Assembly (NCBI RefSeq): GCF_016862095.1
Contig: NZ_BOMH01000066.1
Location: 62,001-126,000 of the forward strand
DNA from: Actinoplanes cyaneus
GTDB taxonomy: Bacteria; Actinomycetota; Actinomycetes; Mycobacteriales; Micromonosporaceae
Reading direction: 5' to 3'
DNA: 64,000 nt
Under the pieces are notes generated by a model. The model saw only the letters and a program-made list of their open reading frames with translations, had not been told where the DNA came from and did no database searches. Within the stretch, counting starts at the first letter, position 1. Each line of letters starts with the position of its first letter. This document shows, piece after piece, positions 1 through 64,000 of the stretch. A program made the translations under genes and the position numbers.

Positions 1-523
1 GGGGCACCGCGACCAGCATCCGCTCGTCGACCAGATGGTGCAGGTCGAACCGGGCCGGGTCGGGCGGCCCGGACGGAACCGTGCTGACCACGGCGACATC
101 TACCTCCCCGGCCTCCAGTCGCTGCAGCAGCGCCGGGGTGAAACCCTCCACCAGCGACAACGCGATCGCCGGGAAGGACGCCCGGAACGACGCCAGGGCC
201 CGGGGCACCAGCGCGGCGACCGCGGTGGCGAACGCGCCGACCCGCAGCCGTCCCGCGTCCAGCGCGTCCAGATCGTCGACGGCCTGGCGCGCCGTGGTGA
301 GCCGGTCGAGGAGCGCCTCGGCGTGCGGCAGCAGCGCGCGGCCGTGCTCGGTCAGCGCGATGCCGCGGGGCAGCCGGTCCAGCAGGCGGGCGCCGACCTC
401 CGCCTCCAGGGTGGCGATCTGCCGGGACACTGCGGACTGGGTGAACCTGAGCCGCTGCGCGGCCGCGGTGATCGACCCGAGGCGCGCGACCGTCCGGAAC
501 ACCTCGAGCAGTTGCGTCTCCAC
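1..523 (-). CDS. LysR-family transcriptional regulator (partial, runs off window start)
   Basis: Reading the minus strand from a GTG at 523 gives an open frame to the window edge (about 174 residues). An in-frame TAG at 533-535 rules out a longer start. The N-terminus is a LysR winged helix: a helix beginning LLEVFRTVARLGSITAAAQ, then TQSAVSRQIATLE, which is the recognition helix. The effector domain begins near residue 90 (GRLRVGAF). The C-terminal part lies outside the window. It is divergent from the dehydrogenase/RidA operon starting at 603, so it probably regulates that operon; LysR proteins usually act on a divergent neighbour. The shared 79-bp promoter carries a strong inverted-repeat array. 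The effector is unknown. Confidence 0.9.
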   Translation of the reverse strand, partial: METQLLEVFRTVARLGSITAAAQRLRFTQSAVSRQIATLEAEVGARLLDRLPRGIALTEHGRALLPHAEALLDRLTTARQAVDDLDALDAGRLRVGAFATAVAALVPRALASFRASFPAIALSLVEGFTPALLQRLEAGEVDVAVVSTVPSGPPDPARFDLHHLVDERMLVAVP

Positions 524-526
524 CGA

Positions 527-580
527 GCCATGCTAGCCGGGCATGGCAGCCATGCGAGACAGTCGCTGGTCGCATGGCTG
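527..580. promoter_or_regulatory. inverted-repeat array between LysR gene and dehydrogenase operon
   Basis: The 79-bp divergent intergenic region holds four half-sites of one motif: GCCATGC at 527-533, GCATGGC at 541-547, GCCATGC at 549-555 and GCATGGC at 572-578. The second pair sits inside a perfect 11-bp inverted repeat (CAGCCATGCGA at 547-557, TCGCATGGCTG at 570-580) with a 12-bp spacer. This is the expected place for LysR binding sites; the assignment is inferred. Confidence 0.65.
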
Positions 581-602
581 TCGCTCCCCTAGCGTCATCG
601 GC

Positions 603-1448
603 ATGACAGATGTTGCGGTGCTCGGCACCGGAAGGATGGGCGGCGCCATCACGGGCCGGCTGCGCGCGGCCGGCCACCAGGTCACGGTCTGGAACCGTGA
701 CCGGACCCGGGCCGCCGCCACCGGCGCCCCGGTCGCACCGACCCCGGCGGCGGCCGCGGCCAGCGCCGACCTGGTGATCACCATGCTGACCGACGGCGAG
801 GCTGTCGAGGCGGTGCTGTTCGACGGGGGTGCCGCGGCAGCCGTACGCCCCGGCGCGGTGCTGGTGCAGATGTCCACGATCAGTCCCGCGCAGACAACGG
901 CGATCGCCGCCCGCCTGCCCGGGACATCCTTCGTGGACGCCCCGGTCGGCGGCAGTGTGGACGCGGTCGCCGCCGGAACCCTCGCCCTGTTCGCCGGTGG
1001 CACACCCGAATCCCTGGACCGGGCCGAGCCGGTGCTCGAGAGCCTCGGCACGGTCACCCGATGCGGGAAGGCAGGCGCCGGATCCGCAGTCAAACTCCTC
1101 CAGAACACGGCCATGCTGACCGCGCTCGGCGGACTGCACGACTCGCTCGCGCTGGCCGCCGCGCTCGGCATCCCGCACCCGCTGGCGGTCCGGCTCCTGG
1201 CCGCCGGGCCGCTCGGGACGGCGCTGCGCCGGGCGGCCAGTGTCACGGCCGACTTCCCGGTCGCGCTCGCCGTCAAGGATCTGCGCCTGACCGGGGCCGC
1301 GACGCCGATGATCGCGGCCACGCTCGGGCTCCTGGAAGACGTACCTGATCAGACCGCGGACCTCGGTTCGCTGATCGCTCTCAAGCACCTCGATTCACTG
1401 ATCGCCCTGAAGCACCTCGATTCACTGATGGCCCTGGAGAACTCGTGA
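603..1448 (+). CDS. NAD(P)-dependent 3-hydroxyisobutyrate dehydrogenase-like oxidoreductase
   Basis: A 281-residue member of the beta-hydroxyacid dehydrogenase family. The N-terminal Rossmann motif VAVLGTGRMGGAITGRL is followed by the VDAPVGGSVDAVAAGTLALFAGG substrate region near residue 115, and the catalytic Lys lies in GAGSAVKLLQN near residue 163. The ATG at 603 begins immediately before the Rossmann strand; upstream in-frame ATGs would add an unrelated leader. The natural substrate cannot be told from sequence. The last 26 residues are a near-perfect 9-residue repeat, absent from the family as I know it. Its stop overlaps the GTG of the RidA-like gene, so the two are co-translated. The divergent LysR gene is the likely regulator. 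Confidence 0.85.
   Translation: MTDVAVLGTGRMGGAITGRLRAAGHQVTVWNRDRTRAAATGAPVAPTPAAAAASADLVITMLTDGEAVEAVLFDGGAAAAVRPGAVLVQMSTISPAQTTAIAARLPGTSFVDAPVGGSVDAVAAGTLALFAGGTPESLDRAEPVLESLGTVTRCGKAGAGSAVKLLQNTAMLTALGGLHDSLALAAALGIPHPLAVRLLAAGPLGTALRRAASVTADFPVALAVKDLRLTGAATPMIAATLGLLEDVPDQTADLGSLIALKHLDSLIALKHLDSLMALENS
1368..1445 (+). repeat. 27-bp in-frame tandem repeat at the dehydrogenase C-terminus
   Basis: Units at 1368-1394 and 1395-1421 and a partial third unit at 1422-1445 encode SLIALKHLD, SLIALKHLD and SLMALENS. The unit length is a multiple of three, so copy-number change would keep the frame and the overlap with the downstream start. Confidence 0.85.
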
Positions 1449-1852
1449 AACTGACGCTGGACAATCCCGCGAGCGTGCCCGCGCCGTTCGCCGACCGGTA
1501 CACCAACGTGGCGCGGGTCGACCTGCCCGGCGGCGCGCTGCTGACCCTCGCCGGGCAGGTCGCGATCGACGACAACGGCGAGGTGGTGGCACCCGGCGAC
1601 ACGGGGGCGCAGGCCGAGCGGATCTTCGAGCTGATCGGCGACCTGCTCGCCGCGCACGGGGCGGGCTTCGCGGACGTGCTGCACGTGCGGACGTTCATGC
1701 TCGACCTGGCCGACCTGCCCGCGTACGGAAAGGTCCGCCGCCAGATCTTCCCGAGCACTCCCCCACCCAGCACCACGGTTCAGGTGAGCGGACTCTTCCT
1801 GCCCGGGCTGACCCTGGAGGTCGAGGTCACCGCGGCAGTCACCGTCCCCTGA
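1445..1852 (+). CDS. RidA-like (YjgF/YER057c/UK114) family protein, non-canonical active site
   Basis: A 135-residue protein with the Rid fold pattern: GALLTLAGQVAIDDNG, the central helix AERIFELIGDLLAAHG, the strand DVLHVRTFMLDL and the C-terminal strand LTLEVEVTAAV. RidA enzymes deaminate reactive enamine/imine intermediates from PLP enzymes using an Arg just before the C-terminal strand (Arg105 in bacterial RidA). Here the aligned stretch reads PSTTVQV, with Thr at the Arg position, so classical imine deaminase activity is doubtful and the protein fits a divergent Rid subgroup. The start is GTG, overlapping the upstream stop by four bases. It probably works with the upstream dehydrogenase, but the pathway is unknown. 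Confidence 0.85.
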   Translation: MKLTLDNPASVPAPFADRYTNVARVDLPGGALLTLAGQVAIDDNGEVVAPGDTGAQAERIFELIGDLLAAHGAGFADVLHVRTFMLDLADLPAYGKVRRQIFPSTPPPSTTVQVSGLFLPGLTLEVEVTAAVTVP

Positions 1853-1880
1853 ACCCGGCACGGCCCCGGTGTCAGGAGGC

Positions 1881-1980
1881 ACACACGCCGGGCGCGGTGC
1901 CACGAGGTACACACGCCGGGCGCGGGGCTCAGGGAGTGAGGACGCCGGGGCGCGGGGTTCAGGGGGTGAGGACGTCGGGG
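1881..1980. repeat. two short tandem duplications between convergent genes
   Basis: A 17-base unit (ACACACGCCGGGCGCGG) occurs at 1881 and 1909. A 30-base unit occurs at 1920-1949 and 1950-1979 with three differences. The second array runs over the stop codon of the membrane-protein gene ending at 1959. Confidence 0.7.
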
Positions 1981-2600
1981 AAGGCGGCCTCGCCGAACAG
2001 GCGGGTGAGGCCGAACAGGATCACGGAGACCAGGACGGAGACCACGATCGCGATGCCGAGGCCGCGCCAGCCGGTGCGGCGTGTCTCCGGGATCTCCGGG
2101 CGCGCCCACGGGACTTCGCGGAACGTCCAGTAGAGCACCCCCAGCCCGAACGGGATCAGGGCGAACAGCCACCACCAGTACCACCGCGTGCCGGTGACCG
2201 GGGTCGGGCCGGCCCAGAGCACGCCGAGGAAGACCAGCGTGAAGAGCAGGCCGATGCCGTTGATCAGCGTGCTCAGGCCGAGCACGTTCGCCGAGCGATG
2301 CTGCGGCAGCTGCGCTTTCAGATCCGGGGTGTCGCTGATGTCGGCCCAGTGAGCGCGGCCGTCCGGCGTACGCCAGGCGAAGATCCGGTCCTGCTCCCCG
2401 CCCTCCACGGTCGGCACGGCGAACCAGCGGTCCGGGGCGTTGTCCCGCCATTGTGCCCCGAGTTGGTACGCGACCACGCGGTCGGAGGCCATGTCCGCGA
2501 ATGCCCTCTCGACGCCGGCCTCGCGCGGCGCGCCCCACCAAGCAGCGCCTGCCGCGACCAGCCACAGCGCGAGGAGCACCCACCGCACGATTCGCCACAT
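1959..2600 (-). CDS. membrane protein of unknown function
   Basis: A 213-residue protein. An N-terminal hydrophobic segment (residues about 5-22, LLALWLVAAGAAWW) is followed by a soluble segment of about 80 residues with several Trp (QWRDNAPDRWFAV, AHWADISDTPDL). Then come three hydrophobic segments near residues 108-130, 142-160 and 178-203. The soluble segment would face one side of the membrane, probably outside. I do not recognise a family. It is divergent from the transporter gene at 2679, with 78 bp between the starts. Its 3' end lies in a short tandem duplication. High-GC codon use matches the neighbours, so I think it is a real gene. Confidence 0.65.
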   Translation of the reverse strand: MWRIVRWVLLALWLVAAGAAWWGAPREAGVERAFADMASDRVVAYQLGAQWRDNAPDRWFAVPTVEGGEQDRIFAWRTPDGRAHWADISDTPDLKAQLPQHRSANVLGLSTLINGIGLLFTLVFLGVLWAGPTPVTGTRWYWWWLFALIPFGLGVLYWTFREVPWARPEIPETRRTGWRGLGIAIVVSVLVSVILFGLTRLFGEAAFPDVLTP

Positions 2601-2678
2601 GCGCTGACCTTAAACCGGATGATCAAGCATGAAATCGCGCGCCCCCGGGCATCGAACCAGCAACCGAAGGGGAACTTC

Positions 2679-4013
2679 ATGAGCTGGGCACAGACGGTCC
2701 GGGAGCGCGCCCGGGCCACACTGGCGACCGCCGCCAGTCGCAACACACCGCCGCCGTTCACGGCCGGCCCCGACCTGACCGACAGCACCACCCCCGTCGT
2801 GGTCGTCAACCAACCGCCGACGTCCTCCGCGGACGTGCTGCCGCGCGGTGTGCGCACGGCCGGCGCGTGGTCGTGGCGTTTCATCCTCTTCGTCGTCGCG
2901 GCCTACCTCTTCCTGCGCATCGTCGCGCTGCTGCACATCGTGCTGATCCCGGTGGCCGTGGCGATTCTGCTCGCCGCGCTCTTCCAGCCGCTGAGCGCCA
3001 TCATGATCCGTAACGGCATGAAGAAATCGCTGGCAGCGGGTCTGGTGGAGATCACCGCTCTCCTGGTGGTCATCGGTGGGCTCAGTCTCATCATCCGGAC
3101 GTTCATCAGCCAGTTCGACAACCTGTCGACCCGGGTCAGCCAGGGCGTCGACGAGGTGCAGCGCTGGCTGGCGGACAGTCCGCTGCACATCACCGATCAA
3201 CAACTGAGCCAGTACGTCGATCGGGCGCGCGACTCGTTCACCTCCAGCCAGGGGTCGATCACCAGCGGCGCTCTGAGCACGGCCACCACCGTGGGTGAGG
3301 TCGTGACCGGGTTCTTCCTGGTCCTCTTCACGCTCTTCTTCTTCCTCCGGGACGGTGGCCAGATCTGGGCTTTCCTGTGCCGGCTGCTCCCGCGGGAAGC
3401 CCGGGTGGCGACCGCGCGGGCCGGGCACTACTCGTGGCACACGCTCGTCTCCTACGTCCGGGCGACCGTGCTGGTCGCCTTCGTCGACGCCGTGGGCATC
3501 GGCATCGGCCTGTTCGCCTTCCGGGTCCCGCTGGCGCTGCCGCTGGCCGCGCTGGTGTTCCTCGGCGCGTTCATCCCGGTGGTCGGCGCGACCATCAGCG
3601 GCGCGGTGGCGGTGCTGGTCGCACTGGTCGCCAACGGCCCGGTGACCGCGCTCGGCATCCTGGCCGTCGTCATCGCCGTCCAGCAGTTGGAGGGGCACGT
3701 CCTCCAGCCGCTGATCATGGGACGTGCGGTGGCGTTGCACCCGCTCGCCGTGATCCTGGCGATCGCCGCCGGCGTGGTGGTCGCCGGCATCGTCGGTGGC
3801 CTGATCGCGGTGCCGCTGCTCGCCGTGCTGAACACCGCCATCCGATACCTCGTGCAACACCCGAGTGGCGAGCCGACGCCGGATCGTGAGCCGCCGGGCA
3901 CCGAACCGACCGACGACGACGAGGCGAGGGCCGAGGATCAGGCCGAGGCCGCCGAGCGCCGCCTGGACCCGACCAGCCCGCCCCCGGGCGACACCTCGGT
4001 GGCCACCGCCTAA
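2679..4013 (+). CDS. AI-2E/PerM-family membrane transporter
   Basis: A 444-residue polytopic protein of the PerM/AI-2E transporter family. After a hydrophilic N-terminus of about 60 residues come closely spaced hydrophobic segments (FILFVVAAYLFLRIVALLH and onward). A long polar region follows (FISQFDNLSTRVSQGVDEVQ), then segments including VGEVVTGFFLVLFTLFFFLRDG, the family landmark, and the conserved LEGHVLQPLIMGRAVALHP near residue 345. The C-terminal 50 residues form an acidic disordered tail. The ATG at 2679 has a clear AAGGGG site seven bases upstream; the open frame extends further upstream but in a different composition. Family members export small molecules, and the substrate here is unknown. 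The stop abuts the convergent aldo/keto reductase stop with no gap. Confidence 0.85.
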   Translation: MSWAQTVRERARATLATAASRNTPPPFTAGPDLTDSTTPVVVVNQPPTSSADVLPRGVRTAGAWSWRFILFVVAAYLFLRIVALLHIVLIPVAVAILLAALFQPLSAIMIRNGMKKSLAAGLVEITALLVVIGGLSLIIRTFISQFDNLSTRVSQGVDEVQRWLADSPLHITDQQLSQYVDRARDSFTSSQGSITSGALSTATTVGEVVTGFFLVLFTLFFFLRDGGQIWAFLCRLLPREARVATARAGHYSWHTLVSYVRATVLVAFVDAVGIGIGLFAFRVPLALPLAALVFLGAFIPVVGATISGAVAVLVALVANGPVTALGILAVVIAVQQLEGHVLQPLIMGRAVALHPLAVILAIAAGVVVAGIVGGLIAVPLLAVLNTAIRYLVQHPSGEPTPDREPPGTEPTDDDEARAEDQAEAAERRLDPTSPPPGDTSVATA

Positions 4014-5057
4014 TCAGTTACCGACGCCGACGCCGGACATCATCGCCGAGGGGTAGCGGTCGCCTCGGGCCGCTCCCTTCGGCACGGCTCTCTCGATCTC
4101 CGCGAGATCGGCCGCCGAGAGCTTCAGGTTCGCCGAGGCCAGGGCTTCCGCCAATCTGGTACGTGTCCGGGCACCGACCAACGGCACGATGTCGTCCCCC
4201 TGGGCCGCGACCCACGCGATGGCGAGCTGGGCCACGGTGACGTCTCTCGTCCCGGCGACTCGGCGCAACGCCTCGACCAGGGCCAGGTTGTGCTCGGCGT
4301 TCGCACCCTGGAACCGTGGCATGCGCCCTCTATTCTCGCCGGGACGACCGGCGTCGGCCGGTTTCCAGTGCCCCGAGATCAGGCCACGGCTCAGCACCCC
4401 GTACGCCGTCAGGCCGATGCCGAGCTCCCGCAGCGTGGGCAGCACCTCCGACTCGACAGCCCGGGAGATCAACGAGTATTCGATCTGGAGGTCGGCGACC
4501 GGGTGCACGGCGTGCGCCCGGCGGATCGTGTCGGCGCCCACCTCGGAGAGGCCGACGTGCCGCACATGGCCGGCGTCGATCATCTCCTTGATCGCGCCGA
4601 CCGTCTCTTCGATCGGCACGGCCGGGTCGAGTCGCGCCGGGCGGTAGATGTCGATGTGGTCGACGCCGAGGCGGGTCATCGAGTGGATCAGGAAGTTCTT
4701 CACCGCGGCGGGCCGGCTGTCCTGCCCGTTGAAGCCACCGCCCGGCTGGCTGAGCGCGCCGAACTTGACGCTCAGCAGGTAGGAGTCGCGCGGCCGGTCG
4801 CGCAGGGCCTCGGCGAGCAGCATCTCGTTGTGCCCGGTGCCGTAGTGGTCGCCAGTGTCGATCAGGGTTATGCCGGCGTCCAGCGCGGCGTGCACGGTGG
4901 CGATGCTCTCGGCGCGGTCGCTGGCGCCGTAGACCCCGTTCGTCATGCCCATGGCGCCCAGCCCGAGGGCCGAGACGACCGGGCCGTCAGTTCCCAGAGT
5001 TCGGGTGGATCCCAGAGTTCGTGTGGTGACCGGAGTTCGTGTCTGCATGCCGTTCAC
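4014..5057 (-). CDS. aldo/keto reductase
   Basis: A 347-residue TIM-barrel NADPH-dependent reductase. Family landmarks are LGLGAMGMTNGVYG, the catalytic Asp and Tyr in IDTGDHYGTGHNE, the catalytic Lys in LLSVKFGAL, GHVRHVGLSEVGADT and the C-terminal cofactor loop IVPLVGARTRTRLAEAL. The usual catalytic His, normally in a YxxHRxDP context, is not present; the aligned stretch is IYRPARLDP, as I recall for a YakC-like subgroup. GTG at 5057 is chosen because GGGAG lies just upstream; ATG at 5048 is possible. The N-terminus repeats TRTLGSTRTLG. The XRE regulator at 5151 is divergent and probably controls it through the palindrome at 5101-5115. Confidence 0.88.
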   Translation of the reverse strand: MNGMQTRTPVTTRTLGSTRTLGTDGPVVSALGLGAMGMTNGVYGASDRAESIATVHAALDAGITLIDTGDHYGTGHNEMLLAEALRDRPRDSYLLSVKFGALSQPGGGFNGQDSRPAAVKNFLIHSMTRLGVDHIDIYRPARLDPAVPIEETVGAIKEMIDAGHVRHVGLSEVGADTIRRAHAVHPVADLQIEYSLISRAVESEVLPTLRELGIGLTAYGVLSRGLISGHWKPADAGRPGENRGRMPRFQGANAEHNLALVEALRRVAGTRDVTVAQLAIAWVAAQGDDIVPLVGARTRTRLAEALASANLKLSAADLAEIERAVPKGAARGDRYPSAMMSGVGVGN

Positions 5058-5100
5058 CCTGCTCCCGTTTCCGGGTGGCGAGCAGTGGAGCGCTTATCGT

Positions 5101-5115
5101 GGGAGCAACGCTCCC
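5101..5115. promoter_or_regulatory. palindrome in the aldo/keto reductase-XRE divergent promoter
   Basis: GGGAGCAACGCTCCC is a perfect 6-3-6 inverted repeat in the 93-bp divergent region, 35 bases before the regulator start. A second GGAGCG at 5087 can also pair with the same right arm. It is a likely operator for the XRE protein, inferred from position. Confidence 0.55.
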
Positions 5116-5150
5116 TGTTTGGTCGCCCTTCGGCGAGGAAGCATGGGGGC

Positions 5151-6011
5151 ATGCAACGAGAGCAGCTCGCCGACTTCCTCCGCCGCCGGCGCGAGGCGAT
5201 CCGCCCGGCCGAGGTCGGGCTCGCCGACGGTCCGCGCCGCCGCACGCTCGGCCTGCGGCGTGAGGAGGTGGCCGCGCTCGCCGGCATGTCCACTGATTAC
5301 GTGATCCGTCTGGAGCAGGGCCGCAGCAGCCAGCCGTCCACGCAACTGCTGGGTTCCCTCGCCCGGGCCCTGCGCCTGTCCGACGACGAGCGCGCTCACC
5401 TGTTCCGCCTCGCCGGTCACCAGCCGCCGCCGGCCGACGGGGTCGCCCGGCTGGCCCGTGCCGGCCTGGTGCGGATGCTCGACCTGCTCGGCGACACCCC
5501 GGCCATGGTCATCTCCGACCTGAGCGAGGTGCTCGCACAGAACCGGGCGTCGCAGCTGCTCGTCGGCGATCTGACCGCTTTCTCCGGGCCCCGCCGCTAC
5601 CTGATCTATCGCTGGTTCACCGAGCCCGAGGTTCACGCCGTCCACATCCCGGAGGAGCGGCAGCACCACACCCGCCAGCTGATCGCCGACCTCCGGGTGA
5701 CCGAGGGCCGGCGTCCCGGCGATCCGGTGGTCGAGCGGCTGATCAGCCGGTTGCTGGCCGACAGCGTGACGTTCCGCCGCTTCTGGCCCCAGCACGAGGT
5801 CGGCGTCCGCCGGGCCGACCGCAAGACCCTGGTGCATCCCCGGGTGGGCCCGATCCTGCTGGACTGCGAGACCTTGGTGACTCCGGATCTGGGTCAGCAG
5901 CTCGTGGTGCTGACCCCGGCCGACGCGGAGTCCCGGGAGCGGATCGACCTGCTGCGCGTCCTCGGCATCGAGGAATTCCCTCTGGCCGAGATCGACGAGA
6001 ACGTGAGGTGA
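5151..6011 (+). CDS. XRE-family regulator with MmyB-like ligand-binding domain
   Basis: A 286-residue regulator. The helix-turn-helix is at residues about 25-85 (LGLRREEVAALAGMSTDYVIRLEQGR), followed by SAQLL-type helices and DERAHLFRLAG, the usual junction to the MmyB-like ligand-binding domain. That domain includes VLAQNRASQLLVGDLT and ends with LVVLTPADAES. Such proteins are thought to bind fatty acids or other small hydrophobic ligands; this is family knowledge, not visible here. Start is ATG at 5151 with GAGGAAGC upstream. It sits divergent to an aldo/keto reductase, an arrangement common for this family, and probably represses it. Confidence 0.85.
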   Translation: MQREQLADFLRRRREAIRPAEVGLADGPRRRTLGLRREEVAALAGMSTDYVIRLEQGRSSQPSTQLLGSLARALRLSDDERAHLFRLAGHQPPPADGVARLARAGLVRMLDLLGDTPAMVISDLSEVLAQNRASQLLVGDLTAFSGPRRYLIYRWFTEPEVHAVHIPEERQHHTRQLIADLRVTEGRRPGDPVVERLISRLLADSVTFRRFWPQHEVGVRRADRKTLVHPRVGPILLDCETLVTPDLGQQLVVLTPADAESRERIDLLRVLGIEEFPLAEIDENVR

Positions 6012-6039
6012 TCCTGGCCTGGGGTTCTAGTGTGGACGC

Positions 6040-6783
6040 GTGACTACGATCCTTGTGCCCTATCACCAGGACGAGCGGGTGGAGATCCCGGTCCGGGCAG
6101 ACATCACCGTCGAGCCGGATTTCCCCGGTGGCGACGCCTGGCAGCAGGTCGCGGCGCTGTGCGACGCGACAGCGGCGGCGGTGGCGCCGGCCGTCGCGCG
6201 CGGCGAGGTCCCGCTGGTGTTCTCCGGCGACTGCCTGGTCGGTGGCGGCGTGGTGGCGGGCACGCAGCGAGCAGGCGCGGATCCGGCGATCGTGTGGTTC
6301 GACGCGCACGGCGACGTGCACACGGTGGAGACGAGCACCTCCGGTTACCTGGGCGGGATGTCGCTGCGGCTGGTGACCGGGGCACATCCGGAGAGGTATG
6401 CGGACAGGTTCGGCCTGCGCCCTCTGGGGCCGGAGCGCGCGGTGCTGGTCAACGCGCGTGACCTGGACCCGGCCGAGGCGGAGTATCTGGCGACAAGCGC
6501 CACCGGCCGGATCCCGGTCGATCAGGTGACCGTCGACGCGCTGCCCCCGGGCGCCCTGGTCCTGCACGTCGACGTGGACGTGATCGACCCCGCCGACCTG
6601 CCCGGGCTCAAGTTCCCTGTCCCGGGCGGCCCGTCCGCGGACGAGGTGCTGGCCGCGTGCGGGCGGGTGCTGGCGACCGGCCGGGTGGTGGCCGTGCACG
6701 TCTCCTGCCCCTGGTGGGTCGCCACCGACCGGGAGCAAGACGTCACGCGTGAACGCTTGGCGGCGCAGTTCGCCGCGCTCTGA
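6040..6783 (+). CDS. arginase/agmatinase-fold protein
   Basis: A 247-residue ureohydrolase-fold protein. Metal-binding motifs are recognisable: WFDAHGDVHT near residue 87 supplies Asp-His-Asp, and LHVDVDVIDPADLPG near residue 175 supplies the second Asp pair. The first motif, normally GGDHS, reads SGDCLVGGG, so the first His ligand is replaced by Cys. The dinuclear manganese site may therefore be altered or the enzyme may act on another substrate, and I would not name it arginase. It is shorter than typical arginases of about 300 residues, lacking some N-terminal sequence. Start is GTG at 6040, 28 bases after the XRE gene stop, so the two may share a transcript. Confidence 0.75.
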   Translation: MTTILVPYHQDERVEIPVRADITVEPDFPGGDAWQQVAALCDATAAAVAPAVARGEVPLVFSGDCLVGGGVVAGTQRAGADPAIVWFDAHGDVHTVETSTSGYLGGMSLRLVTGAHPERYADRFGLRPLGPERAVLVNARDLDPAEAEYLATSATGRIPVDQVTVDALPPGALVLHVDVDVIDPADLPGLKFPVPGGPSADEVLAACGRVLATGRVVAVHVSCPWWVATDREQDVTRERLAAQFAAL

Positions 6784-6927
6784 GCCGCAGCGACACTCAA
6801 GCCAGGGGCCGGGCCGAAGCGAGTAGACCCGTTCCCGCCCGGCCCGCCGTTCCCTGACCAGCCCGGCGTCCCTGACCAGCCGCAGATGCTCGGGGATGCT
6901 GGGCCGCGCTTCCCGCCAGGCCGGGTT
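6784..6927 (-). pseudogene. fragment of an ArsR-type winged-helix regulator
   Basis: On the minus strand this segment reads RPSIPEHLRLVRDAGLV, then RERRAGRERVYSLRPGPW. That is the recognition helix and wing of an ArsR-family repressor. No start codon and no N-terminal helices precede it; it begins about 20 bases after the stop of the sigma-factor gene. The frame continues into the arginase-like gene without a stop of its own. I read it as the remnant of a deleted gene. Confidence 0.6.
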
Positions 6928-6946
6928 GGCCGGTGCAGGAGATTTC

Positions 6947-8107
6947 CTACCCGTCGAGCCGCACCAGGCGTTCCTTCAGGTAGTCCCGCTCGGCGGGGTC
7001 GCTCGTCAGCTCGATCGCCATCCGGTACGCCGTAACCGCCTCCCCCACCCGCCCGAGCCGCTCGAGCAGATGCGCCCGAGCGGCCCGCGCCGGCTGGAAT
7101 CGGTCACCTGCCAGCGCGTCGAGCCGCGCCAGCCCCGCGGCGGCGCCTTCCACCTCGGCCACCACGACGGCGTGGGCGACGCTCGCACCGAGCGACGGCG
7201 CCACCGAGTCCAGCACCTCGTGCAACGCCAGCAGCGACCGCCAATTCGCGGGCCGCACGCAGTGCACGGCCTGGATCGCCGCCTCGAGCTGGAACCGCCC
7301 GAGCCGGCCGCACGCGTGCGCCCGCCGCAGATGCCGATGCGCCCGCTCGATCAGTTCGCGATCCCACCGCGCCGGATCCTGCTCGCCCAGCGGCACGAAC
7401 CGGCCGTCCCCGTCCGTCCGGGCCTCGGCCCGAGCCGCGCTGAGCTGCATCAGCGCGGCCAGCCCGTGTGCCTCCGGTTCGTCCGGGGCGAGTTCGGTGA
7501 GCACGCCGGCCAGATGCAGCGCCTCGCCGGTGGCGTCGATCGCGTACGCCCCGTAGACCGCTTCGAGCACCGCTGTCATCCGCCCCGGCAGGTCACCCCG
7601 ATCGGGCAGCCGGAACGGGATGCCGGCCGCCTTGATCCGCCGCTTCGCCCGGACGAGCCGGGTCGCCATCGTCGCGCCCGGCGTCGAGAAGGCGCGCCCG
7701 ATCTGCCCGGCCGTGAACCCGAGCACCGTGTTGAGCATGAGCGGCGTGTGCACCGCCGGGTCGATCGCCGGATGCGCGCACACGAGCATCAGCTCGAGGC
7801 GCCGGTCCGGGATCGCGTCGACGTCCAGCTCGTCGAGGTGAGCCGGGGCGTCGCGGGACTCCTCGAGCGGGACGACCCGCCGGAGATCGGCCGACCTCCA
7901 CCGGTCCCGCAGCCGGTTGCGCGCCACCGTCAGCAGCCATCCGTCGGGGTTGCCCGGGGTGCCACGCTCCGGCCACGTCCGCACCGCCCGCTCGAACGCG
8001 TCCGCCAGCGCGTCCTCCGCCGCGGCGACGTCGCTGGTCACCGCGAAGAGCAGCGCCAGCAGCCGCCCGTAGCTGTCGCGCGCCGCGAGCGTCGTCAGTT
8101 CGACCAT
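6947..8107 (-). CDS. ECF sigma factor, SigJ/ECF42-like with C-terminal TPR-like extension
   Basis: A 386-residue sigma factor. Region 2 is at residues about 10-75 (SYGRLLALLFAVTSDVAAAEDALADAF, PDGWLLTVARNRLRDRWRS). Region 4 is at about 110-175 (LGFTAGQIGRAFSTPGATMATRLVRAKRRI). A long helical extension of about 200 residues then ends in repeats (GRVGEAVTAYRMAIELT), typical of the ECF42 group (DUF6596). Such sigmas are paired with a YCII/DGPF protein instead of an anti-sigma factor. ATG at 8107 is chosen because it begins just before the region 2 helix and overlaps the upstream YCII gene by 13 bases. The stop at 6947 is followed by the ArsR fragment. Confidence 0.9.
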   Translation of the reverse strand: MVELTTLAARDSYGRLLALLFAVTSDVAAAEDALADAFERAVRTWPERGTPGNPDGWLLTVARNRLRDRWRSADLRRVVPLEESRDAPAHLDELDVDAIPDRRLELMLVCAHPAIDPAVHTPLMLNTVLGFTAGQIGRAFSTPGATMATRLVRAKRRIKAAGIPFRLPDRGDLPGRMTAVLEAVYGAYAIDATGEALHLAGVLTELAPDEPEAHGLAALMQLSAARAEARTDGDGRFVPLGEQDPARWDRELIERAHRHLRRAHACGRLGRFQLEAAIQAVHCVRPANWRSLLALHEVLDSVAPSLGASVAHAVVVAEVEGAAAGLARLDALAGDRFQPARAARAHLLERLGRVGEAVTAYRMAIELTSDPAERDYLKERLVRLDG

Positions 8108-8466
8108 CGGCCGTCCAGGAACGCCGTCGCCACCGGCCGCACCTCGATCGTGCCCCACTGCGCGCCCGGGCACGTGCCGGCCCAGCCGATCGCGGCATCG
8201 AGATCGGCGACGTCGACCAGGAAGATGCCGGCCAGGACCTCCTTCGTCTCGGCGAACGGCCCGTCCTGAACCCGCAGCTCACCGTCGCGGCGGGTGACGG
8301 TGGTCGTGGCCAGGACCGGCTGCAGCACGTCCGCCGACACGAGCACCCCGGCCTGCTCCAGCGCCTTCGCGTAGATGTCGAACTGCCGCCGCGCCTCGGT
8401 GATCGTCTCCTCGGCGAGCTCGCCGTCGGCCGGCTCCCCGTAGTGCATCAGGATGGCGTACCTCAT
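8095..8466 (-). CDS. YCII/DGPF-domain protein, partner of the ECF sigma factor
   Basis: A 123-residue single-domain protein: MRYAILMHYGEPADGELAEE, then ARRQFDIYAKALEQAGVLV, the signature VQDGPFAETKEVLAGIFLVD near residue 75 and GTIEVRPVA at the end. The DGPF motif defines the YCII-related family found next to ECF42 sigma factors. The biochemical role is unresolved; a ferredoxin-like fold is expected. ATG at 8466 has a clear GGGAGGATC site upstream; the longer open frame has no coding look. It overlaps the sigma gene start by 13 bases, so the two are translationally coupled. It is divergent from the histidine phosphatase gene. Confidence 0.9.
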   Translation of the reverse strand: MRYAILMHYGEPADGELAEETITEARRQFDIYAKALEQAGVLVSADVLQPVLATTTVTRRDGELRVQDGPFAETKEVLAGIFLVDVADLDAAIGWAGTCPGAQWGTIEVRPVATAFLDGRWSN

Positions 8467-8575
8467 CGTGGATCCTCCCTGCCGAGCATGTGTCGCTGTC
8501 ACCGATATGACGATCCGGCCCGGCCCTGATCGCCGGATGTGCCATCTTTTCCCGGGATCCGGGTACAGCAGCCGC

Positions 8576-9298
8576 ATGAAAGACTTCCGATGGCTGGGAA
8601 TCGTGCGGCACGGCGAGAGTGTCGGCAACATAGCCGCCGCCGAGGCGGAGCGCAGTGGCGCCGAGGTGATCGACATCGCGGAACGGGACGCGGACGTGCC
8701 GCTCTCGCCGACCGGCCGTCGACAGGCTCAGGCCTTGCACCACCATTTCCGCCGTACGGCGTTGAGCACCGACCTGGCCGTCGTCTCGCCCTACCTGCGG
8801 GCGCGGCAGACGGCTGAGCTGGCACTGGACGGTCTCGGCGTCCCGCTGATCGTGGACGAGCGCCTGCGCGACCGGGAGCTGGGCATCCTCGACCTGCTGA
8901 CCAACGCCGGGGTGCACGCCCGCCACCCGGAGGAGGCGCTGCGCCGCTCCCACCAGGGCAAGTACTACTACCGTCCACCGGGCGGCGAGAGCTGGGCGGA
9001 CGTGCTGCTGCGTCTGCGCTCGCTCCTGCGGGAGCTGCGCGAGGACCACCCGGACGGCAGGATCCTGCTCTTCGCCCACGAGGCCACGGTGTGGCTGGTC
9101 CGCTCGCTGGCCGAGAACGTCCCGGAGCCCGAGCTGATGACGCTGGCGCGCGGCGAGGCGATCGCGAACTGCTCGATCAGCTCGTGGTCCGGGGACGGCG
9201 TGCGCCTGACGCCGGAGCGCTTCAACGACGCCGGGCACCTCGAGGACCACGGTGCCCCCGCGACCGAACAGGAGGAAGTCCGTGCCGAACCGGCCTGA
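8576..9298 (+). CDS. histidine phosphatase family protein
   Basis: A 240-residue member of the phosphoglycerate mutase-like superfamily. The phosphorylated His lies in LGIVRHGESVGN near residue 11. Partner residues are visible in VVSPYLRARQTAELAL and in LRDRELGILDLL, where the Glu is the likely acid, and the second His is in LLFAHEATVWLV. The insert RSHQGKYYYRPPGGESWADV matches the bacterial broad-specificity group. The substrate is unknown. Start is the ATG at 8576; the frame upstream overlaps the divergent promoter. The last 17 bases overlap the next gene, so the two form an operon. Confidence 0.88.
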   Translation: MKDFRWLGIVRHGESVGNIAAAEAERSGAEVIDIAERDADVPLSPTGRRQAQALHHHFRRTALSTDLAVVSPYLRARQTAELALDGLGVPLIVDERLRDRELGILDLLTNAGVHARHPEEALRRSHQGKYYYRPPGGESWADVLLRLRSLLRELREDHPDGRILLFAHEATVWLVRSLAENVPEPELMTLARGEAIANCSISSWSGDGVRLTPERFNDAGHLEDHGAPATEQEEVRAEPA

Positions 9299-10130
9299 CG
9301 AACAGGTGATCACCCCGCAGGTGCTGCGCGACTGGTCGCTGCCCGATCCCGGGGACAGCAAACTGTCCCGGGGCACGGTGCTGGTGATCGGCGGGTCCCG
9401 GTTCAACCCGGGCGCGGTCCTGCTGGCCGGGGAGGCGGCGCTGCGCGCGGGCGCCGGCCGGCTCCAGCTCGCGGTCGCCGACGAGGCCGCGATCTCGTTG
9501 AGCATCGCGGTGCCCGAGGCGAAGGTGGTCGGCTTCCCGTCCGGCGGCGGGCCGCTGCCCGAGCAGGTGACCGAACTCGCGGCGGAGGCCGACGTGATCC
9601 TGATCGGCCCGGGGCTGGACGACATCGGGCAGACCGACGCGCTGATGCGGCAGGTGCTGGATGCGGCGAATCCGGACGCGGGCGTGGTGCTCGACGCGTA
9701 CGCGCTGGGTGCTCTGAGCAAGGACGCGGGACTGTTGCCGCAGACCCGAGCCGTCCTCACCCCGAATCTCACCGAGGCCGAGCATCTGCTGGGCCGCGAG
9801 CCGGGCGACGACCTGGCCGCGGCGAGCCGGGCGCTGGCTGATCGTTATCAGGCAGTCGTCTCGCTCTACGGCCGTATCGCCCACCCGGACGGGCGGGTGT
9901 GGCGGGAGGAGAGCGGCGACGCCGGGCTCGGCACCTCCGGCAGCGGTGACGTACGCGCCGGGATCGTCGCCGGCCTGCTGGGACGCGGCGCCGAGCCGGC
10001 TCAGGCGGCGTGCTGGGCGGCGTTCGCGCACGCGGTCAGCGGGCAGCGGCTGACCCCGCGCCGCGGCCGCACGGGCTTCCTCGCCCGGGAACTCGTCGAC
10101 GAGGTCGCCGACACCCTGGCCACGGTGTGA
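9282..10130 (+). CDS. ADP-dependent NAD(P)H-hydrate dehydratase (NnrD-type)
   Basis: A 282-residue ribokinase-fold enzyme that dehydrates NAD(P)HX, a damaged cofactor, using a nucleotide phosphate donor. Landmarks are GTVLVIGGSRFNPGAVLLAGEAALRAGAG near residue 40, DVILIGPGLDD, VLDAYAL, AVLTPNLTEAEHLLG and the GTSGSGDVRAGIVAGLL loop near residue 225 with the catalytic Asp. The loop has Ser where the usual GTGGTGD has Gly/Thr. The epimerase half (YjeF N-domain) is absent. GTG at 9282 is preferred over ATG at 9252 because AGGAGGAAG lies five bases before it. It overlaps the phosphatase gene by 17 bases. Confidence 0.85.
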   Translation: MPNRPDEQVITPQVLRDWSLPDPGDSKLSRGTVLVIGGSRFNPGAVLLAGEAALRAGAGRLQLAVADEAAISLSIAVPEAKVVGFPSGGGPLPEQVTELAAEADVILIGPGLDDIGQTDALMRQVLDAANPDAGVVLDAYALGALSKDAGLLPQTRAVLTPNLTEAEHLLGREPGDDLAAASRALADRYQAVVSLYGRIAHPDGRVWREESGDAGLGTSGSGDVRAGIVAGLLGRGAEPAQAACWAAFAHAVSGQRLTPRRGRTGFLARELVDEVADTLATV

Positions 10131-10269
10131 GGAAACGGATTACCCGCATTCCGGAGTCGTATTCCGGCCACCCAAAGTAATCAGGCAGAAAGCACCGAAC
10201 TGCATTTCTCCCCCTTTCTTCCGTGCTTCACTCAATGGGTCCGAACCCGAATACGGAAGAAGTGGGAAA

Positions 10270-10593
10270 ATGAGTAGGTCGAAAGTATTGGCGCTGGTGG
10301 TCGGCCTGTGCACGCTGGCCGGGCCGATCCCCGCGGCGCACGCCGCACCCCAGCCGCCGCGCGATTTCGACACGATCGGGTACTTCCCCGCGCCGTCCGA
10401 CTGCCAATGGGCCGGCAACACCGGCCGTCAGCAGAGGCAGTGGACGCGATTCGATTGCGACCGTGCCGGTGGCGCGTACCGCGGGCTGTGGCAGCTCACC
10501 GTCCAGCGTTACGGCGCGACCCGGTGGCCGGGTGGCCCCGGCGGCCCGGGCCGCCCCGACTGGCCGCACGGTCCCGGGCCGCGACCGCGCTGA
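10270..10593 (+). CDS. small secreted protein of unknown function
   Basis: A 107-residue protein with an N-terminal signal peptide (VLALVVGLCTLAGPIPAAHA, likely cleavage after AHA at about residue 25). The mature part is short, with two Cys (SDCQWAG and RFDCDRAG) that could form one disulfide. It has an aromatic Gly/Trp pattern (YRGLWQLTVQRYG) and ends in a proline/glycine-rich tail. ATG at 10270 follows a purine-rich GAAGAAGTGGGAAA site. I do not recognise a family. It stands alone between two longer genes, with a lower-GC 139-bp upstream region that probably holds its promoter. Confidence 0.65.
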   Translation: MSRSKVLALVVGLCTLAGPIPAAHAAPQPPRDFDTIGYFPAPSDCQWAGNTGRQQRQWTRFDCDRAGGAYRGLWQLTVQRYGATRWPGGPGGPGRPDWPHGPGPRPR

Positions 10594-10709
10594 TCAGCGG
10601 GGACCTTCGGGACGCGGAGTGCCGCAACAACCCGAAGACCCTCAACTCGCAACCAGCCGTGCCGATCTCTGACCATGCGACGGACAGTCCATGACGAGGG
10701 AGGCGCGAG

Positions 10710-12938
10710 TTGGCCCGCTGGCGCGGCTGGTTGACGCCCCTCGCCCTGGTCATGGCCGTGGCGGAGGTGTTGCTGATCCTGCTGGGCACCCGCACCGGCT
10801 TCCCGCGGTTGCTGGTGTGGGGCCCGGCGGTGGCCGGGGTCGCATCGACCGTCTGGGCGTTCCGCGTCGCCTCCCGACGAACAGCCGGCGAGCTACGGAC
10901 CTTCTGGGCCCGCCTGTCCGTGGCGTTGGGCGCGATCCTGATCGCCGCGATCAGTCAGATCGCCGACCTCGTCACGATGCCGTTCACCGGCATGCCGCCG
11001 ATCGGCGCGCGAACACTGCTGCTGTACGTGATCGGCACCGTCCTGGCCATCGCCGGCCTGCTCCGGCTCCCCGGCGGTGGCAGCTCCTGGCGCCAGCTGA
11101 CCACCGCGGTGCTGGACGTGGCGGTCGTCGCGGTGACCCTCGGGATCGCCGCCTCGGAGTACGTCGGCTGGTATATGAACAGATTCGGCGTCAGCACGTC
11201 CGCGTGGTGGCTGAACATCGCGGTGATGGCGATCGCCGGCGCCGGCGCCACCGTCGTCGTGAAGATCATGGCGGCGCGCCGCAGCCCGGTCCCGCGCGCG
11301 GCGCTGTGGTGGCTGGCCCCGATCGGGCTGGCCGGGCCACTCTCCACGGTCCTGATGACCCTGCTCAAGCCGTGGCCGCACCTCAACGGCAGCGCCGCGG
11401 TGCTCCCGTTCGTCGGCCTGTTCGGCGTGCTCGCCGCACGCGCCCAGCAGCGTCACCTCGCCGGCGCGCAGGAGACCCCACTGCCCGCGGAGGATCTGCC
11501 CGATCACCGGCGGAGCACCGCGATCCCGCTGGTCGCGACCGGGCTGACCAGCCTGCTCGTGGCGACGGTGTTCCTGAGGACCGGGCATCTGAGCACTGTC
11601 CAGGTGGCCGGGACGACGCTGTTGTTGCTGCTGGTCGTGGCGCGGCAGGCGGTGGCGCTCGCGGAGAACGGGAGGCTGCTGCGGACCGTGGCGCGCCAGA
11701 CCGCGCACGACGAGCTGACCGGGCTGTTCAGCCGCCGGCACTTCACCACCGCGGTGGCCCGGGCCGGCGGGACGAACACCGTGGTGCTCCTCGACCTGCG
11801 GGAGTTCCGGGCGGTCAACGACGGGCTGGGGTCGGCCGTCGGTGATGCGGTGCTCATCGCGTACGCGAATCGTCTCTGTCTGGTCTTCGGCGACCGTGCG
11901 GTGATCGCCCGCCTCGGGGGCGACGAGTTCGGCCTGCTGCTGCCGGAGTCGGTGGACGTCGCCGAGCGGCTGGCCGCGGCGGGCGCCGAGCCGCTGCGTG
12001 CCGCCGGGCACGACGTGCTGATGGAGGTCTCCGTCGGTGTCGCCTCGGGCGCCGACGACCTCTACCGGCAGGCCGAGATCGCACTGCGCGAGGCGGCGAG
12101 CGGCGCCGGGGCGCGCGTGGTCCGCTACGACGCGTCGCTGGAGCAGCGGCTGACCCAGCGCGCGACGATCGCCGCGGATCTGCGCCGGGGGCTGACCGCG
12201 GGTGAGTTCCACCTCCTCTACCAGCCGATCGTCGAGCTGCCGCACGGGCGGACGGTCGCCGTAGAGTCGCTGATCCGCTGGTCGAAGGACGGGCGGACGA
12301 TCTCGCCGGCCGAGTTCATCCCGGTCGCCGAGGACACCGGGCTGATCGTGGAGCTCGGTGCGTGGATCATCGACACGGTGTGCGCGCAGGCGGCCGCGTG
12401 GAGCCGGCGGCACGGATGCGACGCGCTGCGATCAATCGCGGTCAACGTGTCGGCCCGGCAGCTCCTCGACCCGGGTCTGGTGGACGTGGTGGCCGGCGCC
12501 ATCGCCCGGCACGGGATCCCGGCGGCGCGGCTCACCGTCGAGATCACCGAGACCGCCGTGTTCGCCGGGGGCCGTGCGCTCGCCACCGTCAACGCGCTGT
12601 CGGCGCTCGGGGTGACGATCGCGCTGGACGACTTCGGGACGGGCCACTCGTCGCTGGGGCTGCTGCGGATCTGCCCGGTGGACGCCATCAAGGTGGACAA
12701 GTCGTTCGTGGACGGGCTGGGCGGCGGGCCGCAGCAGGAGGCCATCGTGATCGCGCTGACCGGGATCGCGGAGACGTTGGGGCTGTACACGGTCGCCGAG
12801 GGCGTGGAGACGGCGGCGCAGGCGCGGCGGTTGCACGAGCTCGGGTACCGGTATGCGCAGGGCTTCCACTTCGCCCGGCCGCTTCCCCCGGCCGCCATCG
12901 ACGACCTGCTCGACCAGCAGGTCACCACCGCCGCCTGA
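10710..12938 (+). CDS. membrane GGDEF-EAL protein (cyclic-di-GMP metabolism)
   Basis: A 742-residue protein. About ten hydrophobic segments fill residues 1-300 and form a membrane sensor region. A GGDEF domain (about 330-475) carries an intact GGDEF motif at residues 403-407 in VIARLGGDEFGLLLP; I see no RxxD inhibitory site upstream. An EAL domain (about 490-735) has VESLIRW at the EAL position, ITETAVFAGG, DDFGTGHSSLGLL, IKVDKSFVDGL and VAEGVETAAQ, so metal ligands appear kept. Either synthesis or breakdown of cyclic-di-GMP is possible. The start is taken as TTG at 10710, six bases after GAGGGAGG; ATG at 10752 would lose the first hydrophobic segment. It is monocistronic and convergent with the quinone reductase. 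Confidence 0.9.
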   Translation: MARWRGWLTPLALVMAVAEVLLILLGTRTGFPRLLVWGPAVAGVASTVWAFRVASRRTAGELRTFWARLSVALGAILIAAISQIADLVTMPFTGMPPIGARTLLLYVIGTVLAIAGLLRLPGGGSSWRQLTTAVLDVAVVAVTLGIAASEYVGWYMNRFGVSTSAWWLNIAVMAIAGAGATVVVKIMAARRSPVPRAALWWLAPIGLAGPLSTVLMTLLKPWPHLNGSAAVLPFVGLFGVLAARAQQRHLAGAQETPLPAEDLPDHRRSTAIPLVATGLTSLLVATVFLRTGHLSTVQVAGTTLLLLLVVARQAVALAENGRLLRTVARQTAHDELTGLFSRRHFTTAVARAGGTNTVVLLDLREFRAVNDGLGSAVGDAVLIAYANRLCLVFGDRAVIARLGGDEFGLLLPESVDVAERLAAAGAEPLRAAGHDVLMEVSVGVASGADDLYRQAEIALREAASGAGARVVRYDASLEQRLTQRATIAADLRRGLTAGEFHLLYQPIVELPHGRTVAVESLIRWSKDGRTISPAEFIPVAEDTGLIVELGAWIIDTVCAQAAAWSRRHGCDALRSIAVNVSARQLLDPGLVDVVAGAIARHGIPAARLTVEITETAVFAGGRALATVNALSALGVTIALDDFGTGHSSLGLLRICPVDAIKVDKSFVDGLGGGPQQEAIVIALTGIAETLGLYTVAEGVETAAQARRLHELGYRYAQGFHFARPLPPAAIDDLLDQQVTTAA

Positions 12939-12956
12939 CGACACTGACCCCCGGCA

Positions 12957-13949
12957 TCAGTGCGCGACCGTGACGACGATCTTGCCGACGTGCCCGTTGG
13001 CCTCCAGGTAGCGGTGGGCGTCGGCGATCTCGCCCAGGTCGAACGTCCGGTCGATCACCGGGGTGAACGAGCCCAGCGCGAGCCCGGCGTTCACGAACGC
13101 GACGGCGCGGCGCAGACGTTGCGGATCCGTGGTGATCTCGTGCAGCGTGTACGTCCGGGTCGACAGCGCCGGATAGCTTCGCGCCCGGGGCAGCGGGGTG
13201 GTCCGCGGGTCCAGCGCGCCGTAGACCACAAGGCTCCCACCAGGGGCGATGCCCCGCGCGATGGTCTCGACGCCGGGCCCGGCGACCGGGTCGAAGGCGA
13301 GCCGCACACCCTCTCCCCCGGTGATCTCCCCGATCCGGGCGGGCAGGTCCTCGTCGTCGGTGACGATCACGTGGGCGGCGCCGGCGTCGAGCAGCCGTTG
13401 CCTCTTGGCCGCGGTCCGGGTCGCGGCGACGGGGACCGCGCCGACGTGCCTGGCGATCTGGATCGCGGCCTGGCCGACACTGCTGGACGCGGCGGTGATC
13501 AGCACGTGGTCGCCGGGACGGACCTCACCGGTCTCGGCGAGCGGGCCGTACGCGGTCACGTACGCCATCCACACGGCCGCCGCGGTGGTCGCGTCCACGG
13601 TCGCCGGGCGGGGAACCACCACCGCGCCCGGCACCAGCACGTGGTCGCCGTACGTACCGTATTCGGTCAGGGAGAACCCGGGGACCACCGCGACCGGATC
13701 GCCCACCCGGAGATGGCCGACGTCCTCGCCGAGCGCCTCGACGACGCCGGCCGCCTCGTAACCCAGGGTGGCCGGGAAGCGGGGCCGGACGAAGTAGACG
13801 CCCTCGCGGTACATCACGTCGGCCCGGTTCAGACCGATGGCGTCGACGCGGAGCCGGACCTCACCCGGGCCCGGGTCGCCGACCTCCATCTCACGCACTG
13901 TGAGAACCTCGGGCCCGCCGAGCCGGTCGAACTGCACGATCCTCGCCAC
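12957..13949 (-). CDS. zinc-independent MDR-family NADPH:quinone reductase-like protein
   Basis: A 330-residue medium-chain dehydrogenase/reductase. The N-terminal catalytic domain (GLNRADVMYREGVY, PATLGYEAAGVVEALG) lacks the Cys/His zinc ligands, as in quinone oxidoreductases. The NADPH fold carries ITAASSSVGQAAIQIARHVG near residue 150. The C-terminus FTPVIDRTFDLGEIADAHRYLE is typical of the family. It lies downstream of an ArsR-type regulator on the same strand, separated by 88 bp that hold a 27-bp palindrome. The regulator therefore probably represses this gene. The true substrate (quinone or enone) is unknown. Confidence 0.88.
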   Translation of the reverse strand: MARIVQFDRLGGPEVLTVREMEVGDPGPGEVRLRVDAIGLNRADVMYREGVYFVRPRFPATLGYEAAGVVEALGEDVGHLRVGDPVAVVPGFSLTEYGTYGDHVLVPGAVVVPRPATVDATTAAAVWMAYVTAYGPLAETGEVRPGDHVLITAASSSVGQAAIQIARHVGAVPVAATRTAAKRQRLLDAGAAHVIVTDDEDLPARIGEITGGEGVRLAFDPVAGPGVETIARGIAPGGSLVVYGALDPRTTPLPRARSYPALSTRTYTLHEITTDPQRLRRAVAFVNAGLALGSFTPVIDRTFDLGEIADAHRYLEANGHVGKIVVTVAH

Positions 13950-14004
13950 GATGACTCCGTTCTGGCCACGGGAGCAGATGACCGGAACGCTACGCGCTAT
14001 CTTC

Positions 14005-14031
14005 GATGACCGTCAAACTTTGACGGCCATC
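14005..14031. promoter_or_regulatory. 27-bp palindrome upstream of the quinone reductase gene
   Basis: The left arm GATGACCGTCAAA (14005-14017), one central base and the right arm TTTGACGGCCATC (14019-14031) pair at 12 of 13 positions. The site is 56 bases before the reductase start and directly after the ArsR-type gene's stop. No T-run follows on either strand, so an operator is more likely than a terminator. Confidence 0.65.
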
Positions 14032-14037
14032 GGAATA

Positions 14038-14385
14038 TCAATCGTCGGCGGAAGCGGACAGCACCGAGGTCAACAGGCCCGGAAAACGCTCCTCCCACTC
14101 GTCGGCGCGCAGCGCGTTCATCTTGGTCGTGCCCGCGTAGTACTGCCGGATCAGGCCGGCCTCGCGCAGCACCGCGAAGTGATGGGTGAGGGTGGAATCG
14201 GACACGTTCGTGTCGAAGGATCCGCAGCTCTTCTCCGCCTCGCTGCGCGCCAGCTGAACGACGATCGAGCGGCGCACCGGGTCGACCAGCGCGTCGAGCA
14301 GCTGCTGGAGCGACACGTCCGACACGTCCGGATGCTCGATGGTCCGGACGGCACTGCGGGGGCGGGGCACGACGAACTCCTCCAA
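14038..14385 (-). CDS. ArsR-type winged-helix transcriptional regulator
   Basis: A 115-residue protein. DVSLQQLLDALVDPVRRSIVVQLAR is the N-terminal dimer/DNA-binding helix pair. DSTLTHHFAVLREAGLIRQYY is the recognition helix and wing start, and TTKMNALRADEWEERFPGLL closes the domain. A single Cys (KSCGS) and no metal-binding CxC motif argue against metal sensing; the group is closer to the small-molecule or redox ArsR regulators seen next to quinone reductases. It lies immediately upstream of the quinone reductase on the same strand, with a palindromic operator candidate between them. Confidence 0.85.
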   Translation of the reverse strand: MEEFVVPRPRSAVRTIEHPDVSDVSLQQLLDALVDPVRRSIVVQLARSEAEKSCGSFDTNVSDSTLTHHFAVLREAGLIRQYYAGTTKMNALRADEWEERFPGLLTSVLSASADD

Positions 14386-14413
14386 CCAGACGACAAGTCA
14401 GACTAGCTCTCCG

Positions 14414-14588
14414 TCAGAGCGCGATCAGGCCGGCCGGGGTCGGGCGGAAACCGCACCGGTCCAGGTAGAAGTGCTCCAGGTGCGGCTCGAAGTCGACGTG
14501 CCGCCACCGCCGGGTCACCGCCGAATGCCCGGGCGTGCAGGGCGCTGAGGACGCGGTCGTCGACCGGGAACCGCGGGCCGAGTCGCAT
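14414..14588 (-). pseudogene. GNAT acetyltransferase with internal deletion
   Basis: The first 24 codons from ATG at 14588 read like a GNAT N-terminus (LGPRFPVDDRVLSALHARAFG). In a different frame, the end before TGA at 14414 reads EHFYLDRCGFRPTPAGLIAL, a typical GNAT C-terminal motif. The acetyl-CoA-binding middle, normally about 100 residues, is missing, and the two ends are out of frame. The ATG overlaps the stop of the YnfA-family gene (ATGA), so an operon once existed. Not functional as an acetyltransferase. Confidence 0.65.
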
Positions 14589-14926
14589 CAGGCGGCGCTC
14601 CTGGGTGCGTACATGATGATGGCGACACCGGCCAGGCAGATGCCGGCGCCGATCAGATCCCAGCGGTCCGGGCGGAACCTGTCCACCAGCACTCCCCAGG
14701 CGAGCGAGCCGGCCACGAAGACTCCGCCGTACGCGGCGAGGATGCGCCCGAAGTTCGCCTCCGGCTGCAGGGTGGCGACGAAACCGTACGCGCCGAGCGC
14801 GATCACGCCGGCGGCGACCCACCACAGCCCGCGGTTCTCCCGCCAGCCCTGCCAGATCAGCCACGCCCCGCCGATCTCGGCGAGAGCAGCGAGAACGAAG
14901 AGCAGCAGGGAGCGTACGACGATCAC
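14588..14926 (-). CDS. YnfA/UPF0060-family small membrane protein
   Basis: A 112-residue protein with four hydrophobic segments and strong family signatures: [69 protein letters not shown] and [15 protein letters not shown]. This family resembles small multidrug resistance-type transporters; the substrate is unknown. The GTG at 14926 (reading V-I-V-V-R) is the family's normal start; the open frame upstream is not conserved-looking. The stop overlaps the ATG of the broken GNAT gene by four bases. Confidence 0.92.
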
Positions 14927-15038
14927 GCGCCCGAACCTACCGTCCGCCCGCCCGGGTCGTCCCACGGCATCGGTCCGCAGGACCCCTCGGACGCCTGCGG
15001 AAACGTATCCTGAGGCGGCCCCGACGAGACGGAGAGCC

Positions 15039-15593
15039 ATGGCAGACGACACCGGCGTGCTGCTGGAAGCGGTCGCCAAGGGCGACGAGAAGGCTTTCGG
15101 CCGGCTCTACGACCTGGTCGCGCCGCGCGTGTTCGGCCTGATCCGGCGCGTCCTGCGGGACCCGTCGCAGTCCGAGGAGGTCGCGCAGGAGGTGCTGGTG
15201 GAGATCTGGCGCTCGGCGGCCCGCTTCGACCCGTCCCGCGGCACACCGACCGGCTGGATCCTCACGATCGCCCACCGCCGCGCCGTCGACCGGGTCCGCG
15301 CCGAGCAGGCCGCGGCCGACCGGACCCGCAGTGTCGGCGCGGCGTCGCTGGACACGCCGTACGACACCGTCGCCGACGAGGTCACCGGCCGCCTCGAACG
15401 CGAACAGGTGCGCGACTGCCTCGACGGGCTCACCGAGCTGCAACGGCAGGCGGTGACGCTCGCGTACTACCGGGGTCACACGTACCCGCAGGTGTCCAAG
15501 CTGCTCAACGTGCCGCTGCCGACCGTCAAGACCCGGATGCGCGACGGCCTGATCCGCCTGCGGGACTGCCTCGACGTGGAGGTCACGGCGTGA
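15039..15593 (+). CDS. sigK: ECF RNA polymerase sigma factor, SigK type
   Basis: A 184-residue ECF sigma factor. Region 2 (about residues 15-85) includes [40 protein letters not shown] and [20 protein letters not shown]. Region 4 (about 125-180) includes [20 protein letters not shown] and [19 protein letters not shown]. The family match and the following RskA-type anti-sigma gene make this a SigK/RskA module, which in mycobacteria responds to redox or envelope cues; the regulon here is unknown. ATG at 15039 has GGAGAGCC upstream. The stop overlaps the next start (GTGA). Confidence 0.93.
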
Positions 15594-16288
15594 ACGCGGA
15601 CATCCACTCGCTCGTCGGCGCGTACGCGCTGGACGCCCTCGACGACCTCGAACGCGCCGCCTTCGACCGGCACCTGCGCGAGTGCGAGCCCTGCCGGATC
15701 GAGGCCGATGAACTGCGCGAAACGGCGGGCCGGCTCGCCGCCGACTCCTGGTCGGCGCCGCCGCCCGCCCTGCGCGACGACGTCCTGGCCGCCGTCGCCG
15801 GGACCCGCCAGCTCGGCCCCGCCGCGGAGCAGCGCGCCGCGAAGCCGCCACGCCGGCTGCGGTGGGTCGCCGCGGCCGCCGTCGTTCTCGCGGCCGTCGG
15901 CGCGGGCACAGTTGTCTATGCCATTCAGGATCAGCGCGTACGGCGTGAGCGGGTGCTCGCCGCGATCCTCACCGCCCCGGACGTCATCTGGCACGAGGAG
16001 GCCCTGCTCGGCGGCGGTCGCGTCCGGGTCGCCACGTCCGCCAGCCGCGACGCCGGGGTGATCCTGCTGAACGCGGCGAAGGCGCCCGAGGCCGGCAAGG
16101 TCTACCAGCTGTGGACGATCCGCGGGGGTGTGCCGGCGTCGGCGGGGGCGCTGGGCGAAGGGCAGGCCGTGTCGACCCAGGTCGTCGAGGAACTGCCGAC
16201 GGCGAGCGCGGTGGGGGTCACCGTGGAGCGGGCGCCCGCGGCGACGACGCCGACGGCGCCGCTGGAGGCTCAGGTCACGCTCGGCTGA
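15590..16288 (+). CDS. rskA: anti-sigma-K factor, RskA type
   Basis: A 232-residue single-pass membrane anti-sigma factor. The N-terminal zinc-binding-type anti-sigma motif is visible (FDRHLRECEPCRIEADEL near residues 24-42, His-Cys-Cys). A transmembrane segment lies at about 91-112 (RWVAAAAVVLAAVGAGTVVY). The extracytoplasmic RskA domain follows, with VILLNAAKAPEAGKVYQLW and GVTVERAPAATTPTAPL. It holds SigK inactive until intramembrane proteolysis in characterised relatives. The start GTG overlaps the sigma gene stop. The final codons are the first part of a 34-bp tandem duplication that continues past the stop. Confidence 0.93.
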   Translation: MNADIHSLVGAYALDALDDLERAAFDRHLRECEPCRIEADELRETAGRLAADSWSAPPPALRDDVLAAVAGTRQLGPAAEQRAAKPPRRLRWVAAAAVVLAAVGAGTVVYAIQDQRVRRERVLAAILTAPDVIWHEEALLGGGRVRVATSASRDAGVILLNAAKAPEAGKVYQLWTIRGGVPASAGALGEGQAVSTQVVEELPTASAVGVTVERAPAATTPTAPLEAQVTLG

Positions 16289-16342
16289 GCCGGATCCGCA
16301 GGGGCGCGCCAGGCTCGGCTGGGCCGGACCCGCAGGGGCGCC
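16279..16342. repeat. 34-bp tandem duplication across the rskA stop codon
   Basis: GCTCGGCTGAGCCGGATCCG and its following bases (from 16279) recur from 16313 as GCTCGGCTGGGCCGGACCCG. Differences include loss of the TGA, so a duplication of the gene end is the simplest explanation. Confidence 0.75.
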
Positions 16343-16475
16343 CCCCGATGCGATTGTCCCAAGGCTTTCGATGATCATGTCGGTGGCCTGTGGACGAACG
16401 ACTTCTGTGGAAAACCCATCCGCACCCACCACCGCTCCGAACCCCCTGCGCAGACGAGGAGTTCGGGGGTGCGGG

Positions 16476-17939
16476 ATGGGCGGCGTGGACAACACCGACG
16501 ATCGGGTGGGCGGCCGGTACCGGCTGCTGGAGGTGGTCGGCACGGGCGGGATGGGTCAGGTCTGGCGCGCCGAGGACGACCTGCTCCTGCGGACCGTCGC
16601 GGTCAAGGAGATCACCGTGCCGTCCACCGCGCTGCTGGTGGCGGAGGCGATGCGGGAGGCACGGGCGGCGGCCCGGCTGGACCATCCGGGCGTGGTGAAG
16701 ATCTTCGACGTGGTGTGGCGGCGGGGACGCTGCTGGATCGTGATGGAGTACGTCGAGTCCCGATCGCTGCAGCGGGTCGTGCGGGAGGGCGGGCCGTTGC
16801 CGTACCGCGAAGTCGCCCGGATCGGCCTGGCCGTGCTCGCCGCCCTGCGCACCGCGCACGCCGCCGGAGTCCTGCACCGGGACGTGAAGCCGGACAACGT
16901 GCTGCTCGCTGACGACGGCCGGGTCGTGCTGACCGATTTCGGACTGGCCACCGTGAGCGGCGCCGAGGACGGACCGGATCCGCGGCTCGGCTCGCCGAGT
17001 TTCATCGCGCCGGAGCGCCTGGAATCGGATGATGCCGGCGTCGCGTCGGACCTGTGGTCGTTCGGGGCGATGCTGTACGCCGCGGTGGAGGGCCGCCCGC
17101 CGTTCGCCCGCGGTGACGCGGCGACCTCGTTGCGGGCGCTGCTCGAGGACCCGCCGGACGCCCCGAAGCTGGCCGGGCCCCTGACGCCGATCATCCTGGC
17201 GCTGCTCGACAAGGATCCGGCCCGCCGCCCGTCCGCCGCGCAGATCGAGCCCCGGCTGAGCGCGGCCCTGCGGCCTCGCCGTCGCTCCCGGCTGGTCCTG
17301 GCGTCGCTCGCCGTCGTCGCTCTCGTCGCCGCCGTGATCGTCGTCGGTCACGATCCCGGCCAGAAACCACAGCGGATCTCCCCGGCCGCGATGCGGCCGG
17401 CGGTGTCGGCGACAGCCCGGGTCCCGGGCGGCACCGAACCGTTGATGGCCGTCGCGACAAGTCCCTGCGGCGCCCCGGGGAATGTCGTGGCCGCCGCGAC
17501 CACCGGGGCCCCCGCGGACCTTGCGCCGGGCTGGATCTGGTTCCGCGACCCGACCGGTTTTGCCCTGTCCCTGCCGCGGGGCTGGCGCCGCTCCCCCGAG
17601 GACACCGACTCGCGGGGCGACAGCGGCGTCTGCTTCAGCGACCCGACCGGACACCAGGCTCTCACGGTACGCAGCGTCACCACGGAGGCCGCCGCCCCGT
17701 ACTGGCGGAAGCAGGAGGCCGCCCGTCCCCTGACCGGCTACCGTCGCATCGCCCTGGACGCCGAGTGGGAGTATCTCTGGAACCCGGCGCCGGCCACGAT
17801 CCGTCACGAACGCCGCGCCCTGATCCCCGCCGTCCGCAACCGCTCCTATCTGCTGCGCTGGCGGGTGGCGGATCCCGAGTGGTCGTCGACGGTCACCATC
17901 CAGCGTGGGCTCTTCGACCGGTTCCGATCAGAAGCCTGA
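16476..17939 (+). CDS. PknB-like receptor Ser/Thr protein kinase
   Basis: A 487-residue protein. The kinase domain (about residues 15-265) has GTGGMGQVW, the Lys in TVAVKEI, HRDVKPDNVLL with the catalytic Asp, TDFGLATV and FIAPERLESDD (the APE equivalent). Only a short linker follows before one transmembrane segment (about 270-290, LVLASLAVVALVAAVIVVG). The extracellular C-terminal part of about 190 residues holds WIWFRDPTGFALSLPRGWRR and FSDPTGHQALTVRSV, a sensor-like domain common after actinobacterial kinases; it has no PASTA repeats. ATG at 16476 is chosen from the kinase N-lobe position; GTG at 16486 is out of frame. The ligand is unknown. Confidence 0.88.
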   Translation: MGGVDNTDDRVGGRYRLLEVVGTGGMGQVWRAEDDLLLRTVAVKEITVPSTALLVAEAMREARAAARLDHPGVVKIFDVVWRRGRCWIVMEYVESRSLQRVVREGGPLPYREVARIGLAVLAALRTAHAAGVLHRDVKPDNVLLADDGRVVLTDFGLATVSGAEDGPDPRLGSPSFIAPERLESDDAGVASDLWSFGAMLYAAVEGRPPFARGDAATSLRALLEDPPDAPKLAGPLTPIILALLDKDPARRPSAAQIEPRLSAALRPRRRSRLVLASLAVVALVAAVIVVGHDPGQKPQRISPAAMRPAVSATARVPGGTEPLMAVATSPCGAPGNVVAAATTGAPADLAPGWIWFRDPTGFALSLPRGWRRSPEDTDSRGDSGVCFSDPTGHQALTVRSVTTEAAAPYWRKQEAARPLTGYRRIALDAEWEYLWNPAPATIRHERRALIPAVRNRSYLLRWRVADPEWSSTVTIQRGLFDRFRSEA

Positions 17940-17986
17940 CGCGGGCACGGCGACCTGCGCAACGCGCTGCAGCCGGGCCGGCCCGA

Positions 17987-18250
17987 TCACACCTCGTCGC
18001 CCGGCACGGACATCGGATGCCGCCGGTCGTCGCGGGCGGCGAGGCCCTCGACGGCGCGCCGGTACTGCTCGGGGCTGATCTCGCGGCGCATCAGGTGGGC
18101 GACGAGCACGCCCTCCAGACTGTCCGGTGAGGGCCGCACGGGCTCGGCGACCGACTCGGCCTGGCGGGCCGCCCGCGCTGACGACGGCCACACCGCCCAC
18201 ACCCCGACGGCGAGCGCGGCCAGCCACAACAGGATCACGATCGCCATCAT
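17987..18250 (-). CDS. small SHOCT-like single-pass membrane protein
   Basis: An 87-residue protein. An N-terminal transmembrane segment (MAIVILLWLAALAVGVWAVW) is followed by a charged linker. A short helical C-terminal motif (LVAHLMRREISPEQYRRAVE) resembles the SHOCT domain, a short C-terminal oligomerisation motif. ATG at 18250 is preferred because AAGGAGG lies eight bases upstream; an ATG at 18304 would extend it by 18 residues. The gene is convergent with the kinase gene. Function is unknown. Confidence 0.7.
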   Translation of the reverse strand: MMAIVILLWLAALAVGVWAVWPSSARAARQAESVAEPVRPSPDSLEGVLVAHLMRREISPEQYRRAVEGLAARDDRRHPMSVPGDEV

Positions 18251-18374
18251 CGCCGCGCCCTCCTTCGCCAGAGCCTCCTGTACCCGGTTCCCGCCCATTC
18301 TCACGCCGCGACGCCGCTACGGACAGAGGCCGAGGTGACCGATCACGGAAACACATCGGTGCAACCATGGTCGG

Positions 18375-19082
18375 ATGACGATCAGGGTGGCGATGTGGTC
18401 GGGGCCGCGGAACATCTCGACGGCGATGATGCGCAGCTTCGGCGAGCGCGCGGACACCGTGGTGGTCGACGAGCCGCTCTACGCGCACTACCTCGACGTG
18501 ACCGGGATCGACCATCCCGGTCGGGACGCGATCCTGGCGAGTCAGCCCCGGCGGTGGCAGGACGTGGCGGCCGCGCTGACCGGTCCGCTGCCCGGCGACC
18601 CGGCCGTGCAGTACCAGAAGCACATGACGCACCACCTGCTGCCGGGGATCGGGCGTGACTGGCTGCGCGGCCTAACGCACGCGTTCCTGATCCGGGATCC
18701 GGCGCACGTGGTCGCCTCCTACGCGCGCGTGCGCGGCGAGCCGACCCTGGAGGATCTGGGCTTCCCGCAGCAGGCGGAGATCTTCGCGGCGTACGGCGGG
18801 CCGGTCGTCGACGCGGCGGACGTGCTGCGTGACCCGGCCGGGACACTGGGCCGGCTCTGCGCGGCTCTCGGCATCGCCTTCGATCCGGCGATGCTCACCT
18901 GGGCGCCGGGTCCGCGACCGGCCGACGGGGTGTGGGCGCCTTTCTGGTACGACGCGGTGAACGCGTCCCGCGGTTTCGCCCCCTACGATCCACGGCCGGC
19001 CGCCGTGCCGGACCGCCTCGCGCACCTGGTCGAGGCGGCCCGTCCGTACTACGCCGAGCTAGCCGGGCACCGTCTCGTCTGA
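18375..19082 (+). CDS. sulfotransferase-like P-loop protein
   Basis: A 235-residue protein of the sulfotransferase-like superfamily. The N-terminal RVAMWSGPRNISTAMMRSF occupies the PAPS 5'-phosphate loop position, and HAFLIRDPAHVVASYARV holds the 3'-phosphate Arg/Ser pattern. The partner acceptor is unknown, and whether it really transfers sulfate is not shown. Its 3' end overlaps the convergent class IV aminotransferase gene by 24 bases. I recall plant proteins in which a similar P-loop domain is fused to a branched-chain aminotransferase-like domain, which suggests a shared pathway. Confidence 0.75.
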   Translation: MTIRVAMWSGPRNISTAMMRSFGERADTVVVDEPLYAHYLDVTGIDHPGRDAILASQPRRWQDVAAALTGPLPGDPAVQYQKHMTHHLLPGIGRDWLRGLTHAFLIRDPAHVVASYARVRGEPTLEDLGFPQQAEIFAAYGGPVVDAADVLRDPAGTLGRLCAALGIAFDPAMLTWAPGPRPADGVWAPFWYDAVNASRGFAPYDPRPAAVPDRLAHLVEAARPYYAELAGHRLV

Positions 19083-19976
19083 GATCCGGACCCCGTTGGC
19101 CGCCGCGTGCTCCTGGTAGCGCTTGGCGATCCGCCGCGTCAGCTCCCCCACCTGACCGGTCCCGATCATCCGGCCGTCGATCGTGGTGACCGCGGCGATC
19201 TCGCCCATCGTGCCGGTGCAGAACACCTCGTCGGCGGTGTACATCTCGGTGAGCGACACGTCCCGCACGGCCGCCGGGATGCCGTCGGCCGCGGCCAGCT
19301 CCAGCACCGTCTGCCGGGTGATCCCTTCCGGGCAGGCAGCCGTCGTCGGCGTCACCAGAGCACCGCCGGCGACGGCGAACAGATGCGTCGCGTTGGTCTC
19401 CGCGACGAAGCCGCGCCCGTCGAGCATCAACGCGTCGTCGGCGCCCGCCACGTTCGCCTCGATCTTGGCGAGGATCGAGTTCAGCAGGTTGTTGTGGTGG
19501 ATCTTCGGGTCGAGCACGTCCGGGCCCGGGCGGCGCACGCTCGCCGTGACCAGCGTGAGCCCGGCAGTGTCGTAGACCGGTGGCTTGTGCTCCGCCAGCA
19601 CGATCAGAGTCGGACCCTCGGTGTTCAGTCGCGGATCCATGCCGCTGGTCACCTTGCGGCCACGGGTGAGGGTCAGCCGGACGTGCACCCCGTCGTACAT
19701 CCGATTGGCCCGCAAAGTCTCTTTGACTGCCTCGATGATGGCGTCGTCGGACGGGATGACGCCGAAGCCGAGGGCGGTCGCCGAGCGGCGCAGGCGGGCC
19801 AGATGCGCGCCGAGCCCGAAGATCGCGCCGCGGTAGAGGCGCAGCCCCTCCCAGACCCCGTCGCCGCCCTGGACCACCGAGTCGAAGGGCGAGATGCCCG
19901 GCTCGTCCCGGTGCAGGAGCCGGCCGTTCACCCAATAGCGCAGGTCGGCATTGCGCTCGTCGTATCGCTGGAGCAT
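19059..19976 (-). CDS. class IV PLP aminotransferase (branched-chain/D-amino acid type)
   Basis: A 305-residue fold-type IV PLP enzyme. Landmarks are RYWVNGRLLHRDEPGISPFD, VWEGLRLYRGAIFGLGAHLARL, the Lys in LDPKIHHNNLLNSILAKIEA (Schiff-base Lys candidate near residue 158), VAETNATHLFAV near 195 and EVFCTGTMGEIAAVTTIDGR near 255. It could be a branched-chain aminotransferase, D-amino acid aminotransferase or aminodeoxychorismate lyase; I cannot decide. The start ATG shares bases with the start of the plus-strand AAC(3) remnant. Convergent overlap with the sulfotransferase-like gene is 24 bases. Confidence 0.85.
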   Translation of the reverse strand: MLQRYDERNADLRYWVNGRLLHRDEPGISPFDSVVQGGDGVWEGLRLYRGAIFGLGAHLARLRRSATALGFGVIPSDDAIIEAVKETLRANRMYDGVHVRLTLTRGRKVTSGMDPRLNTEGPTLIVLAEHKPPVYDTAGLTLVTASVRRPGPDVLDPKIHHNNLLNSILAKIEANVAGADDALMLDGRGFVAETNATHLFAVAGGALVTPTTAACPEGITRQTVLELAAADGIPAAVRDVSLTEMYTADEVFCTGTMGEIAAVTTIDGRMIGTGQVGELTRRIAKRYQEHAAANGVRISDETVPG

Positions 19977-20267
19977 GTCTAAGTTCTATCCGGTGATCGA
20001 CACTCATGGCACGCCCTCGCAGGAGTTCCCGCACACCGTCACGTCACTCTCCGACGATCTGCGCACGCTCGGGCTCGCCGCCGGAGACACCGTCCTGGTG
20101 CACTCCTCGGTCAGCGACACCTCCGACTCGGGCGGCTCGGCGCGGACTACGAGGCCACCGGCGCCGTGACCACGGGCCGGGTCGGCAACGCCACAGCGCG
20201 CCTGATGTCCCAGCCGCACCTCGTCGACTTCGCCACCGCATGGATCGCCACTCATCGAACGGGGTAG
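19975..20267 (+). pseudogene. aminoglycoside N(3)-acetyltransferase remnant with internal deletion
   Basis: From ATG at 19975 the frame reads HTVTSLSDDLRTLGLAAGDT and VLVHSSVSD, the N-terminus of the AAC(3) antibiotic acetyltransferase family. Near 20140 the match moves to another frame, reading LGADYEATGAVTTGRVGNAT, then ARLMSQPHLVDFATAWIATH and a TAG at 20265. These are the family's C-terminal motifs. The roughly 180 residues between them, including the catalytic His region, are gone. Not a resistance gene in this form. Confidence 0.7.
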
Positions 20268-20329
20268 ATATGCCGACCCGGCCCGCCTACGATCCACATC
20301 GGACTCTCAGCACCCGCGGGGAGGTTTTC

Positions 20330-21844
20330 ATGACGGACGGACGGCGTGCGCTCGCCGAACAGGTGGCCGGTGATCATGCCCGGGGCGCGTTCTCCCGCCG
20401 CGAGGCGATCCGCAGACTGGGCGTCATCGGACTCACCGGCGCCGCGGCGACCGGTCTCACCGACGTGCTGACCCCCGCTCCGGCGGCAGCCCAGGCGGGC
20501 ACCACCGCCGCGCCGAAGCTCGACGACGAGTCGGAAATCCAGGGCAACATCCTGCGAGCCTTCGGCGGGCAGCACCACGCCTACCTCTTCGTGTCCTTCG
20601 GCAACAATCGGGCCCAGGCACGCACCTGGCTCACCACCGCCGCCGGCCGCGTCGACACCACCGCGGACGTGGCGGCAGCGCGAACCTCCGGGGCCGCGAT
20701 GATGGGTCTCGGACTCACCGCGACCGGCCTCGTCACGCTGCACCCCGAGGTGGCCGCGGACCTCGTGCCGTACGAGGCGTTCTGGCTCGGCCCGCTCGGC
20801 AACCGGCTCGACGACGCCGGCCGCCTCACCACCACGCCGACACTGCTCGGCGACGTCGGCGCGGCCCACCCCGCGAAGTGGGTCGTCGGCGGGCCCGGTC
20901 GCGCGCCGGTCGACGCGCTGCTCACCCTCGCCGCCGACGACGAGACGACGCTCGAGCAGCGCGTACAGAGGGAACGTCAGGCGCTCACCGGCGCCGGGCT
21001 CACCGTCCTGCACGAGCAGCGGGGCGCTGTGGTCCGCACCGCGAGCGGGCAGCGGGCCGAGCACTTCGGCTTCGCCGACGGCATCGCGCAGCCCACCGTC
21101 CGCGGCGCCCACGGCACACCGGAGGACATCGCGCCGGGCGAGTTCCTGCTCGGCTTCACCGGGGAACGGCGGCCGATGAATCTCGGACATCGCCCGGCCA
21201 CCGCGGCGTGGATGTGGGGCGGCTCGTTCCAGGTGTTCCGCCGGTTGCGGCAGGACGTGGCCGGCTGGTGGGCGAAGATGAACCAGCTCCGCGAGAACGG
21301 TCAGACCGCCGAGGACGTCGCCGCCCGCGCGATGGGACGCAAACTCGACGGGACGCCCCTGGGCCTGGACTTCGACAAAGACCCCGAAGGCAAGACCACT
21401 CCGCTGTACGCCCATGTCCGCAAGATGAATCCACGCGACGACACGGTGTTCCGGGACCGCAGCCACCGAATCCTGCGGCGCGGGATCCCATACGGGCCGG
21501 CGATGGACCGGTCCGCGCCGGACTCGCAGGACCGCGGGATGCTGTTCAACGCGTACATGGCCAGCATCGAGGACCAGTTCGAGTTCCTGCAGCGACGCTG
21601 GGCCAACGATCCGTCCGTCGCCTCGTCGACACTCACCAAGTCCGGGAAGAAGGCCGGACCGGACGGCTTCGACCCGGTCATCGGCGATGATCCTGCGGTG
21701 GCCGCGAAGCGCTTCGGGGCGGATGCCGTCAAGAAGGTGCCGTCGGCGGCGTTCGGCGGGTTCGTGACCACCACCGGGTCGGTCTACGCGTTCACGCCGA
21801 CGCGGGCCGCCCTCCGCCTGCTGTCCACCGACTCGAGCCTGTAG
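20330..21844 (+). CDS. Dyp-type heme peroxidase with Tat signal (DyP1)
   Basis: A 504-residue dye-decolourising peroxidase. The N-terminus holds a Tat-type signal (FSRREAIRRLGVIGLTGAAA, then a PAPAAAQA-type cleavage region near residue 55), so the folded heme enzyme is likely exported. The catalytic GxxDG motif is in EHFGFADGIAQPTVRG near residue 247, with its distal Asp. The proximal-His candidate is in YAHVRKMNPRDD, and RILRRGIPYG follows. The C-terminal SAAFGGFVTTTGSVYAF is shared with the paralogue at 27208. ATG at 20330 has GGGGAGG upstream. The next gene starts 11 bases later on the same strand. The natural substrate is unknown. Confidence 0.93.
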   Translation: MTDGRRALAEQVAGDHARGAFSRREAIRRLGVIGLTGAAATGLTDVLTPAPAAAQAGTTAAPKLDDESEIQGNILRAFGGQHHAYLFVSFGNNRAQARTWLTTAAGRVDTTADVAAARTSGAAMMGLGLTATGLVTLHPEVAADLVPYEAFWLGPLGNRLDDAGRLTTTPTLLGDVGAAHPAKWVVGGPGRAPVDALLTLAADDETTLEQRVQRERQALTGAGLTVLHEQRGAVVRTASGQRAEHFGFADGIAQPTVRGAHGTPEDIAPGEFLLGFTGERRPMNLGHRPATAAWMWGGSFQVFRRLRQDVAGWWAKMNQLRENGQTAEDVAARAMGRKLDGTPLGLDFDKDPEGKTTPLYAHVRKMNPRDDTVFRDRSHRILRRGIPYGPAMDRSAPDSQDRGMLFNAYMASIEDQFEFLQRRWANDPSVASSTLTKSGKKAGPDGFDPVIGDDPAVAAKRFGADAVKKVPSAAFGGFVTTTGSVYAFTPTRAALRLLSTDSSL

Positions 21845-21855
21845 GGAGAGCAGCG

Positions 21856-22458
21856 ATGACTGGTGTCGGTGTGAGTGACGCGTTCTTCGAGTTGGAGGGC
21901 GCCTGTGTGCATTCGATTCGCTTCATCTTCGCGGCGCAGGTCGACTATCCGTACGCCGCAGCCCGCCTGGCCGATGACAACCCGCCGGAGTCGCTGTTCC
22001 GCCGGGTGCAGGCCGCCTCGGCGCCACCGGCCCGGAGCGGGAAACCCTGGCAGACCGGGCTGACACTGAACGGCGCGGCGTTCGACCCGTCGGCTCCGCT
22101 CGACCACTACAACGACGTGAACTTCGTGACTGGGATCGACAACCTCGACGCGCCGTCGCCGGAGACAATTGTCCTGGATCACTGGTTCGAGATCCCGCGA
22201 GCTCCCCGGACCGTAGCCTGGTCCTGGGACGAGCCGCGACGGTACCTGCTCTCGTTCCCGTACTGGCAGCCCATCAGCGGCCCCGGCGACACCGCCTCGC
22301 AGAACGTCGACTACTCGGCGGTGCTCCGGCTCAACTGGACGAAGCCGCCGGCGTCCTCCTGGGTCGCGGTCAGCTTCGACGCCTTCTGGCCGAGCGAGCG
22401 CGACAGCGCCGAAGTGCTCATCCCGTTGCACGCCTGCGACAGCCTCTGCCCCCGCTGA
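21856..22458 (+). CDS. DyP-associated protein of unknown function, paralogue 1
   Basis: A 200-residue protein without signal peptide or membrane segment. I do not recognise a family. It is clearly paralogous to the product of 22511-23119; shared blocks are FEL-GAC-H-RF near the start, W-Q-GLT, PETIVLD-W-IP, RYLL-YWQP, AVSFDAFWPSERDSAEVLIP and a terminal C-D-x-x-C-P. The conserved GAC-H motif and the two C-terminal Cys suggest a metal or disulfide site. ATG at 21856 follows GGGAGAGCAGCG. It is co-transcribed with DyP1 (11-bp gap) and ends at a strong shared terminator. It probably assists or accompanies the peroxidase. Confidence 0.8.
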   Translation: MTGVGVSDAFFELEGACVHSIRFIFAAQVDYPYAAARLADDNPPESLFRRVQAASAPPARSGKPWQTGLTLNGAAFDPSAPLDHYNDVNFVTGIDNLDAPSPETIVLDHWFEIPRAPRTVAWSWDEPRRYLLSFPYWQPISGPGDTASQNVDYSAVLRLNWTKPPASSWVAVSFDAFWPSERDSAEVLIPLHACDSLCPR

Positions 22459-22471
22459 CCCCGGCAAATGA

Positions 22472-22500
22472 AGCCGCCGCCCGAGATCCGGGCGGCGGCT
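22472..22500. terminator. bidirectional terminator hairpin between the two paralogues
   Basis: AGCCGCCGCCCG (22472-22483), a five-base loop and CGGGCGGCGGCT (22489-22500) form a perfect 12-bp stem. It lies between two convergent stops, 14 and 11 bases from each. Confidence 0.85.
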
Positions 22501-22510
22501 CCGTCGCTTC

Positions 22511-23119
22511 TCAGCTGCTCGAAGGGCAGTGCTCGTCGCACTCCCCGAGCGGAATCAGCAGGTCCGCGCTGTCCCGCTCCGGCGGCCAGAACGCATCAAA
22601 GCTGACCGCGATCCAGTCGTCGGCCGGCGGGCGGTCGAAGTCCAGCCGGTACGTCGCGTAGTACTGCAGCTCTTTCGTCACGCTCTGCTCGCCCGCCGGA
22701 ACCGGGTTCCAGTACTGCACGGCAAGCACATAACGATCATCACCCGAGCTGGAGAACTCCATCGTCGCCTGTTGCCCTGGGATACTGATCCATCGGTCGA
22801 GTACGATCCTCTCCGGATCAGGCAGGTCCAGTGAGGGCGTACCCTCAGTGATCTGCACCTCCGCGAGGCGGCGGGGAAGCTCGCTCGGCTCGAACGGCTT
22901 GTCCTCCACGGTCAAACCGTTCTGCCAGGCCTCGCCGTCGCGGGTCGGCGGCGGGGAAACGACCTGCAGCCGTCGATACAGCGCCGGAGCTGGATTGGTC
23001 GTCGACAGGTCGACCTTGGCATATGGGCGGTCGAGAGGAGCCCCCACCGCGAACCGGAGGGCGTGGTTGCACGCACCGATCAACTCGAAGGCCGCCTCGC
23101 TGGCCGCGATACCAGTCAT
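22511..23119 (-). CDS. DyP-associated protein of unknown function, paralogue 2
   Basis: A 202-residue cytosolic-looking protein, paralogous to the product of 21856-22458. It keeps the same blocks: AFELIGACNHALRF, WQNGLTVEDKPFEPSELP, PERIVLDRWISIPG, DRYVLAVQYWNPVP, WIAVSFDAFWPPERDSADLL and the tail GECDEHCPSSS. ATG at 23119 is chosen because it gives the same N-terminal length as paralogue 1; the open frame continues upstream without conservation. It is divergent from the cyclase gene (84 bp) and faces paralogue 1 across a terminator. In the inferred ancestral order it followed DyP2, as paralogue 1 follows DyP1. Confidence 0.8.
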   Translation of the reverse strand: MTGIAASEAAFELIGACNHALRFAVGAPLDRPYAKVDLSTTNPAPALYRRLQVVSPPPTRDGEAWQNGLTVEDKPFEPSELPRRLAEVQITEGTPSLDLPDPERIVLDRWISIPGQQATMEFSSSGDDRYVLAVQYWNPVPAGEQSVTKELQYYATYRLDFDRPPADDWIAVSFDAFWPPERDSADLLIPLGECDEHCPSSS

Positions 23120-23203
23120 TTCTCCGCATCCCCCAGGCTGAACTGCAAACTCACCGACGACCGGATGATCCGACGTCAAGACCGAAGGGTGGCCATACCG
23201 GGC

Positions 23204-26200
23204 ATGGCCGATGATCCCTCCCGTCCCAGCGCCCAGTCCGCGGATCATTTGACCGCGACCTGGCGGTCTTACCTGCCAGAGCATGCCATCGATCTACTCA
23301 GGACCGTTGAAACTGTCGGCAATCCGCCGATGATCCAAGACGATGACGCGGTAGTCCTCTTCGCCGATGTCGCCGGGTTCACTGCCATGGCCGAAAGTCT
23401 CGCGGGGTCCGGCAGTTATGGCACCGAACGCCTTACCTCGGTGATCAATCGCTGGTTCGCACTCACAGCTGAGGCCATCACGGATGCTGGCGGTAGCGTC
23501 GTGGACTTCGCCGGCGACGCCCTGGTCGGTATGTTCCGGTATTCGACCGACTCGGCGGCTGCAGTAGCCCGGCGGGCGATCCACTGCGCGGAACTCATTC
23601 GGCAAGCGACTTCATCGGTCGCTCCCGTTCCTACCCCGAACGGCCGACGAGCCCTCGAGATCCGCGTCGGCTTGGCGGCCGGCCCACTGCGTCTGATGAT
23701 CCTTGGGGACCCTGCCATCCGGCTGCAGCATCTGGTCGCAGGACCCGCGCTGGATCGTTCGGTGCAAGCTCTGCATCGGGCGGACCGCGGGGAGATCGTC
23801 GTTGATGACGTGCTGTTGGAGATGGCCGAGGCGCAAGTGCACCCCTTGTTGGTGGCGCCGCAGTCCCCGGTCGCCGATCTGGAGAAACTGCTCACGCCAT
23901 TCCTGCATCCCGCGATCCGGGCGCGGCTGCGGTCGGGGCGGAATGAGTTGGTCAACGAGCACCGAAAAGTGAGTACCGCTTTCGTCCGTCTCCCCGACCT
24001 GTCCTTGGACGACCATCGGACGACCGACGCACTACAGCGCTTTCTTGCTGCCGGCGTGGGTGTGATAAGTCGGTATGGCGGTCACCTTCGTCACCTGATG
24101 GCAGACGACAAGGGCATCGTGCTGGTGGCTGTCTTCGGCACACCGGTCAGCCACGAAGACGACGAAGAGCGGGCAATCCGCTGCTGCCTCGAACTACTTG
24201 CGTTGCAGGGCGGGCCCTACCGCGGCGGCGTGACCACCGGCCAGGTCTTCTGCGGCGAGGTAGGGTCGGACATCCGCCGGGAGTACGCGGTGGTAGGCGA
24301 CAGCGTGAATCTCGCTGCGCGTCTCATGCAAGCAGCGCCGCCCGGGCACCTTCTCATCGATCAGAACACGTACAATCGAGTACGCGACGTCGTACTCGAC
24401 GTGCGTCCAGCAGCCGTCAGCGCCAAAGGTAAGGCAAGCCCTGTACCGGTATGGATAGTGCACGAGGCACGAGAGATCGGGCCGGCTCCTGAATCGATAC
24501 CTGATCAGGGCCCGCTGGTCGGCCGCACGGCGGAGATGCGACTTCTGAAAGCGTTCGCACAGCACGTACAGTCCGGCCGTGGGCAACTGGTATGGCTGCA
24601 CGGTGAAGCCGGCATCGGAAAAACCCGGCTTGCCGACGAGGCATGCCGAATCGCCCGGGAGCTTGGATTCGCTCAATTCATCGGCGGTGCCCGATCCCAA
24701 GGCCGCAGCACCAGCTACCTCCTCTGGCGTCCGATCTGGCGAGAGCTACTCAGAATAGACAGAGACGCTTCCATCGAGGCGCAACTGTCATCGCTCACTG
24801 AGCGAGTCGCCGCTTATGACGGTTCAGGCCAGCGAACGCCGCTTCTCGCCGCCCTGGTCAACCTGCCAATGCCCGATACTGAGCTGACGGCACAACTCGA
24901 GCCCGCCGGACGCGAGGAATTACTCCGTTCCACGCTGCTCGCGTGTCTACGCGACCATGCATCGGCTGGGCCTTTGATCCTGCGCTTGGAGGACTGTCAC
25001 TGGATTGACCCCGCTTCATCAGCGTTGCTGGAGTATCTCGTTCAGAACATCGCGGACCTACCAGTGCTGGTCGTAGCGACCTCACGGGAGCCGATGCCCG
25101 TCCGATTGACCAGCCGATCGCATCTCGTCGATCTGCGGCTGGATCAGATGACCCGCGAAGACGCCGAACAACTCGCCTCCCTTCGCTTCCGTGAACGCTA
25201 CGGTCAGGCAAGTCAGGTTGCCCCCGAGGTCCTGCGGCAGATTTCCGAGCAGGCCGGCGGAAACGCTTTCTACATCGAAGAACTCGTCAGCTACCTGCAC
25301 GGCCGGGGAGTCGACCCGGGAGACCCTCGCGCCCTCGCCACGTTGCGAGTACCCGACAGCCTTCAGCGGTTGGTCATGGCTCGCATCGACGAACTCAGTG
25401 ACGACGAGAAGGCAACCATCAAGGTCGCCAGCGTGATCGGGCGGCGTTTCCAGCCGCCGTGGATCACGTCGGCATATCCGGCTGCCGGAACGATCAAGCA
25501 GGTAGCCGACCACTTAGATCGCCTACAGGCCCTGGACCTGACTCTGCGAGTGCCAGGCGAGGCTGAGGTGGAGTACGAGTTCAAGCATCCGGTCACGCAA
25601 GATGCCGCATACCAGAGCATCACCTACGACACGCGGGCTGCTCTACATGAACGCATCGGACAATTCATCGAGCAAGTCTATTCCGACCGGCTTCCTCAGT
25701 ATGTCGATGTACTGGCACATCACTACGCACGGACGGAACGCAGCGACAAGCAGCGGGTGTGGTATCGAGCCGCCGGAGATCGCGCCAAGATGATCTTCGC
25801 CAACGAAACCGCGACTTATTACTACGGATTGCTACTCCCACTACTGCCAGCGGCAGAAGGCGCGGAACTTCACGTCGAGATCGGCGCTGTCAACCAGCAC
25901 ACCGGGCAGTGGACTGAGGCTGAAGATCACTACCGACAGGCGATGCAACTTGCACGAGCGAATGATCGTCTCGACGTTTTGGCCAGCGCCCAACGGCAGC
26001 TCGGAGATCTTCTAACATACACCCGTTCCGATGATGAACCAGTCACCTGGCTGCAACGGGCTCTAACCCAATTCGAGCGACTCAACGACGTCCAAGGCCA
26101 GTGCCGGACCATGGACCGAATCACTTTTGCTCTCTATCGCCAAGGATCGTACACGGAGGCTTTCGAGATGGCTCAGCGCCATCTTTCGATGGCTACCGAA

Positions 26201-27202
26201 ATCGGCGATCTTGCCGCGAGAAGCGCGGCTCTCGGGCACATCGGGTTGGTGTATCTGAATACGGGACACCCGGACAGCGCGCAGGAGTACCTACGGAAGG
26301 CTTTGGCCACGGCGGAGGAAGCTGGCGACAGGCAAAGTACGCTGATTCTGGCAGTCAACCTAGGCCTGGCTCTGATGCGCAGCGCAGACCATGCCCAGTC
26401 GATTGCTTCTTACAGATATGCACTGGAGGTAGCGCGCGAAATCGGAGCCGGGCACAATGCCACCATCGCCGTCGGGAACATGGGAGAAATCTATCGCTAC
26501 GAGGGTGATTTCGAGCGGGCACGGACCTGCGCGCTCCACGCACTCAGAGTTGGTGCCGAGTTAGGCGACCTCCTGATGGTGGCAGACCAATTTTCGAATC
26601 TCGGCGCGATCGCCGAGGCCAAAGACAATACTGCGGAGGCCCAGCACCTATTCGAACGGGCGATCGAGTTGGCGCGTCAACTCAACGCTCCCTACTATCT
26701 TTGCGATTGGCTACACCGCCTGGCTCGCCTACACCTGGAAACGAATCAGCCAACGGAGGCCGACAGGCTCAATGCCGAGGCATTGAAGATCGCTGAGGAA
26801 CAGGAACAACGAGACGTCCAAGTCAGTGCATCGCTCTTGTCGATCCGGCTACGAGTCCGTGACAATTCCTTGGATCGGCACACAGCCATCAAATCTCTGC
26901 GCCAGGCCATGCAGGAGTGGAACGAGCCCCACGAGGTTGCTGCCCTTTTGGACGCGGTGCGCGAACTCGATCCAGGCGACGAGGAGGCCCGGATCACGGC
27001 CGCCGAGATCTACCGCACCCTGTATGAACGTGCCCCGAGTATCGAATACCGCCGCGCATACCATCGCCTGACCGGCAAGCTACTTCCTCTTGGGCCACCA
27101 TTGCCGGAGCTCCCCGACTGGATCGCCGCGGAGGGCGGTGCCGACTTGGAGAACCTGCTTCAGCGGATTGACCGCTCGGCGCAGAAGCCCCGAGCGGTCT
27201 GA
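23204..27202 (+). CDS. double-cyclase-domain / P-loop ATPase / TPR signalling protein
   Basis: A 1332-residue protein. Domain C1 (about 40-200) has class III cyclase metal Asps at 55 (FADVAGFTAMAE) and 105 (FAGDALVGMF) but no Asn-Arg pair. Domain C2 (about 255-425) lacks the first Asp (FVRLPDLS) but has the transition-state Asn369 and Arg373 in DSVNLAARL. Together they could form one composite active site. An AAA/STAND ATPase follows (Walker A GEAGIGKT at 467-474, LRLEDCHWID near 595, sensor-like RVPDSLQRLVMARID). The remainder (about 890-1290) is TPR-like repeats such as GHIGLVYLNTGHPDSAQEYL. No membrane segment is seen. Base composition is visibly less GC-rich than both neighbours, suggesting recent acquisition. 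ATG 23204 is preferred; GTG 23189 is possible. Confidence 0.85.
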   Translation: MADDPSRPSAQSADHLTATWRSYLPEHAIDLLRTVETVGNPPMIQDDDAVVLFADVAGFTAMAESLAGSGSYGTERLTSVINRWFALTAEAITDAGGSVVDFAGDALVGMFRYSTDSAAAVARRAIHCAELIRQATSSVAPVPTPNGRRALEIRVGLAAGPLRLMILGDPAIRLQHLVAGPALDRSVQALHRADRGEIVVDDVLLEMAEAQVHPLLVAPQSPVADLEKLLTPFLHPAIRARLRSGRNELVNEHRKVSTAFVRLPDLSLDDHRTTDALQRFLAAGVGVISRYGGHLRHLMADDKGIVLVAVFGTPVSHEDDEERAIRCCLELLALQGGPYRGGVTTGQVFCGEVGSDIRREYAVVGDSVNLAARLMQAAPPGHLLIDQNTYNRVRDVVLDVRPAAVSAKGKASPVPVWIVHEAREIGPAPESIPDQGPLVGRTAEMRLLKAFAQHVQSGRGQLVWLHGEAGIGKTRLADEACRIARELGFAQFIGGARSQGRSTSYLLWRPIWRELLRIDRDASIEAQLSSLTERVAAYDGSGQRTPLLAALVNLPMPDTELTAQLEPAGREELLRSTLLACLRDHASAGPLILRLEDCHWIDPASSALLEYLVQNIADLPVLVVATSREPMPVRLTSRSHLVDLRLDQMTREDAEQLASLRFRERYGQASQVAPEVLRQISEQAGGNAFYIEELVSYLHGRGVDPGDPRALATLRVPDSLQRLVMARIDELSDDEKATIKVASVIGRRFQPPWITSAYPAAGTIKQVADHLDRLQALDLTLRVPGEAEVEYEFKHPVTQDAAYQSITYDTRAALHERIGQFIEQVYSDRLPQYVDVLAHHYARTERSDKQRVWYRAAGDRAKMIFANETATYYYGLLLPLLPAAEGAELHVEIGAVNQHTGQWTEAEDHYRQAMQLARANDRLDVLASAQRQLGDLLTYTRSDDEPVTWLQRALTQFERLNDVQGQCRTMDRITFALYRQGSYTEAFEMAQRHLSMATEIGDLAARSAALGHIGLVYLNTGHPDSAQEYLRKALATAEEAGDRQSTLILAVNLGLALMRSADHAQSIASYRYALEVAREIGAGHNATIAVGNMGEIYRYEGDFERARTCALHALRVGAELGDLLMVADQFSNLGAIAEAKDNTAEAQHLFERAIELARQLNAPYYLCDWLHRLARLHLETNQPTEADRLNAEALKIAEEQEQRDVQVSASLLSIRLRVRDNSLDRHTAIKSLRQAMQEWNEPHEVAALLDAVRELDPGDEEARITAAEIYRTLYERAPSIEYRRAYHRLTGKLLPLGPPLPELPDWIAAEGGADLENLLQRIDRSAQKPRAV

Positions 27203-27207
27203 GACCG

Positions 27208-28602
27208 TCAGCCGCCGACGATGGTGTTGCCGGCGAGGAGGTGGAGGGTGCGGAGGGACGGGGCGAAGGCGTACACCGCGCCGGTCGTGGTGACGAAGCC
27301 GCCGAAGCCGGCGGCCGGGATGGCCTGGACCACGTCGGGGGCCAGGGTTTCGGAGGCGATCTGTGAGCTCGCGCCGAGGACCGGGTCGAGGCCGTCGACG
27401 CCGGGCGCCGAGCGGCCGTACGCGGCGAGGGTGGAGGCGGGGAAACCGGGGTTGGTCGCCCACCGGCGCTGCACGTATTCGAACTGGTCTTCGATGCTGG
27501 CCATGTAGGCGTTGAACAGCAGGCCGCGTTCCTGCCCGTCGTCGGCCTGGCCGCGGGGCAGGGGCGAGCCGAACGGGATGCCGCGGCGCAGCATCTTGTG
27601 GCCGCGGTCGCGGAAGACGCCGTCCTCGCGCGGGTTGACCTTGCGGATGTGCGCGTACCGCGGGGTGCGGGTGCCGTCGTCGTCGCCGTGGTACGTGAAC
27701 GCGTTCAGCTCGTTGTCGGGTGCGGACGCGGCGAGCGGGCGTCCGTCGAGGTGCCGGCCGAGCGCTCGGGCGGCGGCGTCGTCAGGGTTGTCGTCGAGCG
27801 TCGCCATGTGGTCCCACCAGCCGGCCACGTTCTGCCGGAGCCGGCGGAACACCTGGAAGGAGCCGTGCCGCATCCACGGCGCCGGGGTCGGGCGCGGCGT
27901 CCAGGACGGCGGCCGCCGCTCCCCCGGGTAGCCGAGGACGAACTCGCCGGCGGCGATGACCGCGGCGCCGGGCCGGACGGTGTCGGGGAAGCCGCGGACG
28001 CCGGGCTGCGAGATGCCGTCGGCGAAGCCGAAGTGTTCGATGCGTTTGCCGCCGTCGTTGCGCAGCACGTCGCCCCACTGGACGAGCAGGACTTCGAGGC
28101 CGTGCCGGGCGGCCTCGCGGACCTCGCTCTCGACCGCGTCCTGAAGCGTGTCCGCCTCGTGTGCGGCGACGGTGAGCAGCGCGTCGACCGGACGGCCGGG
28201 GCCGCCGATCACCCACTGTGACGGGTCGCCGGGGCCGAGGTCGCCGAGCAGCGCGGGCGCGGTGGTGACCGCGCCGTCGTCGTCGAGGCGGGTGCCGAGT
28301 GGTCCCTGCCAGAACGCGGCGTGGCCGACCAGGTCGCCGGAGACCTCGGGGTGCAGCAGGGCCAGGCCGGACGCGGTGAAGCCGACGTTCAGCAGGGCGA
28401 GCCGCGGCGTGTCGCCCGGCGCGGGACGGACCTGGGGAACGTCGTCGTGGCCGCTGGCGCGGGTGGCGGCGCCGGTCAGCCAGGTGCGCGCGCCGCCCCG
28501 GTCGCTGCGGAACGACAGGAAGAGAAATGCCTGGTGGTCGCCCCGGAACGGCCGCAGGACGTTGCCCTGGATCTGGGATGTGTCGGACAGCGGGGATGCC
28601 AT
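27208..28602 (-). CDS. Dyp-type heme peroxidase without signal peptide (DyP2)
   Basis: A 464-residue DyP peroxidase paralogous to DyP1 along its length (SQIQGNVLRPFRGDHQAFLF, EHFGFADGISQPGVRG with the GxxDG motif near residue 190, GSFQVFRRLRQNVAGWW, YAHIRKVNPREDGVFRDRG with the proximal-His candidate, GLLFNAYMASIEDQFEYVQR). Unlike DyP1 there is no Tat leader; the protein starts almost directly at the peroxidase domain, so it is expected to stay in the cytoplasm. ATG at 28602 has AGGAGACG upstream. The stop is only five bases from the stop of the convergent cyclase gene. Confidence 0.92.
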   Translation of the reverse strand: MASPLSDTSQIQGNVLRPFRGDHQAFLFLSFRSDRGGARTWLTGAATRASGHDDVPQVRPAPGDTPRLALLNVGFTASGLALLHPEVSGDLVGHAAFWQGPLGTRLDDDGAVTTAPALLGDLGPGDPSQWVIGGPGRPVDALLTVAAHEADTLQDAVESEVREAARHGLEVLLVQWGDVLRNDGGKRIEHFGFADGISQPGVRGFPDTVRPGAAVIAAGEFVLGYPGERRPPSWTPRPTPAPWMRHGSFQVFRRLRQNVAGWWDHMATLDDNPDDAAARALGRHLDGRPLAASAPDNELNAFTYHGDDDGTRTPRYAHIRKVNPREDGVFRDRGHKMLRRGIPFGSPLPRGQADDGQERGLLFNAYMASIEDQFEYVQRRWATNPGFPASTLAAYGRSAPGVDGLDPVLGASSQIASETLAPDVVQAIPAAGFGGFVTTTGAVYAFAPSLRTLHLLAGNTIVGG

Positions 28603-28719
28603 CGTCGGAACGTCTCCTGCTTCGGGTCGATGGATCAGCTTTGATTGCGTTGGACAATCCACCGTGGAACTCGATCCGGCATCCCTCCTGTCAAGAATCC
28701 GATCAAGAACATCCCGGCG

Positions 28720-29436
28720 TCACGCGTCCCGCCGCTGGAGGGTGATCGCGCCCGCGAGCAGCGCGGCGAGGGTCCACAGCGCCAGGACGCCGAGACCCTT
28801 CCACGGGCCGATCAGCGGGTCCGCCTCGGTGGACTGGACGGCCAGGCCCGCGCTGACCGGCGCATACTTCACCAGGCGGTCGTGCCAGACCGGGTCGGTG
28901 ACCACGGTGACGATGATCGGGACGGAGTAGAGCAGGGCGAGGACCGTGCCGATGGCCGCCGCCGGGTTGCGCACCGCGGTGGCCAGACCCAGGCTGAGCA
29001 GGGCGATCAGCACGAGGTAGAGCACCGTGCCCACGGCCGGGCGCAGCGTGGCGTGATAGGCCGGGAGCAGTGTCTCCCCGATGGCGACCGAGCCGGCCAC
29101 CGCCACGGTTGCGGCGACCGTCACCCCGGCGGCGACCACCAGCGCCTTGCCGATCAGGACCAGGAACCGCCGTGGCACGGCCGCCAGGGTCACCCCGATC
29201 ATGCCGGTGCTGTACTCGTTGCCGATCACCAGCACCGCGAGGATCGCCACGATCGCCTGCCCGAGCTGGACGCCGGTCAGGGCGACATCCGCCCCGCAGG
29301 TGGCGCCGGAGCAGGCGGCGGCCACGATCCCGCTCAGCCCGGCCGTGCCCGCGATGACCATCACGAGCAGGCCGGACGTGCCGGGTGAGGTGAGCGCTTT
29401 CGTCCACTCGGCGTGCAGCGCCCGCCGCATGCTCAT
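28720..29436 (-). CDS. ABC-2 type transporter permease (third gene of exporter operon)
   Basis: A 238-residue permease with about six hydrophobic segments: SGLLVMVIAGTAGLSGIVAA, AIVAILAVLVIGNEYSTGMI, VVAAGVTVAATVAVAG, TVLYLVLIALLSLGLATAV, ALLYSVPIIVTVVTD and VLALWTLAALLAGAITL. The cytoplasmic NEYSTGMIGVTLAAVPRR loop is typical of ABC-2 exporters. The N-terminus (RRALHAEWTKALTSPGT) matches that of the preceding permease, so they probably form a heterodimer. ATG at 29436 overlaps the preceding gene's stop (ATGA). Confidence 0.88.
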   Translation of the reverse strand: MSMRRALHAEWTKALTSPGTSGLLVMVIAGTAGLSGIVAAACSGATCGADVALTGVQLGQAIVAILAVLVIGNEYSTGMIGVTLAAVPRRFLVLIGKALVVAAGVTVAATVAVAGSVAIGETLLPAYHATLRPAVGTVLYLVLIALLSLGLATAVRNPAAAIGTVLALLYSVPIIVTVVTDPVWHDRLVKYAPVSAGLAVQSTEADPLIGPWKGLGVLALWTLAALLAGAITLQRRDA

Positions 29437-30896
29437 ACGTCCCTCCGGCGTAGGAGCAGCGCTGCGGCGCCGAGGATCACGACGGTCCAGCCGATCAGGA
29501 CCGCGAGACCGGCCCACGGCGCGAGCGGGAAGTAGCCGGCGGAGGGCGCATACACGTCGTCGACCTGTGGGTACTGCTTGACGGCCTGTTGCAGGGCGAA
29601 CGCGGCCGCTGGGGTGAAGGTCAGCAGTCGGCGGGCGGCCTCGACCGGCAGCACGATCACGGCCAGCAGGTAGGGCAGGACGATGACCACGATCGCGACG
29701 GTCACGGCGGTGACGCTGCGCTTCAGCAGGGCGCCGAGGCCGAGGGCGAGCACCGCGGAGACCGCCAGCAGCGCGCCCGTCCCGGCGACGATCCGCACCT
29801 GGGTCGTGGCGGAGCTCTGCAGGAGGGCGACTCCGTTGGCGCGCAGGATCCGCTGACCGAAAACGACCACGATGGCCGAGGCCACGACGCCGATGCCGAA
29901 CGTGGCCCCGCCGATCACCGCCGCCTTCGCGGCGAGCACCCGCAGACGGCGTGGAGCGGCGGCGAACGTGGTGCGGATCAGGCCGCGCCGATACTCCGTG
30001 CTCATGGCGACGGCGCCGAGCACAACCACGGCGATCAGGCCCGTGAACGTCCCGACCAGGGTCTGCGTCACCGACACGCCGGCCCCCGCCGGCCCGACGT
30101 CGCCGGAGCCGGCCACCCGGAACCCCGCACCCTGCTGTTGCGGGTCGGGCAGCTCGGTCCAGTCCGGTCTGCCGCCGATCCAGTCGGTGTGCCAGGCCGC
30201 GCCCGTCCAGCCGTCGCCCGTGGTGAGCTGCTCGAACGCGCCGGTCGCCTGGGTCGGCCCGCCCTGCGAGCCGTTGAGCAGCCCCTGGTGCATCTCCGAG
30301 GTGTACTCCGGGGCGGTGACGAACAGGCCCACCTCGGTCGTGGCCGGCAACCCGGCGAGCCGCGTGGCGCCGATCTCCGTCCACGTGACGCCGTCGGTGG
30401 AGGAGGCGGTCGTGACGATCTCCCCCGTACGGGAAAGGCGAAGCCATTGCGGCCCGAAGCCGGACGGACCGGCCTTGTCGTGGGTGTAGTCCCACTGCAT
30501 GCGCACCCCGTGTGAGCCGGTGAGCAGCACGGACGCGTAGGCCGACCCGGGTGTCAGTCCAGATTTGATCATGAGACCGGCCTTGGCCCACGGCGCGAGC
30601 CCGGGTCGCTCGGCGCCCGGACCGTCGAAGATCGACCCGGTCAGCGAGGTCACCCGGACGGAGACGCTGCCGTCGCCGGCCAGCGGTTGGTGCACGAAGG
30701 TGAAACGGTCCTTCACCTGCTCGCCACCGGGCCCGATCGTGGGCGTGCAGGCCGAGGCCGGCCCGTGTTTCCCGCAGGACCCGGACATGCCCGGCGCCAG
30801 GCCGAACAGAAGGATCAGCCCGGCCGCGGCGGCCAGACCGAGAACCCAGCCGCGCACGCTGCGGAACTTCGTCCACTCGGCATGCAGGATGCTCAT
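29433..30896 (-). CDS. ABC-2 type permease with large extracytoplasmic ConA-like domain
   Basis: A 487-residue permease. After a first hydrophobic segment (residues about 14-33, WVLGLAAAAGLILLFGLAPG), about 220 residues of soluble sequence precede the remaining segments. This insert (DRFTFVHQPLAGDGSVSVRV, AKAGLMIKSGLTPGSAYASV, PQWLRLSRTGEIVTTASSTD, VGLFVTAPEYTSEMHQG) has the pattern of a concanavalin A-like/DUF1349 beta-sandwich. The rest is ABC-2 like (VVLGAVAMSTEYRRGLIRTT and further segments). It probably pairs with the downstream permease and upstream ATPase; the domain may sense or bind cargo or glycan. It overlaps both operon neighbours by four bases. Confidence 0.85.
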   Translation of the reverse strand: MSILHAEWTKFRSVRGWVLGLAAAAGLILLFGLAPGMSGSCGKHGPASACTPTIGPGGEQVKDRFTFVHQPLAGDGSVSVRVTSLTGSIFDGPGAERPGLAPWAKAGLMIKSGLTPGSAYASVLLTGSHGVRMQWDYTHDKAGPSGFGPQWLRLSRTGEIVTTASSTDGVTWTEIGATRLAGLPATTEVGLFVTAPEYTSEMHQGLLNGSQGGPTQATGAFEQLTTGDGWTGAAWHTDWIGGRPDWTELPDPQQQGAGFRVAGSGDVGPAGAGVSVTQTLVGTFTGLIAVVVLGAVAMSTEYRRGLIRTTFAAAPRRLRVLAAKAAVIGGATFGIGVVASAIVVVFGQRILRANGVALLQSSATTQVRIVAGTGALLAVSAVLALGLGALLKRSVTAVTVAIVVIVLPYLLAVIVLPVEAARRLLTFTPAAAFALQQAVKQYPQVDDVYAPSAGYFPLAPWAGLAVLIGWTVVILGAAALLLRRRDV

Positions 30897-31801
30897 CGCG
30901 GATCCTCCGCCCGGTAGTCGACGGCGTCGCGGGTGAGTTCCAGATAGGCGTCCTCGAGGGTGGCCCGGTGGGCCGCGAGCTCGGAGAACGCCACGTGGTG
31001 CCGCTGCAGCACGCCGGCGATCGCCTCGGCCGGCAGGCCGGCGATCGAGAGGCCGCCGTCACCCGTGGGCACGACCGCCGCGCCGGCTGCGGCAAGGATC
31101 TCCGGCGCCTCCGGCGCTTGCGTGCGTACGGTGATCCGGCCGCCGGATGCCGAGCGGAGCAGCTCGGCGACGGTCGCGTCGGCGATGACCCGGCCGCGTC
31201 CGATCACGATCACGTGGTCGGCGGTGCCCTGCAACTCACCCATGAGGTGGCTGGAGACGAGCACCGCGCGGCCCTGACCGGCGAGGGATCGCAGGAAGCC
31301 CCGCATCCAGATGATCCCTTCCGGGTCCATCCCGTTGAACGGCTCGTCCAGCATCAGCGCGGGCGGATCGCCGAGCAGCGCCGCCGCGATGCCGAGCCGC
31401 TGCCGCATGCCCAGCGAGAAACCGCCGGCGCGGCGACGGGCCACGCCACCGAGACCGGTCTGCTCCAGGACCTCGTCGACGCGGCGCGCGCCGAGGCCCT
31501 GCGAATGGGCCAGCCACAGCAGATGGTTGCGTGCCGTCCGGCTGGGCTGCAGTGCACCGGCGTCGAGCAGCGAACCCAGGTGCCGCATCGGATCGGTCAG
31601 CTCGCGATACCTCTTACCCTCCACGAGGGCCTCGCCGGAGTCGGCCGCGTCGAGGCCGAGGATGACGCGCATGGTGGTGGACTTGCCGGCGCCGTTCGGC
31701 CCGACGAAGCCGGTGACCTGGCCGGCCCGCACGTCGAAGGTCATGCCGTCCAGCGCGACGGCGCCGCCGTACCGCTTTCGCACTCCGCTCACGGAAATCA
31801 T
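30893..31801 (-). CDS. ABC transporter ATP-binding protein
   Basis: A 302-residue ATPase. Walker A is in FVGPNGAGKSTTMRVILGLD near residue 40, the ABC signature in GGFSLGMRQRLGIAAALLGD near 135, Walker B in PALMLDEPFNGMDPEG near 157 and the switch His in VLVSSHLMGELQGTAD. A C-terminal regulatory part of about 90 residues follows. It is a drug-exporter/BcrA-like type. It is the first gene of a three-gene operon (31801 to 28720) with two permeases, each joined by a 4-base overlap. It is divergent from a response regulator/sensor kinase pair, which probably controls it through the repeats at 31825-31865. Confidence 0.93.
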   Translation of the reverse strand: MISVSGVRKRYGGAVALDGMTFDVRAGQVTGFVGPNGAGKSTTMRVILGLDAADSGEALVEGKRYRELTDPMRHLGSLLDAGALQPSRTARNHLLWLAHSQGLGARRVDEVLEQTGLGGVARRRAGGFSLGMRQRLGIAAALLGDPPALMLDEPFNGMDPEGIIWMRGFLRSLAGQGRAVLVSSHLMGELQGTADHVIVIGRGRVIADATVAELLRSASGGRITVRTQAPEAPEILAAAGAAVVPTGDGGLSIAGLPAEAIAGVLQRHHVAFSELAAHRATLEDAYLELTRDAVDYRAEDPR

Positions 31802-31824
31802 GGCTGGAGTTCTACGCGGCGGCC

Positions 31825-31865
31825 GGTGTCAGCCGGGTATCGACGGCTGACACCTGTTTGACACC
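31825..31865. promoter_or_regulatory. OmpR/PhoB-type direct repeat plus inverted repeat in divergent promoter
   Basis: TGACACC occurs at 31848-31854 and 31859-31865, an 11-base period as used by OmpR/PhoB response regulators. GGTGTCAGCC (31825-31834) is a perfect 10-base inverted match to GGCTGACACC (31845-31854). The 86-bp region separates the ABC operon from the two-component genes. Confidence 0.65.
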
Positions 31866-31887
31866 GGCGGGCTGGCATCGTGGTGGC

Positions 31888-32550
31888 ATGCGAGTTTTGG
31901 TGGTCGAGGACTACGCGCTGCTGACCCGGACGATCGGGAAGGGGCTGCGTCAGGAGGGCATGGCCGTCGACCTGGCCTTCGACGGCGACGAGGCCCTCGA
32001 TCGGCTGGCCGTGAACAGGTATGAGGTGGTGGTGCTCGACCGCGACCTGCCGGGCACCCACGGCGACGAGGTCTGCCGGCAGATCGTCGCCCACCATCAG
32101 ACCAGCCGTGTGTTGATGCTGACCGCGTCCGGAAGTCTGCAGGACCGGATCGAGGGCCTGGGTCTGGGCGCCGACGACTACCTGCCGAAACCGTTCGAGT
32201 TCGCCGAGCTGGTGGCGCGGATCCGGGCGCTCGCCCGACGCCCGACGACGCTGGTGCCACCGGTGCTGCGCTCCGGCGACCTGACGGTCGACAGCGGGCT
32301 GCGGGTCGCGGTCCGGGGCGGGCGCCGGCTCGATCTGAGCCCGAAGGAGTTCGGTGTTCTGGAGTGCCTTCTCGCGGCGGGCACGCGGCCGGTCCCCGCG
32401 GAGGAACTGCTGGAGAGGGTGTGGGACGAGGCCGCGAACCCGTTCACCACGACGGTGAAGTCGACCGTCAAGCGGCTGCGGGCCAAGCTGGGCGAGCCGC
32501 CGATCGTGCAGACGGTGCGCGAGGGCGGCTATCGGATCGGCACGCCATGA
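31888..32550 (+). CDS. OmpR-family response regulator
   Basis: A 220-residue two-domain regulator. The receiver domain (about 1-115) has the phospho-acceptor Asp51 in VVVLDRDLPG, the acidic pair in VLVVEDYALL, Thr in RVLMLTASG and Lys in DDYLPKPFEFAEL. The C-terminal winged helix (about 125-220) has LDLSPKEFGVLECLLAAG, FTTTVKSTVKRLRAKLG and the VREGGYRIGTP wing. ATG at 31888 begins directly at the receiver domain. Its stop overlaps the kinase start (ATGA). It probably acts on its own promoter and that of the divergent ABC operon. Confidence 0.93.
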   Translation: MRVLVVEDYALLTRTIGKGLRQEGMAVDLAFDGDEALDRLAVNRYEVVVLDRDLPGTHGDEVCRQIVAHHQTSRVLMLTASGSLQDRIEGLGLGADDYLPKPFEFAELVARIRALARRPTTLVPPVLRSGDLTVDSGLRVAVRGGRRLDLSPKEFGVLECLLAAGTRPVPAEELLERVWDEAANPFTTTVKSTVKRLRAKLGEPPIVQTVREGGYRIGTP

Positions 32551-33659
32551 GGCTGCGGACGCGGCTGATGCTGCTCTACTCGGTGCCGTTCTTCGTGGTG
32601 GGGTCGCTGCTGGTGACCGTGCCCCTGCTCGGGGCACGGCAGTCGGCGCCGGTCGGCAGCGGGCCCGATCCCCATCCGATGCCGGAGATCACGGCGTTCC
32701 CGGTCGGCGCCTGGGTGCTCGCGCTGGCCGGGTTGGTGCTGGTCTCGGCCGGGCTGGGCTGGGCGGTGTCGGGGCGGTTCCTGCGTCCACTGCGGATGAT
32801 GACCGAGACCGCGCAGGACATCTCGGCGAACAACCTGCACCGTCGGCTGGGCGTCCCCGGGCGCCGCCGGGACGAGTTGGCCGAGCTGGCGGCGACGCTG
32901 GATCAGCTGTTCGCGCGGCTGGAGGCGTCGTTCACCTCGCAGCGGCACTTCGTGACGAACGCGTCGCACGAGTTGCGCACGCCGCTGACCGCGGAGAAGA
33001 CGCTGCTGCAGGTCGCGCTGGCCGACCCGGAGGCCTCCGTGGAGTCACTGCGCGAGGCGTGCCGCCAGGTGCTCGCGCTCAGCGATGCGCAGGAGCGGCT
33101 GATCGCGGCCCTGTTCACCCTCGCCAACGGCCAGCAGGGTGTCGAGCGGCCCACCGATCTGGACCTGGCAGCGATCGCCGGGTCGGTTCTCGCCGGTCGC
33201 TCCGCCGGCGGGCTGACCGTGAAGACCGCGCTGGCGGCGTCCCCGGTGCGGGGCGATCCGCACCTGGTGGAGAGCCTGATCGCCAACCTGGTGGAGAACG
33301 CGCTGGTGCACAACGTGCCCGGGGGCTGGGTCGAGGTGGTCACCGAGCCGTTCGACCCCAGCCTGGTCAGCCCGGGCGTCTACGCCGTGAGCAAGCGGTC
33401 CGCCGGCGGCCGGCTCGACGGGCGGATCGTCGTGCGCAACACCGGTCCGGTTGTCCCGCCGGATGAGGTGGAGCGGCTGTTCGAGCCGTTCCAGCGGATG
33501 CGGGGCACGCGGTTGCACGGCGAGGGGCACGGGCTCGGGCTGGCCATCGTGCAGGCGATCGCGGACGTCCACGGCGCCCGGGTGGACGCGTGGACCCGGC
33601 CCGAGGGCGGGCTCGACATCACGGTCACGTTCCCGGCCGATGCGTTCCCGCCGGGTTGA
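32547..33659 (+). CDS. sensor histidine kinase
   Basis: A 370-residue membrane kinase. A first transmembrane segment (LMLLYSVPFFVVGSLLVTVP) is followed by a short extracytoplasmic loop of about 30 residues and a second segment (VLALAGLVLVSAGLGWAVSG), too small for a sensory domain of its own. A HAMP linker precedes the dimerisation helix with phospho-acceptor His141 in TNASHELRTPLTAEK. The ATPase domain has LIANLVENALVHN (N box) and GEGHGLGLAIVQAIADVHG (G box). Small-loop kinases beside ABC exporters often sense through the transporter, as in Bce-type modules; that is inferred here. It is coupled to the response regulator. Confidence 0.93.
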   Translation: MRLRTRLMLLYSVPFFVVGSLLVTVPLLGARQSAPVGSGPDPHPMPEITAFPVGAWVLALAGLVLVSAGLGWAVSGRFLRPLRMMTETAQDISANNLHRRLGVPGRRRDELAELAATLDQLFARLEASFTSQRHFVTNASHELRTPLTAEKTLLQVALADPEASVESLREACRQVLALSDAQERLIAALFTLANGQQGVERPTDLDLAAIAGSVLAGRSAGGLTVKTALAASPVRGDPHLVESLIANLVENALVHNVPGGWVEVVTEPFDPSLVSPGVYAVSKRSAGGRLDGRIVVRNTGPVVPPDEVERLFEPFQRMRGTRLHGEGHGLGLAIVQAIADVHGARVDAWTRPEGGLDITVTFPADAFPPG

Positions 33660-33680
33660 CCATGACCGGTCAGACAACCA

Positions 33681-33885
33681 CGGCGGGACGGCGAGGCCGG
33701 CGGACGGCGGGGTGCGCGGGGCCAGCGGGTCCAGCCAGGGCGGCGGGCCAGCAGGGTCGGCGGCGGGGTCGACGCGGCGATCGGGGCCGATGGGCGGCGG
33801 AGCCGGCGGGATCGGCGCGGCCATCGGGGCCAGCGGGTCGGCGGGCAACGGTCGGCGGGGCCGGGGCCGGGGCCGAGCCGGCGGG
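33681..33885. other. G-rich low-complexity non-coding stretch
   Basis: About 200 bases after the kinase stop are strongly strand-biased, with runs such as GGCGGGG, GCGGGGCC and GGGGCCGGGGCCGGGGCC on the plus strand. The minus strand would encode only Pro/Arg-rich sequence. I see no gene; potential G-quadruplex or transcript-end structure. Confidence 0.5.
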
Positions 33886-34494
33886 TCAGGGGGTGTGTTC
33901 GGCTCGGATGAGGGCGTGAGCGGCGGCGACGGCGCGGCCGGCGGTGGCATCGATCGACAGGGCGCCACGGTTGAAGAAGCCGTCGGTGAACAGCGAGGTG
34001 TAACCGTGCGCGACCGCGATGATTGCCTCCACCAGGGCGACCGCCTGCTGGTAGGAGGGCACGTCGACGGCGAACGCGAGATCCAGCACGGTTTCCATCA
34101 GGGCGCGGGTGTGCTCGCGTCGTTCGTCGTCGGGCACGGCGTACAACTCCTGGGCGTAGATCACGTGCAGGCCGGCGCCGGTGCTCACGACGTACCGGAA
34201 ATAGGCTCCCGCCACCGACGCCAGCCGGGCGCACGGATCGTCGCCGGCCGCGTCGGCAGCCGTGAGGATCGCGGCGCGAAGATCCCGGGCGGCGGCCGCC
34301 GACACCGCGGAGAGCAGGTGGTCACGGTCGGGGAAATGGCGGTAGGGAGCCGCGGAGCTGACACCCGCCCGGCGGGCGACCGCGGCCACCGAGAACCGGC
34401 GCAGCCCGACCTCGGCGAGCTGCTCGAAACTGGCCGTGATCAGGGCTGCCCGCAGGTCACCATGGTGGTAACCCCGGTCTCGCGACTCGCCCAT
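33886..34494 (-). CDS. TetR-family transcriptional regulator
   Basis: A 202-residue repressor. The helix-turn-helix is at residues about 10-60 (GDLRAALITASFEQLAEVGL, FSVAAVARRAGVSSAAPYRH, FPDRDHLLSAV). The ligand domain (about 70-200) resembles the TetR WHG-type C-terminal domain (LHVIYAQELYAVPDDERREH, AVALVEAIIAVAHGYTSLF). ATG at 34494 begins just before the first helix. Its promoter holds two palindromes (34513-34530 and 34538-34553), so it is probably autoregulated. No obvious target is divergent from it; the duplicated region and the VWA operon follow on the other strand. Confidence 0.88.
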   Translation of the reverse strand: MGESRDRGYHHGDLRAALITASFEQLAEVGLRRFSVAAVARRAGVSSAAPYRHFPDRDHLLSAVSAAAARDLRAAILTAADAAGDDPCARLASVAGAYFRYVVSTGAGLHVIYAQELYAVPDDERREHTRALMETVLDLAFAVDVPSYQQAVALVEAIIAVAHGYTSLFTDGFFNRGALSIDATAGRAVAAAHALIRAEHTP

Positions 34495-34512
34495 GCCGAC
34501 CCCTCACTCCCG

Positions 34513-34553
34513 TGTAAGTTGGCTCTTACATTACCAAGTGAGAGGCCTCTTAC
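34513..34553. promoter_or_regulatory. two palindromes in the TetR promoter
   Basis: TGTAAG (34513-34518) and CTTACA (34525-34530) form an inverted repeat with six bases between them. GTGAGAGGCCTCTTAC (34538-34553) is a palindrome with one mismatched pair. CTCTTACAT occurs in both, 24 bases apart. This region is AT-richer than its surroundings and lies 19-59 bases before the TetR start. Confidence 0.65.
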
Positions 34554-34565
34554 ATCAAATCGGGA

Positions 34566-34749
34566 GGCATGACGATCCGGCTGCGCCGTCAGGTCAGGCC
34601 ACCGTAGCGGCAACCCCTCGGGCAGGCACGGCCGGACCGCCGTGGGAGATATCGAGCGGCATGACGATCTGGCTGCGCCGTCAGCTCCGGGCACGGTAGC
34701 GGCGACCCCTCGGGCAGGCACGACCGGACCGTCCTGGCAGATATCGATG
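34566..34749. repeat. 92-bp direct duplication carrying two 12-codon mini-ORFs
   Basis: Copy 1 (34566-34657) and copy 2 (34658-34749) are adjacent and similar throughout. Each contains an ATG frame of 12 codons ending at TAG: 34569-34607 (MTIRLRRQVRPP) and 34661-34699 (MTIWLRRQLRAR). Both keep GGCATGACGATC and CCCCTCGGGCAGGCACG. It lies upstream of the VWA gene. Function is unknown; I do not claim the peptides are made. Confidence 0.8.
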
Positions 34750-34836
34750 AGTTTGGCGCTCCCCCCTAGACTGACCGTGCGGTCGGGGCACGGCGGCCCC
34801 GTGCACCACCCGCATCCCGGTGGAGGCGGATGTCGA

Positions 34837-36759
34837 TTGCCTGAGCAGACGGGGCGGCCCGGCGACAAGCAGCGCCTGCACGCCATCGCGGCCGGCGTCG
34901 TGGCCCTGGTGGTCGCCGGCATCGCCCAATACGCACTTCAGCGCGCCGACAACACGGCGCTGCTGCTGGTCTCCGCGATGGTGCTGGCCGCGGTCAGCCT
35001 CTGGTCGCTCGCCTTCCTCGCCTCCATCTCGTGGCTGGTCGAGGGATGTGTCGCGCTGATCAGCAGGATGTCGAGGCGGGCCAGGATCCTGGTGGCGTCG
35101 GGCATGGCCGTCGTCCTGCTCGCCGGCGCGGCGGTGACCTTCTTCCGAATGTCCGGCGACGATTCCTGCCCGCAAGCGCTGGAGCTGCGCATCCTCGCCT
35201 CGCCCGACGGCTTGGAGACGACCGGTGAGCTGGCCCGGGCGTACGCCAGGGTCACCGCCCGCGACAACGACGGCTGCCCCGCGGTGTATCCGTACGTGTT
35301 CGCCGCGGCCACCTCCGCGGTCAGCGGCGCCCTCGCCCGCAGGTGGTCCGACGCGAACGAGGAACGCCCGCTCGAGCAGCTCGGCCCGCGCCCGGACATC
35401 TGGCTGCCCGATTCGATGCTCGACGTGCGTCAGGTGCGGGACATCGTCGTCAAGGGCACCCTGCCGTCACCGCTGCGGCAGGTCACGTCGATCGCGTCGT
35501 CGCCGATCGTGCTGGCCGGCACGGATGTGGCAGTGGTGCCGCACACCGACGCCGATTCGCTGCCGAAGCTGGTGTCGGCCCTGCTGGCGCGGGGCGTGCC
35601 CGGCCCTTCGCTGTCGGCGGCCGATCCGGTCGCGTCGACCGCCGGCCTGCTGGCCGCCGATGTCTACCTGCGCGACGCCGACGGCGAGATGGTCGCGCCG
35701 GACGAGGCGCGCCGGCGGGAGCAGATCGTCTCCGACTCGGCGAGTTCGGTGTCCGACGAGGTCGGTCTGCTGTGCGGGTTCCAGCGGGAGCAGAAGGCGC
35801 CGGCGGCGGTGCTCGTCAGCCTGCGGTCGTGGCAGCGGTTCGTGGCGGGCCGGGCGCTGGGCGGTGGCTGCCCGGCCGCCGTCGCGCCGCTGGCGGACCT
35901 GCCGGATCCGGTGGTGGTCGCTTCCGCGCCGGCGCTCGATCAGCCTTTCGTCCAGTTCACCTGGACCGGGGCCCGGCAGAGCCGGGAGGTCGAGCGGTTC
36001 CGTGATTGGCTGCGCAGTGCGGACGGCGGCGCGGCGCTGCGCGAGGCGGGTCTCCGCCAGCCTCTGGCCGCCTGCTCCGAGTTGGACCTCAACGCGTGTC
36101 TGCCGGACGAGCCGCGCAAGACGCTGAGTCTGTACGAGCAGGCGAAACGCCCCGGCCGAGTGCTTCTCGCGGTGGACACGTCGGGGTCGATGGGCCAGCC
36201 GGTGGGTTCGGCGGCCACCAGCCGGTTCACGGTGGCGGCCCGGGGTGTTGGCGAGGCGCTCGGGCAGCTGGGCCCGAAGGACGAGTTCGGGTTGTGGGCG
36301 TTCCCGATCAGCGGGGGCCGTAAGTCGTACGAGCTGGTCGGTGTCGCGACCGGGTCGGCGCGGCACCGCACCGCTGTCGTCGACGCGTTGCGGGCGGTCA
36401 AGCCGAGCGGGTCGACGCCGCTCTACGCCACTGTCGTCGCCGGTCTGGGCGCCCTGTCCGGGGGTGCCGACGAGCAGCGGGTCCAGGCTCTGGTGGTGCT
36501 GACCGACGGCGAGGACACCAGCACCGAGCCGGGTCTTCCCGCCGCGCTGGAGCAGGCCCGTCGCGCGGCCGGCGCGAATGTCCGGCTGTACGTGATCGCC
36601 ACCGGTGAGGCCCGGTGCGACGGGCCCGGCGGGCAGGCCGGGCCGGGGCCGCTGTATCAGCTGGCCCAGGCGGGGCGCGGCCAGTGCCTGTCGGCCGGGC
36701 TGGAGGAGGTTCCCGAAACCATGGCTCAGCTCTTCGAGACCCTGTGGAGCGGACGTTGA
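34837..36759 (+). CDS. membrane protein with substrate-binding-like and VWA domains
   Basis: A 640-residue protein. Three hydrophobic segments lie near residues 10-30, 33-68 and 85-103 (ILVASGMAVVLLAGAAVTFF). An extracytoplasmic region of about 300 residues resembles a periplasmic solute-binding fold (LELRILASPDGLETTGELAR, PDIWLPDSMLDVRQ, SSPIVLAGTDVAVV). A von Willebrand A domain (about 440-635) has an intact MIDAS, LLAVDTSGSMGQP and LVVLTDGEDTST. The start is uncertain: TTG at 34837 follows GGTGGAGG; GTG 34801 or ATG 34747 are in frame. The next gene starts inside its stop codon. The pair probably forms one extracytoplasmic complex; its function is unknown. Confidence 0.8.
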   Translation: MPEQTGRPGDKQRLHAIAAGVVALVVAGIAQYALQRADNTALLLVSAMVLAAVSLWSLAFLASISWLVEGCVALISRMSRRARILVASGMAVVLLAGAAVTFFRMSGDDSCPQALELRILASPDGLETTGELARAYARVTARDNDGCPAVYPYVFAAATSAVSGALARRWSDANEERPLEQLGPRPDIWLPDSMLDVRQVRDIVVKGTLPSPLRQVTSIASSPIVLAGTDVAVVPHTDADSLPKLVSALLARGVPGPSLSAADPVASTAGLLAADVYLRDADGEMVAPDEARRREQIVSDSASSVSDEVGLLCGFQREQKAPAAVLVSLRSWQRFVAGRALGGGCPAAVAPLADLPDPVVVASAPALDQPFVQFTWTGARQSREVERFRDWLRSADGGAALREAGLRQPLAACSELDLNACLPDEPRKTLSLYEQAKRPGRVLLAVDTSGSMGQPVGSAATSRFTVAARGVGEALGQLGPKDEFGLWAFPISGGRKSYELVGVATGSARHRTAVVDALRAVKPSGSTPLYATVVAGLGALSGGADEQRVQALVVLTDGEDTSTEPGLPAALEQARRAAGANVRLYVIATGEARCDGPGGQAGPGPLYQLAQAGRGQCLSAGLEEVPETMAQLFETLWSGR

Positions 36760-38090
36760 CAGAGACCGGAAGCCCGCGCAAAGAGCCGGCCCGCGCCCGC
36801 GCGTGGTGGCCGCGACGGTCACCGTGGCGTTCGCTCGCCTGGTTCACCACCGGGGTGCTCATCATGGTCGCCGCCACGAGCGCCCGCGAGCGGTTCGACC
36901 GGCCGGACAGCGCCGCGCCGCAGGCCGGTCCCGCCGAGCTGGTGATCTATTCCGGGGTCGACGAGAGCACCGGCGGGCAGCGGGAGAAGCTGATCGAGGA
37001 GTGGAACAACCTGCACCCGGAGACCCCGGCGCGGCTGGTGAGCCTGTCCCGCAGCGCGGACGCGCAGCACAGCGAGATGAGGGCGACGGCGCAGTCGGAC
37101 ACCCCGGACGCCGACATCTACAACCTGGACACCACGTGGACGGCGGCGTTCGCCTCGGCCGGTTTCATCCTTCCGATGGCGCCGACGACGGACACCAAGG
37201 GTTTCCTGGCCGCGCCGCTGGCGACCTGCAGGTTCAGCGGCAAGCTGTGGGCGTTGCCGTTCAACACCGACGCGGGCCTGCTCTACTACCGCACGGAGTT
37301 GCCGGCCAGCGCCCTGCCGTCGGCGTTGCCGCCGGACGCGAACGACGTCCGGGCGCTCAGCGGCGCGGTGCCCGGCATCGAGGCGGGGTTCGTCACGCCG
37401 CTGGACACCTACGAGGGGCTGACCGTCAGCGCGCTGGAGGCCATCTGGGCCGAGGGCGGTGACGTGTACGACGCGAAGAACGACCTGGTCGTGATCGACA
37501 GCGAGCGGACGCGTGCCGCGCTGCGCAAGCTCGCCCAGTCGATGCGGCAGGTCGACGGGGTCCTGCCGGCCGTGCATCCGCAGGCGTTGCGGTTGCGGGA
37601 GGACACCAGCCGGGAGGCGTTCCGGACCGGCAAGGTCGCGTTGATGCGCAACTGGCCGGTGGCGTACAGCCAGCTGCGGGCTGGCGATCAAGCCATGAAG
37701 GATTTCGGCGTACGGACGTTGCCCGGTCCCAGCGTCCTGGGCGGGCAGAACCTCGCCGTGGCCAGCAGCACCGACAACCCCGCCGCCGCTCAGGCGCTGA
37801 TCACGTTCCTGACCAGCGAGGAGAGTGAGCTCCGGCTGTTCCGCGACGGCGGGCTGGCCGCCACCCGCACGGCGGCCTACACGAACCCGTCGGTCCTGGC
37901 CCGCCAGCCCTACGCCCCGATCCTGAAGGAGGCGCTGGACAACGCGAGACCACGGCCGGAGACCACCCACTACGAGCTGTTCAGCAGCACCTTCCAGGAG
38001 ATCGTCACGCAGGCGCTCGGCAACGGGGGCAGCCTGCCCGACGATGCCGTGGCCCGCCTGACCAAGGCGTTGCAGGGACGCCTCGACTGA
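36756..38090 (+). CDS. membrane-anchored extracellular solute-binding-like protein
   Basis: A 444-residue protein. After a basic N-terminus, one hydrophobic segment (WFTTGVLIMVAATSA, about 27-42) acts as a signal anchor; no lipobox Cys is seen. The rest is a bacterial extracellular solute-binding domain type 1: ELVIYSGVDESTGGQREKLI, ADIYNLDTTWTAAFASAG, LWALPFNTDAGLLYYRTEL and ALMRNWPVAYSQLRAG. No ABC permease or ATPase lies nearby, so uptake is not obvious. TTG at 36756 overlaps the VWA gene stop (TTGA) with GGAG upstream; the open frame further upstream is a shadow. It is probably a partner of the VWA protein. Confidence 0.82.
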   Translation: MTETGSPRKEPARARAWWPRRSPWRSLAWFTTGVLIMVAATSARERFDRPDSAAPQAGPAELVIYSGVDESTGGQREKLIEEWNNLHPETPARLVSLSRSADAQHSEMRATAQSDTPDADIYNLDTTWTAAFASAGFILPMAPTTDTKGFLAAPLATCRFSGKLWALPFNTDAGLLYYRTELPASALPSALPPDANDVRALSGAVPGIEAGFVTPLDTYEGLTVSALEAIWAEGGDVYDAKNDLVVIDSERTRAALRKLAQSMRQVDGVLPAVHPQALRLREDTSREAFRTGKVALMRNWPVAYSQLRAGDQAMKDFGVRTLPGPSVLGGQNLAVASSTDNPAAAQALITFLTSEESELRLFRDGGLAATRTAAYTNPSVLARQPYAPILKEALDNARPRPETTHYELFSSTFQEIVTQALGNGGSLPDDAVARLTKALQGRLD

Positions 38091-38120
38091 GCACCCGGGC
38101 TGGCGCGTCGGGATCGCACG

Positions 38121-39371
38121 TCACGATCGTGTGCGGTGGGTCAGCCAGCCGGCCATGGTACGCACGCCGTGACCGATGGCGCGCTCGTCCGGGTCGAACG
38201 TCCCGAAGTGGGGGTAGCTGGTGGCGATGTCGGCGTCGGGGCGGCGGACACCGAGGAAGGTGTACGTGCCGGGCATCCGGTTCAGGAACAGGGCGAAGTC
38301 CTCGCCGCTGAACGGGACCGCGGCGTACGTCGGCAGGGTTCTGCTGTCGCCGATGGTGCGGCGCAGATAGCGGTTGAGCGCCTGGCCCTCGCGCTGCGGG
38401 CACACCATCGCCGGGAAGGGGTCGGCGGGGAAGGTGACGTCGGCGGCGCCGTACCGCTGGGCCAGTCGCCGGATGGCGGCGCGCACCTCGGGGTATCGCT
38501 CCTGCGGCCAGCAGCGGTAGGCGACGCGCACGCTGGCGCCGGCCGGCTGGGCCTGCACGAAGACGAACCGGGACAGTGCGCTGCCCGGCCGTTCGATCTC
38601 GGCGACCAGGTTCTCGAGATCGCCGGAGGTGACGGGACGGGACACCGTCCCGAGCGCGGCGAGGTCGGTGGCGAGCGCCTTCGCGTTCGCCGCGGCGTCC
38701 GGCCCGGTCAGCGTGATGGTGCCGCGGTCCTGGCCGGGCAGGCCGAACCCGGCAGTGGTGGCGAACGTCCCGACCGGGAACGGCCCGCAGTGCAGGGCGT
38801 GGATCTCCTCCGGGCGGACGCTGTCGAACACGCCGTCGTCGAGCATCGCGCCGGCGCCGGCCAGCGACTCCTCCCCCGGCTGGAAGACGAAGACCAGCCG
38901 GCCGGCGAGACGGGCGCGCAGCCGGGCCAGGGTCAGCGCGACGCCCACCCCGACGGCGGTGTGCAGATCGTGCCCGCACACGTGGGCCACCTCCGGGCCG
39001 CCCCCGATCTGGTCCTGCGGCGGCACCGCGTCCATGTCGGCGCGGTAGGCGATCGTCCGGCCGGGCCGGGCGCCGGTGAGGACACCGGCCACGCCGTGGC
39101 CGCCGATGCCGGTGGTGACGTCCAGACCGGCCCCGCGCAACTGCCGCGCGACCAGGGCGGCGGTGCGGGCCTCCTGGCCTGCCGCCTCGGGGTGACGGTG
39201 GATGTCGCGGCGCAGCTCGATCAGGTGGCCCTCGAGGCGGCGGGCCACGTCGTCGATCGAGCGCGGCGCGGCGTGCGCGACCGCGGCCGGGGCCAGCAGT
39301 GCTCCGGCGGCGCCACCGATCCCGCCCAGCACGATCCGTCGGCTGACCGCCCGATTTCCCAGGTTCGACAT
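38121..39371 (-). CDS. Tat-exported M20-family amidohydrolase
   Basis: A 416-residue zinc hydrolase. A Tat signal (AVSRRIVLGGIGGAAGALLA, cleavage near AHA at about residue 34) directs export. The M20 core follows: LRRDIHRHPEAAGQEARTAA, the metal-binding VAHVCGHDLHTAVGVGVALT near residue 120, the catalytic Glu pair in VFQPGEESLAGAG and the late His in SYPHFGTFDPDERAIGHGV. The group hydrolyses N-acyl amino acids or hippurate-like compounds; the substrate here is unknown. ATG at 39371 is placed by the signal peptide. It is convergent with the solute-binding gene 30 bases away. Confidence 0.9.
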   Translation of the reverse strand: MSNLGNRAVSRRIVLGGIGGAAGALLAPAAVAHAAPRSIDDVARRLEGHLIELRRDIHRHPEAAGQEARTAALVARQLRGAGLDVTTGIGGHGVAGVLTGARPGRTIAYRADMDAVPPQDQIGGGPEVAHVCGHDLHTAVGVGVALTLARLRARLAGRLVFVFQPGEESLAGAGAMLDDGVFDSVRPEEIHALHCGPFPVGTFATTAGFGLPGQDRGTITLTGPDAAANAKALATDLAALGTVSRPVTSGDLENLVAEIERPGSALSRFVFVQAQPAGASVRVAYRCWPQERYPEVRAAIRRLAQRYGAADVTFPADPFPAMVCPQREGQALNRYLRRTIGDSRTLPTYAAVPFSGEDFALFLNRMPGTYTFLGVRRPDADIATSYPHFGTFDPDERAIGHGVRTMAGWLTHRTRS

Positions 39372-39657
39372 GGTCTTCCTCCCCGTGTTCCCGGCTGCCC
39401 TCCGGCGAGCCGGCCGGGATAAGGATGTCCTCCGGTACGGGGGTGAGGCAGTAACGCAGGGTCCCGGACACATGGTGGTGCCAGCGTTACTGTCACGGCC
39501 CGGCCGGACTGCAAGGATCGCGAGCGGGCGTACCGGCACCGGCTCAGGGAAATCGCGCGGGAGCCGAACAGATGGAGTACCAACGGCTCCGGCCCGGCGT
39601 GGCGGTGAGCCGTCCGCGGCGGGCGACTGCCTGACAGCCACGAGATGAGAAACCGCC
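39372..39657. other. non-coding stretch upstream of the M20 gene
   Basis: I see no gene here on either strand. The part next to 39371 must carry the M20 ribosome-binding site (GGGGAGGAAGACC on the minus strand) and promoter. The rest has no repeat or hairpin that I can support. Confidence 0.5.
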
Positions 39658-39741
39658 GTGAGCGCAGATAACACCGCGGGCGCCGAGCAGACCCGCATGG
39701 CCAACGACCTGACGAACCTCGCCGGCGGATTCCGCCACTGA
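39658..39741 (+). pseudogene. 27-codon frame resembling a chemoreceptor C-terminal tail
   Basis: GTG at 39658 to TGA at 39741 reads SADNTAGAEQTRMANDLTNL and AGGFRH. This resembles the last helix of methyl-accepting chemotaxis proteins, where an acidic/Ala-rich helix ends in L-x-x-L-x-x-x-F-R. No receptor body precedes it; an in-frame TGA lies four codons upstream. Either a remnant or a small gene with chance similarity. Confidence 0.35.
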
Positions 39742-39786
39742 CGCCCACCCACGCCCACCTGATGTCCCGGACCACTTGGAGTCCCC

Positions 39787-40083
39787 GTGACCACACCCGA
39801 AACGCCCGGCGACGCCTACGGGCTGTCGCGCCCCACCATGGCCGACGCCCGCGACGCCATGCATCGCGTGCACGGCCACACCGGGCGCTCCTCGTGGGCC
39901 CGGCTGCTGGCAGCCGCGAAGCTGACCGGCAACGAGACCGACGAACCGTCCCTGCTGCGCCTGCTGGAGACGATGACCAACCTGGACCCGGTCAGCCGGC
40001 TGTGCGCCCAGGCCCTGCGCATCCGCCTGACCTCGCACACCCACCTCGCCGCCGCGCAACTCGCCACCAGGAGTCCCGCATGA
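39787..40083 (+). CDS. small protein of unknown function upstream of GAF gene
   Basis: A 98-residue soluble protein, Ala/Leu/Arg-rich and predicted helical (ADARDAMHRVHGHTGRSSWA, SLLRLLETMTNLDPVSRLCA). There is one Cys, no signal and no membrane segment. I recognise no family. GTG at 39787 is used; the stop overlaps the ATG of the GAF-domain gene (ATGA), so the two proteins are made together and may interact. Composition and codon use match the surroundings, which supports coding. Confidence 0.65.
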   Translation: MTTPETPGDAYGLSRPTMADARDAMHRVHGHTGRSSWARLLAAAKLTGNETDEPSLLRLLETMTNLDPVSRLCAQALRIRLTSHTHLAAAQLATRSPA

Positions 40084-40616
40084 ACCTCGCGACCGACAAC
40101 GGCATGACCGGCGCCGCCCTGTTCGACCGGCTCGGCGAGCCCGGCCGGATGCGGCAACTCGCCGGCTACGACCTCTTCCACCCCGGTCTGCGCGACGCCC
40201 TCGACCGGATCGCCGCCCGCAGCGCGCAGCGCCTCGGCGCACCGGTGTCGATGGCCTCGGTCCTGCTGGACAGCGCGCAACTGGTCATCGGCCGGCACGG
40301 CGTGCCGGACGCCGGCGACGATCTGCAGGGCATCCCCGCGGAGTGGTCGCTGTGTGCCCACACCGTGCTGACCGGCCGCCCGTACCTGGTGGCCGACGGC
40401 GACGCCGACCCGCGGCACGCCGGCAATCCGATGCTCGCGCTGACCCACCTGCGCAGTTACGCCGGTGTGCCGCTGACCGACGGCAGCGGGCACGTCCTCG
40501 GGGCGCACTGCGTCCTGGAGGCCGCCCCGCGGCACTTCACCGACGCGGACCTCGCCGTCCTCACCGAGGGCGCGGCCGACATCATGCGCGTCCTGGAAGG
40601 CTATCGGGTCGATTAG
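40080..40616 (+). CDS. GAF-domain protein
   Basis: A 178-residue single GAF domain. RDALDRIAARSAQRLGAPVS is the first helix. MASVLLDSAQLVIGRHGVPD, IPAEWSLCAHTVLTGRPYLV and LRSYAGVPLTDGSGHVLGAH are typical GAF strands, with LCAHTV and CVLEAAP carrying Cys. No output domain is attached, so it is a stand-alone sensor, possibly redox- or ligand-binding, that would act by protein contact. ATG at 40080 overlaps the upstream stop. A terminator hairpin follows at 40627. Confidence 0.85.
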   Translation: MNLATDNGMTGAALFDRLGEPGRMRQLAGYDLFHPGLRDALDRIAARSAQRLGAPVSMASVLLDSAQLVIGRHGVPDAGDDLQGIPAEWSLCAHTVLTGRPYLVADGDADPRHAGNPMLALTHLRSYAGVPLTDGSGHVLGAHCVLEAAPRHFTDADLAVLTEGAADIMRVLEGYRVD

Positions 40617-40626
40617 GCGCTCGGCG

Positions 40627-40654
40627 GGTGCCCGCCGGTCGGCCGGCGGGCGCC
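40627..40654 (+). terminator. hairpin after the GAF gene
   Basis: GGTGCCCGCCGG (40627-40638), loop TCGG and CCGGCGGGCGCC (40643-40654) form a 12-bp stem with one wobble pair, 11 bases after the GAF stop. No T-run follows, as is common in high-GC actinobacteria. Confidence 0.75.
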
Positions 40655-40705
40655 GTGACGGGCACGTCAATTACTTGCACATTGAAGTTGTCCGGTCGTA
40701 CGGTT

Positions 40706-40723
40706 CACTTAACAGTTGAAGTG
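40706..40723. promoter_or_regulatory. short inverted repeat upstream of the LigB-type dioxygenase gene
   Basis: CACTT (40706-40710) and AAGTG (40719-40723) flank AACAGTTG. It lies 22-39 bases before the start, in an AT-richer segment. It could be a regulator site; no regulator gene adjoins it. Confidence 0.4.
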
Positions 40724-40744
40724 ATCGAGCGCCCGGGAGAGTCC

Positions 40745-41596
40745 ATGAACCCCGCCGTCCCCGCCGGTGCCTACGACGCACTGCTCGCCCGCGTGCTGCC
40801 GGAGGCACGCGACCACCGCGTCTGGGAGCCGGCCGACGGTCCGCTGCCCGCCCTGTTCGTCAGCCACGGCGCGCCGCCCACCCTCGACGACGCCCGCTGG
40901 CTCGACGACCTGTTCGCCTGGGGCCGATCCATGCCGAAACCGCGCGCCATCGTCGTCGTCTCCGCCCACTGGGAGAACGCTCCGGCCGCGCTGTCCGGCA
41001 CCGACGCGGGCACCCCGCTCTACTACGACTTCGGCGGGTTCCACCCGCGGTACTACACCTTGCCGTACGCGACGCCGGACGCCACCGCCCTGGCCCACCG
41101 GGTGGCCGGCACGCTGGGCTCGACCGGCCCGGTCCACCAGTTCACCGACCGGGGCCTCGACCACGGCGCGTTCATCCCGCTGATGGCGATGTACCCGGCC
41201 GCCGACGTGCCGGTCGTCCAGCTGTCGATGCCCAGCCTCGACCCGGAGGCGCTGCTCGCTCTCGGGCAGCGGCTGCGGGGCCTGCGCGACGAGGGGATCC
41301 TCGTCATCGGCTCCGGGTTCATGACGCACAGCTTCGCCGCGATGCGCAATCCCGCCCTGGCCGGCCACAACGCCGCCTTCGACGAGTGGGCCGCGGACAG
41401 CATCCGGCGCGGCGACATCGACGCGCTGGTCGACTACCGCGCCAAGGGGCCGGGTGCGCACGTCGCGCACCCCACCGCCGACCACTACGTTCCGCTGCTG
41501 CTCACCATGGGCGCCGCCAGTGATCCGACGACCGCGACCTCGGCCATCGAGCGGATCGTGTTCGGCAACTCGATCCGCTCGCTCCTGGTGCACTGA
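40745..41596 (+). CDS. LigB-type extradiol ring-cleavage dioxygenase (DODA-like)
   Basis: A 283-residue class III extradiol dioxygenase. Metal ligands appear in ALFVSHGAPP (His near residue 41) and IVVVSAHWENAPAAL (His near 79). Active-site His appear in FTDRGLDHGAFIPLMAMYP, then in AHVAHPTADHYVPLLLTMGA near the end. These are signatures of the 4,5-DOPA dioxygenase/LigB group, which opens catecholic rings. The substrate is unknown. ATG at 40745 has CCCGGGAGAG upstream; the long open frame before it overlaps the GAF gene and is not coding. The gene appears monocistronic. Confidence 0.9.
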   Translation: MNPAVPAGAYDALLARVLPEARDHRVWEPADGPLPALFVSHGAPPTLDDARWLDDLFAWGRSMPKPRAIVVVSAHWENAPAALSGTDAGTPLYYDFGGFHPRYYTLPYATPDATALAHRVAGTLGSTGPVHQFTDRGLDHGAFIPLMAMYPAADVPVVQLSMPSLDPEALLALGQRLRGLRDEGILVIGSGFMTHSFAAMRNPALAGHNAAFDEWAADSIRRGDIDALVDYRAKGPGAHVAHPTADHYVPLLLTMGAASDPTTATSAIERIVFGNSIRSLLVH

Positions 41597-41665
41597 CACC
41601 CGGGGGTCGCGCGCTCGACGGCGTACGCCAATCGGGCCTGATGATTCTGATCGGTTCGCCGGTGG

Positions 41666-44600
41666 TCATCCCAGGCGGAACCGCTGGGCGGCGCTGCCGT
41701 TGCAGTCGTAGATCTGCAGCAGGTCGCCGGGCTGCTGCTTGTTGCCGGTGTCGTCGAGGCAGCGGCCGGACTGGGCGTTGAAGAGGGTGCCGTCGGCGCG
41801 GCTGACCCACTTCTGCGAGCCGCTGCCGTTGCAGTCGAACAGCTGGACCGGGGTGCCGTTGGTGGTGCCGGCGTTGCTGACGTCGAGGCATTTGCCGAAC
41901 ACCCGGAGGGTGGCGTCGCCCGGGGTGGACCAGCGTTGGGCGTCGGTGCCGTTGCAGGTGAACAGCTGCGCCGCGGAGGCGGAGGACGGGTCGGCGTCGA
42001 CGATGTCGGCGCACAGCCCGCCGGGGCCGGTGATCGGGCCGGGCGGCAGCTGCCAGAGCTGACCGTCGGTGCCGGCGCAGTCGTAGAGCTGCAGTTGCAC
42101 GGCCCCGGGCGTGCGGTTGGAGCCGGGCACGTCGAGGCAGCGCCCGGACGCGGGGTTCAGCAGGCTGCCGTCGGCCCGCCGCGTCCACGACTGGCCGGCG
42201 GCGCCGGTGCACGCCGCGATGGTGACCGCCGCGGTGTTGCCGGTGCCGGTCGTGTTCAGGCAGCGGCTCAGCACGCGCACGGTGTTGTCGCTCCCGTAAC
42301 CGATCTGCTGCGCGGCGCTGTGGTTGCAGGTGTACACCTGGACCGGCTGACCGTCGGCCGCCACTCCCCCGCGTACGTCCAGGCACAAACCGCCGACGCC
42401 GAGCACCTCACCGGTGGCCGGGTTGTCGGCGGCCGAGCCGCTCAGCGTGACGGTGTGCGCGGAGCCTGCCGGGAGGTTCGCGGTGGTGACGGTGACGGTG
42501 CGGCTGTTCCGGTTGTACGCCCACGCCGTCTCCGGCACCTGCACGCCGTCGACCAGGACGGCGGCGGGCGCCCCGCTGTTGGCGACCCGCAAGGTGTAGG
42601 CGCGGGCGGCCGGCGCGCCCGGGAAGCTGCCTGCAGTGGCGCCGACGGTGAACGTGCGGGTGCCGTCCGCCCAGGACAGCGGCGTGGTGGTGGACGGCCC
42701 GCTGCCCTCACCCGCGTCGGCGTACAGGGAGAAGGTTCCGTCGGCCCCGGCCGCGACCGTGACGGTGAGCTTGCTCGCGACGCTCTCCTTCTGACCGTGC
42801 ACGTAGTCGGTGCGGGCGGGCACCAGGCCACCGGCCCGGACGAGCACCGGCATCCGGGACAGCGGCGCGGTCATCGTGACGGTCGCCGGCCCGGTCCAGC
42901 TCGCGCCGGTGAAGTAATCGGTCCAGGTGCCCGGCGGCACCCACACCGGCACCGAGCCGTTGCCGGCCGCGTCGTTCGGCGTGACGATCGGCGCGACCAG
43001 CAGGTTGTCGCCGTAGAGATACTCGCCGGTCGCGCTGTAGGCGGCTTCCTGACCGGGAAACTCCAGATACATCGGCCGTACGATCGGCAGGCCGTTCTGA
43101 CTCGCCTGACGCGCCGTCGTGTACGTGTAGGGCACCAGCGCCTCCCGCAGCCGCAGGAACTTCTGCGCGCTCGCCTGGGCCGCTCCGGGGTAGTCCCACG
43201 GGAGCCGGTCGCCGTGGTCGGAGTGCATCCGGTCGACCGGCTGGAACGTGCCGAACTGCATCCACCGCGCGTACAGGTCGTCGGCGAGGTGCCCGCCGTG
43301 GAAACCGCCCAGGTCGTGGGTGACGTTGGAGAGCCCGGCGGCTGCCTCCGCGGCGGTGAACCGCACCTCGTAGGCCAGGGTGTCCCACGTCGAGTAGGTG
43401 TCCCCGGTGAACGCCAGCGTGTTGCGCCGTTCCGACCAGGGGCCGAGCGCGAAGTTGCTGGCGTCGAGGCTGCCGTGCTCGGTGCCGCCGATCCGGCTGA
43501 ACGCGAAACCGCGCAGGCCACGGGCGGTGTCATGGTCGGCGTACGCCTGGTTGATCAGATTGTCCGGCGCCACGTGCGGGTTCGAGGCGATCGACGAGCC
43601 GCAGCCGCCGCAGTAGTCCAGCCACCAGTTGCGGACGCCCTGCTGCTCGAACGGCGTGTGCAGGCTCTGGTACGCGCTCAGGTGCGCCGGGTTGGACCAG
43701 TCGAAGTAGTGGGTGTGCCCGTCCGGCTGCACCGGCAGCCCACCGGCCGCCGCGTTCGCCGCCGGGAATCGCGGGTCGCTCGCGTCGATCGCGGGGTGGA
43801 TGTTGAAGCTGGTGTCGAGGTTCAGCTGCTTCGTCCAGGTCAGGAACGCCTGCGGATCGGGGAACAGGTCGGTGTTCCAGTTCCAGCCGTCCCACTGCAC
43901 CGGCTTCTTCCAGTCGGTGTCCACGACCAGCCAGTCCAGGGGCGTGAAGTTCCTGCGGAACGCGGGCAGCACGGTGTTCTGGTAGTCGGACGTGCTGTAC
44001 CCCCAGAAACGGGAGAACCAGACGCCGTACGCGGTCTGGGGCAGCAGTTTCGCCGGGCCGGTCAGCGCGTTGAGGTCGGCGAGGGCCTGCTTGTAGTTCT
44101 GGCCGTACCCGAAGAAGTAGCCGTCCTGGTAGGGCTGGGCGCCGTGGCCCGGCCGGTCGCCGACCGTGTGGTTCGCGCTCAGCAGCGCGGTGCGGGTGTC
44201 GTCGAGCAGGTACCAGCCGCCGCGGTTCAGCACGCCCGGGTGCAGCGCGTTCGCGTCCGGCAGGCCGTTCGGCAGGTTGTCCAGCGAGCGGTACCAGCCG
44301 CCGAGCTGGCTGGCCGGGCCGGCGCCGTAACCGGTGGTGCGCAGGTCCGTGGCCGGCCCCGGATAGGTCGTGCTCGTGGCGGGCAGGACCGCGAGGCTGT
44401 CGAGGTTGACCCGGCCCGAGTCGGCGGCGTCGCGCGCGACGTCGATCGTGTTGACACCCGCCCGCAGCGCCACCGTGACCGAGGCGGTCGACCAGGTGTC
44501 CCAGGAGGCGGTCGGCGGCAGATTGAACCGCGGCCCGGTCGCGCCGTTGACGTGCGCGGTCAGGGTCCGGGTCGTGGACTGGTTGTCGCTGCCGACGGCG

Positions 44601-45202
44601 TTGGCGTATCGCAGCGCGAGCCGCCACGTGCCGGCCGTGGGCACGTCCACGTCGTACCGCACGCCGCTACCGGTGCTCTCGAACCCGCCGGCGAACCCGG
44701 TGCCGGTGTGGCCCTGGTGGTCGTAGGCGGGGGTCACTCCGCCGGTGAAGAGCGCGTTCTCCCCCTCGCACGACGTCGACGCCGGGCAGTAGGACGGATA
44801 GACCGGGCGTGCGGTGACGCCCGTCGCGGTGATCGCCACGCTGAGGTTGGCAGCGGTGAACGGGCCGCTGTTCTGCTTGTACCGCAGGGTCAGCGCGCTG
44901 GTCCGGATCTCGCGGAACCCGTCGGCGGTCACCGACGTGGTGTAGGCGGGTGCGGTGAACGCCCGGTTGACCACGTTGAAGGTGGTGGCGTCGGTGAAGG
45001 CGCCGTCACCGGCGTACTGCATGCGGATCAGCGTCGGGGTGAGCACCTCGAACCGGGCGGCACCGTCCGTCACCGCCGCGGCCGCGGCCGCCGTCGCGGT
45101 TGCCGTCGCTGTTGCCGGAGGTGCCACGACGGCGATCGTGGCGGCCAGGGTGAGCGCGAGAACCGCTGCCGAACGCCGGAAGGGTGAAGCCGGAACCCAC
45201 AT
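41666..45202 (-). CDS. secreted GH31-family alpha-glycosidase with ricin-type lectin domains
   Basis: A 1178-residue secreted enzyme. Signal peptide at residues 1-35 (AAVLALTLAATIAVVAPPATA). An N-terminal GH31 beta-sandwich is interrupted at about 165-285 by a CBM35/CBM6-like module (AGTWRLALRYANAVGSDNQS). The catalytic barrel has LDWLVVDTDWKKPVQWDGWN, the nucleophile Asp in NWWLDYCGG (near 527) and the acid/base Asp in FTGDTYSTWD (near 600). C-terminal beta-domains are followed by tandem ricin B-like trefoils (about 900-1178) with repeated Cys and Q-x-W motifs (DGQLWQLPPG, AQRWSTPGDA, GSQKWVSRADG, SAAQRFRLG). It probably cleaves alpha-glucosides or xylosides from polysaccharide. ATG at 45202 has GAGGTG upstream. 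Confidence 0.9.
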   Translation of the reverse strand: MWVPASPFRRSAAVLALTLAATIAVVAPPATATATATAAAAAAVTDGAARFEVLTPTLIRMQYAGDGAFTDATTFNVVNRAFTAPAYTTSVTADGFREIRTSALTLRYKQNSGPFTAANLSVAITATGVTARPVYPSYCPASTSCEGENALFTGGVTPAYDHQGHTGTGFAGGFESTGSGVRYDVDVPTAGTWRLALRYANAVGSDNQSTTRTLTAHVNGATGPRFNLPPTASWDTWSTASVTVALRAGVNTIDVARDAADSGRVNLDSLAVLPATSTTYPGPATDLRTTGYGAGPASQLGGWYRSLDNLPNGLPDANALHPGVLNRGGWYLLDDTRTALLSANHTVGDRPGHGAQPYQDGYFFGYGQNYKQALADLNALTGPAKLLPQTAYGVWFSRFWGYSTSDYQNTVLPAFRRNFTPLDWLVVDTDWKKPVQWDGWNWNTDLFPDPQAFLTWTKQLNLDTSFNIHPAIDASDPRFPAANAAAGGLPVQPDGHTHYFDWSNPAHLSAYQSLHTPFEQQGVRNWWLDYCGGCGSSIASNPHVAPDNLINQAYADHDTARGLRGFAFSRIGGTEHGSLDASNFALGPWSERRNTLAFTGDTYSTWDTLAYEVRFTAAEAAAGLSNVTHDLGGFHGGHLADDLYARWMQFGTFQPVDRMHSDHGDRLPWDYPGAAQASAQKFLRLREALVPYTYTTARQASQNGLPIVRPMYLEFPGQEAAYSATGEYLYGDNLLVAPIVTPNDAAGNGSVPVWVPPGTWTDYFTGASWTGPATVTMTAPLSRMPVLVRAGGLVPARTDYVHGQKESVASKLTVTVAAGADGTFSLYADAGEGSGPSTTTPLSWADGTRTFTVGATAGSFPGAPAARAYTLRVANSGAPAAVLVDGVQVPETAWAYNRNSRTVTVTTANLPAGSAHTVTLSGSAADNPATGEVLGVGGLCLDVRGGVAADGQPVQVYTCNHSAAQQIGYGSDNTVRVLSRCLNTTGTGNTAAVTIAACTGAAGQSWTRRADGSLLNPASGRCLDVPGSNRTPGAVQLQLYDCAGTDGQLWQLPPGPITGPGGLCADIVDADPSSASAAQLFTCNGTDAQRWSTPGDATLRVFGKCLDVSNAGTTNGTPVQLFDCNGSGSQKWVSRADGTLFNAQSGRCLDDTGNKQQPGDLLQIYDCNGSAAQRFRLG

Positions 45203-45299
45203 GTGCACCTCGCACGACTCGATCCACCTCCCCGCATCCAATCACCATCATCGATACTTGTAAACAATGCTTACGGTTTCGCCCTCGGCCGCAAAGGAT

Positions 45300-46199
45300 T
45301 CACGCGGCAGGCGGATCGAGGGGATCGAGGTGGGCGATCAGGGCGGCCAGATCCCGGCGACGGGAATCGGCCGGCCACGTGGCCCACGTCCGCCGGATCA
45401 GCGGAGAGCCGACCAACGGTGTCCACAGCACGCCGGCCGGCAAGGGCTGGGACCAGTCGCGCGGCGCGAACGCGAAGGCCTGACCGGAGCTGACCGCCGC
45501 GAACTTCACCTCCGCGATCAGGAACTGCCCGGGTGGCACCGCCGGGCCCGGATCCACGCCGTGACTGCGCAGCACGGCGTTGACCTCGTCGAACCAGGGC
45601 GGACTGTCGGCCCTCGCGAACGCCAGCCAGTCGAGACCGGCGAGCTTCTCCAGCCGTACGCCGGCGGAATCCGATCTCTGATCGGAAGCGGACAGCAGGA
45701 CGCCCAGCGGCTCCTCCACCACCAGCATCGCGTCGAAGTCGCTGTCCATTGGGTGCGAGCGCAGCAGGCCGAGCTCCAGGTCGCCGTCGCGCAGCGCGTC
45801 GAGTTGGGCGGCGGAGGTGAGGTGGCGGACCTCGGTGCGGGTCCGCGGATGCGACCCGGCGAGCGCCGCGAAGGCACTCGGCAGCAGGCCGGGAGGCAGT
45901 TCCAGCGGTACGCCGACCCGCAGTCGCGTGTCGGCGCTCAGCGCGAACCGGCCGACCGCGGACAGCGCCTGCTCGTAGCGGGCCAGGACCGCCCGTGCCT
46001 CGCCGGCCAGCACCACGCCCGCCTCGGTGAGCCGCACCCCGGTGCTGCTGCGTTCCAGCAACTCCACGCCGACCTGCTGCTCCAGGGCGGCCACCGTCTG
46101 CGACACGGCCGGCTGGCTCACCCGAAGCCGGCGGGCCGCACCGGAGAGGCTGCCCCGTTCGGCGATGGCCAGAAAGACCCTGAACTCGCGGAGATCCAT
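45300..46199 (-). CDS. LysR-family transcriptional regulator
   Basis: A 299-residue regulator. The N-terminal winged helix is DLREFRVFLAIAERGSLSGA, ARRLRVSQPAVSQTVAALEQ and VGVELLERSSTGVRLTEAG. The effector domain begins RLRVGVPLELPPGLLPSAFA near residue 92. ATG at 46199 starts directly at the DNA-binding helix. It is divergent from a short-chain dehydrogenase gene now carrying a frameshift, with a LysR-box-like palindrome between them. The gene ends 97 bases before the GH31 gene on the same strand, but a functional link to it is not evident. Confidence 0.9.
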   Translation of the reverse strand: MDLREFRVFLAIAERGSLSGAARRLRVSQPAVSQTVAALEQQVGVELLERSSTGVRLTEAGVVLAGEARAVLARYEQALSAVGRFALSADTRLRVGVPLELPPGLLPSAFAALAGSHPRTRTEVRHLTSAAQLDALRDGDLELGLLRSHPMDSDFDAMLVVEEPLGVLLSASDQRSDSAGVRLEKLAGLDWLAFARADSPPWFDEVNAVLRSHGVDPGPAVPPGQFLIAEVKFAAVSSGQAFAFAPRDWSQPLPAGVLWTPLVGSPLIRRTWATWPADSRRRDLAALIAHLDPLDPPAA

Positions 46200-46235
46200 C
46201 CGAGCATCGCACCACATCGCCCCTGATGGGGGCCG

Positions 46236-46250
46236 ATAAGGAGGGCTTAT
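46236..46250. promoter_or_regulatory. LysR-box-like palindrome
   Basis: ATAAG (46236-46240), GAGGG and CTTAT (46246-46250) form a 15-bp palindrome that contains the T-N11-A pattern. It lies 37 bases before the LysR start and 90 before the SDR start. Confidence 0.55.
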
Positions 46251-46339
46251 GGCGGACGGGATGGGCACGCCGGGCCGCGATGCTTACACCTTCCGCGAGC
46301 CCCGCCACCGGGGCCGCGGGACAGAGAAGGTGTACGAAC

Positions 46340-47085
46340 ATGGCAACTGCACTATCCGGCAGGACAGCCCTGATCACCGGCGGCAACAGCGGCATCGGGC
46401 GGGCCACCGCGGTGGCGCTGGCCGCACAGGGCGCCACCGTGGTGATCGCCGGGCGGGACGCGGACCGCGGCGAACGGGCGGTGCGGGAGATCGAGCAGGC
46501 CGGGGGCACGGCGTACTTCGTCGCGGCCACCCTGGACGGCGAGCGGTCCGCACGGGCGCTGGCGGCCACCGCGGAACAACTCGCCGGGCCGATCGACATC
46601 CTGGTCAACAGTGCCGGGGTGTTCCCGTTCGGGCCGACCGGGAACACCACCGAGGAGCAGTTCGAGCAGGTCTACGCGCTGAACGTGAAAGCGCCGTACT
46701 TCCTGGTCGCCGAACTGGCGCCGCGAATGGCGGCCCGCGGTCACGGCGCGATCGTCAACGTGACCACGATGGTCGCCGAGTTCGGCATGGCGGGCATGGC
46801 GCTGTACGGCTCGAGCAAGGCCGCCGTCGGGCTGCTGACCCGGTCGTGGGCCGCCGAGTTCGGTCCCAGCGGCGTGCGGGTCAACGCGGTCAGCCCGGGC
46901 CCGACCCGTACCGAGGGAACCGCCGCGCTCGGCGAGGGGCTGGGTGACCTTGCCGCGGCCGCGCCCGCGGGCCGGCCGCGGCTCCCGAGGAGGTGGCCGC
47001 GGCGATCGTCTTCCTGGCCGGGGACGAGGCGTCCTTCATGCACGGCGCGGTCGTGCCGGTCGACGGCGGACGCACCGCGGTCTGA
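46340..47085 (+). pseudogene. short-chain dehydrogenase/reductase with one-base frameshift
   Basis: From ATG at 46340 the frame encodes a classical SDR: the TGxxxGIG motif in ALITGGNSGIGRATAVALAA, NSAG in DILVNSAGVFPFG, catalytic Ser/Tyr/Lys in VTTMVAEFGMAGMALYGSSK, and VNAVSPGPTRTEG. Near 46971-46980 (GCCGGCCGCG) the frame slips. One base further, the proper ending continues as [20 protein letters not shown] and ends [13 protein letters not shown] before TGA at 47083-47085. The uninterrupted frame instead runs on with Arg-rich sequence. Total length is one base short of a multiple of three. Either a real mutation or a sequencing error in a GC run. LysR neighbour likely regulates it. Confidence 0.75.
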
Positions 47086-47095
47086 CCGCGACCGG

Positions 47096-47153
47096 GGCCT
47101 CGGCCCCCGTGTCCGTCGTCATGGGCAGGACGACGGACACGGGGCCGGAGGCC
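47096..47153. terminator. long bidirectional terminator hairpin
   Basis: GTGTCCGTCGTC (47109-47120) pairs perfectly with GACGACGGACAC (47129-47140). The stem extends outward through GGCC/CCCC blocks to GGCCTC and GAGGCC at 47096 and 47148 with small bulges. It sits between the SDR stop and the stop of the convergent gene at 47154. Confidence 0.8.
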
Positions 47154-48812
47154 TCAGCGCGCGTACGCCTCCAGGGTGGAGAGCTGCCCCGCCGGCCAGC
47201 CGGAGTTCGCGGTGAAGGTGACCCGCAGATAGCGGATCGTCGACGCCGGGAAGGTGACCGTCACCGTGTTGCCCGAGGCCGGGTCGAAGCCGCGCCCGGC
47301 GGCAGCCGACAGCGTGTCGAACGAGGACCCGGTCGTGCCGCCGGACACCGCGAGGGTCTGACTGCGCGCACCCCACGCCGGTGGCAGTCCGAGCACCACC
47401 CGCCCGACCGGGACCACCGAGCCCAGGTCGACCTGGATCCACTGCGGGAAGGCGTTGTTGGTGCTCTCCCAGTAGGTGCCGGCATCACCGTCGACAGCGT
47501 TGCCCGGGCCGTAGACCTGGGTGTATCCGCTGGTCGACGTGCCTCGGCCACGAGCCAGGTCGGTGTTCGGCGGCGTCGTGGTCACCGTCGGCGGGGTCGG
47601 CCGGACGGCGGTGAGCGCCAACTGCCCCTTGAGCATCCGCCCCGCGTCGGCGGTGATCCGCAGGTAGTAGTCGGCGGAGCAGAACGTGCCGTCCTCGTCG
47701 AGCGCGCGGATGCCGGTGCCGGCCGGCACGGACGCGGCCGTCTCGGCGGTCTTGGCGATCTGGTTGCCCTCGTTGTATTCGTCGAACATCGAGACGTACA
47801 GGCCCTGGGCGCCGAGCCGGATCATGTTGTAGACGCTGCGCCAGTAGAAGTCGCCGTGCCTCCGGTGCCCGGCCGACAGGTCACCCGGCAGGACGCAGGG
47901 CTGGTAGTCGATACCGTGCGCGGTGCAGTCGGCCTGGTCGGCGGTGTTGACGTTGGCGTAGAACCAGTCCAGTCCGGCCAGGTCACCGGTGCGCCCGACC
48001 ATCCACGGCGAGATCATGTCGAAGGCGTGGTAGACGTCGAGATACCCGGCGCGGCTGTCGTTCCTGCCCTCGCGCCAATAGGTGGGGACGCCACCGATGA
48101 CGTAGCAGCCCTGCGCCTTGAACCAGGTGATCACGTCGAGGCAGGCGGCCGGGGTGAAGGCGTGGTTCTCGTCGGCGAAGCCGAAACCCCAGACGCAGAC
48201 GACCGGTTTGCCGTTCTGCCGGGCATAGGCGCCGGACGCGGCGTGCGCCGACATCCTGGTGAGCCAGTCGGTCTTGATCTCCGCCTGCATGGTCGCCCAG
48301 CCGCTGACGTCGTACATGAGGTAGAACTTGCGGCCGGTGCGCTCGGCCGCGGCCCGAACCTTCTGCGCCATCGCGTCCCGGGTCGGGCCCTCGTCGCCGA
48401 ACGGGTTGAACCGCTGCAGCGCCGCGGTGTCGATGCCGTAGGTCCGCATCCAGTCGAAGTGGGTGTCCACCGTCTGCTGGTCGTAGGAGGAGAAGAGCGC
48501 GGCCGGCTGCCCGCCGCCGAGATTCGGGTACGCCGTCGGATAGGTGTGCGTGTAGTCGCGGACGTCCGGCCAGGACACGATCGTCGTGTTGCCCGGTGAT
48601 GGCGGCTGGAAGCGGTCACGGCTCCAGTGCCACCAGCCGCCGATCGGGGCCGCGTCGCCCGGGCAGGCGAACCAGCCCTGATACCCGACGGTGATCTTGC
48701 CGACGACGTCGCCGGCGGGGGAAACCGCCCGCGCGGGCGAGGCGCCGGCGAGGACAGCGGCGGGAGGTGCGAGCGCGGCGGCAGACAGCAACGTGCGCCG
48801 GGAAACAGCCAT
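47154..48812 (-). CDS. secreted GH71/GH99-like glycoside hydrolase with discoidin (F5/8 C) domain
   Basis: A 552-residue exported protein. A Tat-type signal (AVSRRTLLSAAALAPPAAVL, cleavage near ARA at about residue 30) is followed by a TIM-barrel-like region: KITVGYQGWFACPGDAAPIG, GWWHWSRDRF, GIDTAALQRFNP, YLMYDVSGWA, PVVCVWGFGFADE and YVSMFDEYNEGNQ. This matches proteins often labelled xylosidase/arabinosidase and related to GH99/GH71 barrels. From about 430 a discoidin-type carbohydrate-binding domain follows (DLARGRGTSTSGYTQVYGPG, GTYWESTNNAFPQWIQVDLG). The glycan is unknown. ATG at 48812 is fixed by the signal peptide. It neighbours a sugar-binding lipoprotein gene on the same strand, 138 bp upstream. 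Confidence 0.82.
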   Translation of the reverse strand: MAVSRRTLLSAAALAPPAAVLAGASPARAVSPAGDVVGKITVGYQGWFACPGDAAPIGGWWHWSRDRFQPPSPGNTTIVSWPDVRDYTHTYPTAYPNLGGGQPAALFSSYDQQTVDTHFDWMRTYGIDTAALQRFNPFGDEGPTRDAMAQKVRAAAERTGRKFYLMYDVSGWATMQAEIKTDWLTRMSAHAASGAYARQNGKPVVCVWGFGFADENHAFTPAACLDVITWFKAQGCYVIGGVPTYWREGRNDSRAGYLDVYHAFDMISPWMVGRTGDLAGLDWFYANVNTADQADCTAHGIDYQPCVLPGDLSAGHRRHGDFYWRSVYNMIRLGAQGLYVSMFDEYNEGNQIAKTAETAASVPAGTGIRALDEDGTFCSADYYLRITADAGRMLKGQLALTAVRPTPPTVTTTPPNTDLARGRGTSTSGYTQVYGPGNAVDGDAGTYWESTNNAFPQWIQVDLGSVVPVGRVVLGLPPAWGARSQTLAVSGGTTGSSFDTLSAAAGRGFDPASGNTVTVTFPASTIRYLRVTFTANSGWPAGQLSTLEAYAR

Positions 48813-48950
48813 GGGGACTCCTGGACGGCCGGGTGGGGGAATGGATCGATGGCCATCGTGGCAGCGCCGGACACATGTACGCAATAGTTGAATCGGTCTT
48901 TGCAAGATTGAGTCACGACTGTGAAAATCCGGCACGGAACCGGTGGCCGG

Positions 48951-50081
48951 TCACTTCAGCTGGGCCCTCGTGTAGAAGCCGCTGTCGATCAGCGCCTTCT
49001 CGTAGTTGCCCTTGTTCACGATCGTGGTGTCGAGCAGCATCGACGGCACCACCTTCACCCCGTTGTCGTAGTCCTTGTCGTTGTTGGTGGCCGGCTTGCT
49101 CCCCTTGAGGACGGCGTCGGCCATCTGCGCGCTGGTCCTCGCCAGGTCGCGATAGTCCTTGAAGATCGTGGAGTACTGCTCGCCCGCGACGATCGACTTC
49201 ACCGACACCACCTCGGCGTCCTGGCCGGTGACCACGGGGTACGGCTGCCCGGTGGTGCCGTACCCGTTGCTCTTGAGCGCCGAGACGATGCCGATCGACA
49301 GGCCGTCGTAGGGCGACAGCACACCGTCCACCTTCAGGCCGGACCGATAGGTGGAGGTCAGCAGGTTCTCCATCCGGTCCTGGGCGGTCCTGGCCTGCCA
49401 TCGCAGGATCGCGATCGCCGGGAAGCCGGTCTGCCCGCTCGGCACCTTCAGCACACCCTTGTCCAGGTACGGCCGGAGCACCGACATCGCCCCGTTGTAG
49501 AAGAAGGTGGCGTTGTTGTCGTCCGGCGACCCGGCGAACAACTCGACGTTGAACGGGCCCTTCGCGGCGCCCGGCGCACCGCCGGCGTCGAGCAGCCCGA
49601 GGCCGGTGAGCAGGGAGGTCGCCTGCTGCACACCGACCTTGAAGTTGTCGAAGGTGGCGTAGTAGCCGACGTTCGGCGACTTGAGGATCAGCCGGTCGTA
49701 GGCGATGACCGGGATCTTGGCATCCGCCGCGCTCTGCAGCTGCGAGGTCATCGCGGTGCCGTCGATGGAGGCGATGATCAGCAGTTTGACACCCTTGGTG
49801 ATCTGATTCTCCACCTGGTTCACCTGGGTCGGGATGTCGTCCTCGGCGTACTGCAGGTCGACCTTGTAGCCGAGCGCCTCGAGCTCCTTCTTGACGTTCT
49901 GGCCGTCGCCGTTCCACCGTTGCGACGATCGCGTGGGCATCGTGACACCGATCAGCGCCCCGGCGTTGTCCGCGACCCCGGAGGCTTGCTTGTCGGTGGT
50001 CTTCTCGCTGGAGCCACAGGCGGCGGCTGAACAGGCCAGTAGAGCAGCCGCCGCCACGACGACGACGCGGGACCTTCGCAT
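48951..50081 (-). CDS. sugar-binding lipoprotein of an ABC importer (ChvE/XylF-like), orphan
   Basis: A 376-residue periplasmic-binding-protein type 1 lipoprotein. The signal ([20 protein letters not shown]) ends in the lipobox with Cys in SAAACGSS. The mature protein is ChvE/GguA-like: [88 protein letters not shown] and [20 protein letters not shown]. It should bind a monosaccharide such as xylose, arabinose or galactose. The permease and ATPase normally found downstream are absent; the next genes are a hydrolase and an SDR. ATG at 50081 has AAGGAG upstream. It is divergent from the STAND gene. Confidence 0.88.
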
Positions 50082-50222
50082 GTGCAGCTCCTTGCAGTTC
50101 GGGGGGTCGAGCCGACGCATCTACTGTGGAGACGACCGTAGGCAGTCGCGCCGATGTTCGGGTTCGGCGCCGGGAACTGAACAACGAACACCGGACACGG
50201 CGCGACGGCGCAGGGAGGTGAC

Positions 50223-52949
50223 GTGCCCCGACAGGAACGTCCGCTGGAGTCCGAGGACACTCCCCTCCTGCGGCTCGCCGGTGACCTGCGGCGGCTTCGC
50301 CTGGGCGCCGGCCGGCTCTCGTATCGGGAACTGGGGAGACGGACGAACTACTCCGCGGCGGCGCTGTCCGACGCGCTGTCCGGCCGCCGCCTGCCCAGCC
50401 TTGCCATCACCACCGCTGTCGTCCGGGCCTGCGGCGGCGACGTCGGCGAGTGGACCGAGCGGTGGCGGCGCCTCGCCGCGGCGCATCCCGGCATGCCCAC
50501 GGGCGTGCCCGCCCCGTACGCCGGCCTGACCGCCTATCAGGTCGGCGACGCCGACCGGTTCTTCGGCCGCGAGGCCGTCACCGAGACCCTGACGAGGCTG
50601 GTCGGCGAGCGCCCCTTCGTCGGCGTCTTCGGCTCCTCCGGCGCGGGCAAGTCGTCGCTGCTGCGAGCCGGGCTGATCGCCCGCAGCGAGCGGACCCCGA
50701 TCCTGATCACGCCGGGAACCGATCCGATCACCGAACTGGCAGCGGCTATCGCGCAGCTGGCCGACGAACCCGTCGACCGGGTCCGCGGGGACCTGGCCGC
50801 CGGCGCCGAGGCGCTCCGCGGCTGGCTCGCGAAAGCAGCCGACGACGTGCTGCTGGTGGTCGACCAGTTCGAGGAGGTGTTCACGGTCTGCGGCGACGCC
50901 GAACGGCGCTGGCTGATCCGGGCGCTGACCGCCGCCGCGGGGCCCCGGGCCCGCATCGTGGTCGGCGTGCGCGCCGACTTCTACGGCCACTGCGCACGGC
51001 ACCCCGAACTGGTCACCGCACTGCACCGCGCGCAGGTGCTGCTCGGGCCGATGTCCACCGAGGAGCTCCGATCGGCGATCACCGAGCCGGCCGCGCGCGC
51101 CGGGGCCTCTGTCGAGACGGCGCTGGTCGCTCGCCTCGTCGCGGATGTCGCCGGGCAGCCGGGCGCGCTTCCGCTGGTGTCACACGCGCTCACCGAGACC
51201 TGGCAGCGCCGCCGCGGAGTGGTTCTGACCCTGACCGGCTACGAGGACGCGGGCGGGATCGAGCACGCGCTCGCCCGGACCGCCGAACGCACCTTCGAGC
51301 AGCTCACCGAGGACGATCGTAAGGCGGCCCGCCTGCTGTTCACCCGTCTCGTGGTACCGGGCGACGGCGTCGGGGACACCGGACGGCGGGCGAGACGCAC
51401 GGAGCTGCCCGTGCCGGACGCCCTGCTCGATCGTCTCGCCGGCGCGCGGCTGATCACCATCGACCGCGACAGCGTCGAGCTGACCCACGAGGCGTTGCTG
51501 CGCGCGTGGCCACGACTGGCCGGTTGGATCGCCGGCGACCGGGACACCCTGCGCCTGCAGCATCGCCTCGCCGAGGCTGCCGCGGTGTGGGAGGCACACG
51601 ATCGCGACCCGGACATCCTCTACCGCGGCGCTCCCCTGGAACAGGCGGCGCCTCTGCGGGATCGGCTGAACCGGCGCGAACGCGAGTTTCTCGACGCCGG
51701 ACTGCGCGCCGAGCACGCGCGCGTGCGGGCCGACCGGCGCGCTGCCCGCCGGTTGCGCCGGCTCGCCGCCGGGCTCACGGCGCTGACAGTTCTGCTGGCC
51801 GGCACGGCGCTGGCCGCGGCGGCCGCGCAGCACCGGGCCACCCGCCAGCGCAACGAGGCGCTCTCCCTGCGGGCTGCCGACACGGCCCGGGACATGATCG
51901 CCGGGCGTCCCCGCGACGCGGCGGCGCTGGCGCTGGCCGCCTACCGCCTCGCGCCCACCGCCGAGGCACGCGACGTGCTGCTGCTGGCACACGCCGCCGT
52001 CGGCGCCACCACTCTGGGACGCGGATACCTCACCCCTCCGGGACGGTACGCGGTCACCTACGCCGCCGAGACGGGTGACGAGCAGCTCTGGCGGCGTACC
52101 GGGCAGACGTGGGCACCGGCGGGCAGGCTCACCACGGCGAACAGCTACCACCACTCGACCAGCGCCGACGAGCGCCGGGCGATCTACTGGACCGGCAACA
52201 CCCGATCCGACCTCTGGGATCTGACCGACCTCGATCACCCTCACAAGATCACCGCACCGGCCGGTCTCGGGATGCTCGGCGGCCTGGACCGGACCGGCTC
52301 GCTGCTGAGTGCCGTGGGAGCGGACGGGACAGCCCGGGTGTGGCGTCCGGGCGACCCGTCCGTCCGCCGGTTGCCGGTCGGTGACGTGGTCGCCACGGCC
52401 GTGCTCGCCGACGGCTCCGGCATCGTCCTGAGCCGACGCGACGGCGACCAGGACGCCATCGAGAGCTGGACGCCGGACGGGCGGCTCCTCGCCACAGTGC
52501 TGCGCGTCCCCCATCCCGCGGTCGTCCAGGCCGGGACCGCGGGGCTGATCGCCGTCACCTCCTACCTGGGCAACGCCACCGTGACCATCCTGGACGTCAC
52601 GGATCCACGCGCCCCGCGTGTCGTGGCGCGAGCCGACGGCCTGGACGAGACGAGCACTCCGGCTTTCGATCCCGCCGGGCGCACCGTGGCGGTCGTCGAC
52701 GGCGCGGAGGCCAGGATCTGGGACGCCCGCAGCGGCGAGAGACTGCTGTCCCTGCGCACTCAGGGCCTGCGCCTGTCCTCCCCGCGCCTCGACGGGGAGC
52801 GGTTGTCCCTGCTGGACGGGAAGTCGGCGCTCTGGCATGTCGACAGCGATCTCGATGCGGTGATCGGGCAGGTCTGCGCGCAGCCGGTCGGCGTCGACTG
52901 GAACCGGCACTTCCCCGGCGCGGAGCCTGCCGAGCTGTGTCCGCAGTGA
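50223..52949 (+). CDS. XRE-STAND NTPase-WD40-like signalling protein
   Basis: A 908-residue multidomain protein. An N-terminal helix-turn-helix (about 18-70, LSYRELGRRTNYSAAALSDA) precedes a STAND-type NTPase: Walker A in FVGVFGSSGAGKSSLLRAGL near residue 140, Walker B in VLLVVDQFEEVFTVCGD near 220 and LTHEALLRAWPRLAGWI near 420. A basic helix and one hydrophobic segment (LTALTVLLAGTALAAAAA, about 518-536) follow. The C-terminal part (about 600-890) is a WD40-like propeller with degenerate repeats (DGTARVWRPGD, ARIWDARSGERLLSL). Start GTG at 50223 has GGGAGG upstream. Such proteins are common in actinobacteria and may act as switches; no effector domain is seen, so a defence role is not supported. 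Confidence 0.85.
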   Translation: MPRQERPLESEDTPLLRLAGDLRRLRLGAGRLSYRELGRRTNYSAAALSDALSGRRLPSLAITTAVVRACGGDVGEWTERWRRLAAAHPGMPTGVPAPYAGLTAYQVGDADRFFGREAVTETLTRLVGERPFVGVFGSSGAGKSSLLRAGLIARSERTPILITPGTDPITELAAAIAQLADEPVDRVRGDLAAGAEALRGWLAKAADDVLLVVDQFEEVFTVCGDAERRWLIRALTAAAGPRARIVVGVRADFYGHCARHPELVTALHRAQVLLGPMSTEELRSAITEPAARAGASVETALVARLVADVAGQPGALPLVSHALTETWQRRRGVVLTLTGYEDAGGIEHALARTAERTFEQLTEDDRKAARLLFTRLVVPGDGVGDTGRRARRTELPVPDALLDRLAGARLITIDRDSVELTHEALLRAWPRLAGWIAGDRDTLRLQHRLAEAAAVWEAHDRDPDILYRGAPLEQAAPLRDRLNRREREFLDAGLRAEHARVRADRRAARRLRRLAAGLTALTVLLAGTALAAAAAQHRATRQRNEALSLRAADTARDMIAGRPRDAAALALAAYRLAPTAEARDVLLLAHAAVGATTLGRGYLTPPGRYAVTYAAETGDEQLWRRTGQTWAPAGRLTTANSYHHSTSADERRAIYWTGNTRSDLWDLTDLDHPHKITAPAGLGMLGGLDRTGSLLSAVGADGTARVWRPGDPSVRRLPVGDVVATAVLADGSGIVLSRRDGDQDAIESWTPDGRLLATVLRVPHPAVVQAGTAGLIAVTSYLGNATVTILDVTDPRAPRVVARADGLDETSTPAFDPAGRTVAVVDGAEARIWDARSGERLLSLRTQGLRLSSPRLDGERLSLLDGKSALWHVDSDLDAVIGQVCAQPVGVDWNRHFPGAEPAELCPQ

Positions 52950-52992
52950 CCTCTTGGCAACGCACCCTCCGATGTATTACAACGGGGTTAAC

Positions 52993-53010
52993 GATGGGAG
53001 CGCTCCCATC
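52993..53010. promoter_or_regulatory. CebR-type operator upstream of GH3 beta-glucosidase
   Basis: GATGGGAGCGCTCCCATC is an 18-bp perfect palindrome. Its core TGGGAGCGCTCCCA (52995-53008) equals, as I recall it, the consensus for CebR, the LacI-family cellobiose-responsive repressor of streptomycetes and relatives. It lies 20 bases before the gene start. The cebR gene is not in this window. Confidence 0.88.
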
Positions 53011-53030
53011 ATCGTCGGATGGGAGCCGCC

Positions 53031-55214
53031 ATGCCCCGGATCGTTCGCACGGTCGCCGGAACGCTGGCCGCGGTCCTGCTCACCGGTCTCGCGGCCAGCC
53101 CGTCCGCCGCTGACGTGCTCCCCTACCTCGACCCGTCCCTGCCGGTCGCCGACCGGGTCACCGACCTGCTCGGCCGGATGACGCCGGACGACAAGACCGG
53201 CCAGCTGGTGCAGGGTGAACGCGCCACCGCGGGCCCGGCCGACGTCACCTCGCTGCGGCTGGGCTCGGTGCTCTCCGGCGGCGGCTCCGCGCCCACCCCG
53301 AACACCCCGGCGGCCTGGGCCGACATGTACGACAGCTACCAGCGGGCCGCCCTGGCCACGCCACTGAAGATCCCGATGCTGTACGGGATCGACGCGGTCC
53401 ACGGCAACAACAACGTGGCGGGCGCGACGATCTTCCCGCACAACGTCGGGCTCGGCGCGACCCGCGATCCGGCCCTGGTGCAGCGGGTCGGCCAGATCAC
53501 CGCACAGGAGGTGACCGCCGCCGGGCAGGACTGGACGTTCGCGCCGTGCGTCTGTGTGGCCCGCGACGACCGGTGGGGCCGCACGTACGAGTCGTTCGGC
53601 GAGACGCCCGAGCTGGTCTCGTCGATGACCACGATCGTCACGGGGCTGCAGGACGAGGGCGTGCTGGCCACCGCGAAGCACTACCTCGGCGACGGCGGCA
53701 CCACCAACGGCGTCGACCAGGGCGACACCCAGCTCACCGAGGCGCAGCTGCGGGCGATCCACCTGCCCCCGTTCCGGGCCGCCGTCGAGCGCGGCGCCGG
53801 ATCGATCATGATCTCGTTCAACAGCGTCGGCGGGCAGAAGATGACGGCCAACCGCCACCTGATCATCGACGTGCTCAAGGGCGAGCTCGGCTTCACCGGG
53901 TTCACCGTGTCCGACTGGGCGGCGGTGGACCAGCTGGACGGGCGGCCCGGCTTCACCGCGGCCGAGGTCGCCGACGCGGTCAACGCCGGGCTGGACATGC
54001 TGATGGTGCCCGAGGACGTGAGCCGGTTCGTCGGCTACCTCCGCGCCGGCGTGCAGTCCGGGCAGATCCCGATGTCGCGGGTGGACGACGCGAACCGGCG
54101 GATCCTCACCAAGAAGTTCGAGCTCGGGCTCTTCGAGCACCCGTACGCCGACCGGTCCGGCATCGCGCAGATCGGCAGCGCCGAGCACCGGGCGGTCGCC
54201 CGGCAGGCCGTCCGCGAGTCGCAGGTGCTGCTCAAGAACGACGGCATCCTGCCGCTGGCACCCTCCGCGAAGATCTTCGTGGCCGGCAAGAGCGCCGACG
54301 ACCTGGGCAACCAGAGCGGCGGCTGGACGATGAGCTGGCAGGGTGCGAGCGGCGCCACGATCAGCGGAACGTCGATCCTGGCCGGGCTGCGGGCCGCCGC
54401 GAGCTCGGTGACCTACAGCCGGGACGGTTCCGGGATCGACGGCAGCTACACGGCCGCGATCGCGGTGGTCGGCGAGACCCCGTACGCCGAGGGCAAGGGC
54501 GACCGCTCGACGCTGCCCGGCCTGGACGCCGACGATCGCGCGGTGCTGTCCCGGCTGCGCGCGGCCGGCGTCCCGGTGATCACCGTGCTCGTCTCCGGCC
54601 GCCCGCTGGACGTCGCCGCCGACCTGCCCGGCTGGAACGCCCTGCTCGCCGCGTGGCTGCCCGGCAGCGAGGGCGCGGGCGTGGCCGACGTGCTGCTCGG
54701 CGCCTACGCCCCCACCGGGAAACTGCCGGTGACCTGGCCACAGTCCGCCGGCCAGGAGCCGATCAACGACGGGGACGGCAAAACCCCGCTCTTCCCGTAC
54801 GGCCATGGCCTGACCTTCACCACGAACGATCCCGATCCGACACCGTCCACGTCCACCACCCCGTCACCGTCACCCTCCACCTCGCCGAGTCCCGTGCCGG
54901 CCGGGTGCCGGGTCGCCTACAGCACCAGCGACTGGTCGACCGGTTTCACCGGCACGGTGGGCGTCACCAACACCGGCGCCACCGCGATCCCCTCGTGGAA
55001 GCTGACCTGGACCTGGCCCGCGGCGCAGACGGTGACCCAGTCGTGGTCGGCCCGGGTCACCCAGTCCGGCGCCACGGTCACCGCCGTGGGCGAGACGTGG
55101 AACGCCGGACTCGCGCCGGGCGCCACGCTCAGCTTCGGTTTCAACGCCACGCACAGCGGCGCCAATCCGCGTCCGGCGGCGTTCGCCCTCAACGGCACGC
55201 CGTGCACCACCTGA
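53031..55214 (+). CDS. secreted GH3 beta-glucosidase with C-terminal CBM2
   Basis: A 727-residue secreted enzyme. The signal peptide ends near SPSAA (about residue 27). The GH3 N-domain has IPMLYGIDAVHGNNNVAGAT, VLATAKHYLGDGGTTNGVDQ and the nucleophile Asp295 in FTGFTVSDWAAVDQL. The C-domain has VLLKNDGILPLAPSAKIFVA and LPVTWPQSAGQEP. A Pro/Ser/Thr linker (about 605-623) leads to a family 2 cellulose-binding module (WSTGFTGTVGVTNTGATAIP, SWKLTWTWPAAQTVTQSW). It should release glucose from cello-oligosaccharides while bound to cellulose. ATG at 53031 is preferred over 53019 because GGGAG lies five bases upstream. It is controlled by the CebR-type operator at 52993. Confidence 0.93.
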   Translation: MPRIVRTVAGTLAAVLLTGLAASPSAADVLPYLDPSLPVADRVTDLLGRMTPDDKTGQLVQGERATAGPADVTSLRLGSVLSGGGSAPTPNTPAAWADMYDSYQRAALATPLKIPMLYGIDAVHGNNNVAGATIFPHNVGLGATRDPALVQRVGQITAQEVTAAGQDWTFAPCVCVARDDRWGRTYESFGETPELVSSMTTIVTGLQDEGVLATAKHYLGDGGTTNGVDQGDTQLTEAQLRAIHLPPFRAAVERGAGSIMISFNSVGGQKMTANRHLIIDVLKGELGFTGFTVSDWAAVDQLDGRPGFTAAEVADAVNAGLDMLMVPEDVSRFVGYLRAGVQSGQIPMSRVDDANRRILTKKFELGLFEHPYADRSGIAQIGSAEHRAVARQAVRESQVLLKNDGILPLAPSAKIFVAGKSADDLGNQSGGWTMSWQGASGATISGTSILAGLRAAASSVTYSRDGSGIDGSYTAAIAVVGETPYAEGKGDRSTLPGLDADDRAVLSRLRAAGVPVITVLVSGRPLDVAADLPGWNALLAAWLPGSEGAGVADVLLGAYAPTGKLPVTWPQSAGQEPINDGDGKTPLFPYGHGLTFTTNDPDPTPSTSTTPSPSPSTSPSPVPAGCRVAYSTSDWSTGFTGTVGVTNTGATAIPSWKLTWTWPAAQTVTQSWSARVTQSGATVTAVGETWNAGLAPGATLSFGFNATHSGANPRPAAFALNGTPCTT

Positions 55215-55230
55215 TCGGGCACGCTTGACT

Positions 55231-55245
55231 TTGACGTGACGTCAA
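55231..55245. promoter_or_regulatory. MerR-type palindrome upstream of the truncated MerR gene
   Basis: TTGACGTGACGTCAA is a perfect 7-1-7 palindrome beginning directly after a TTGACT -35-like element (55225-55230) and 17 bases before the MerR-type start. Position and form match MerR-family operators lying between promoter elements. Confidence 0.7.
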
Positions 55246-55261
55246 CGTCTCCAATAGAGCA

Positions 55262-55603
55262 ATGCGTATCGGCGAGCTGGCCGCGCTGGTCGGAGTGACC
55301 ACCCGTACCGTGCGGCACTACCACCACCTCGGGCTGCTGCCCGAACCGGAGCGGACCCCCAGCGGCCATGCCCTCACCGCGCGGATGGACGCGATTGCCG
55401 GTGCGGACCCGTCCGACCCGCGGGTCGCCGCGCTCGCCGCCGAGTTCGCGGCACATCTGCCCGCCGAGATGGCCGCGGCGATGGTGGCCGGTCTCGAACA
55501 GGCGGGGAGCAGCCACTGGCTGGACCTGATGACCTCCGAGCTCGCCTCGGCCCAGGTCGAGGTGCTGCGCCTGTTGGTGACGACGCTCAAGGAGCGCGCC
55601 TGA
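55262..55603 (+). CDS. MerR-type regulator with internal deletion
   Basis: A 113-residue frame. The start is a textbook MerR helix-turn-helix (RIGELAALVGVTTRTVRHYH, HLGLLPEPERTPSGH). The next expected section, the second wing and the long dimerisation helix, is missing; from residue 38 the sequence jumps to ALTARMDAIAGADPSDPRVA, a C-terminal effector-like region of larger TipA-like/MerR proteins. The deletion is in frame, so a protein can be made, but with an incomplete DNA-binding domain. ATG at 55262 lies just after the MerR palindrome. The stop overlaps the next start (TGATG). It may be non-functional or altered. Confidence 0.65.
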   Translation: MRIGELAALVGVTTRTVRHYHHLGLLPEPERTPSGHALTARMDAIAGADPSDPRVAALAAEFAAHLPAEMAAAMVAGLEQAGSSHWLDLMTSELASAQVEVLRLLVTTLKERA

Positions 55604-55917
55604 TGCCGGCGATCGTCCGAGCAGCCCTCTTCGCGATCCTGCCGATGGAGGTGCTGCTCGCCGTCCTGCTGGTCTCCGGCGTCGCGCTGCCACGCCCGGT
55701 CGTCATCGCCGCCGAGCTCGTCGTGCTGACAGTGCTGCTGCTGGAGGCATCAGTGCTGTGGCGGCGTTACCGCGCTCTGCGGCAGGACGGTGCCCGGCGC
55801 AGAACGGCCCTGCGCGGCGCATTCGAGCGGACGCCACCTGGTCTGCGCGCCGGGCCGGTACGCGAAAGGGCGCCCACCCGTGGGTGGGACGCCCTTGTCA
55901 GCGCTGCCTGCTGGTAA
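55603..55917 (+). CDS. shortened membrane protein downstream of the MerR gene
   Basis: A 104-residue frame. Two hydrophobic segments (AALFAILPMEVLLAVLLVSG, VVIAAELVVLTVLLLEASVL) are followed by a basic stretch (WRRYRALRQDGARRRTALRG). It resembles the start of larger integral membrane proteins that accompany MerR genes. The last 20 residues or so run into the terminator hairpin at 55866-55895, so the C-terminus is probably not original and the gene looks cut short. ATG at 55603 overlaps the MerR stop. Function is unknown. Confidence 0.5.
   Translation: MPAIVRAALFAILPMEVLLAVLLVSGVALPRPVVIAAELVVLTVLLLEASVLWRRYRALRQDGARRRTALRGAFERTPPGLRAGPVRERAPTRGWDALVSAACW
55866..55895 (-). terminator. terminator hairpin after the small membrane gene at 55920
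   Basis: AAGGGCGCCCACCC (55866-55879) and GGGTGGGACGCCCTT (55882-55895 region) form a 14-bp stem with one mismatch around a two-base turn. On the minus strand it is followed by TTTCG, so it best serves the minus-strand gene ending at 55920. Confidence 0.75.
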
Positions 55918-55919
55918 GG

Positions 55920-56075
55920 CTAGAACCAGACTTTTCGGCCACCGACCGGGCGGCCGACGGCACCGAGGATCCAGAGCACGGCACCGATCACCAGGAGAAC
56001 GATGCCGATCGTGTACAGCATCGGGATCGACAGGAAGATGCCCAACAGCAAGAGGATGAGACCCACAACCAGCAT
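55920..56075 (-). CDS. small two-segment membrane protein, DUF6131-like
   Basis: A 51-residue hydrophobic protein: LVVGLILLLLGIFLSIPMLY, then TIGIVLLVIGAVLWILGAVG and RPVGGRKVWF. This size and ending (GxxGRxVGGRxxW/Y) match a small actinobacterial membrane-protein family that I recall as DUF6131; its function is unknown. ATG at 56075 has GGAGCAAGTC upstream, so the longer frame is not needed. It is followed by a clear terminator hairpin and appears to be a single-gene unit. Confidence 0.8.
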   Translation of the reverse strand: MLVVGLILLLLGIFLSIPMLYTIGIVLLVIGAVLWILGAVGRPVGGRKVWF

Positions 56076-56194
56076 GACTTGCTCCGTTCCGCTGGCGGGC
56101 CTTTCCCGCCGGGCCGCCTTGTACCCAGCACGTCGAAAAGCTAATCCGATCGATGGCGGCACCACCACGGTGGAGGAACGGCCGGACCTCCCCT

Positions 56195-57148
56195 TCAGAC
56201 AGTTCTCTCGGCGGCGAAGTAGGGCTCGGCTGCCTCCAATCGCGGCACCGGCACGCCCAGGCGGCGGGCTTCGGCGAGGGTGTCACGGCACACCGCGCGC
56301 AACTCCTCGGGGTTGGCGTGCGCCTCCATCACCGTGCGCATCGGCGGGAAGTGACCGAAGAGCCAGGCGAGCACCGGCGCCACCAGCCAGACAGGAGCGG
56401 TGAACGGCAGCACCTCGCCGCGATGTCGTCGCAGGTCGACGCCGCGTGCCTCGGCGAGCGGCAGCAGTTCGCGGGTGGCAAGAATCGCCTCGCGCACGGT
56501 GCGTGGTCTCCCGGCCAGCTCGGCGAGGGAGCCGAGCTTCAGGCTCTGCGTGTGCAGGCCCGCGTTCTGGATGAAGTGGATCGTCAACCAGCCCCGGAAG
56601 TCGGCGCTCTCCCGGATCCGGAACCCGGCCTGGCGGAACGCCGCGCGCACGGCTTGCGCCCGCTCGGCCGGCGGCTCGCCGAGCGTGCCGAAGAAGACCA
56701 TGGGGAGCAGGGCGGCCCGCAGCACGCCGTCGTCGCCGAAGCCGCCACCGGCGCCGGGGAAACCCCAGGCCACCTGCTCGGCCGGCAGGGCGTCGACCGC
56801 GGCCGACGGCTCGACCCACAGGTTGTTGAAGACGAGCACCGTCGCCTTGCCGACGCGCGGCGCCAGGAAGGACACCGCCTCGGCGAAACCGTAGTGCTGC
56901 ACGCTCAGCACGATCAGGTCGAAGTCGTGGTCCGGCTCCAGCGATTCGCGGTACCGCACCGGCCATTTCTCGGCGACGCGCCGGCCCCGCACCCGGCGCC
57001 GCGCGTCGAGCAGCTCGAGGTCGATCGCCATCCCGTACTGCGCCGCCCGGCCGGGACGGACGTAGAACTCGATCTCGTGCCCGGCCTGCTCCAACGCCCA
57101 CCCGTACGCCACGGCGATGACGCCCCGGCCGAACATCAGGATCTTCAT
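56195..57148 (-). CDS. ketopantoate reductase (ApbA/PanE) family protein
   Basis: A 317-residue NADP-dependent reductase. The N-terminal nucleotide motif KILMFGRGVIAVAYGWALEQ lacks the last Gly of the usual GxGxxG. DFDLIVLSVQHYGFAEAVSF, ATVLVFNNLWVEPSAAVDAL and AGGGFGDDGVLRAALLPMVF match the family's central region. The C-terminal helical domain includes WLTIHFIQNAGLHTQSL, near where the catalytic Lys/Asn of PanE would lie, but the Lys is not evident. Many actinobacterial relatives are not true ketopantoate reductases. It is divergent from a TetR gene with two operators between them, so it is probably the repressor's target. Confidence 0.82.
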   Translation of the reverse strand: MKILMFGRGVIAVAYGWALEQAGHEIEFYVRPGRAAQYGMAIDLELLDARRRVRGRRVAEKWPVRYRESLEPDHDFDLIVLSVQHYGFAEAVSFLAPRVGKATVLVFNNLWVEPSAAVDALPAEQVAWGFPGAGGGFGDDGVLRAALLPMVFFGTLGEPPAERAQAVRAAFRQAGFRIRESADFRGWLTIHFIQNAGLHTQSLKLGSLAELAGRPRTVREAILATRELLPLAEARGVDLRRHRGEVLPFTAPVWLVAPVLAWLFGHFPPMRTVMEAHANPEELRAVCRDTLAEARRLGVPVPRLEAAEPYFAAERTV

Positions 57149-57198
57149 AACGCACCTCATGGCCAGGACGCCCCCGGCTCGGCGAGGTCGCCTACAAT

Positions 57199-57239
57199 TG
57201 GAGATCGTCTCCACTTCCAAGATATGGAGACTATCTCCA
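57199..57239. promoter_or_regulatory. twin TetR operators in divergent promoter
   Basis: TGGAGATCGTCTCCA (57199-57213) and TGGAGACTATCTCCA (57225-57239) are two perfect 6-3-6 palindromes with the same TGGAGA/TCTCCA arms, 26 bases apart centre to centre. They lie between the reductase start (57148) and the TetR start (57260). Confidence 0.85.
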
Positions 57240-57259
57240 CTTGTCAAAGGAGGCACCGG

Positions 57260-57829
57260 GTGACCGCTGCCAAGCCGTTGCGTGCCGACGCCCGGCGCAA
57301 CCGTGACGCCCTGCTCGCCAAGGCTCGTGAGCTGTTCGCCAGCGGGTGCTTCGACCTGCGGTTCGACGACTTCGCCAAGCTGGCGGGCGTGGGCACGGGC
57401 ACGCTCTACCGGCACTTCCCGACCCGTGCGGCACTGGCTGAGGCGGTCTATCGTGAAGAGCTCACCGCGATGTGCGCCCGCGCCGGCGAGCTGCAGGCCA
57501 CACTGCCCGCGGCGGAAGCGCTGGCGGCGTTCCTGCGCGGCTTCGTCAACCATCTGCACACCCACCTGGGCCTGGCTCGCACGCTCGCCACCCTGATGGC
57601 CACGCGTTCGGACGCCCTCGCCGACGGCGGCCGGGAACTGGACCGGGCCATGGCCGGCCTGCTGGCCGCGGGCGTCGAGGAAGGCACCATCCGCGACGAC
57701 GTGGGGGCCGGCGCCGTCATGATGGTCCTGCAGGGCATCTGTACGGCCTGTGACGAACCGGGCTCACGGGAGGACGCGGACGGCGCCGTCACCCTGCTGC
57801 TCGACGGCCTGCGCCGCCGCCCGTCCTGA
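57260..57829 (+). CDS. TetR-family transcriptional regulator
   Basis: A 189-residue repressor. The DNA-binding part (about 5-55) reads LRADARRNRDALLAKARELF, FDDFAKLAGVGTGTLYRHFP and TRAALAEAVYREELTAMCAR. The ligand domain follows (AEALAAFLRGFVNHLHTHLG, LARTLATLMATRSDALADGG, VGAGAVMMVLQGICTA), as in the TetR_C SbtR-like group. GTG at 57260 is supported by AAAGGAGG seven bases upstream; the long open frame before it is antisense to the reductase. The twin palindromes upstream point to autoregulation and control of the divergent reductase. Confidence 0.9.
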   Translation: MTAAKPLRADARRNRDALLAKARELFASGCFDLRFDDFAKLAGVGTGTLYRHFPTRAALAEAVYREELTAMCARAGELQATLPAAEALAAFLRGFVNHLHTHLGLARTLATLMATRSDALADGGRELDRAMAGLLAAGVEEGTIRDDVGAGAVMMVLQGICTACDEPGSREDADGAVTLLLDGLRRRPS

Positions 57830-57863
57830 GACACGACGACGTTGTTCCGGGCGTGAGCTTGCC

Positions 57864-57915
57864 GGCTGGTTCTCACCGTCGTTGTCGCGGTGGACAACGA
57901 CGGCGAGAACCAGCC
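57864..57915. terminator. 23-bp stem hairpin between TetR and pectate lyase genes
   Basis: GGCTGGTTCTC-A-CCGTCGTTGTC (57864-57886) pairs with GACAACGACGG-C-GAGAACCAGCC (57893-57915) with one A/C mismatch and a six-base loop. It lies between convergent stops at 57829 and 57943, so a bidirectional terminator is the simplest role. The stem is much longer than usual. Confidence 0.8.
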
Positions 57916-57942
57916 CGCCGAGCGTGCGGCGGAGGGGCGCGG

Positions 57943-58860
57943 TCAGGTCCGGCCGGCACCCGCCCCGGCCCGGACCAGCGCCGGCACCAAGGAGACCGGG
58001 TCGAGGGTGTACGCGTAGTACGTGCGCGGCTCGACCACCGCACCGCCGGCCTCGCACCCGCCCGAGCCGGTGAACACGTTGCCACGCTGCACCAGCCGCC
58101 CCGGCCCGCTGTCGGCGTATCCGCTGGTGGAGTAGCACGGGTGCGGGACCGCGGTGAAGGTGTTCGCCTCGACCACGACGCCCGCGTTCATTGTGGACGC
58201 GACGCCGTAGAGCTCGTTGCCCTCGAAGAGGTTGTTGTAGACGTGCACGGGCTCACCGAACCGGACCCGCGGGTGCCGCTGCCGGGAGCCGTCGAACCAG
58301 TTGTGGTGGATGGTGACCCTTAGGTGGCCCACGTCGGTGGAGGAGGCGCCGTCGGAGTGCCCGAGCAGCATGCTCTTGTCGGTGCCGGCGAAGTGGTTCC
58401 ACGACACCGTGACGAAGTCGGCGCCGCGCACGATGTCGACGGAGCCGTCCACCGGCCGTACGAACGTGTTGTGATCGATCCAGATGTGGTGGGACTGCTG
58501 ACCGATGTTGATCGCGTCGTCCTCGGCGTCGACGAACGTCAGGTTGCGGACGATCACGTTGGACGAGCGGTAGAAGTCGAAGCCACCGCCGGTGATCGTC
58601 GGGTTCGCGCCGACGCCCACGATCGTCTTGCCGGGGCGTACGCCCTGTTTGCTGGTGATGGCGATCGTCCCGGACACCTGGATGACCAGCGGGCCGACCG
58701 TGTCGATCGCGTCGAGCAGCTCGTCGGTGGTGTCGACGGCGACCGTCGGCCCGGCGACCCCGCCCGTGGTGCCGGAGGCGAAACCGTCGGCGGCAGCGGC
58801 GGCCGGCGCGGCGACGGCCAGGCCGCCGGAGAGCAGCAGGGTGGTCAGGAACGTGTGCAT
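57943..58860 (-). CDS. secreted pectate lyase, PL1 family (third of tandem set)
   Basis: A 305-residue secreted beta-helix enzyme. The signal peptide (FLTTLLLSGGLAVAAPAAAA) is followed by ADGFASGTTGGVAGPTVAVD. PL1 landmarks are IVGVGANPTITGGGFDFYRS, the calcium-binding DAEDDAINIGQQSHHIWIDH, TVSWNHFAGTDKSMLLGHSD, and RQRHPRVRFGEPVHVYNNLF with the catalytic Arg. It cleaves polygalacturonate by beta-elimination. It has only the catalytic domain. ATG at 58860 shares a base with the upstream lyase's TGA, with GGGGAGG before it, so it is the last gene of a three-lyase operon. Confidence 0.93.
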   Translation of the reverse strand: MHTFLTTLLLSGGLAVAAPAAAAADGFASGTTGGVAGPTVAVDTTDELLDAIDTVGPLVIQVSGTIAITSKQGVRPGKTIVGVGANPTITGGGFDFYRSSNVIVRNLTFVDAEDDAINIGQQSHHIWIDHNTFVRPVDGSVDIVRGADFVTVSWNHFAGTDKSMLLGHSDGASSTDVGHLRVTIHHNWFDGSRQRHPRVRFGEPVHVYNNLFEGNELYGVASTMNAGVVVEANTFTAVPHPCYSTSGYADSGPGRLVQRGNVFTGSGGCEAGGAVVEPRTYYAYTLDPVSLVPALVRAGAGAGRT

Positions 58861-59828
58861 CAGATCCTCCCCACTCCGGCGCCGGCGGTGACCAGCGACG
58901 GTACGGACGTGGCCGGGTCCAGCGTGTACCCGTAGTAGGTGCGCGGCTCGGCGACCGTGCCACCCGCCTCGCAGGTCCCCGAGTTACGGAACGCGTTGTC
59001 GCGCTGCACGAGCCGGCCCGGGTTGCTCTCCGCGTAACCACCGGTCGAGTAGCACGGGTAGGCGACGTTCTCGAAGAAGTTGCCCTCGGCGACCACGCCC
59101 GCGTTCTCGGTGGACGCGATGCCGTAGAGCCCGATGTCGCGGTAGTAGTTGTTGTAGACGTGCACCGGCTCACCGAAGCGGACCCGCGGATGCCGCTGGT
59201 TGGAGCCGTCGAACAGGTTGTGGTGGTAACTGACCCGCAGGTAGCCGACGTCGGACGTGAACGTGTCGGAGTGCCCGAGCAGCATGGTCTTGTCAGTGCC
59301 GGAGAACCGGTTCCAGGACACCGTGACGTAGGTCGACTGCCGCTTGATGTCGAGGGAGCCGTCGTACGCCGGCAGGAATTCGTTGTGGTCGATCCACACG
59401 TGGTGCGCCTTGTTGGTGACGCTGATCGAGTCGTCGGAGGCGCCGCTGAACCGGAGGTTGCGGATGATCACGTTGGTGCCCGGCCGGGTGGTCGTCCCCA
59501 GTTGCAGGCCGCCGCCGGTGATCTCGGCGGTCGAGCCGACCCCGAGGATGCTCTTGTTCGCGACCACGGTGACCATGCCGCCCACCGAGATCCGACCGGC
59601 GACCATGATCGTGTACGGGGTGTTCGCGCCGGCGTAGCGGGCCAGGTCGGCGGCGGTGCTGACGGTGACCGTCGGCCCGGCCGCCCCGCCGGTGGTGCCG
59701 GTGAGGCCGAGCGCTGTCACCGACGCGAACCCGTCCGCCGTGGACGGCGCCGCGCCGGCCGGTTGCGGCACGGTGAGCAGGGCGGTCATGGCCAGGGCGA
59801 CGACGCCCGCGGTGCGGAGCTTGCGCAT
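58860..59828 (-). CDS. secreted pectate lyase, PL1 family (second of tandem set)
   Basis: A 322-residue secreted beta-helix enzyme. The signal peptide is AGVVALAMTALLTVPQPAGA. PL1 motifs are KSILGVGSTAEITGGGLQLG, SGASDDSISVTNKAHHVWID, TVSWNRFSGTDKTMLLGHSD and RHPRVRFGEPVHVYNNYYRD with the catalytic Arg. It is closest to the lyase at 57943, with the same C-terminal pattern EPRTYYGYTLDPATSVPSLV, so the two probably arose by tandem duplication. ATG at 59828 lies five bases after the upstream lyase's stop. It has the catalytic domain only. Confidence 0.92.
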   Translation of the reverse strand: MRKLRTAGVVALAMTALLTVPQPAGAAPSTADGFASVTALGLTGTTGGAAGPTVTVSTAADLARYAGANTPYTIMVAGRISVGGMVTVVANKSILGVGSTAEITGGGLQLGTTTRPGTNVIIRNLRFSGASDDSISVTNKAHHVWIDHNEFLPAYDGSLDIKRQSTYVTVSWNRFSGTDKTMLLGHSDTFTSDVGYLRVSYHHNLFDGSNQRHPRVRFGEPVHVYNNYYRDIGLYGIASTENAGVVAEGNFFENVAYPCYSTGGYAESNPGRLVQRDNAFRNSGTCEAGGTVAEPRTYYGYTLDPATSVPSLVTAGAGVGRI

Positions 59829-59833
59829 GCCGA

Positions 59834-61429
59834 TCACACCTTTCCGGTGCCGGCGCCGGCGGTGACGATGGCCTTCACCGCGTTCGGATCGTCCACGGTG
59901 TACGAGTAGTAGGCCGACGCCTCCTGCACGGTGCCGCTGCAATCGGGGGTGCCGGACTCCCCGACGAAGACGTTGTTGCGGGCCACGCAGCGGCCGGCCG
60001 GACCGGCGTAGGTGTTGGTGACCGGCTCCTCGACGTCCTCGAAGTAGTTGCCCTCGACCAGGCAGCCGGCGGTGTTCTGGCAGGCCACCCCGGTGTCGGT
60101 GTTGTAGAAGTAGTAGTTGTTGTAGACGTGCACCGGCTCGCCGAAGCGGACCCGCGGGTTGCGCTGCGGCGTCGCGTCGAACCAGTTGTGGTGGTAGGTG
60201 ACCTTCAGCCGCCCGGTGTCCTGGGCGCCGTTGCCGTCGTCGTGACCCAGCAGCATGTTCTTGGTGTGGTGGTGGGTGTGGTTCCACGACACGGTCACGT
60301 AGGACGAGCCGCGCTTGATGTCGATCAGCCCGTCGTAGCCCTGCGCCAGGTCGTTGTGGTCGATCCACACGTGGTGCGAGAACATCTGCACGTTGATCGA
60401 GTCGTCGCTGGCGTTGCGGAACGTCAGGTTCTGGATGATCACGTTGCGGACCGCGTCGGCGGGCGGGGTGGTCACGGCCGAGACCGGCAGCCCGATGTTC
60501 AGGCCGCCGCCGGTGATGCCCGCTGTCGAGCCGACCCCGACGATCGACTTGTTGCTGGTCACGTCGTACATCCCGGCGGGCAGGGTGATGGTGCCGCTGA
60601 CACAGATGGTGAGCGGCCCGACCGTGGCGATGGCGGTCAGCAGCTCGGCGGCCGTGTCGACCGCGACGGACGGTCCCCCGGCGCCGCCGGTCGTGCCGTT
60701 CTGGCCCCACGCGGTGACGGTGGCGAACCCGGCCGGCGAGCCGGTGACCGCGCAGTTCCCGGGCGGCGGCGGGGACGTGGTCTTCGGCGGCGTGGAGCCG
60801 CTGGGGCTGGGCCCGGCCGTGGCGGTGTCCACGACGACGTCGTCGTAGGAGGCGCTGGCGTACGCCGCGAGCAGCCCGATCCGGCCGGAGCCGAACGTGC
60901 TGTCGGCGGCCTCGACGACCTGCGCGCCGTCCACCGAGCCGCGCAGGGTGGCGCCGCGCACGCTCAGCGCCAGGGTGTGCCAGGTGCCCGTTCCCGCGCC
61001 GGTCGCGGCGGTGGACAGCACGGTGGCCGTGCCGCCGGAGACGCGTTGCAGTTGCACCGCGCCGCCGCCGGTCAGGACCAGCGCGTAGTACGCGCTCGAC
61101 GACTGGACGCGGGCGGCCACGCCGACCGTGCGGGCGGAGGAGCCGAACGTGATCGGCTTGACGCGGGCCTGGACGGTGTAATCCGTCCAGGAGGTGGTGC
61201 CGGCCAGGATCCGGGCGTTGGCGCTGGTGCTGGTCTGGCGCAGGGCCGGCGAGCCGTCGGTGACGACCGACCAGGAGCCGCCGGACCGGCTCCAGCCGTT
61301 GGCGTCGCCGTCGTCGAAGGTGTCGCCGAAGAGGGTCTCGGCATACGCCGGGCCGGTCAGCATCGTGGCGAGAAGCGTGGCCGACGCGGCGATCGCGGCG
61401 CCGGTGATGATCCATCGGGAGCGTTTCAT
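59834..61429 (-). CDS. secreted pectate lyase, PL1 family, with N-terminal ConA-like domain (first of tandem set)
   Basis: A 531-residue secreted protein. The signal peptide (IITGAAIAASATLLATMLTG) is followed at about 32-215 by a concanavalin A/LamG-like domain (TLFGDTFDDGDANGWSRSGG, VQARVKPITFGSSARTVGVA, SYDDVVVDTATAG). A Ser/Pro/Thr linker with PPKTTSPPPPG leads to the PL1 domain: SIVGVGSTAGITGGGLNIGL, NASDDSINVQMFSHHVWIDH, TVSWNHTHHHTKNMLLGHDD and QRNPRVRFGEPVHVYNNYYF with the catalytic Arg. The extra domain probably holds it on the wall polymer. It is the first gene of the operon; a LacI-type operator lies 100 bases upstream. Confidence 0.92.
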   Translation of the reverse strand: MKRSRWIITGAAIAASATLLATMLTGPAYAETLFGDTFDDGDANGWSRSGGSWSVVTDGSPALRQTSTSANARILAGTTSWTDYTVQARVKPITFGSSARTVGVAARVQSSSAYYALVLTGGGAVQLQRVSGGTATVLSTAATGAGTGTWHTLALSVRGATLRGSVDGAQVVEAADSTFGSGRIGLLAAYASASYDDVVVDTATAGPSPSGSTPPKTTSPPPPGNCAVTGSPAGFATVTAWGQNGTTGGAGGPSVAVDTAAELLTAIATVGPLTICVSGTITLPAGMYDVTSNKSIVGVGSTAGITGGGLNIGLPVSAVTTPPADAVRNVIIQNLTFRNASDDSINVQMFSHHVWIDHNDLAQGYDGLIDIKRGSSYVTVSWNHTHHHTKNMLLGHDDGNGAQDTGRLKVTYHHNWFDATPQRNPRVRFGEPVHVYNNYYFYNTDTGVACQNTAGCLVEGNYFEDVEEPVTNTYAGPAGRCVARNNVFVGESGTPDCSGTVQEASAYYSYTVDDPNAVKAIVTAGAGTGKV

Positions 61430-61528
61430 GTCGCATCCTCTGGTGGGAGAAGGTTCAATCACACGGACGCGCGGAATCACCACCGAGGCGGCCGGCGGTG
61501 AGGTGATCACGATTGATCAATGCGCGGT

Positions 61529-61542
61529 GGAAAACGCTTTCC
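61529..61542. promoter_or_regulatory. LacI-family-type operator upstream of the pectate lyase operon
   Basis: GGAAAACGCTTTCC is a palindrome (GGAAA/TTTCC) with the central CG that marks LacI/GalR-family operators. It lies 100 bases before the first lyase start. No LacI-family gene is in the window, so the regulator is encoded elsewhere. Confidence 0.7.
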
Positions 61543-61573
61543 GGCTGGTTAACGTCCGCGAAACCTTGACCCG

Positions 61574-61603
61574 ACCATAGATATGTAAATCGGCGACAGT
61601 CAA
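61574..61603 (-). promoter_or_regulatory. candidate promoter of the pectate lyase operon
   Basis: On the minus strand TTGACT (61603-61598) and TATGGT (61579-61574) are 18 bases apart, in an AT-richer stretch. The LacI-type operator lies about 32 bases downstream of the -10-like element, a position suited to repression. Recognised by eye only. Confidence 0.4.
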
Positions 61604-61664
61604 TGCAATCCGTTTGCAGGAATGTTGCAGACCGTTTCCGACAATCACCGGGGGTAAGGTACGC

Positions 61665-61695
61665 ACCCGGCGCGAGCATCACGCTCGCGCCGGGT
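61665..61695 (-). terminator. terminator hairpin after the lectin-hydrolase gene
   Basis: ACCCGGCGCGAGC (61665-61677), a five-base loop and GCTCGCGCCGGGT (61683-61695) form a perfect 13-bp stem, starting six bases after the stop of the minus-strand gene at 61701. Confidence 0.85.
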
Positions 61696-61700
61696 ACGCG

Positions 61701-63824
61701 TCAGCGGGTGATGCGGAGGTCGTCCACGTAACCGCGGTAGCCGCCGGTCGCGGCCGCCTGGTCGTAGCCGAGGTCCAGCTGGGTGATCCTCTTGCCGGCG
61801 GCGACCCCGCCGAGCGGGACGCTGACGAAGTTCCAGGCGTCCAGAGTCAACTTCCCGCACTGGTACGCCGGGTGGGCGCGATTGCCGCGCTGATCCTTGG
61901 CGCCGGAGTCACGCAGGTTGGTGCGCGCGCCGGTGGCGGGATCCACCAGGATCAGGTCGGCCGCGACGCACGAGCTGTTGGTGCCGGTGGCCAGCCCCCA
62001 ACTGGTCGCGCCGCTCTGCGGATAGATCCAGTACGACAGCCGGGTGGTCGGCGTGACCGTCAGCTCCCCGAAGCCGAACACCTTGGTGTACGCGTACGAC
62101 GAGCTCGCGCTGTTGTCCTTGCCCGAGTACGTCAGCGCCCGGCCACCCGAACGCGCGGCCGCATTGGTCCCGCTGAACAACTCCGGACCGGTCAGTGAGC
62201 CGGTGATGCCGCCGACGTTGCGCAGGCCGCCGCCGGGCGCCGTACCGGAGACGGTGTTGGTCCAGGTGTTGCCTGCCTGGAACTCCTCCACCCCGCTGGC
62301 GAACAGGTCGCCGGAGTTCCAGCTCGGCTCGGTCTGGTTCGCCGGCTGCAGCACCAGTGCGCCGTCGTCGCCGAGCCGCAGCGTCGAGTCGCCCCGGCCC
62401 TGGCTGCCGGTGGCCCACAGCGGCCGGTCGGCGTAGTCGTAGAGGACCAGGTTGCCGTCGTGCTGAACCGAGAGCCGGTACGCCTTCTGACCGCCCTGCA
62501 CCCACACGGCCTTCGGCGTGGCGCCGCGCACGTCGTAGAGGACCAGGTTGCCGTCCGCCTGCATCCAGAGCGTGTACTGGCCGTTGGCGGACCTCAGCGC
62601 CGCGCCGCGGAACAGTGACCGGCCGGGTGCGAGAGCAGGCAGCCAGTTGTCGCCGTTCAGCACCTCCCGCAGATCGCTGTACATCGGCTCCTTCGGCCGG
62701 CCGGCGCTGTCCCGCAGACCGAAGTGGCACTCCCCGTCGGCCGGGTTCTTCACGCATAGTTCGTGGCTTGCCGCGGTGTCCTGGAACGAGTAGAGGAACA
62801 GCGGCCCGGTGTACGGCCGGGACCGCCACATCCGCACGCCTTCCTCGAGGGCGTCGCGGACCCGCTCCAGGGTCTGCGGCTGCCGGGAGCCCTGGCTCGG
62901 GAACCCGAACTCGGTGCCCCAGATCTTCTTGCCCGCGTCGCCGTTGCGCACCATCACGTCGCGCACCGCGGCCAGGCCACCGCAGACCGGGTCGTCCGGC
63001 CCGAACCCGGACCAGTAGCGGTACCAGTTGACCGTGCCGTGGCACGGGTCCTGCGCGTACGACGGGATGTGGCCGCCGGTCCAGTCCGGGTACGGGTGGT
63101 AGGCGACGGCGTCCATGAATCGGGCCTTGCCGCTGCGGTACCCGTAGTCCAGCCAGTCACTGGCCTCGTTGTCGTTCTGGATGACGCCGTCCTTCTCGTA
63201 GACGTCACCGCCGCCCGAGCCACCGGCCAGCACCACACAGTCCGGGCAGGCGGAATCGATCTCGGTGTAGGCGTCCTCGACCAGCTCCCAGTAGCGCTGC
63301 ATCCGGGCGGTGGTGCTGTTGTCGCCGTAGCTGGCGAAGCGCGCGAAGTTCGGCTCGTTCCAGATCTCGTACGCCTGCACCTTGGGACCGAAGTGCGCCA
63401 CCGTCTGCCGGACGATCGTCTTCCAGGTCTCGTCGTCGGCCGGCAGCCAGTTCGGCTCCCTGCCCCCGTTGGCCCAGCTCGGCGCGTAGTCGAGGATCAG
63501 CAGCACCCGCACGCCGCGCGCGTAGGCGGCGTCGATGTTCTGGTCCAGCTTCTGCCAGTTCAGCGCGCCGTCCCTGGTCGGCTGCACCTGATCCCACTGC
63601 AGGTCGAGGCGGACGATCGGCTTCTTCTCGCCGAGGTAGTCGTCCATCGCCGCGATCCGCTCCGGGCGGCCCTCGGTGTCACTGCCGTCACTGAAACCCA
63701 CGTCGGCCGACGTGAAGACGTACGGGTCAGCGACCGCCGCCGGGTCTGCCGAAGCGGGTGGTGCGACACCGATGACCGCCGCGGCCACGATCGGGACGAT
63801 GCTCCACGCGGAGATCCTCCTCAT
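61701..63824 (-). CDS. secreted clan GH-A glycoside hydrolase with bulb-lectin domain and C-terminal beta-sandwich
   Basis: A 707-residue secreted protein. The signal peptide (AWSIVPIVAAAVIGVAPPAS, cleavage near ASA) precedes a TIM barrel at about 40-390. The acid/base Glu is in VQAYEIWNEPNFARF, and the nucleophile candidate Glu is in KKIWGTEFGFPSQGS, the GH5/GH39-like pattern of clan GH-A. A mannose-binding bulb-lectin (B-lectin) domain at about 400-510 shows repeated motifs (MQADGNLVLYD, VQHDGNLVLYD, DDGALVLQ). The last 180 residues look like a secreted binding beta-sandwich (RLSYWIYPQSGATSWG, KRITQLDLGYDQ). The substrate is unknown. ATG at 63824 has GGGGAGGATTG upstream. The gene ends at a clear terminator. 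Confidence 0.88.
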   Translation of the reverse strand: MRRISAWSIVPIVAAAVIGVAPPASADPAAVADPYVFTSADVGFSDGSDTEGRPERIAAMDDYLGEKKPIVRLDLQWDQVQPTRDGALNWQKLDQNIDAAYARGVRVLLILDYAPSWANGGREPNWLPADDETWKTIVRQTVAHFGPKVQAYEIWNEPNFARFASYGDNSTTARMQRYWELVEDAYTEIDSACPDCVVLAGGSGGGDVYEKDGVIQNDNEASDWLDYGYRSGKARFMDAVAYHPYPDWTGGHIPSYAQDPCHGTVNWYRYWSGFGPDDPVCGGLAAVRDVMVRNGDAGKKIWGTEFGFPSQGSRQPQTLERVRDALEEGVRMWRSRPYTGPLFLYSFQDTAASHELCVKNPADGECHFGLRDSAGRPKEPMYSDLREVLNGDNWLPALAPGRSLFRGAALRSANGQYTLWMQADGNLVLYDVRGATPKAVWVQGGQKAYRLSVQHDGNLVLYDYADRPLWATGSQGRGDSTLRLGDDGALVLQPANQTEPSWNSGDLFASGVEEFQAGNTWTNTVSGTAPGGGLRNVGGITGSLTGPELFSGTNAAARSGGRALTYSGKDNSASSSYAYTKVFGFGELTVTPTTRLSYWIYPQSGATSWGLATGTNSSCVAADLILVDPATGARTNLRDSGAKDQRGNRAHPAYQCGKLTLDAWNFVSVPLGGVAAGKRITQLDLGYDQAAATGGYRGYVDDLRITR

Positions 63825-64000
63825 CAATCCTCCCCCGAGGTCACCCGGACACCCGCCGGGCGACATCGAACCGTATCAAGGTGCCGATCACGGTCCGGGC
63901 GAGGAGCGGCGGCCCCGGTGGTGCGTGAGCCGCTACGGCGTGTGAGCTGAGCCTCCTCTTCCACCGCTCCGATCACTGTGGATGATCATCGGAGCTAGGG

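Follow-up and report, generated by a model that had tools for sequence, protein, structure and literature searches.

The 64,000-nt stretch of Actinoplanes cyaneus DNA analysed here (the window) probably carries an old functional module of three genes, encoding a DyP-type haem peroxidase, a partner protein of about 200 residues (P) and an sAC-like nucleotide cyclase (CYC), together with a second, cyclase-free peroxidase-partner pair. The conserved set ties a class V-like DyP to an sAC-like cyclase through one unknown 200-residue protein, all within three defined genes. Judging from sequence comparison, CYC has long belonged to the set as its third gene and occurs in a distant bacterial lineage too; the view of it as a recent intruder is rejected.

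Organization of the Locus

On the plus strand, DyP1 (20330..21844), whose DyP-type haem peroxidase product (TIGR01413, E 3e-35) starts with a Tat-like segment, is followed after 11 bp by P1 (21856..22458), which encodes a partner of 200 aa. Facing this cassette on the minus strand are P2 (22511..23119), encoding a paralogous partner of 202 aa, and DyP2 (27208..28602), whose DyP-type product (TIGR01413, E 2.1e-31) has an N-terminus that is not signal-like. The 4-kb CYC gene (about 23204..27202) separates P2 from DyP2, is read from the plus strand, opposite to both, and encodes two class III cyclase domains, an AAA_16 ATPase and a TPR region (Pfam). This order, as read in the initial annotation, was confirmed, as was the paralogy of the two cassettes: P1 and P2 share 46% identity over 199 aa, and DyP1 and DyP2 53% over 463 aa.

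The convergent P1 and P2 genes have their stop codons 52 bp apart, and a hairpin between them (22472..22500), with a perfect 12-bp stem and a 5-base loop (fold -30.3 kcal/mol, z -4.8), is a probable bidirectional terminator. The shared terminator proposed earlier is reasonable given this stem and z score, despite the missing T-run after it. Perfect hairpins stand at the equivalent place in L015 (9 bp) and L016 (12 bp, after a P1 remnant), while no perfect one was found in L001.

The divergent starts of P2 and CYC are separated by just 84 bp (23120..23203), a stretch that presumably contains both promoters, and the two genes are thus probably co-regulated. In the other Actinoplanes loci measured, the region spans 27-70 bp in 14 of 16 and the two starts overlap in 2, with all spacings taken from rule-chosen start codons. 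The real start of CYC is uncertain, since its open frame extends upstream to 23063, inside P2. At the other end, the stop codons of CYC and DyP2 are only 5 bp apart; these two genes are convergent and do not form a single operon.

Occurrence and Synteny

P is present in 21 of 67 Actinoplanes genomes, and a DyP of the DyP1/DyP2 type (E <= 1e-60) in the identical 21, so that DyP and P occur together or are absent together at the thresholds used, as expected from the link between them that had been proposed earlier. CYC (E <= 1e-100) accompanies them in 20 of the 21 carriers, the exception being G140, which has DyP-P-P only. Absence in these counts rests on the best candidates scored, up to 47 (P), 24 (DyP) and 9 (CYC) per genome. 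Order and strands of DyP2-CYC-P2 are identical in 19 of the 21 carriers, and in G605 the set is split by contig ends; CYC therefore lies between DyP2 and P2 in 19/19 pairs visible whole. Gaps and GC were measured in 17 of these 19 three-gene loci, leaving out L060 and L063. The G595 CYC match in the genus search was counted with one internal stop, which does not appear in the translation used for alignment.

The variable part of the locus is the DyP1-P1 cassette, found in 6 of the 21 carriers, with a deletion scar in a seventh. Its DyP1-P gaps measure 9-38 bp and it holds one to three copies of P, with 74-95.5% identity between copies in one cassette. In G596 one of the P genes has no in-frame sequence for its first ~11 residues and may be damaged.

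Beyond the genus, 2-15 best candidates per genome were scored in family, class and phylum searches. G241, from another class-level lineage, has P, CYC (51% identity) and DyP in the same layout. Its P was missed by the P search and recovered via CYC, so recall of P outside Actinoplanes is limited; with that recall, no DyP-P pair lacking CYC was seen there. In G212, a relative of G241, P and CYC (45% identity) stand beside an animal haem peroxidase gene (PF03098, 4.5e-21), inside which the contig ends. More distant CYC relatives (34-38%) occur in G399, G678 and G691, with neither P nor DyP in the surrounding 13-14 kb. The CYC genes of G216 and G467 begin 146 and 289 bp, respectively, from the end of their contigs, so that a neighbouring P on that side would be out of view. 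Plasmid records gave no match to P, and a P candidate in G499 (E 0.008, 28 positions, internal stop) was discarded as chance. The set of 5206 ORFs compiled from the loci contains repeats (the window twice, and some overlapping loci).

The Peroxidases and Their Partner

DyP1 and DyP2 score 122.1 and 109.4 bits against TIGR01413, above its cut-off of 100.5, and among Pfam models Dyp_perox_C is above and DyP_N below cut-off. Both are classed as DyP-type peroxidases by family model, and their haem peroxidase activity is predicted. The proximal His and distal Arg are kept in 25/25 aligned DyPs, an alignment without the G605 copies, and the catalytic GXXDG Asp in 22/25, with Glu in the other 3. These motifs are also the features shared with class V (former C/D) DyPs such as SaDyP1/2 of S. 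avermitilis, the class V assignment being one of nearest structure only (DyP2, the only query, finds an ancestral D-type DyP as its closest PDB chain). Of the two DyPs of the window, DyP1 alone has a Tat-like N-terminus (SRREAIRRLG ... AQA), a trait that part of a review ties to class I (PMC8197335); DyP2 and P have no signal-like N-terminus, all of these being judged by eye. Unlike class V DyPs, DyP1 and DyP2 are linked to P and CYC. The S. avermitilis pair is of unknown role, and its description reports no homologue with a known physiological substrate or function (PMC8395514). DyPs with dedicated partner genes are found in EfeUOB and in encapsulin-DyP pairs, as excerpts of the review indicate (PMC8197335). 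However, against the EfeB-type model TIGR01412, whose cut-off is 428 bits, DyP1 and DyP2 score a mere 54.3 and 52.8 bits, and, unlike in an encapsulin-cargo pair, neither partner protein has a Pfam or NCBIfam match at E <= 1.

A P profile searched against the PDB reached a best E of only 0.25, and two AlphaFold predictions with four sequences gave mean pLDDT values of 30.4 and 33.0. We infer that P binds the peroxidase and serves it as a subunit, substrate or haem/assembly factor, since it lies close behind DyP1 on the same strand, in up to three copies.

The Cyclase

Pfam and PDB comparisons place two cyclase domains, C1 and C2, in CYC. The best PDB match is human soluble adenylyl cyclase (sAC, ADCY10; E 1.2e-27), spanning both domains, and both proteins have tandem class III domains with the metal Asp residues in C1 and Lys, Asn and Arg in C2. 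All 24 aligned CYC sequences keep the two metal Asp residues of C1 as well as Lys and Arg in C2, and the C2 Asn is replaced by Ile in 4 (G164, G596, G607 and G610). CYC is accordingly sAC-like as far as its sequence indicates, with two different cyclase domains predicted to form one composite active site. It differs from sAC at the bicarbonate-binding Lys that precedes FAGDAL in C1: this position is Asp in 19/24 CYC, the window's included, Lys in 3, Ser in 1 and Thr in 1. The likeness to sAC covers the cyclase half only, the matched sAC chains holding 470-475 residues. Behind its cyclase domains CYC has a P-loop ATPase. Full-length sAC, too, is described with a P-loop, together with a domain predicted to bind haem (PMC12802110). 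CYC also aligns, from its second cyclase domain to the TPR region, with the TOMM kinase/cyclase fusion model TIGR03903, but at 209.3 bits against a cut-off of 705.75 and with no kinase among the matches listed (25 Pfam families). A literature search on DyP with adenylate cyclase or cyclic AMP found no title about such a gene pair among the papers listed.

History of the Gene Set

The initial annotation proposed that one of the two DyP-P cassettes, otherwise mirror images, had recently received CYC as an insert, a history that now appears extremely improbable. What had suggested it is real: CYC does separate DyP2 from P2 while running against both, and it is indeed less GC-rich, its GC3 of 0.686 being the lowest among 36 window ORFs (150 aa or longer, passing a filter on GC by codon position). 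CYC GC3 is also below that of DyP2 in 17/17 Actinoplanes loci measured, by 0.01 to 0.26. However, overall CYC GC ranges from 0.618 to 0.740 across these 17 loci and reaches 0.752 and 0.782 in two outside loci, and at the same BCAT locus the G617 gene has a GC3 of 0.867; since GC thus varies by species, low GC was rejected as a sign of foreign origin. The constant position of CYC in all whole pairs, the trees and the occurrence of the identical layout in G241 speak directly against a recent arrival. A cyclase gene always at the same site and of matching composition, which the initial annotation had set against its own proposal, is largely what is found: the site is constant and in G241 the GC of CYC (0.752) equals that of DyP (0.753), whereas within Actinoplanes the lower GC3 persists.

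Two main clades, of 5 and 11 genomes, are common to the CYC, DyP2 and P2 trees; G605 contributed to the trees neither its DyPs, which Ns and contig ends interrupt, nor its truncated CYC. The trees conflict inside the 11-genome clade, one conflict being well supported; G596 groups with G610 in the CYC tree (100/100), and G610 with G196 and G611 in the DyP2 tree (95/92). The three genes were thus not always inherited together. In the DyP tree, rooted on a single long outgroup, the DyP1 and DyP2 groups have supports of 93/90 and 86/82, and the P1 group of the P tree 87/90, all below the tool's star threshold; with this moderate support, DyP1 and P1 seem to have arisen early, by duplication as a pair.

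A very old insertion is a different matter and deserves some, if minority, credence: DyP-P would be the founding operon, CYC would have entered it before the split between Actinoplanes and G241, and cassette 1 would retain the founding form. The shared strand of DyP2 and P2 on either side of CYC and the CYC-free DyP-P-P of G140 agree with this, but a duplicate that lost CYC would account for them equally well, the pair without CYC has its only examples inside Actinoplanes within the recall given above, and in G212 P and CYC stand with another peroxidase.

Possible Functions

Two other functions were considered, and both seem rather unlikely. An anti-phage defence module, in which a STAND-type sensor and nucleotide cyclase would act with an oxidative effector, would suit the patchy distribution (21/67) and the match of the CYC cyclase region to Pycsar cyclase models (best E 3.8e-16), although such matches are expectable for many class III cyclase domains. 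P and DyP are without PADLOC match at E <= 0.01, so that among the module proteins, the only ones scanned, the cyclase is not beside a known effector, and the ten neighbouring genes tested, from three other loci, serve metabolism, transport and signalling. About as doubtful is a role of the peroxidase set in a lignocellulose locus, attacking plant polymers oxidatively. In 5 of 23 loci searched P2 adjoins a gene for a Cip1-like lyase that carries a cellulose-binding domain, and lignin degradation is the commonest function attributed to DyPs in the portion of the review cited (PMC8197335); yet the lyase is not beside P2 in the other 18 and may be an ordinary neighbour, and the N-termini of DyP2 and P do not look signal-like by eye.

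Under the preferred three-gene module, P would bind the haem peroxidase, the ATPase-TPR half of CYC would monitor the peroxidase, P or the substrate of the peroxidase (haem, peroxide or an oxidised product) for their state, and CYC would respond with cyclic nucleotide synthesis. Points counted against the module are the CYC-free G140 locus, the C2 Asn and DyP Asp substitutions, the conflict in the 11-genome clade, the possibly damaged G596 P, the convergence of DyP2 and CYC, and the distant CYC relatives with neither P nor DyP nearby. Cyclic-nucleotide control of the peroxidases themselves may also be envisaged; Crp-like sites (GTG-N6/N8-CAC) in regions upstream of DyP2 (8), DyP1 (6), the AsnB-DyP2 unit (11) and P2/CYC (17) were at chance level, with 5 found against ~7.2 expected from single-base shuffles, and before DyP1 alone 2 were found against 0.86 expected, a number reached by 63/300 shuffles.

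More tentatively, CYC could be a bacterial sAC-type cyclase dedicated to serving a haem peroxidase, with P as a general partner of peroxidases from both the DyP and animal-type superfamilies, and CYC sensing haem, peroxide or the condition of the peroxidase-P pair and converting it into a cyclic-nucleotide signal. With an animal-type peroxidase adjoining P and CYC in one relative (G212), what P recognises may be the chemistry of peroxidases, or the product of that chemistry, and not a single fold.

Organization of the DyP loci

The genes described in the initial annotation were all confirmed at their positions. DyP1 (20330-21844, plus strand), one of the two DyP-type haem peroxidases, is followed 11 bp downstream on the same strand by the gene for its partner of about 200 residues, P1 (21856-22458). 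Facing P1, and separated from it by a 12-bp perfect hairpin, is the paralogous P2 gene on the minus strand (22511-23119). CYC lies on the plus strand at about 23204-27202, its start 84 bp from that of P2, and encodes two class III cyclase domains (C1 and C2), then a P-loop ATPase and a TPR region; DyP2 (27208-28602, minus strand) has its stop 5 bp from the CYC end. In 8 of the 17 Actinoplanes loci in which this was measured (L020, L021, L057, L059, L061, L062, L064, L066), the two frames, CYC and DyP2, share 4 bp tail-to-tail. Both peroxidases exceed the TIGR01413 cut-off, and neither P1 nor P2 has a Pfam or NCBIfam match at E ≤ 1; the P family is absent as a model from these two databases.

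CYC is the stable component of the module

Using first a profile of two P sequences and then a 14-row alignment, P was detected in 21 of 67 Actinoplanes genomes. DyPs of this type (E ≤ 1e-60) occur in the same 21, which bears out the proposed co-occurrence of peroxidase and partner; the probability of this agreement by chance would be about 8e-18 if genomes were independent, and is only a guide since they are related. CYC (E ≤ 1e-100) is found in 20 genomes, i.e., all P carriers except G140, which has a DyP-P-P arrangement without CYC. A family-level search (two-row profile, best 15 candidates per genome scored) detected P in 8 of 200 genomes, all Actinoplanes.

CYC had been proposed to be an insert in one of two mirror-image DyP-partner cassettes. 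The fetched neighbourhoods do not support a recent insertion, as DyP2-CYC-P2 is present with identical order and strands in 19 of the 21 carriers, whereas it is the DyP1-P1 cassette that varies; in G605, contig ends interrupt the locus, and parts of DyP2 sit on a separate small contig. DyP1-P1 is restricted to six carriers (G000, G605, G174, G140, G618, and G596). G617 has the same locus as the window, marked by the BCAT gene, and carries DyP2-CYC-P2 without DyP1-P1. In G158 (L016:9305-9667), P1 is reduced to a stretch resembling its last 28 residues (89% identical), which adjoins a broken BCAT gene and is followed by a hairpin; this junction of broken BCAT and last P1 codons is a deletion scar. 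The CYC, DyP2, and P2 trees (19 genomes) share two main groups of 5 and 11 genomes. Given this and the loss or absence of DyP1-P1, CYC is the stable part of the module, and variation lies in cassette 1 (DyP1-P1).

DyP1 (93/90) and DyP2 (86/82) form separate groups, as does P1 in the P tree (87/90), with moderate support and long outgroups in both trees, and we infer that the DyP-P pair was duplicated jointly at an early date. The G615 DyP, assigned to DyP1 by best BLAST hit only, is a DyP2 by position and tree. A G152-G595 pairing is seen in the CYC and DyP2 trees and is absent from that of P2, and branching order within the 11-genome group differs among the three trees. Because one conflict is well supported (G596 with G610 for CYC, 100/100; G610 with G196 and G611 for DyP2, 95/92), the trees point to some exchange.

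The lower GC content of CYC, pointed out initially, is real: its GC3 is the lowest among the 36 ORFs of the window retained after filtering and is below that of DyP2 in 17 of 17 Actinoplanes loci. Its value as a foreign mark did not survive comparison, since orthologues at the same place range from 0.69 to 0.96 in these loci. GC3 reaches 0.975 and 0.985 in two loci outside the genus, and the order is reversed in G241 (CYC 0.975 versus DyP 0.957). We read low GC3 as a property of a long regulatory gene rather than of foreign origin.

The module outside Actinoplanes

A phylum search with CYC gave six matches at E ≤ 1e-100 in 296 genomes, the window's own included, and yielded G241 and G212, both from one class-level lineage in which two of the three genomes examined carry P. 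P, CYC (51% identical), and DyP of G241 are arranged as in Actinoplanes. A profile built from Actinoplanes P alone picked out the G241 P homologue with E 3.5e-6 in a set of 5206 ORFs; apart from the G212 ORF and known P sequences, the best remaining ORF scored E 0.084. G212 has P (3e-11) and CYC (45%), and its P is followed, in the same orientation, by an animal-type haem peroxidase (PF03098, E 4.5e-21, first part only as the contig ends within the gene), with no DyP profile match within its 13-kb contig. More distant CYC relatives (34-39%) showed no P or DyP in the fetched stretches; in two of these relatives CYC starts beside a contig end.

Properties of the module proteins

Haem-peroxidase motifs are retained in most aligned DyPs, and DyP2, the one peroxidase of the pair compared with solved chains, is nearest to a D-type DyP. 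In the CYC alignment, two C1 Asp and the C2 Lys and Arg are present in 24 of 24 sequences, with roles as described for class III cyclases; the predicted catalytic residues of C1 and C2 make one composite site. Ile replaces the catalytic C2 Asn in four (G164, G596, G607, G610), whose cyclase activity may be reduced or lost. The best match of CYC is human soluble adenylyl cyclase (sAC), spanning both catalytic domains. According to PMC12802110, full-length human sAC has a P-loop and is predicted to contain a haem-binding domain, and CYC likewise has a P-loop behind its cyclase domains. The association of CYC with haem peroxidases makes haem a candidate ligand of CYC too.

In the P family, positions held by Arg, Trp, and Pro are conserved. 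Most aligned Actinoplanes sequences also have Cys17 and His19 as well as two C-terminal Cys, a set only partly retained in G212 and G241. Two structure models, mostly beta, are of very low confidence and were not relied upon. DyP1 and the P gene that follows it are 9-38 bp apart; G140, G596, and G618 carry two or three P copies, one of those in G596 having no in-frame start. Such multiplicity would fit a protein needed in excess of the enzyme, as subunit, substrate, or scavenger. By eye, a Tat-like N-terminus is seen in DyP1 of the window (20330-20500), G174, and G605, and not in DyP1 of G618 and G596 or the listed DyP2 and P; the DyP1 start in G140 is unsure. An exported class V DyP may bring along its signal-less partner.

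A possible signalling function

The module genes are linked, and P and DyP quite probably act pairwise. That CYC signals on behalf of this pair is a reasonable, if tentative, proposal: CYC would sense the state of the peroxidase and P, or a shared ligand, and answer through a cyclic nucleotide, with P2 and CYC probably co-regulated from their very short divergent region. A search for Crp-like sites upstream of module genes gave no support for Crp-mediated transcriptional control. The peroxidase and cyclase are enzymes of known kinds, and a literature search judged by titles found no paper on such a DyP-P-CYC module.

Neighbouring genes

Of 23 loci searched, 11 (L059:2183-4207 and 10 others) have an asparagine-synthase-like gene (82-95% identical) directly ahead of DyP2 and in the same orientation. 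In most of them the distance is about 20-55 bp when starts are chosen by rule, and the two genes perhaps form one operon. In 5 of these 23 loci (L059:10417-11604; also L021, L058, L064, and L065), the neighbour of P2 is a Cip1-like lyase that carries a CBM2 domain, and a separate CBM-like stretch is present in the window at 54900-55208.
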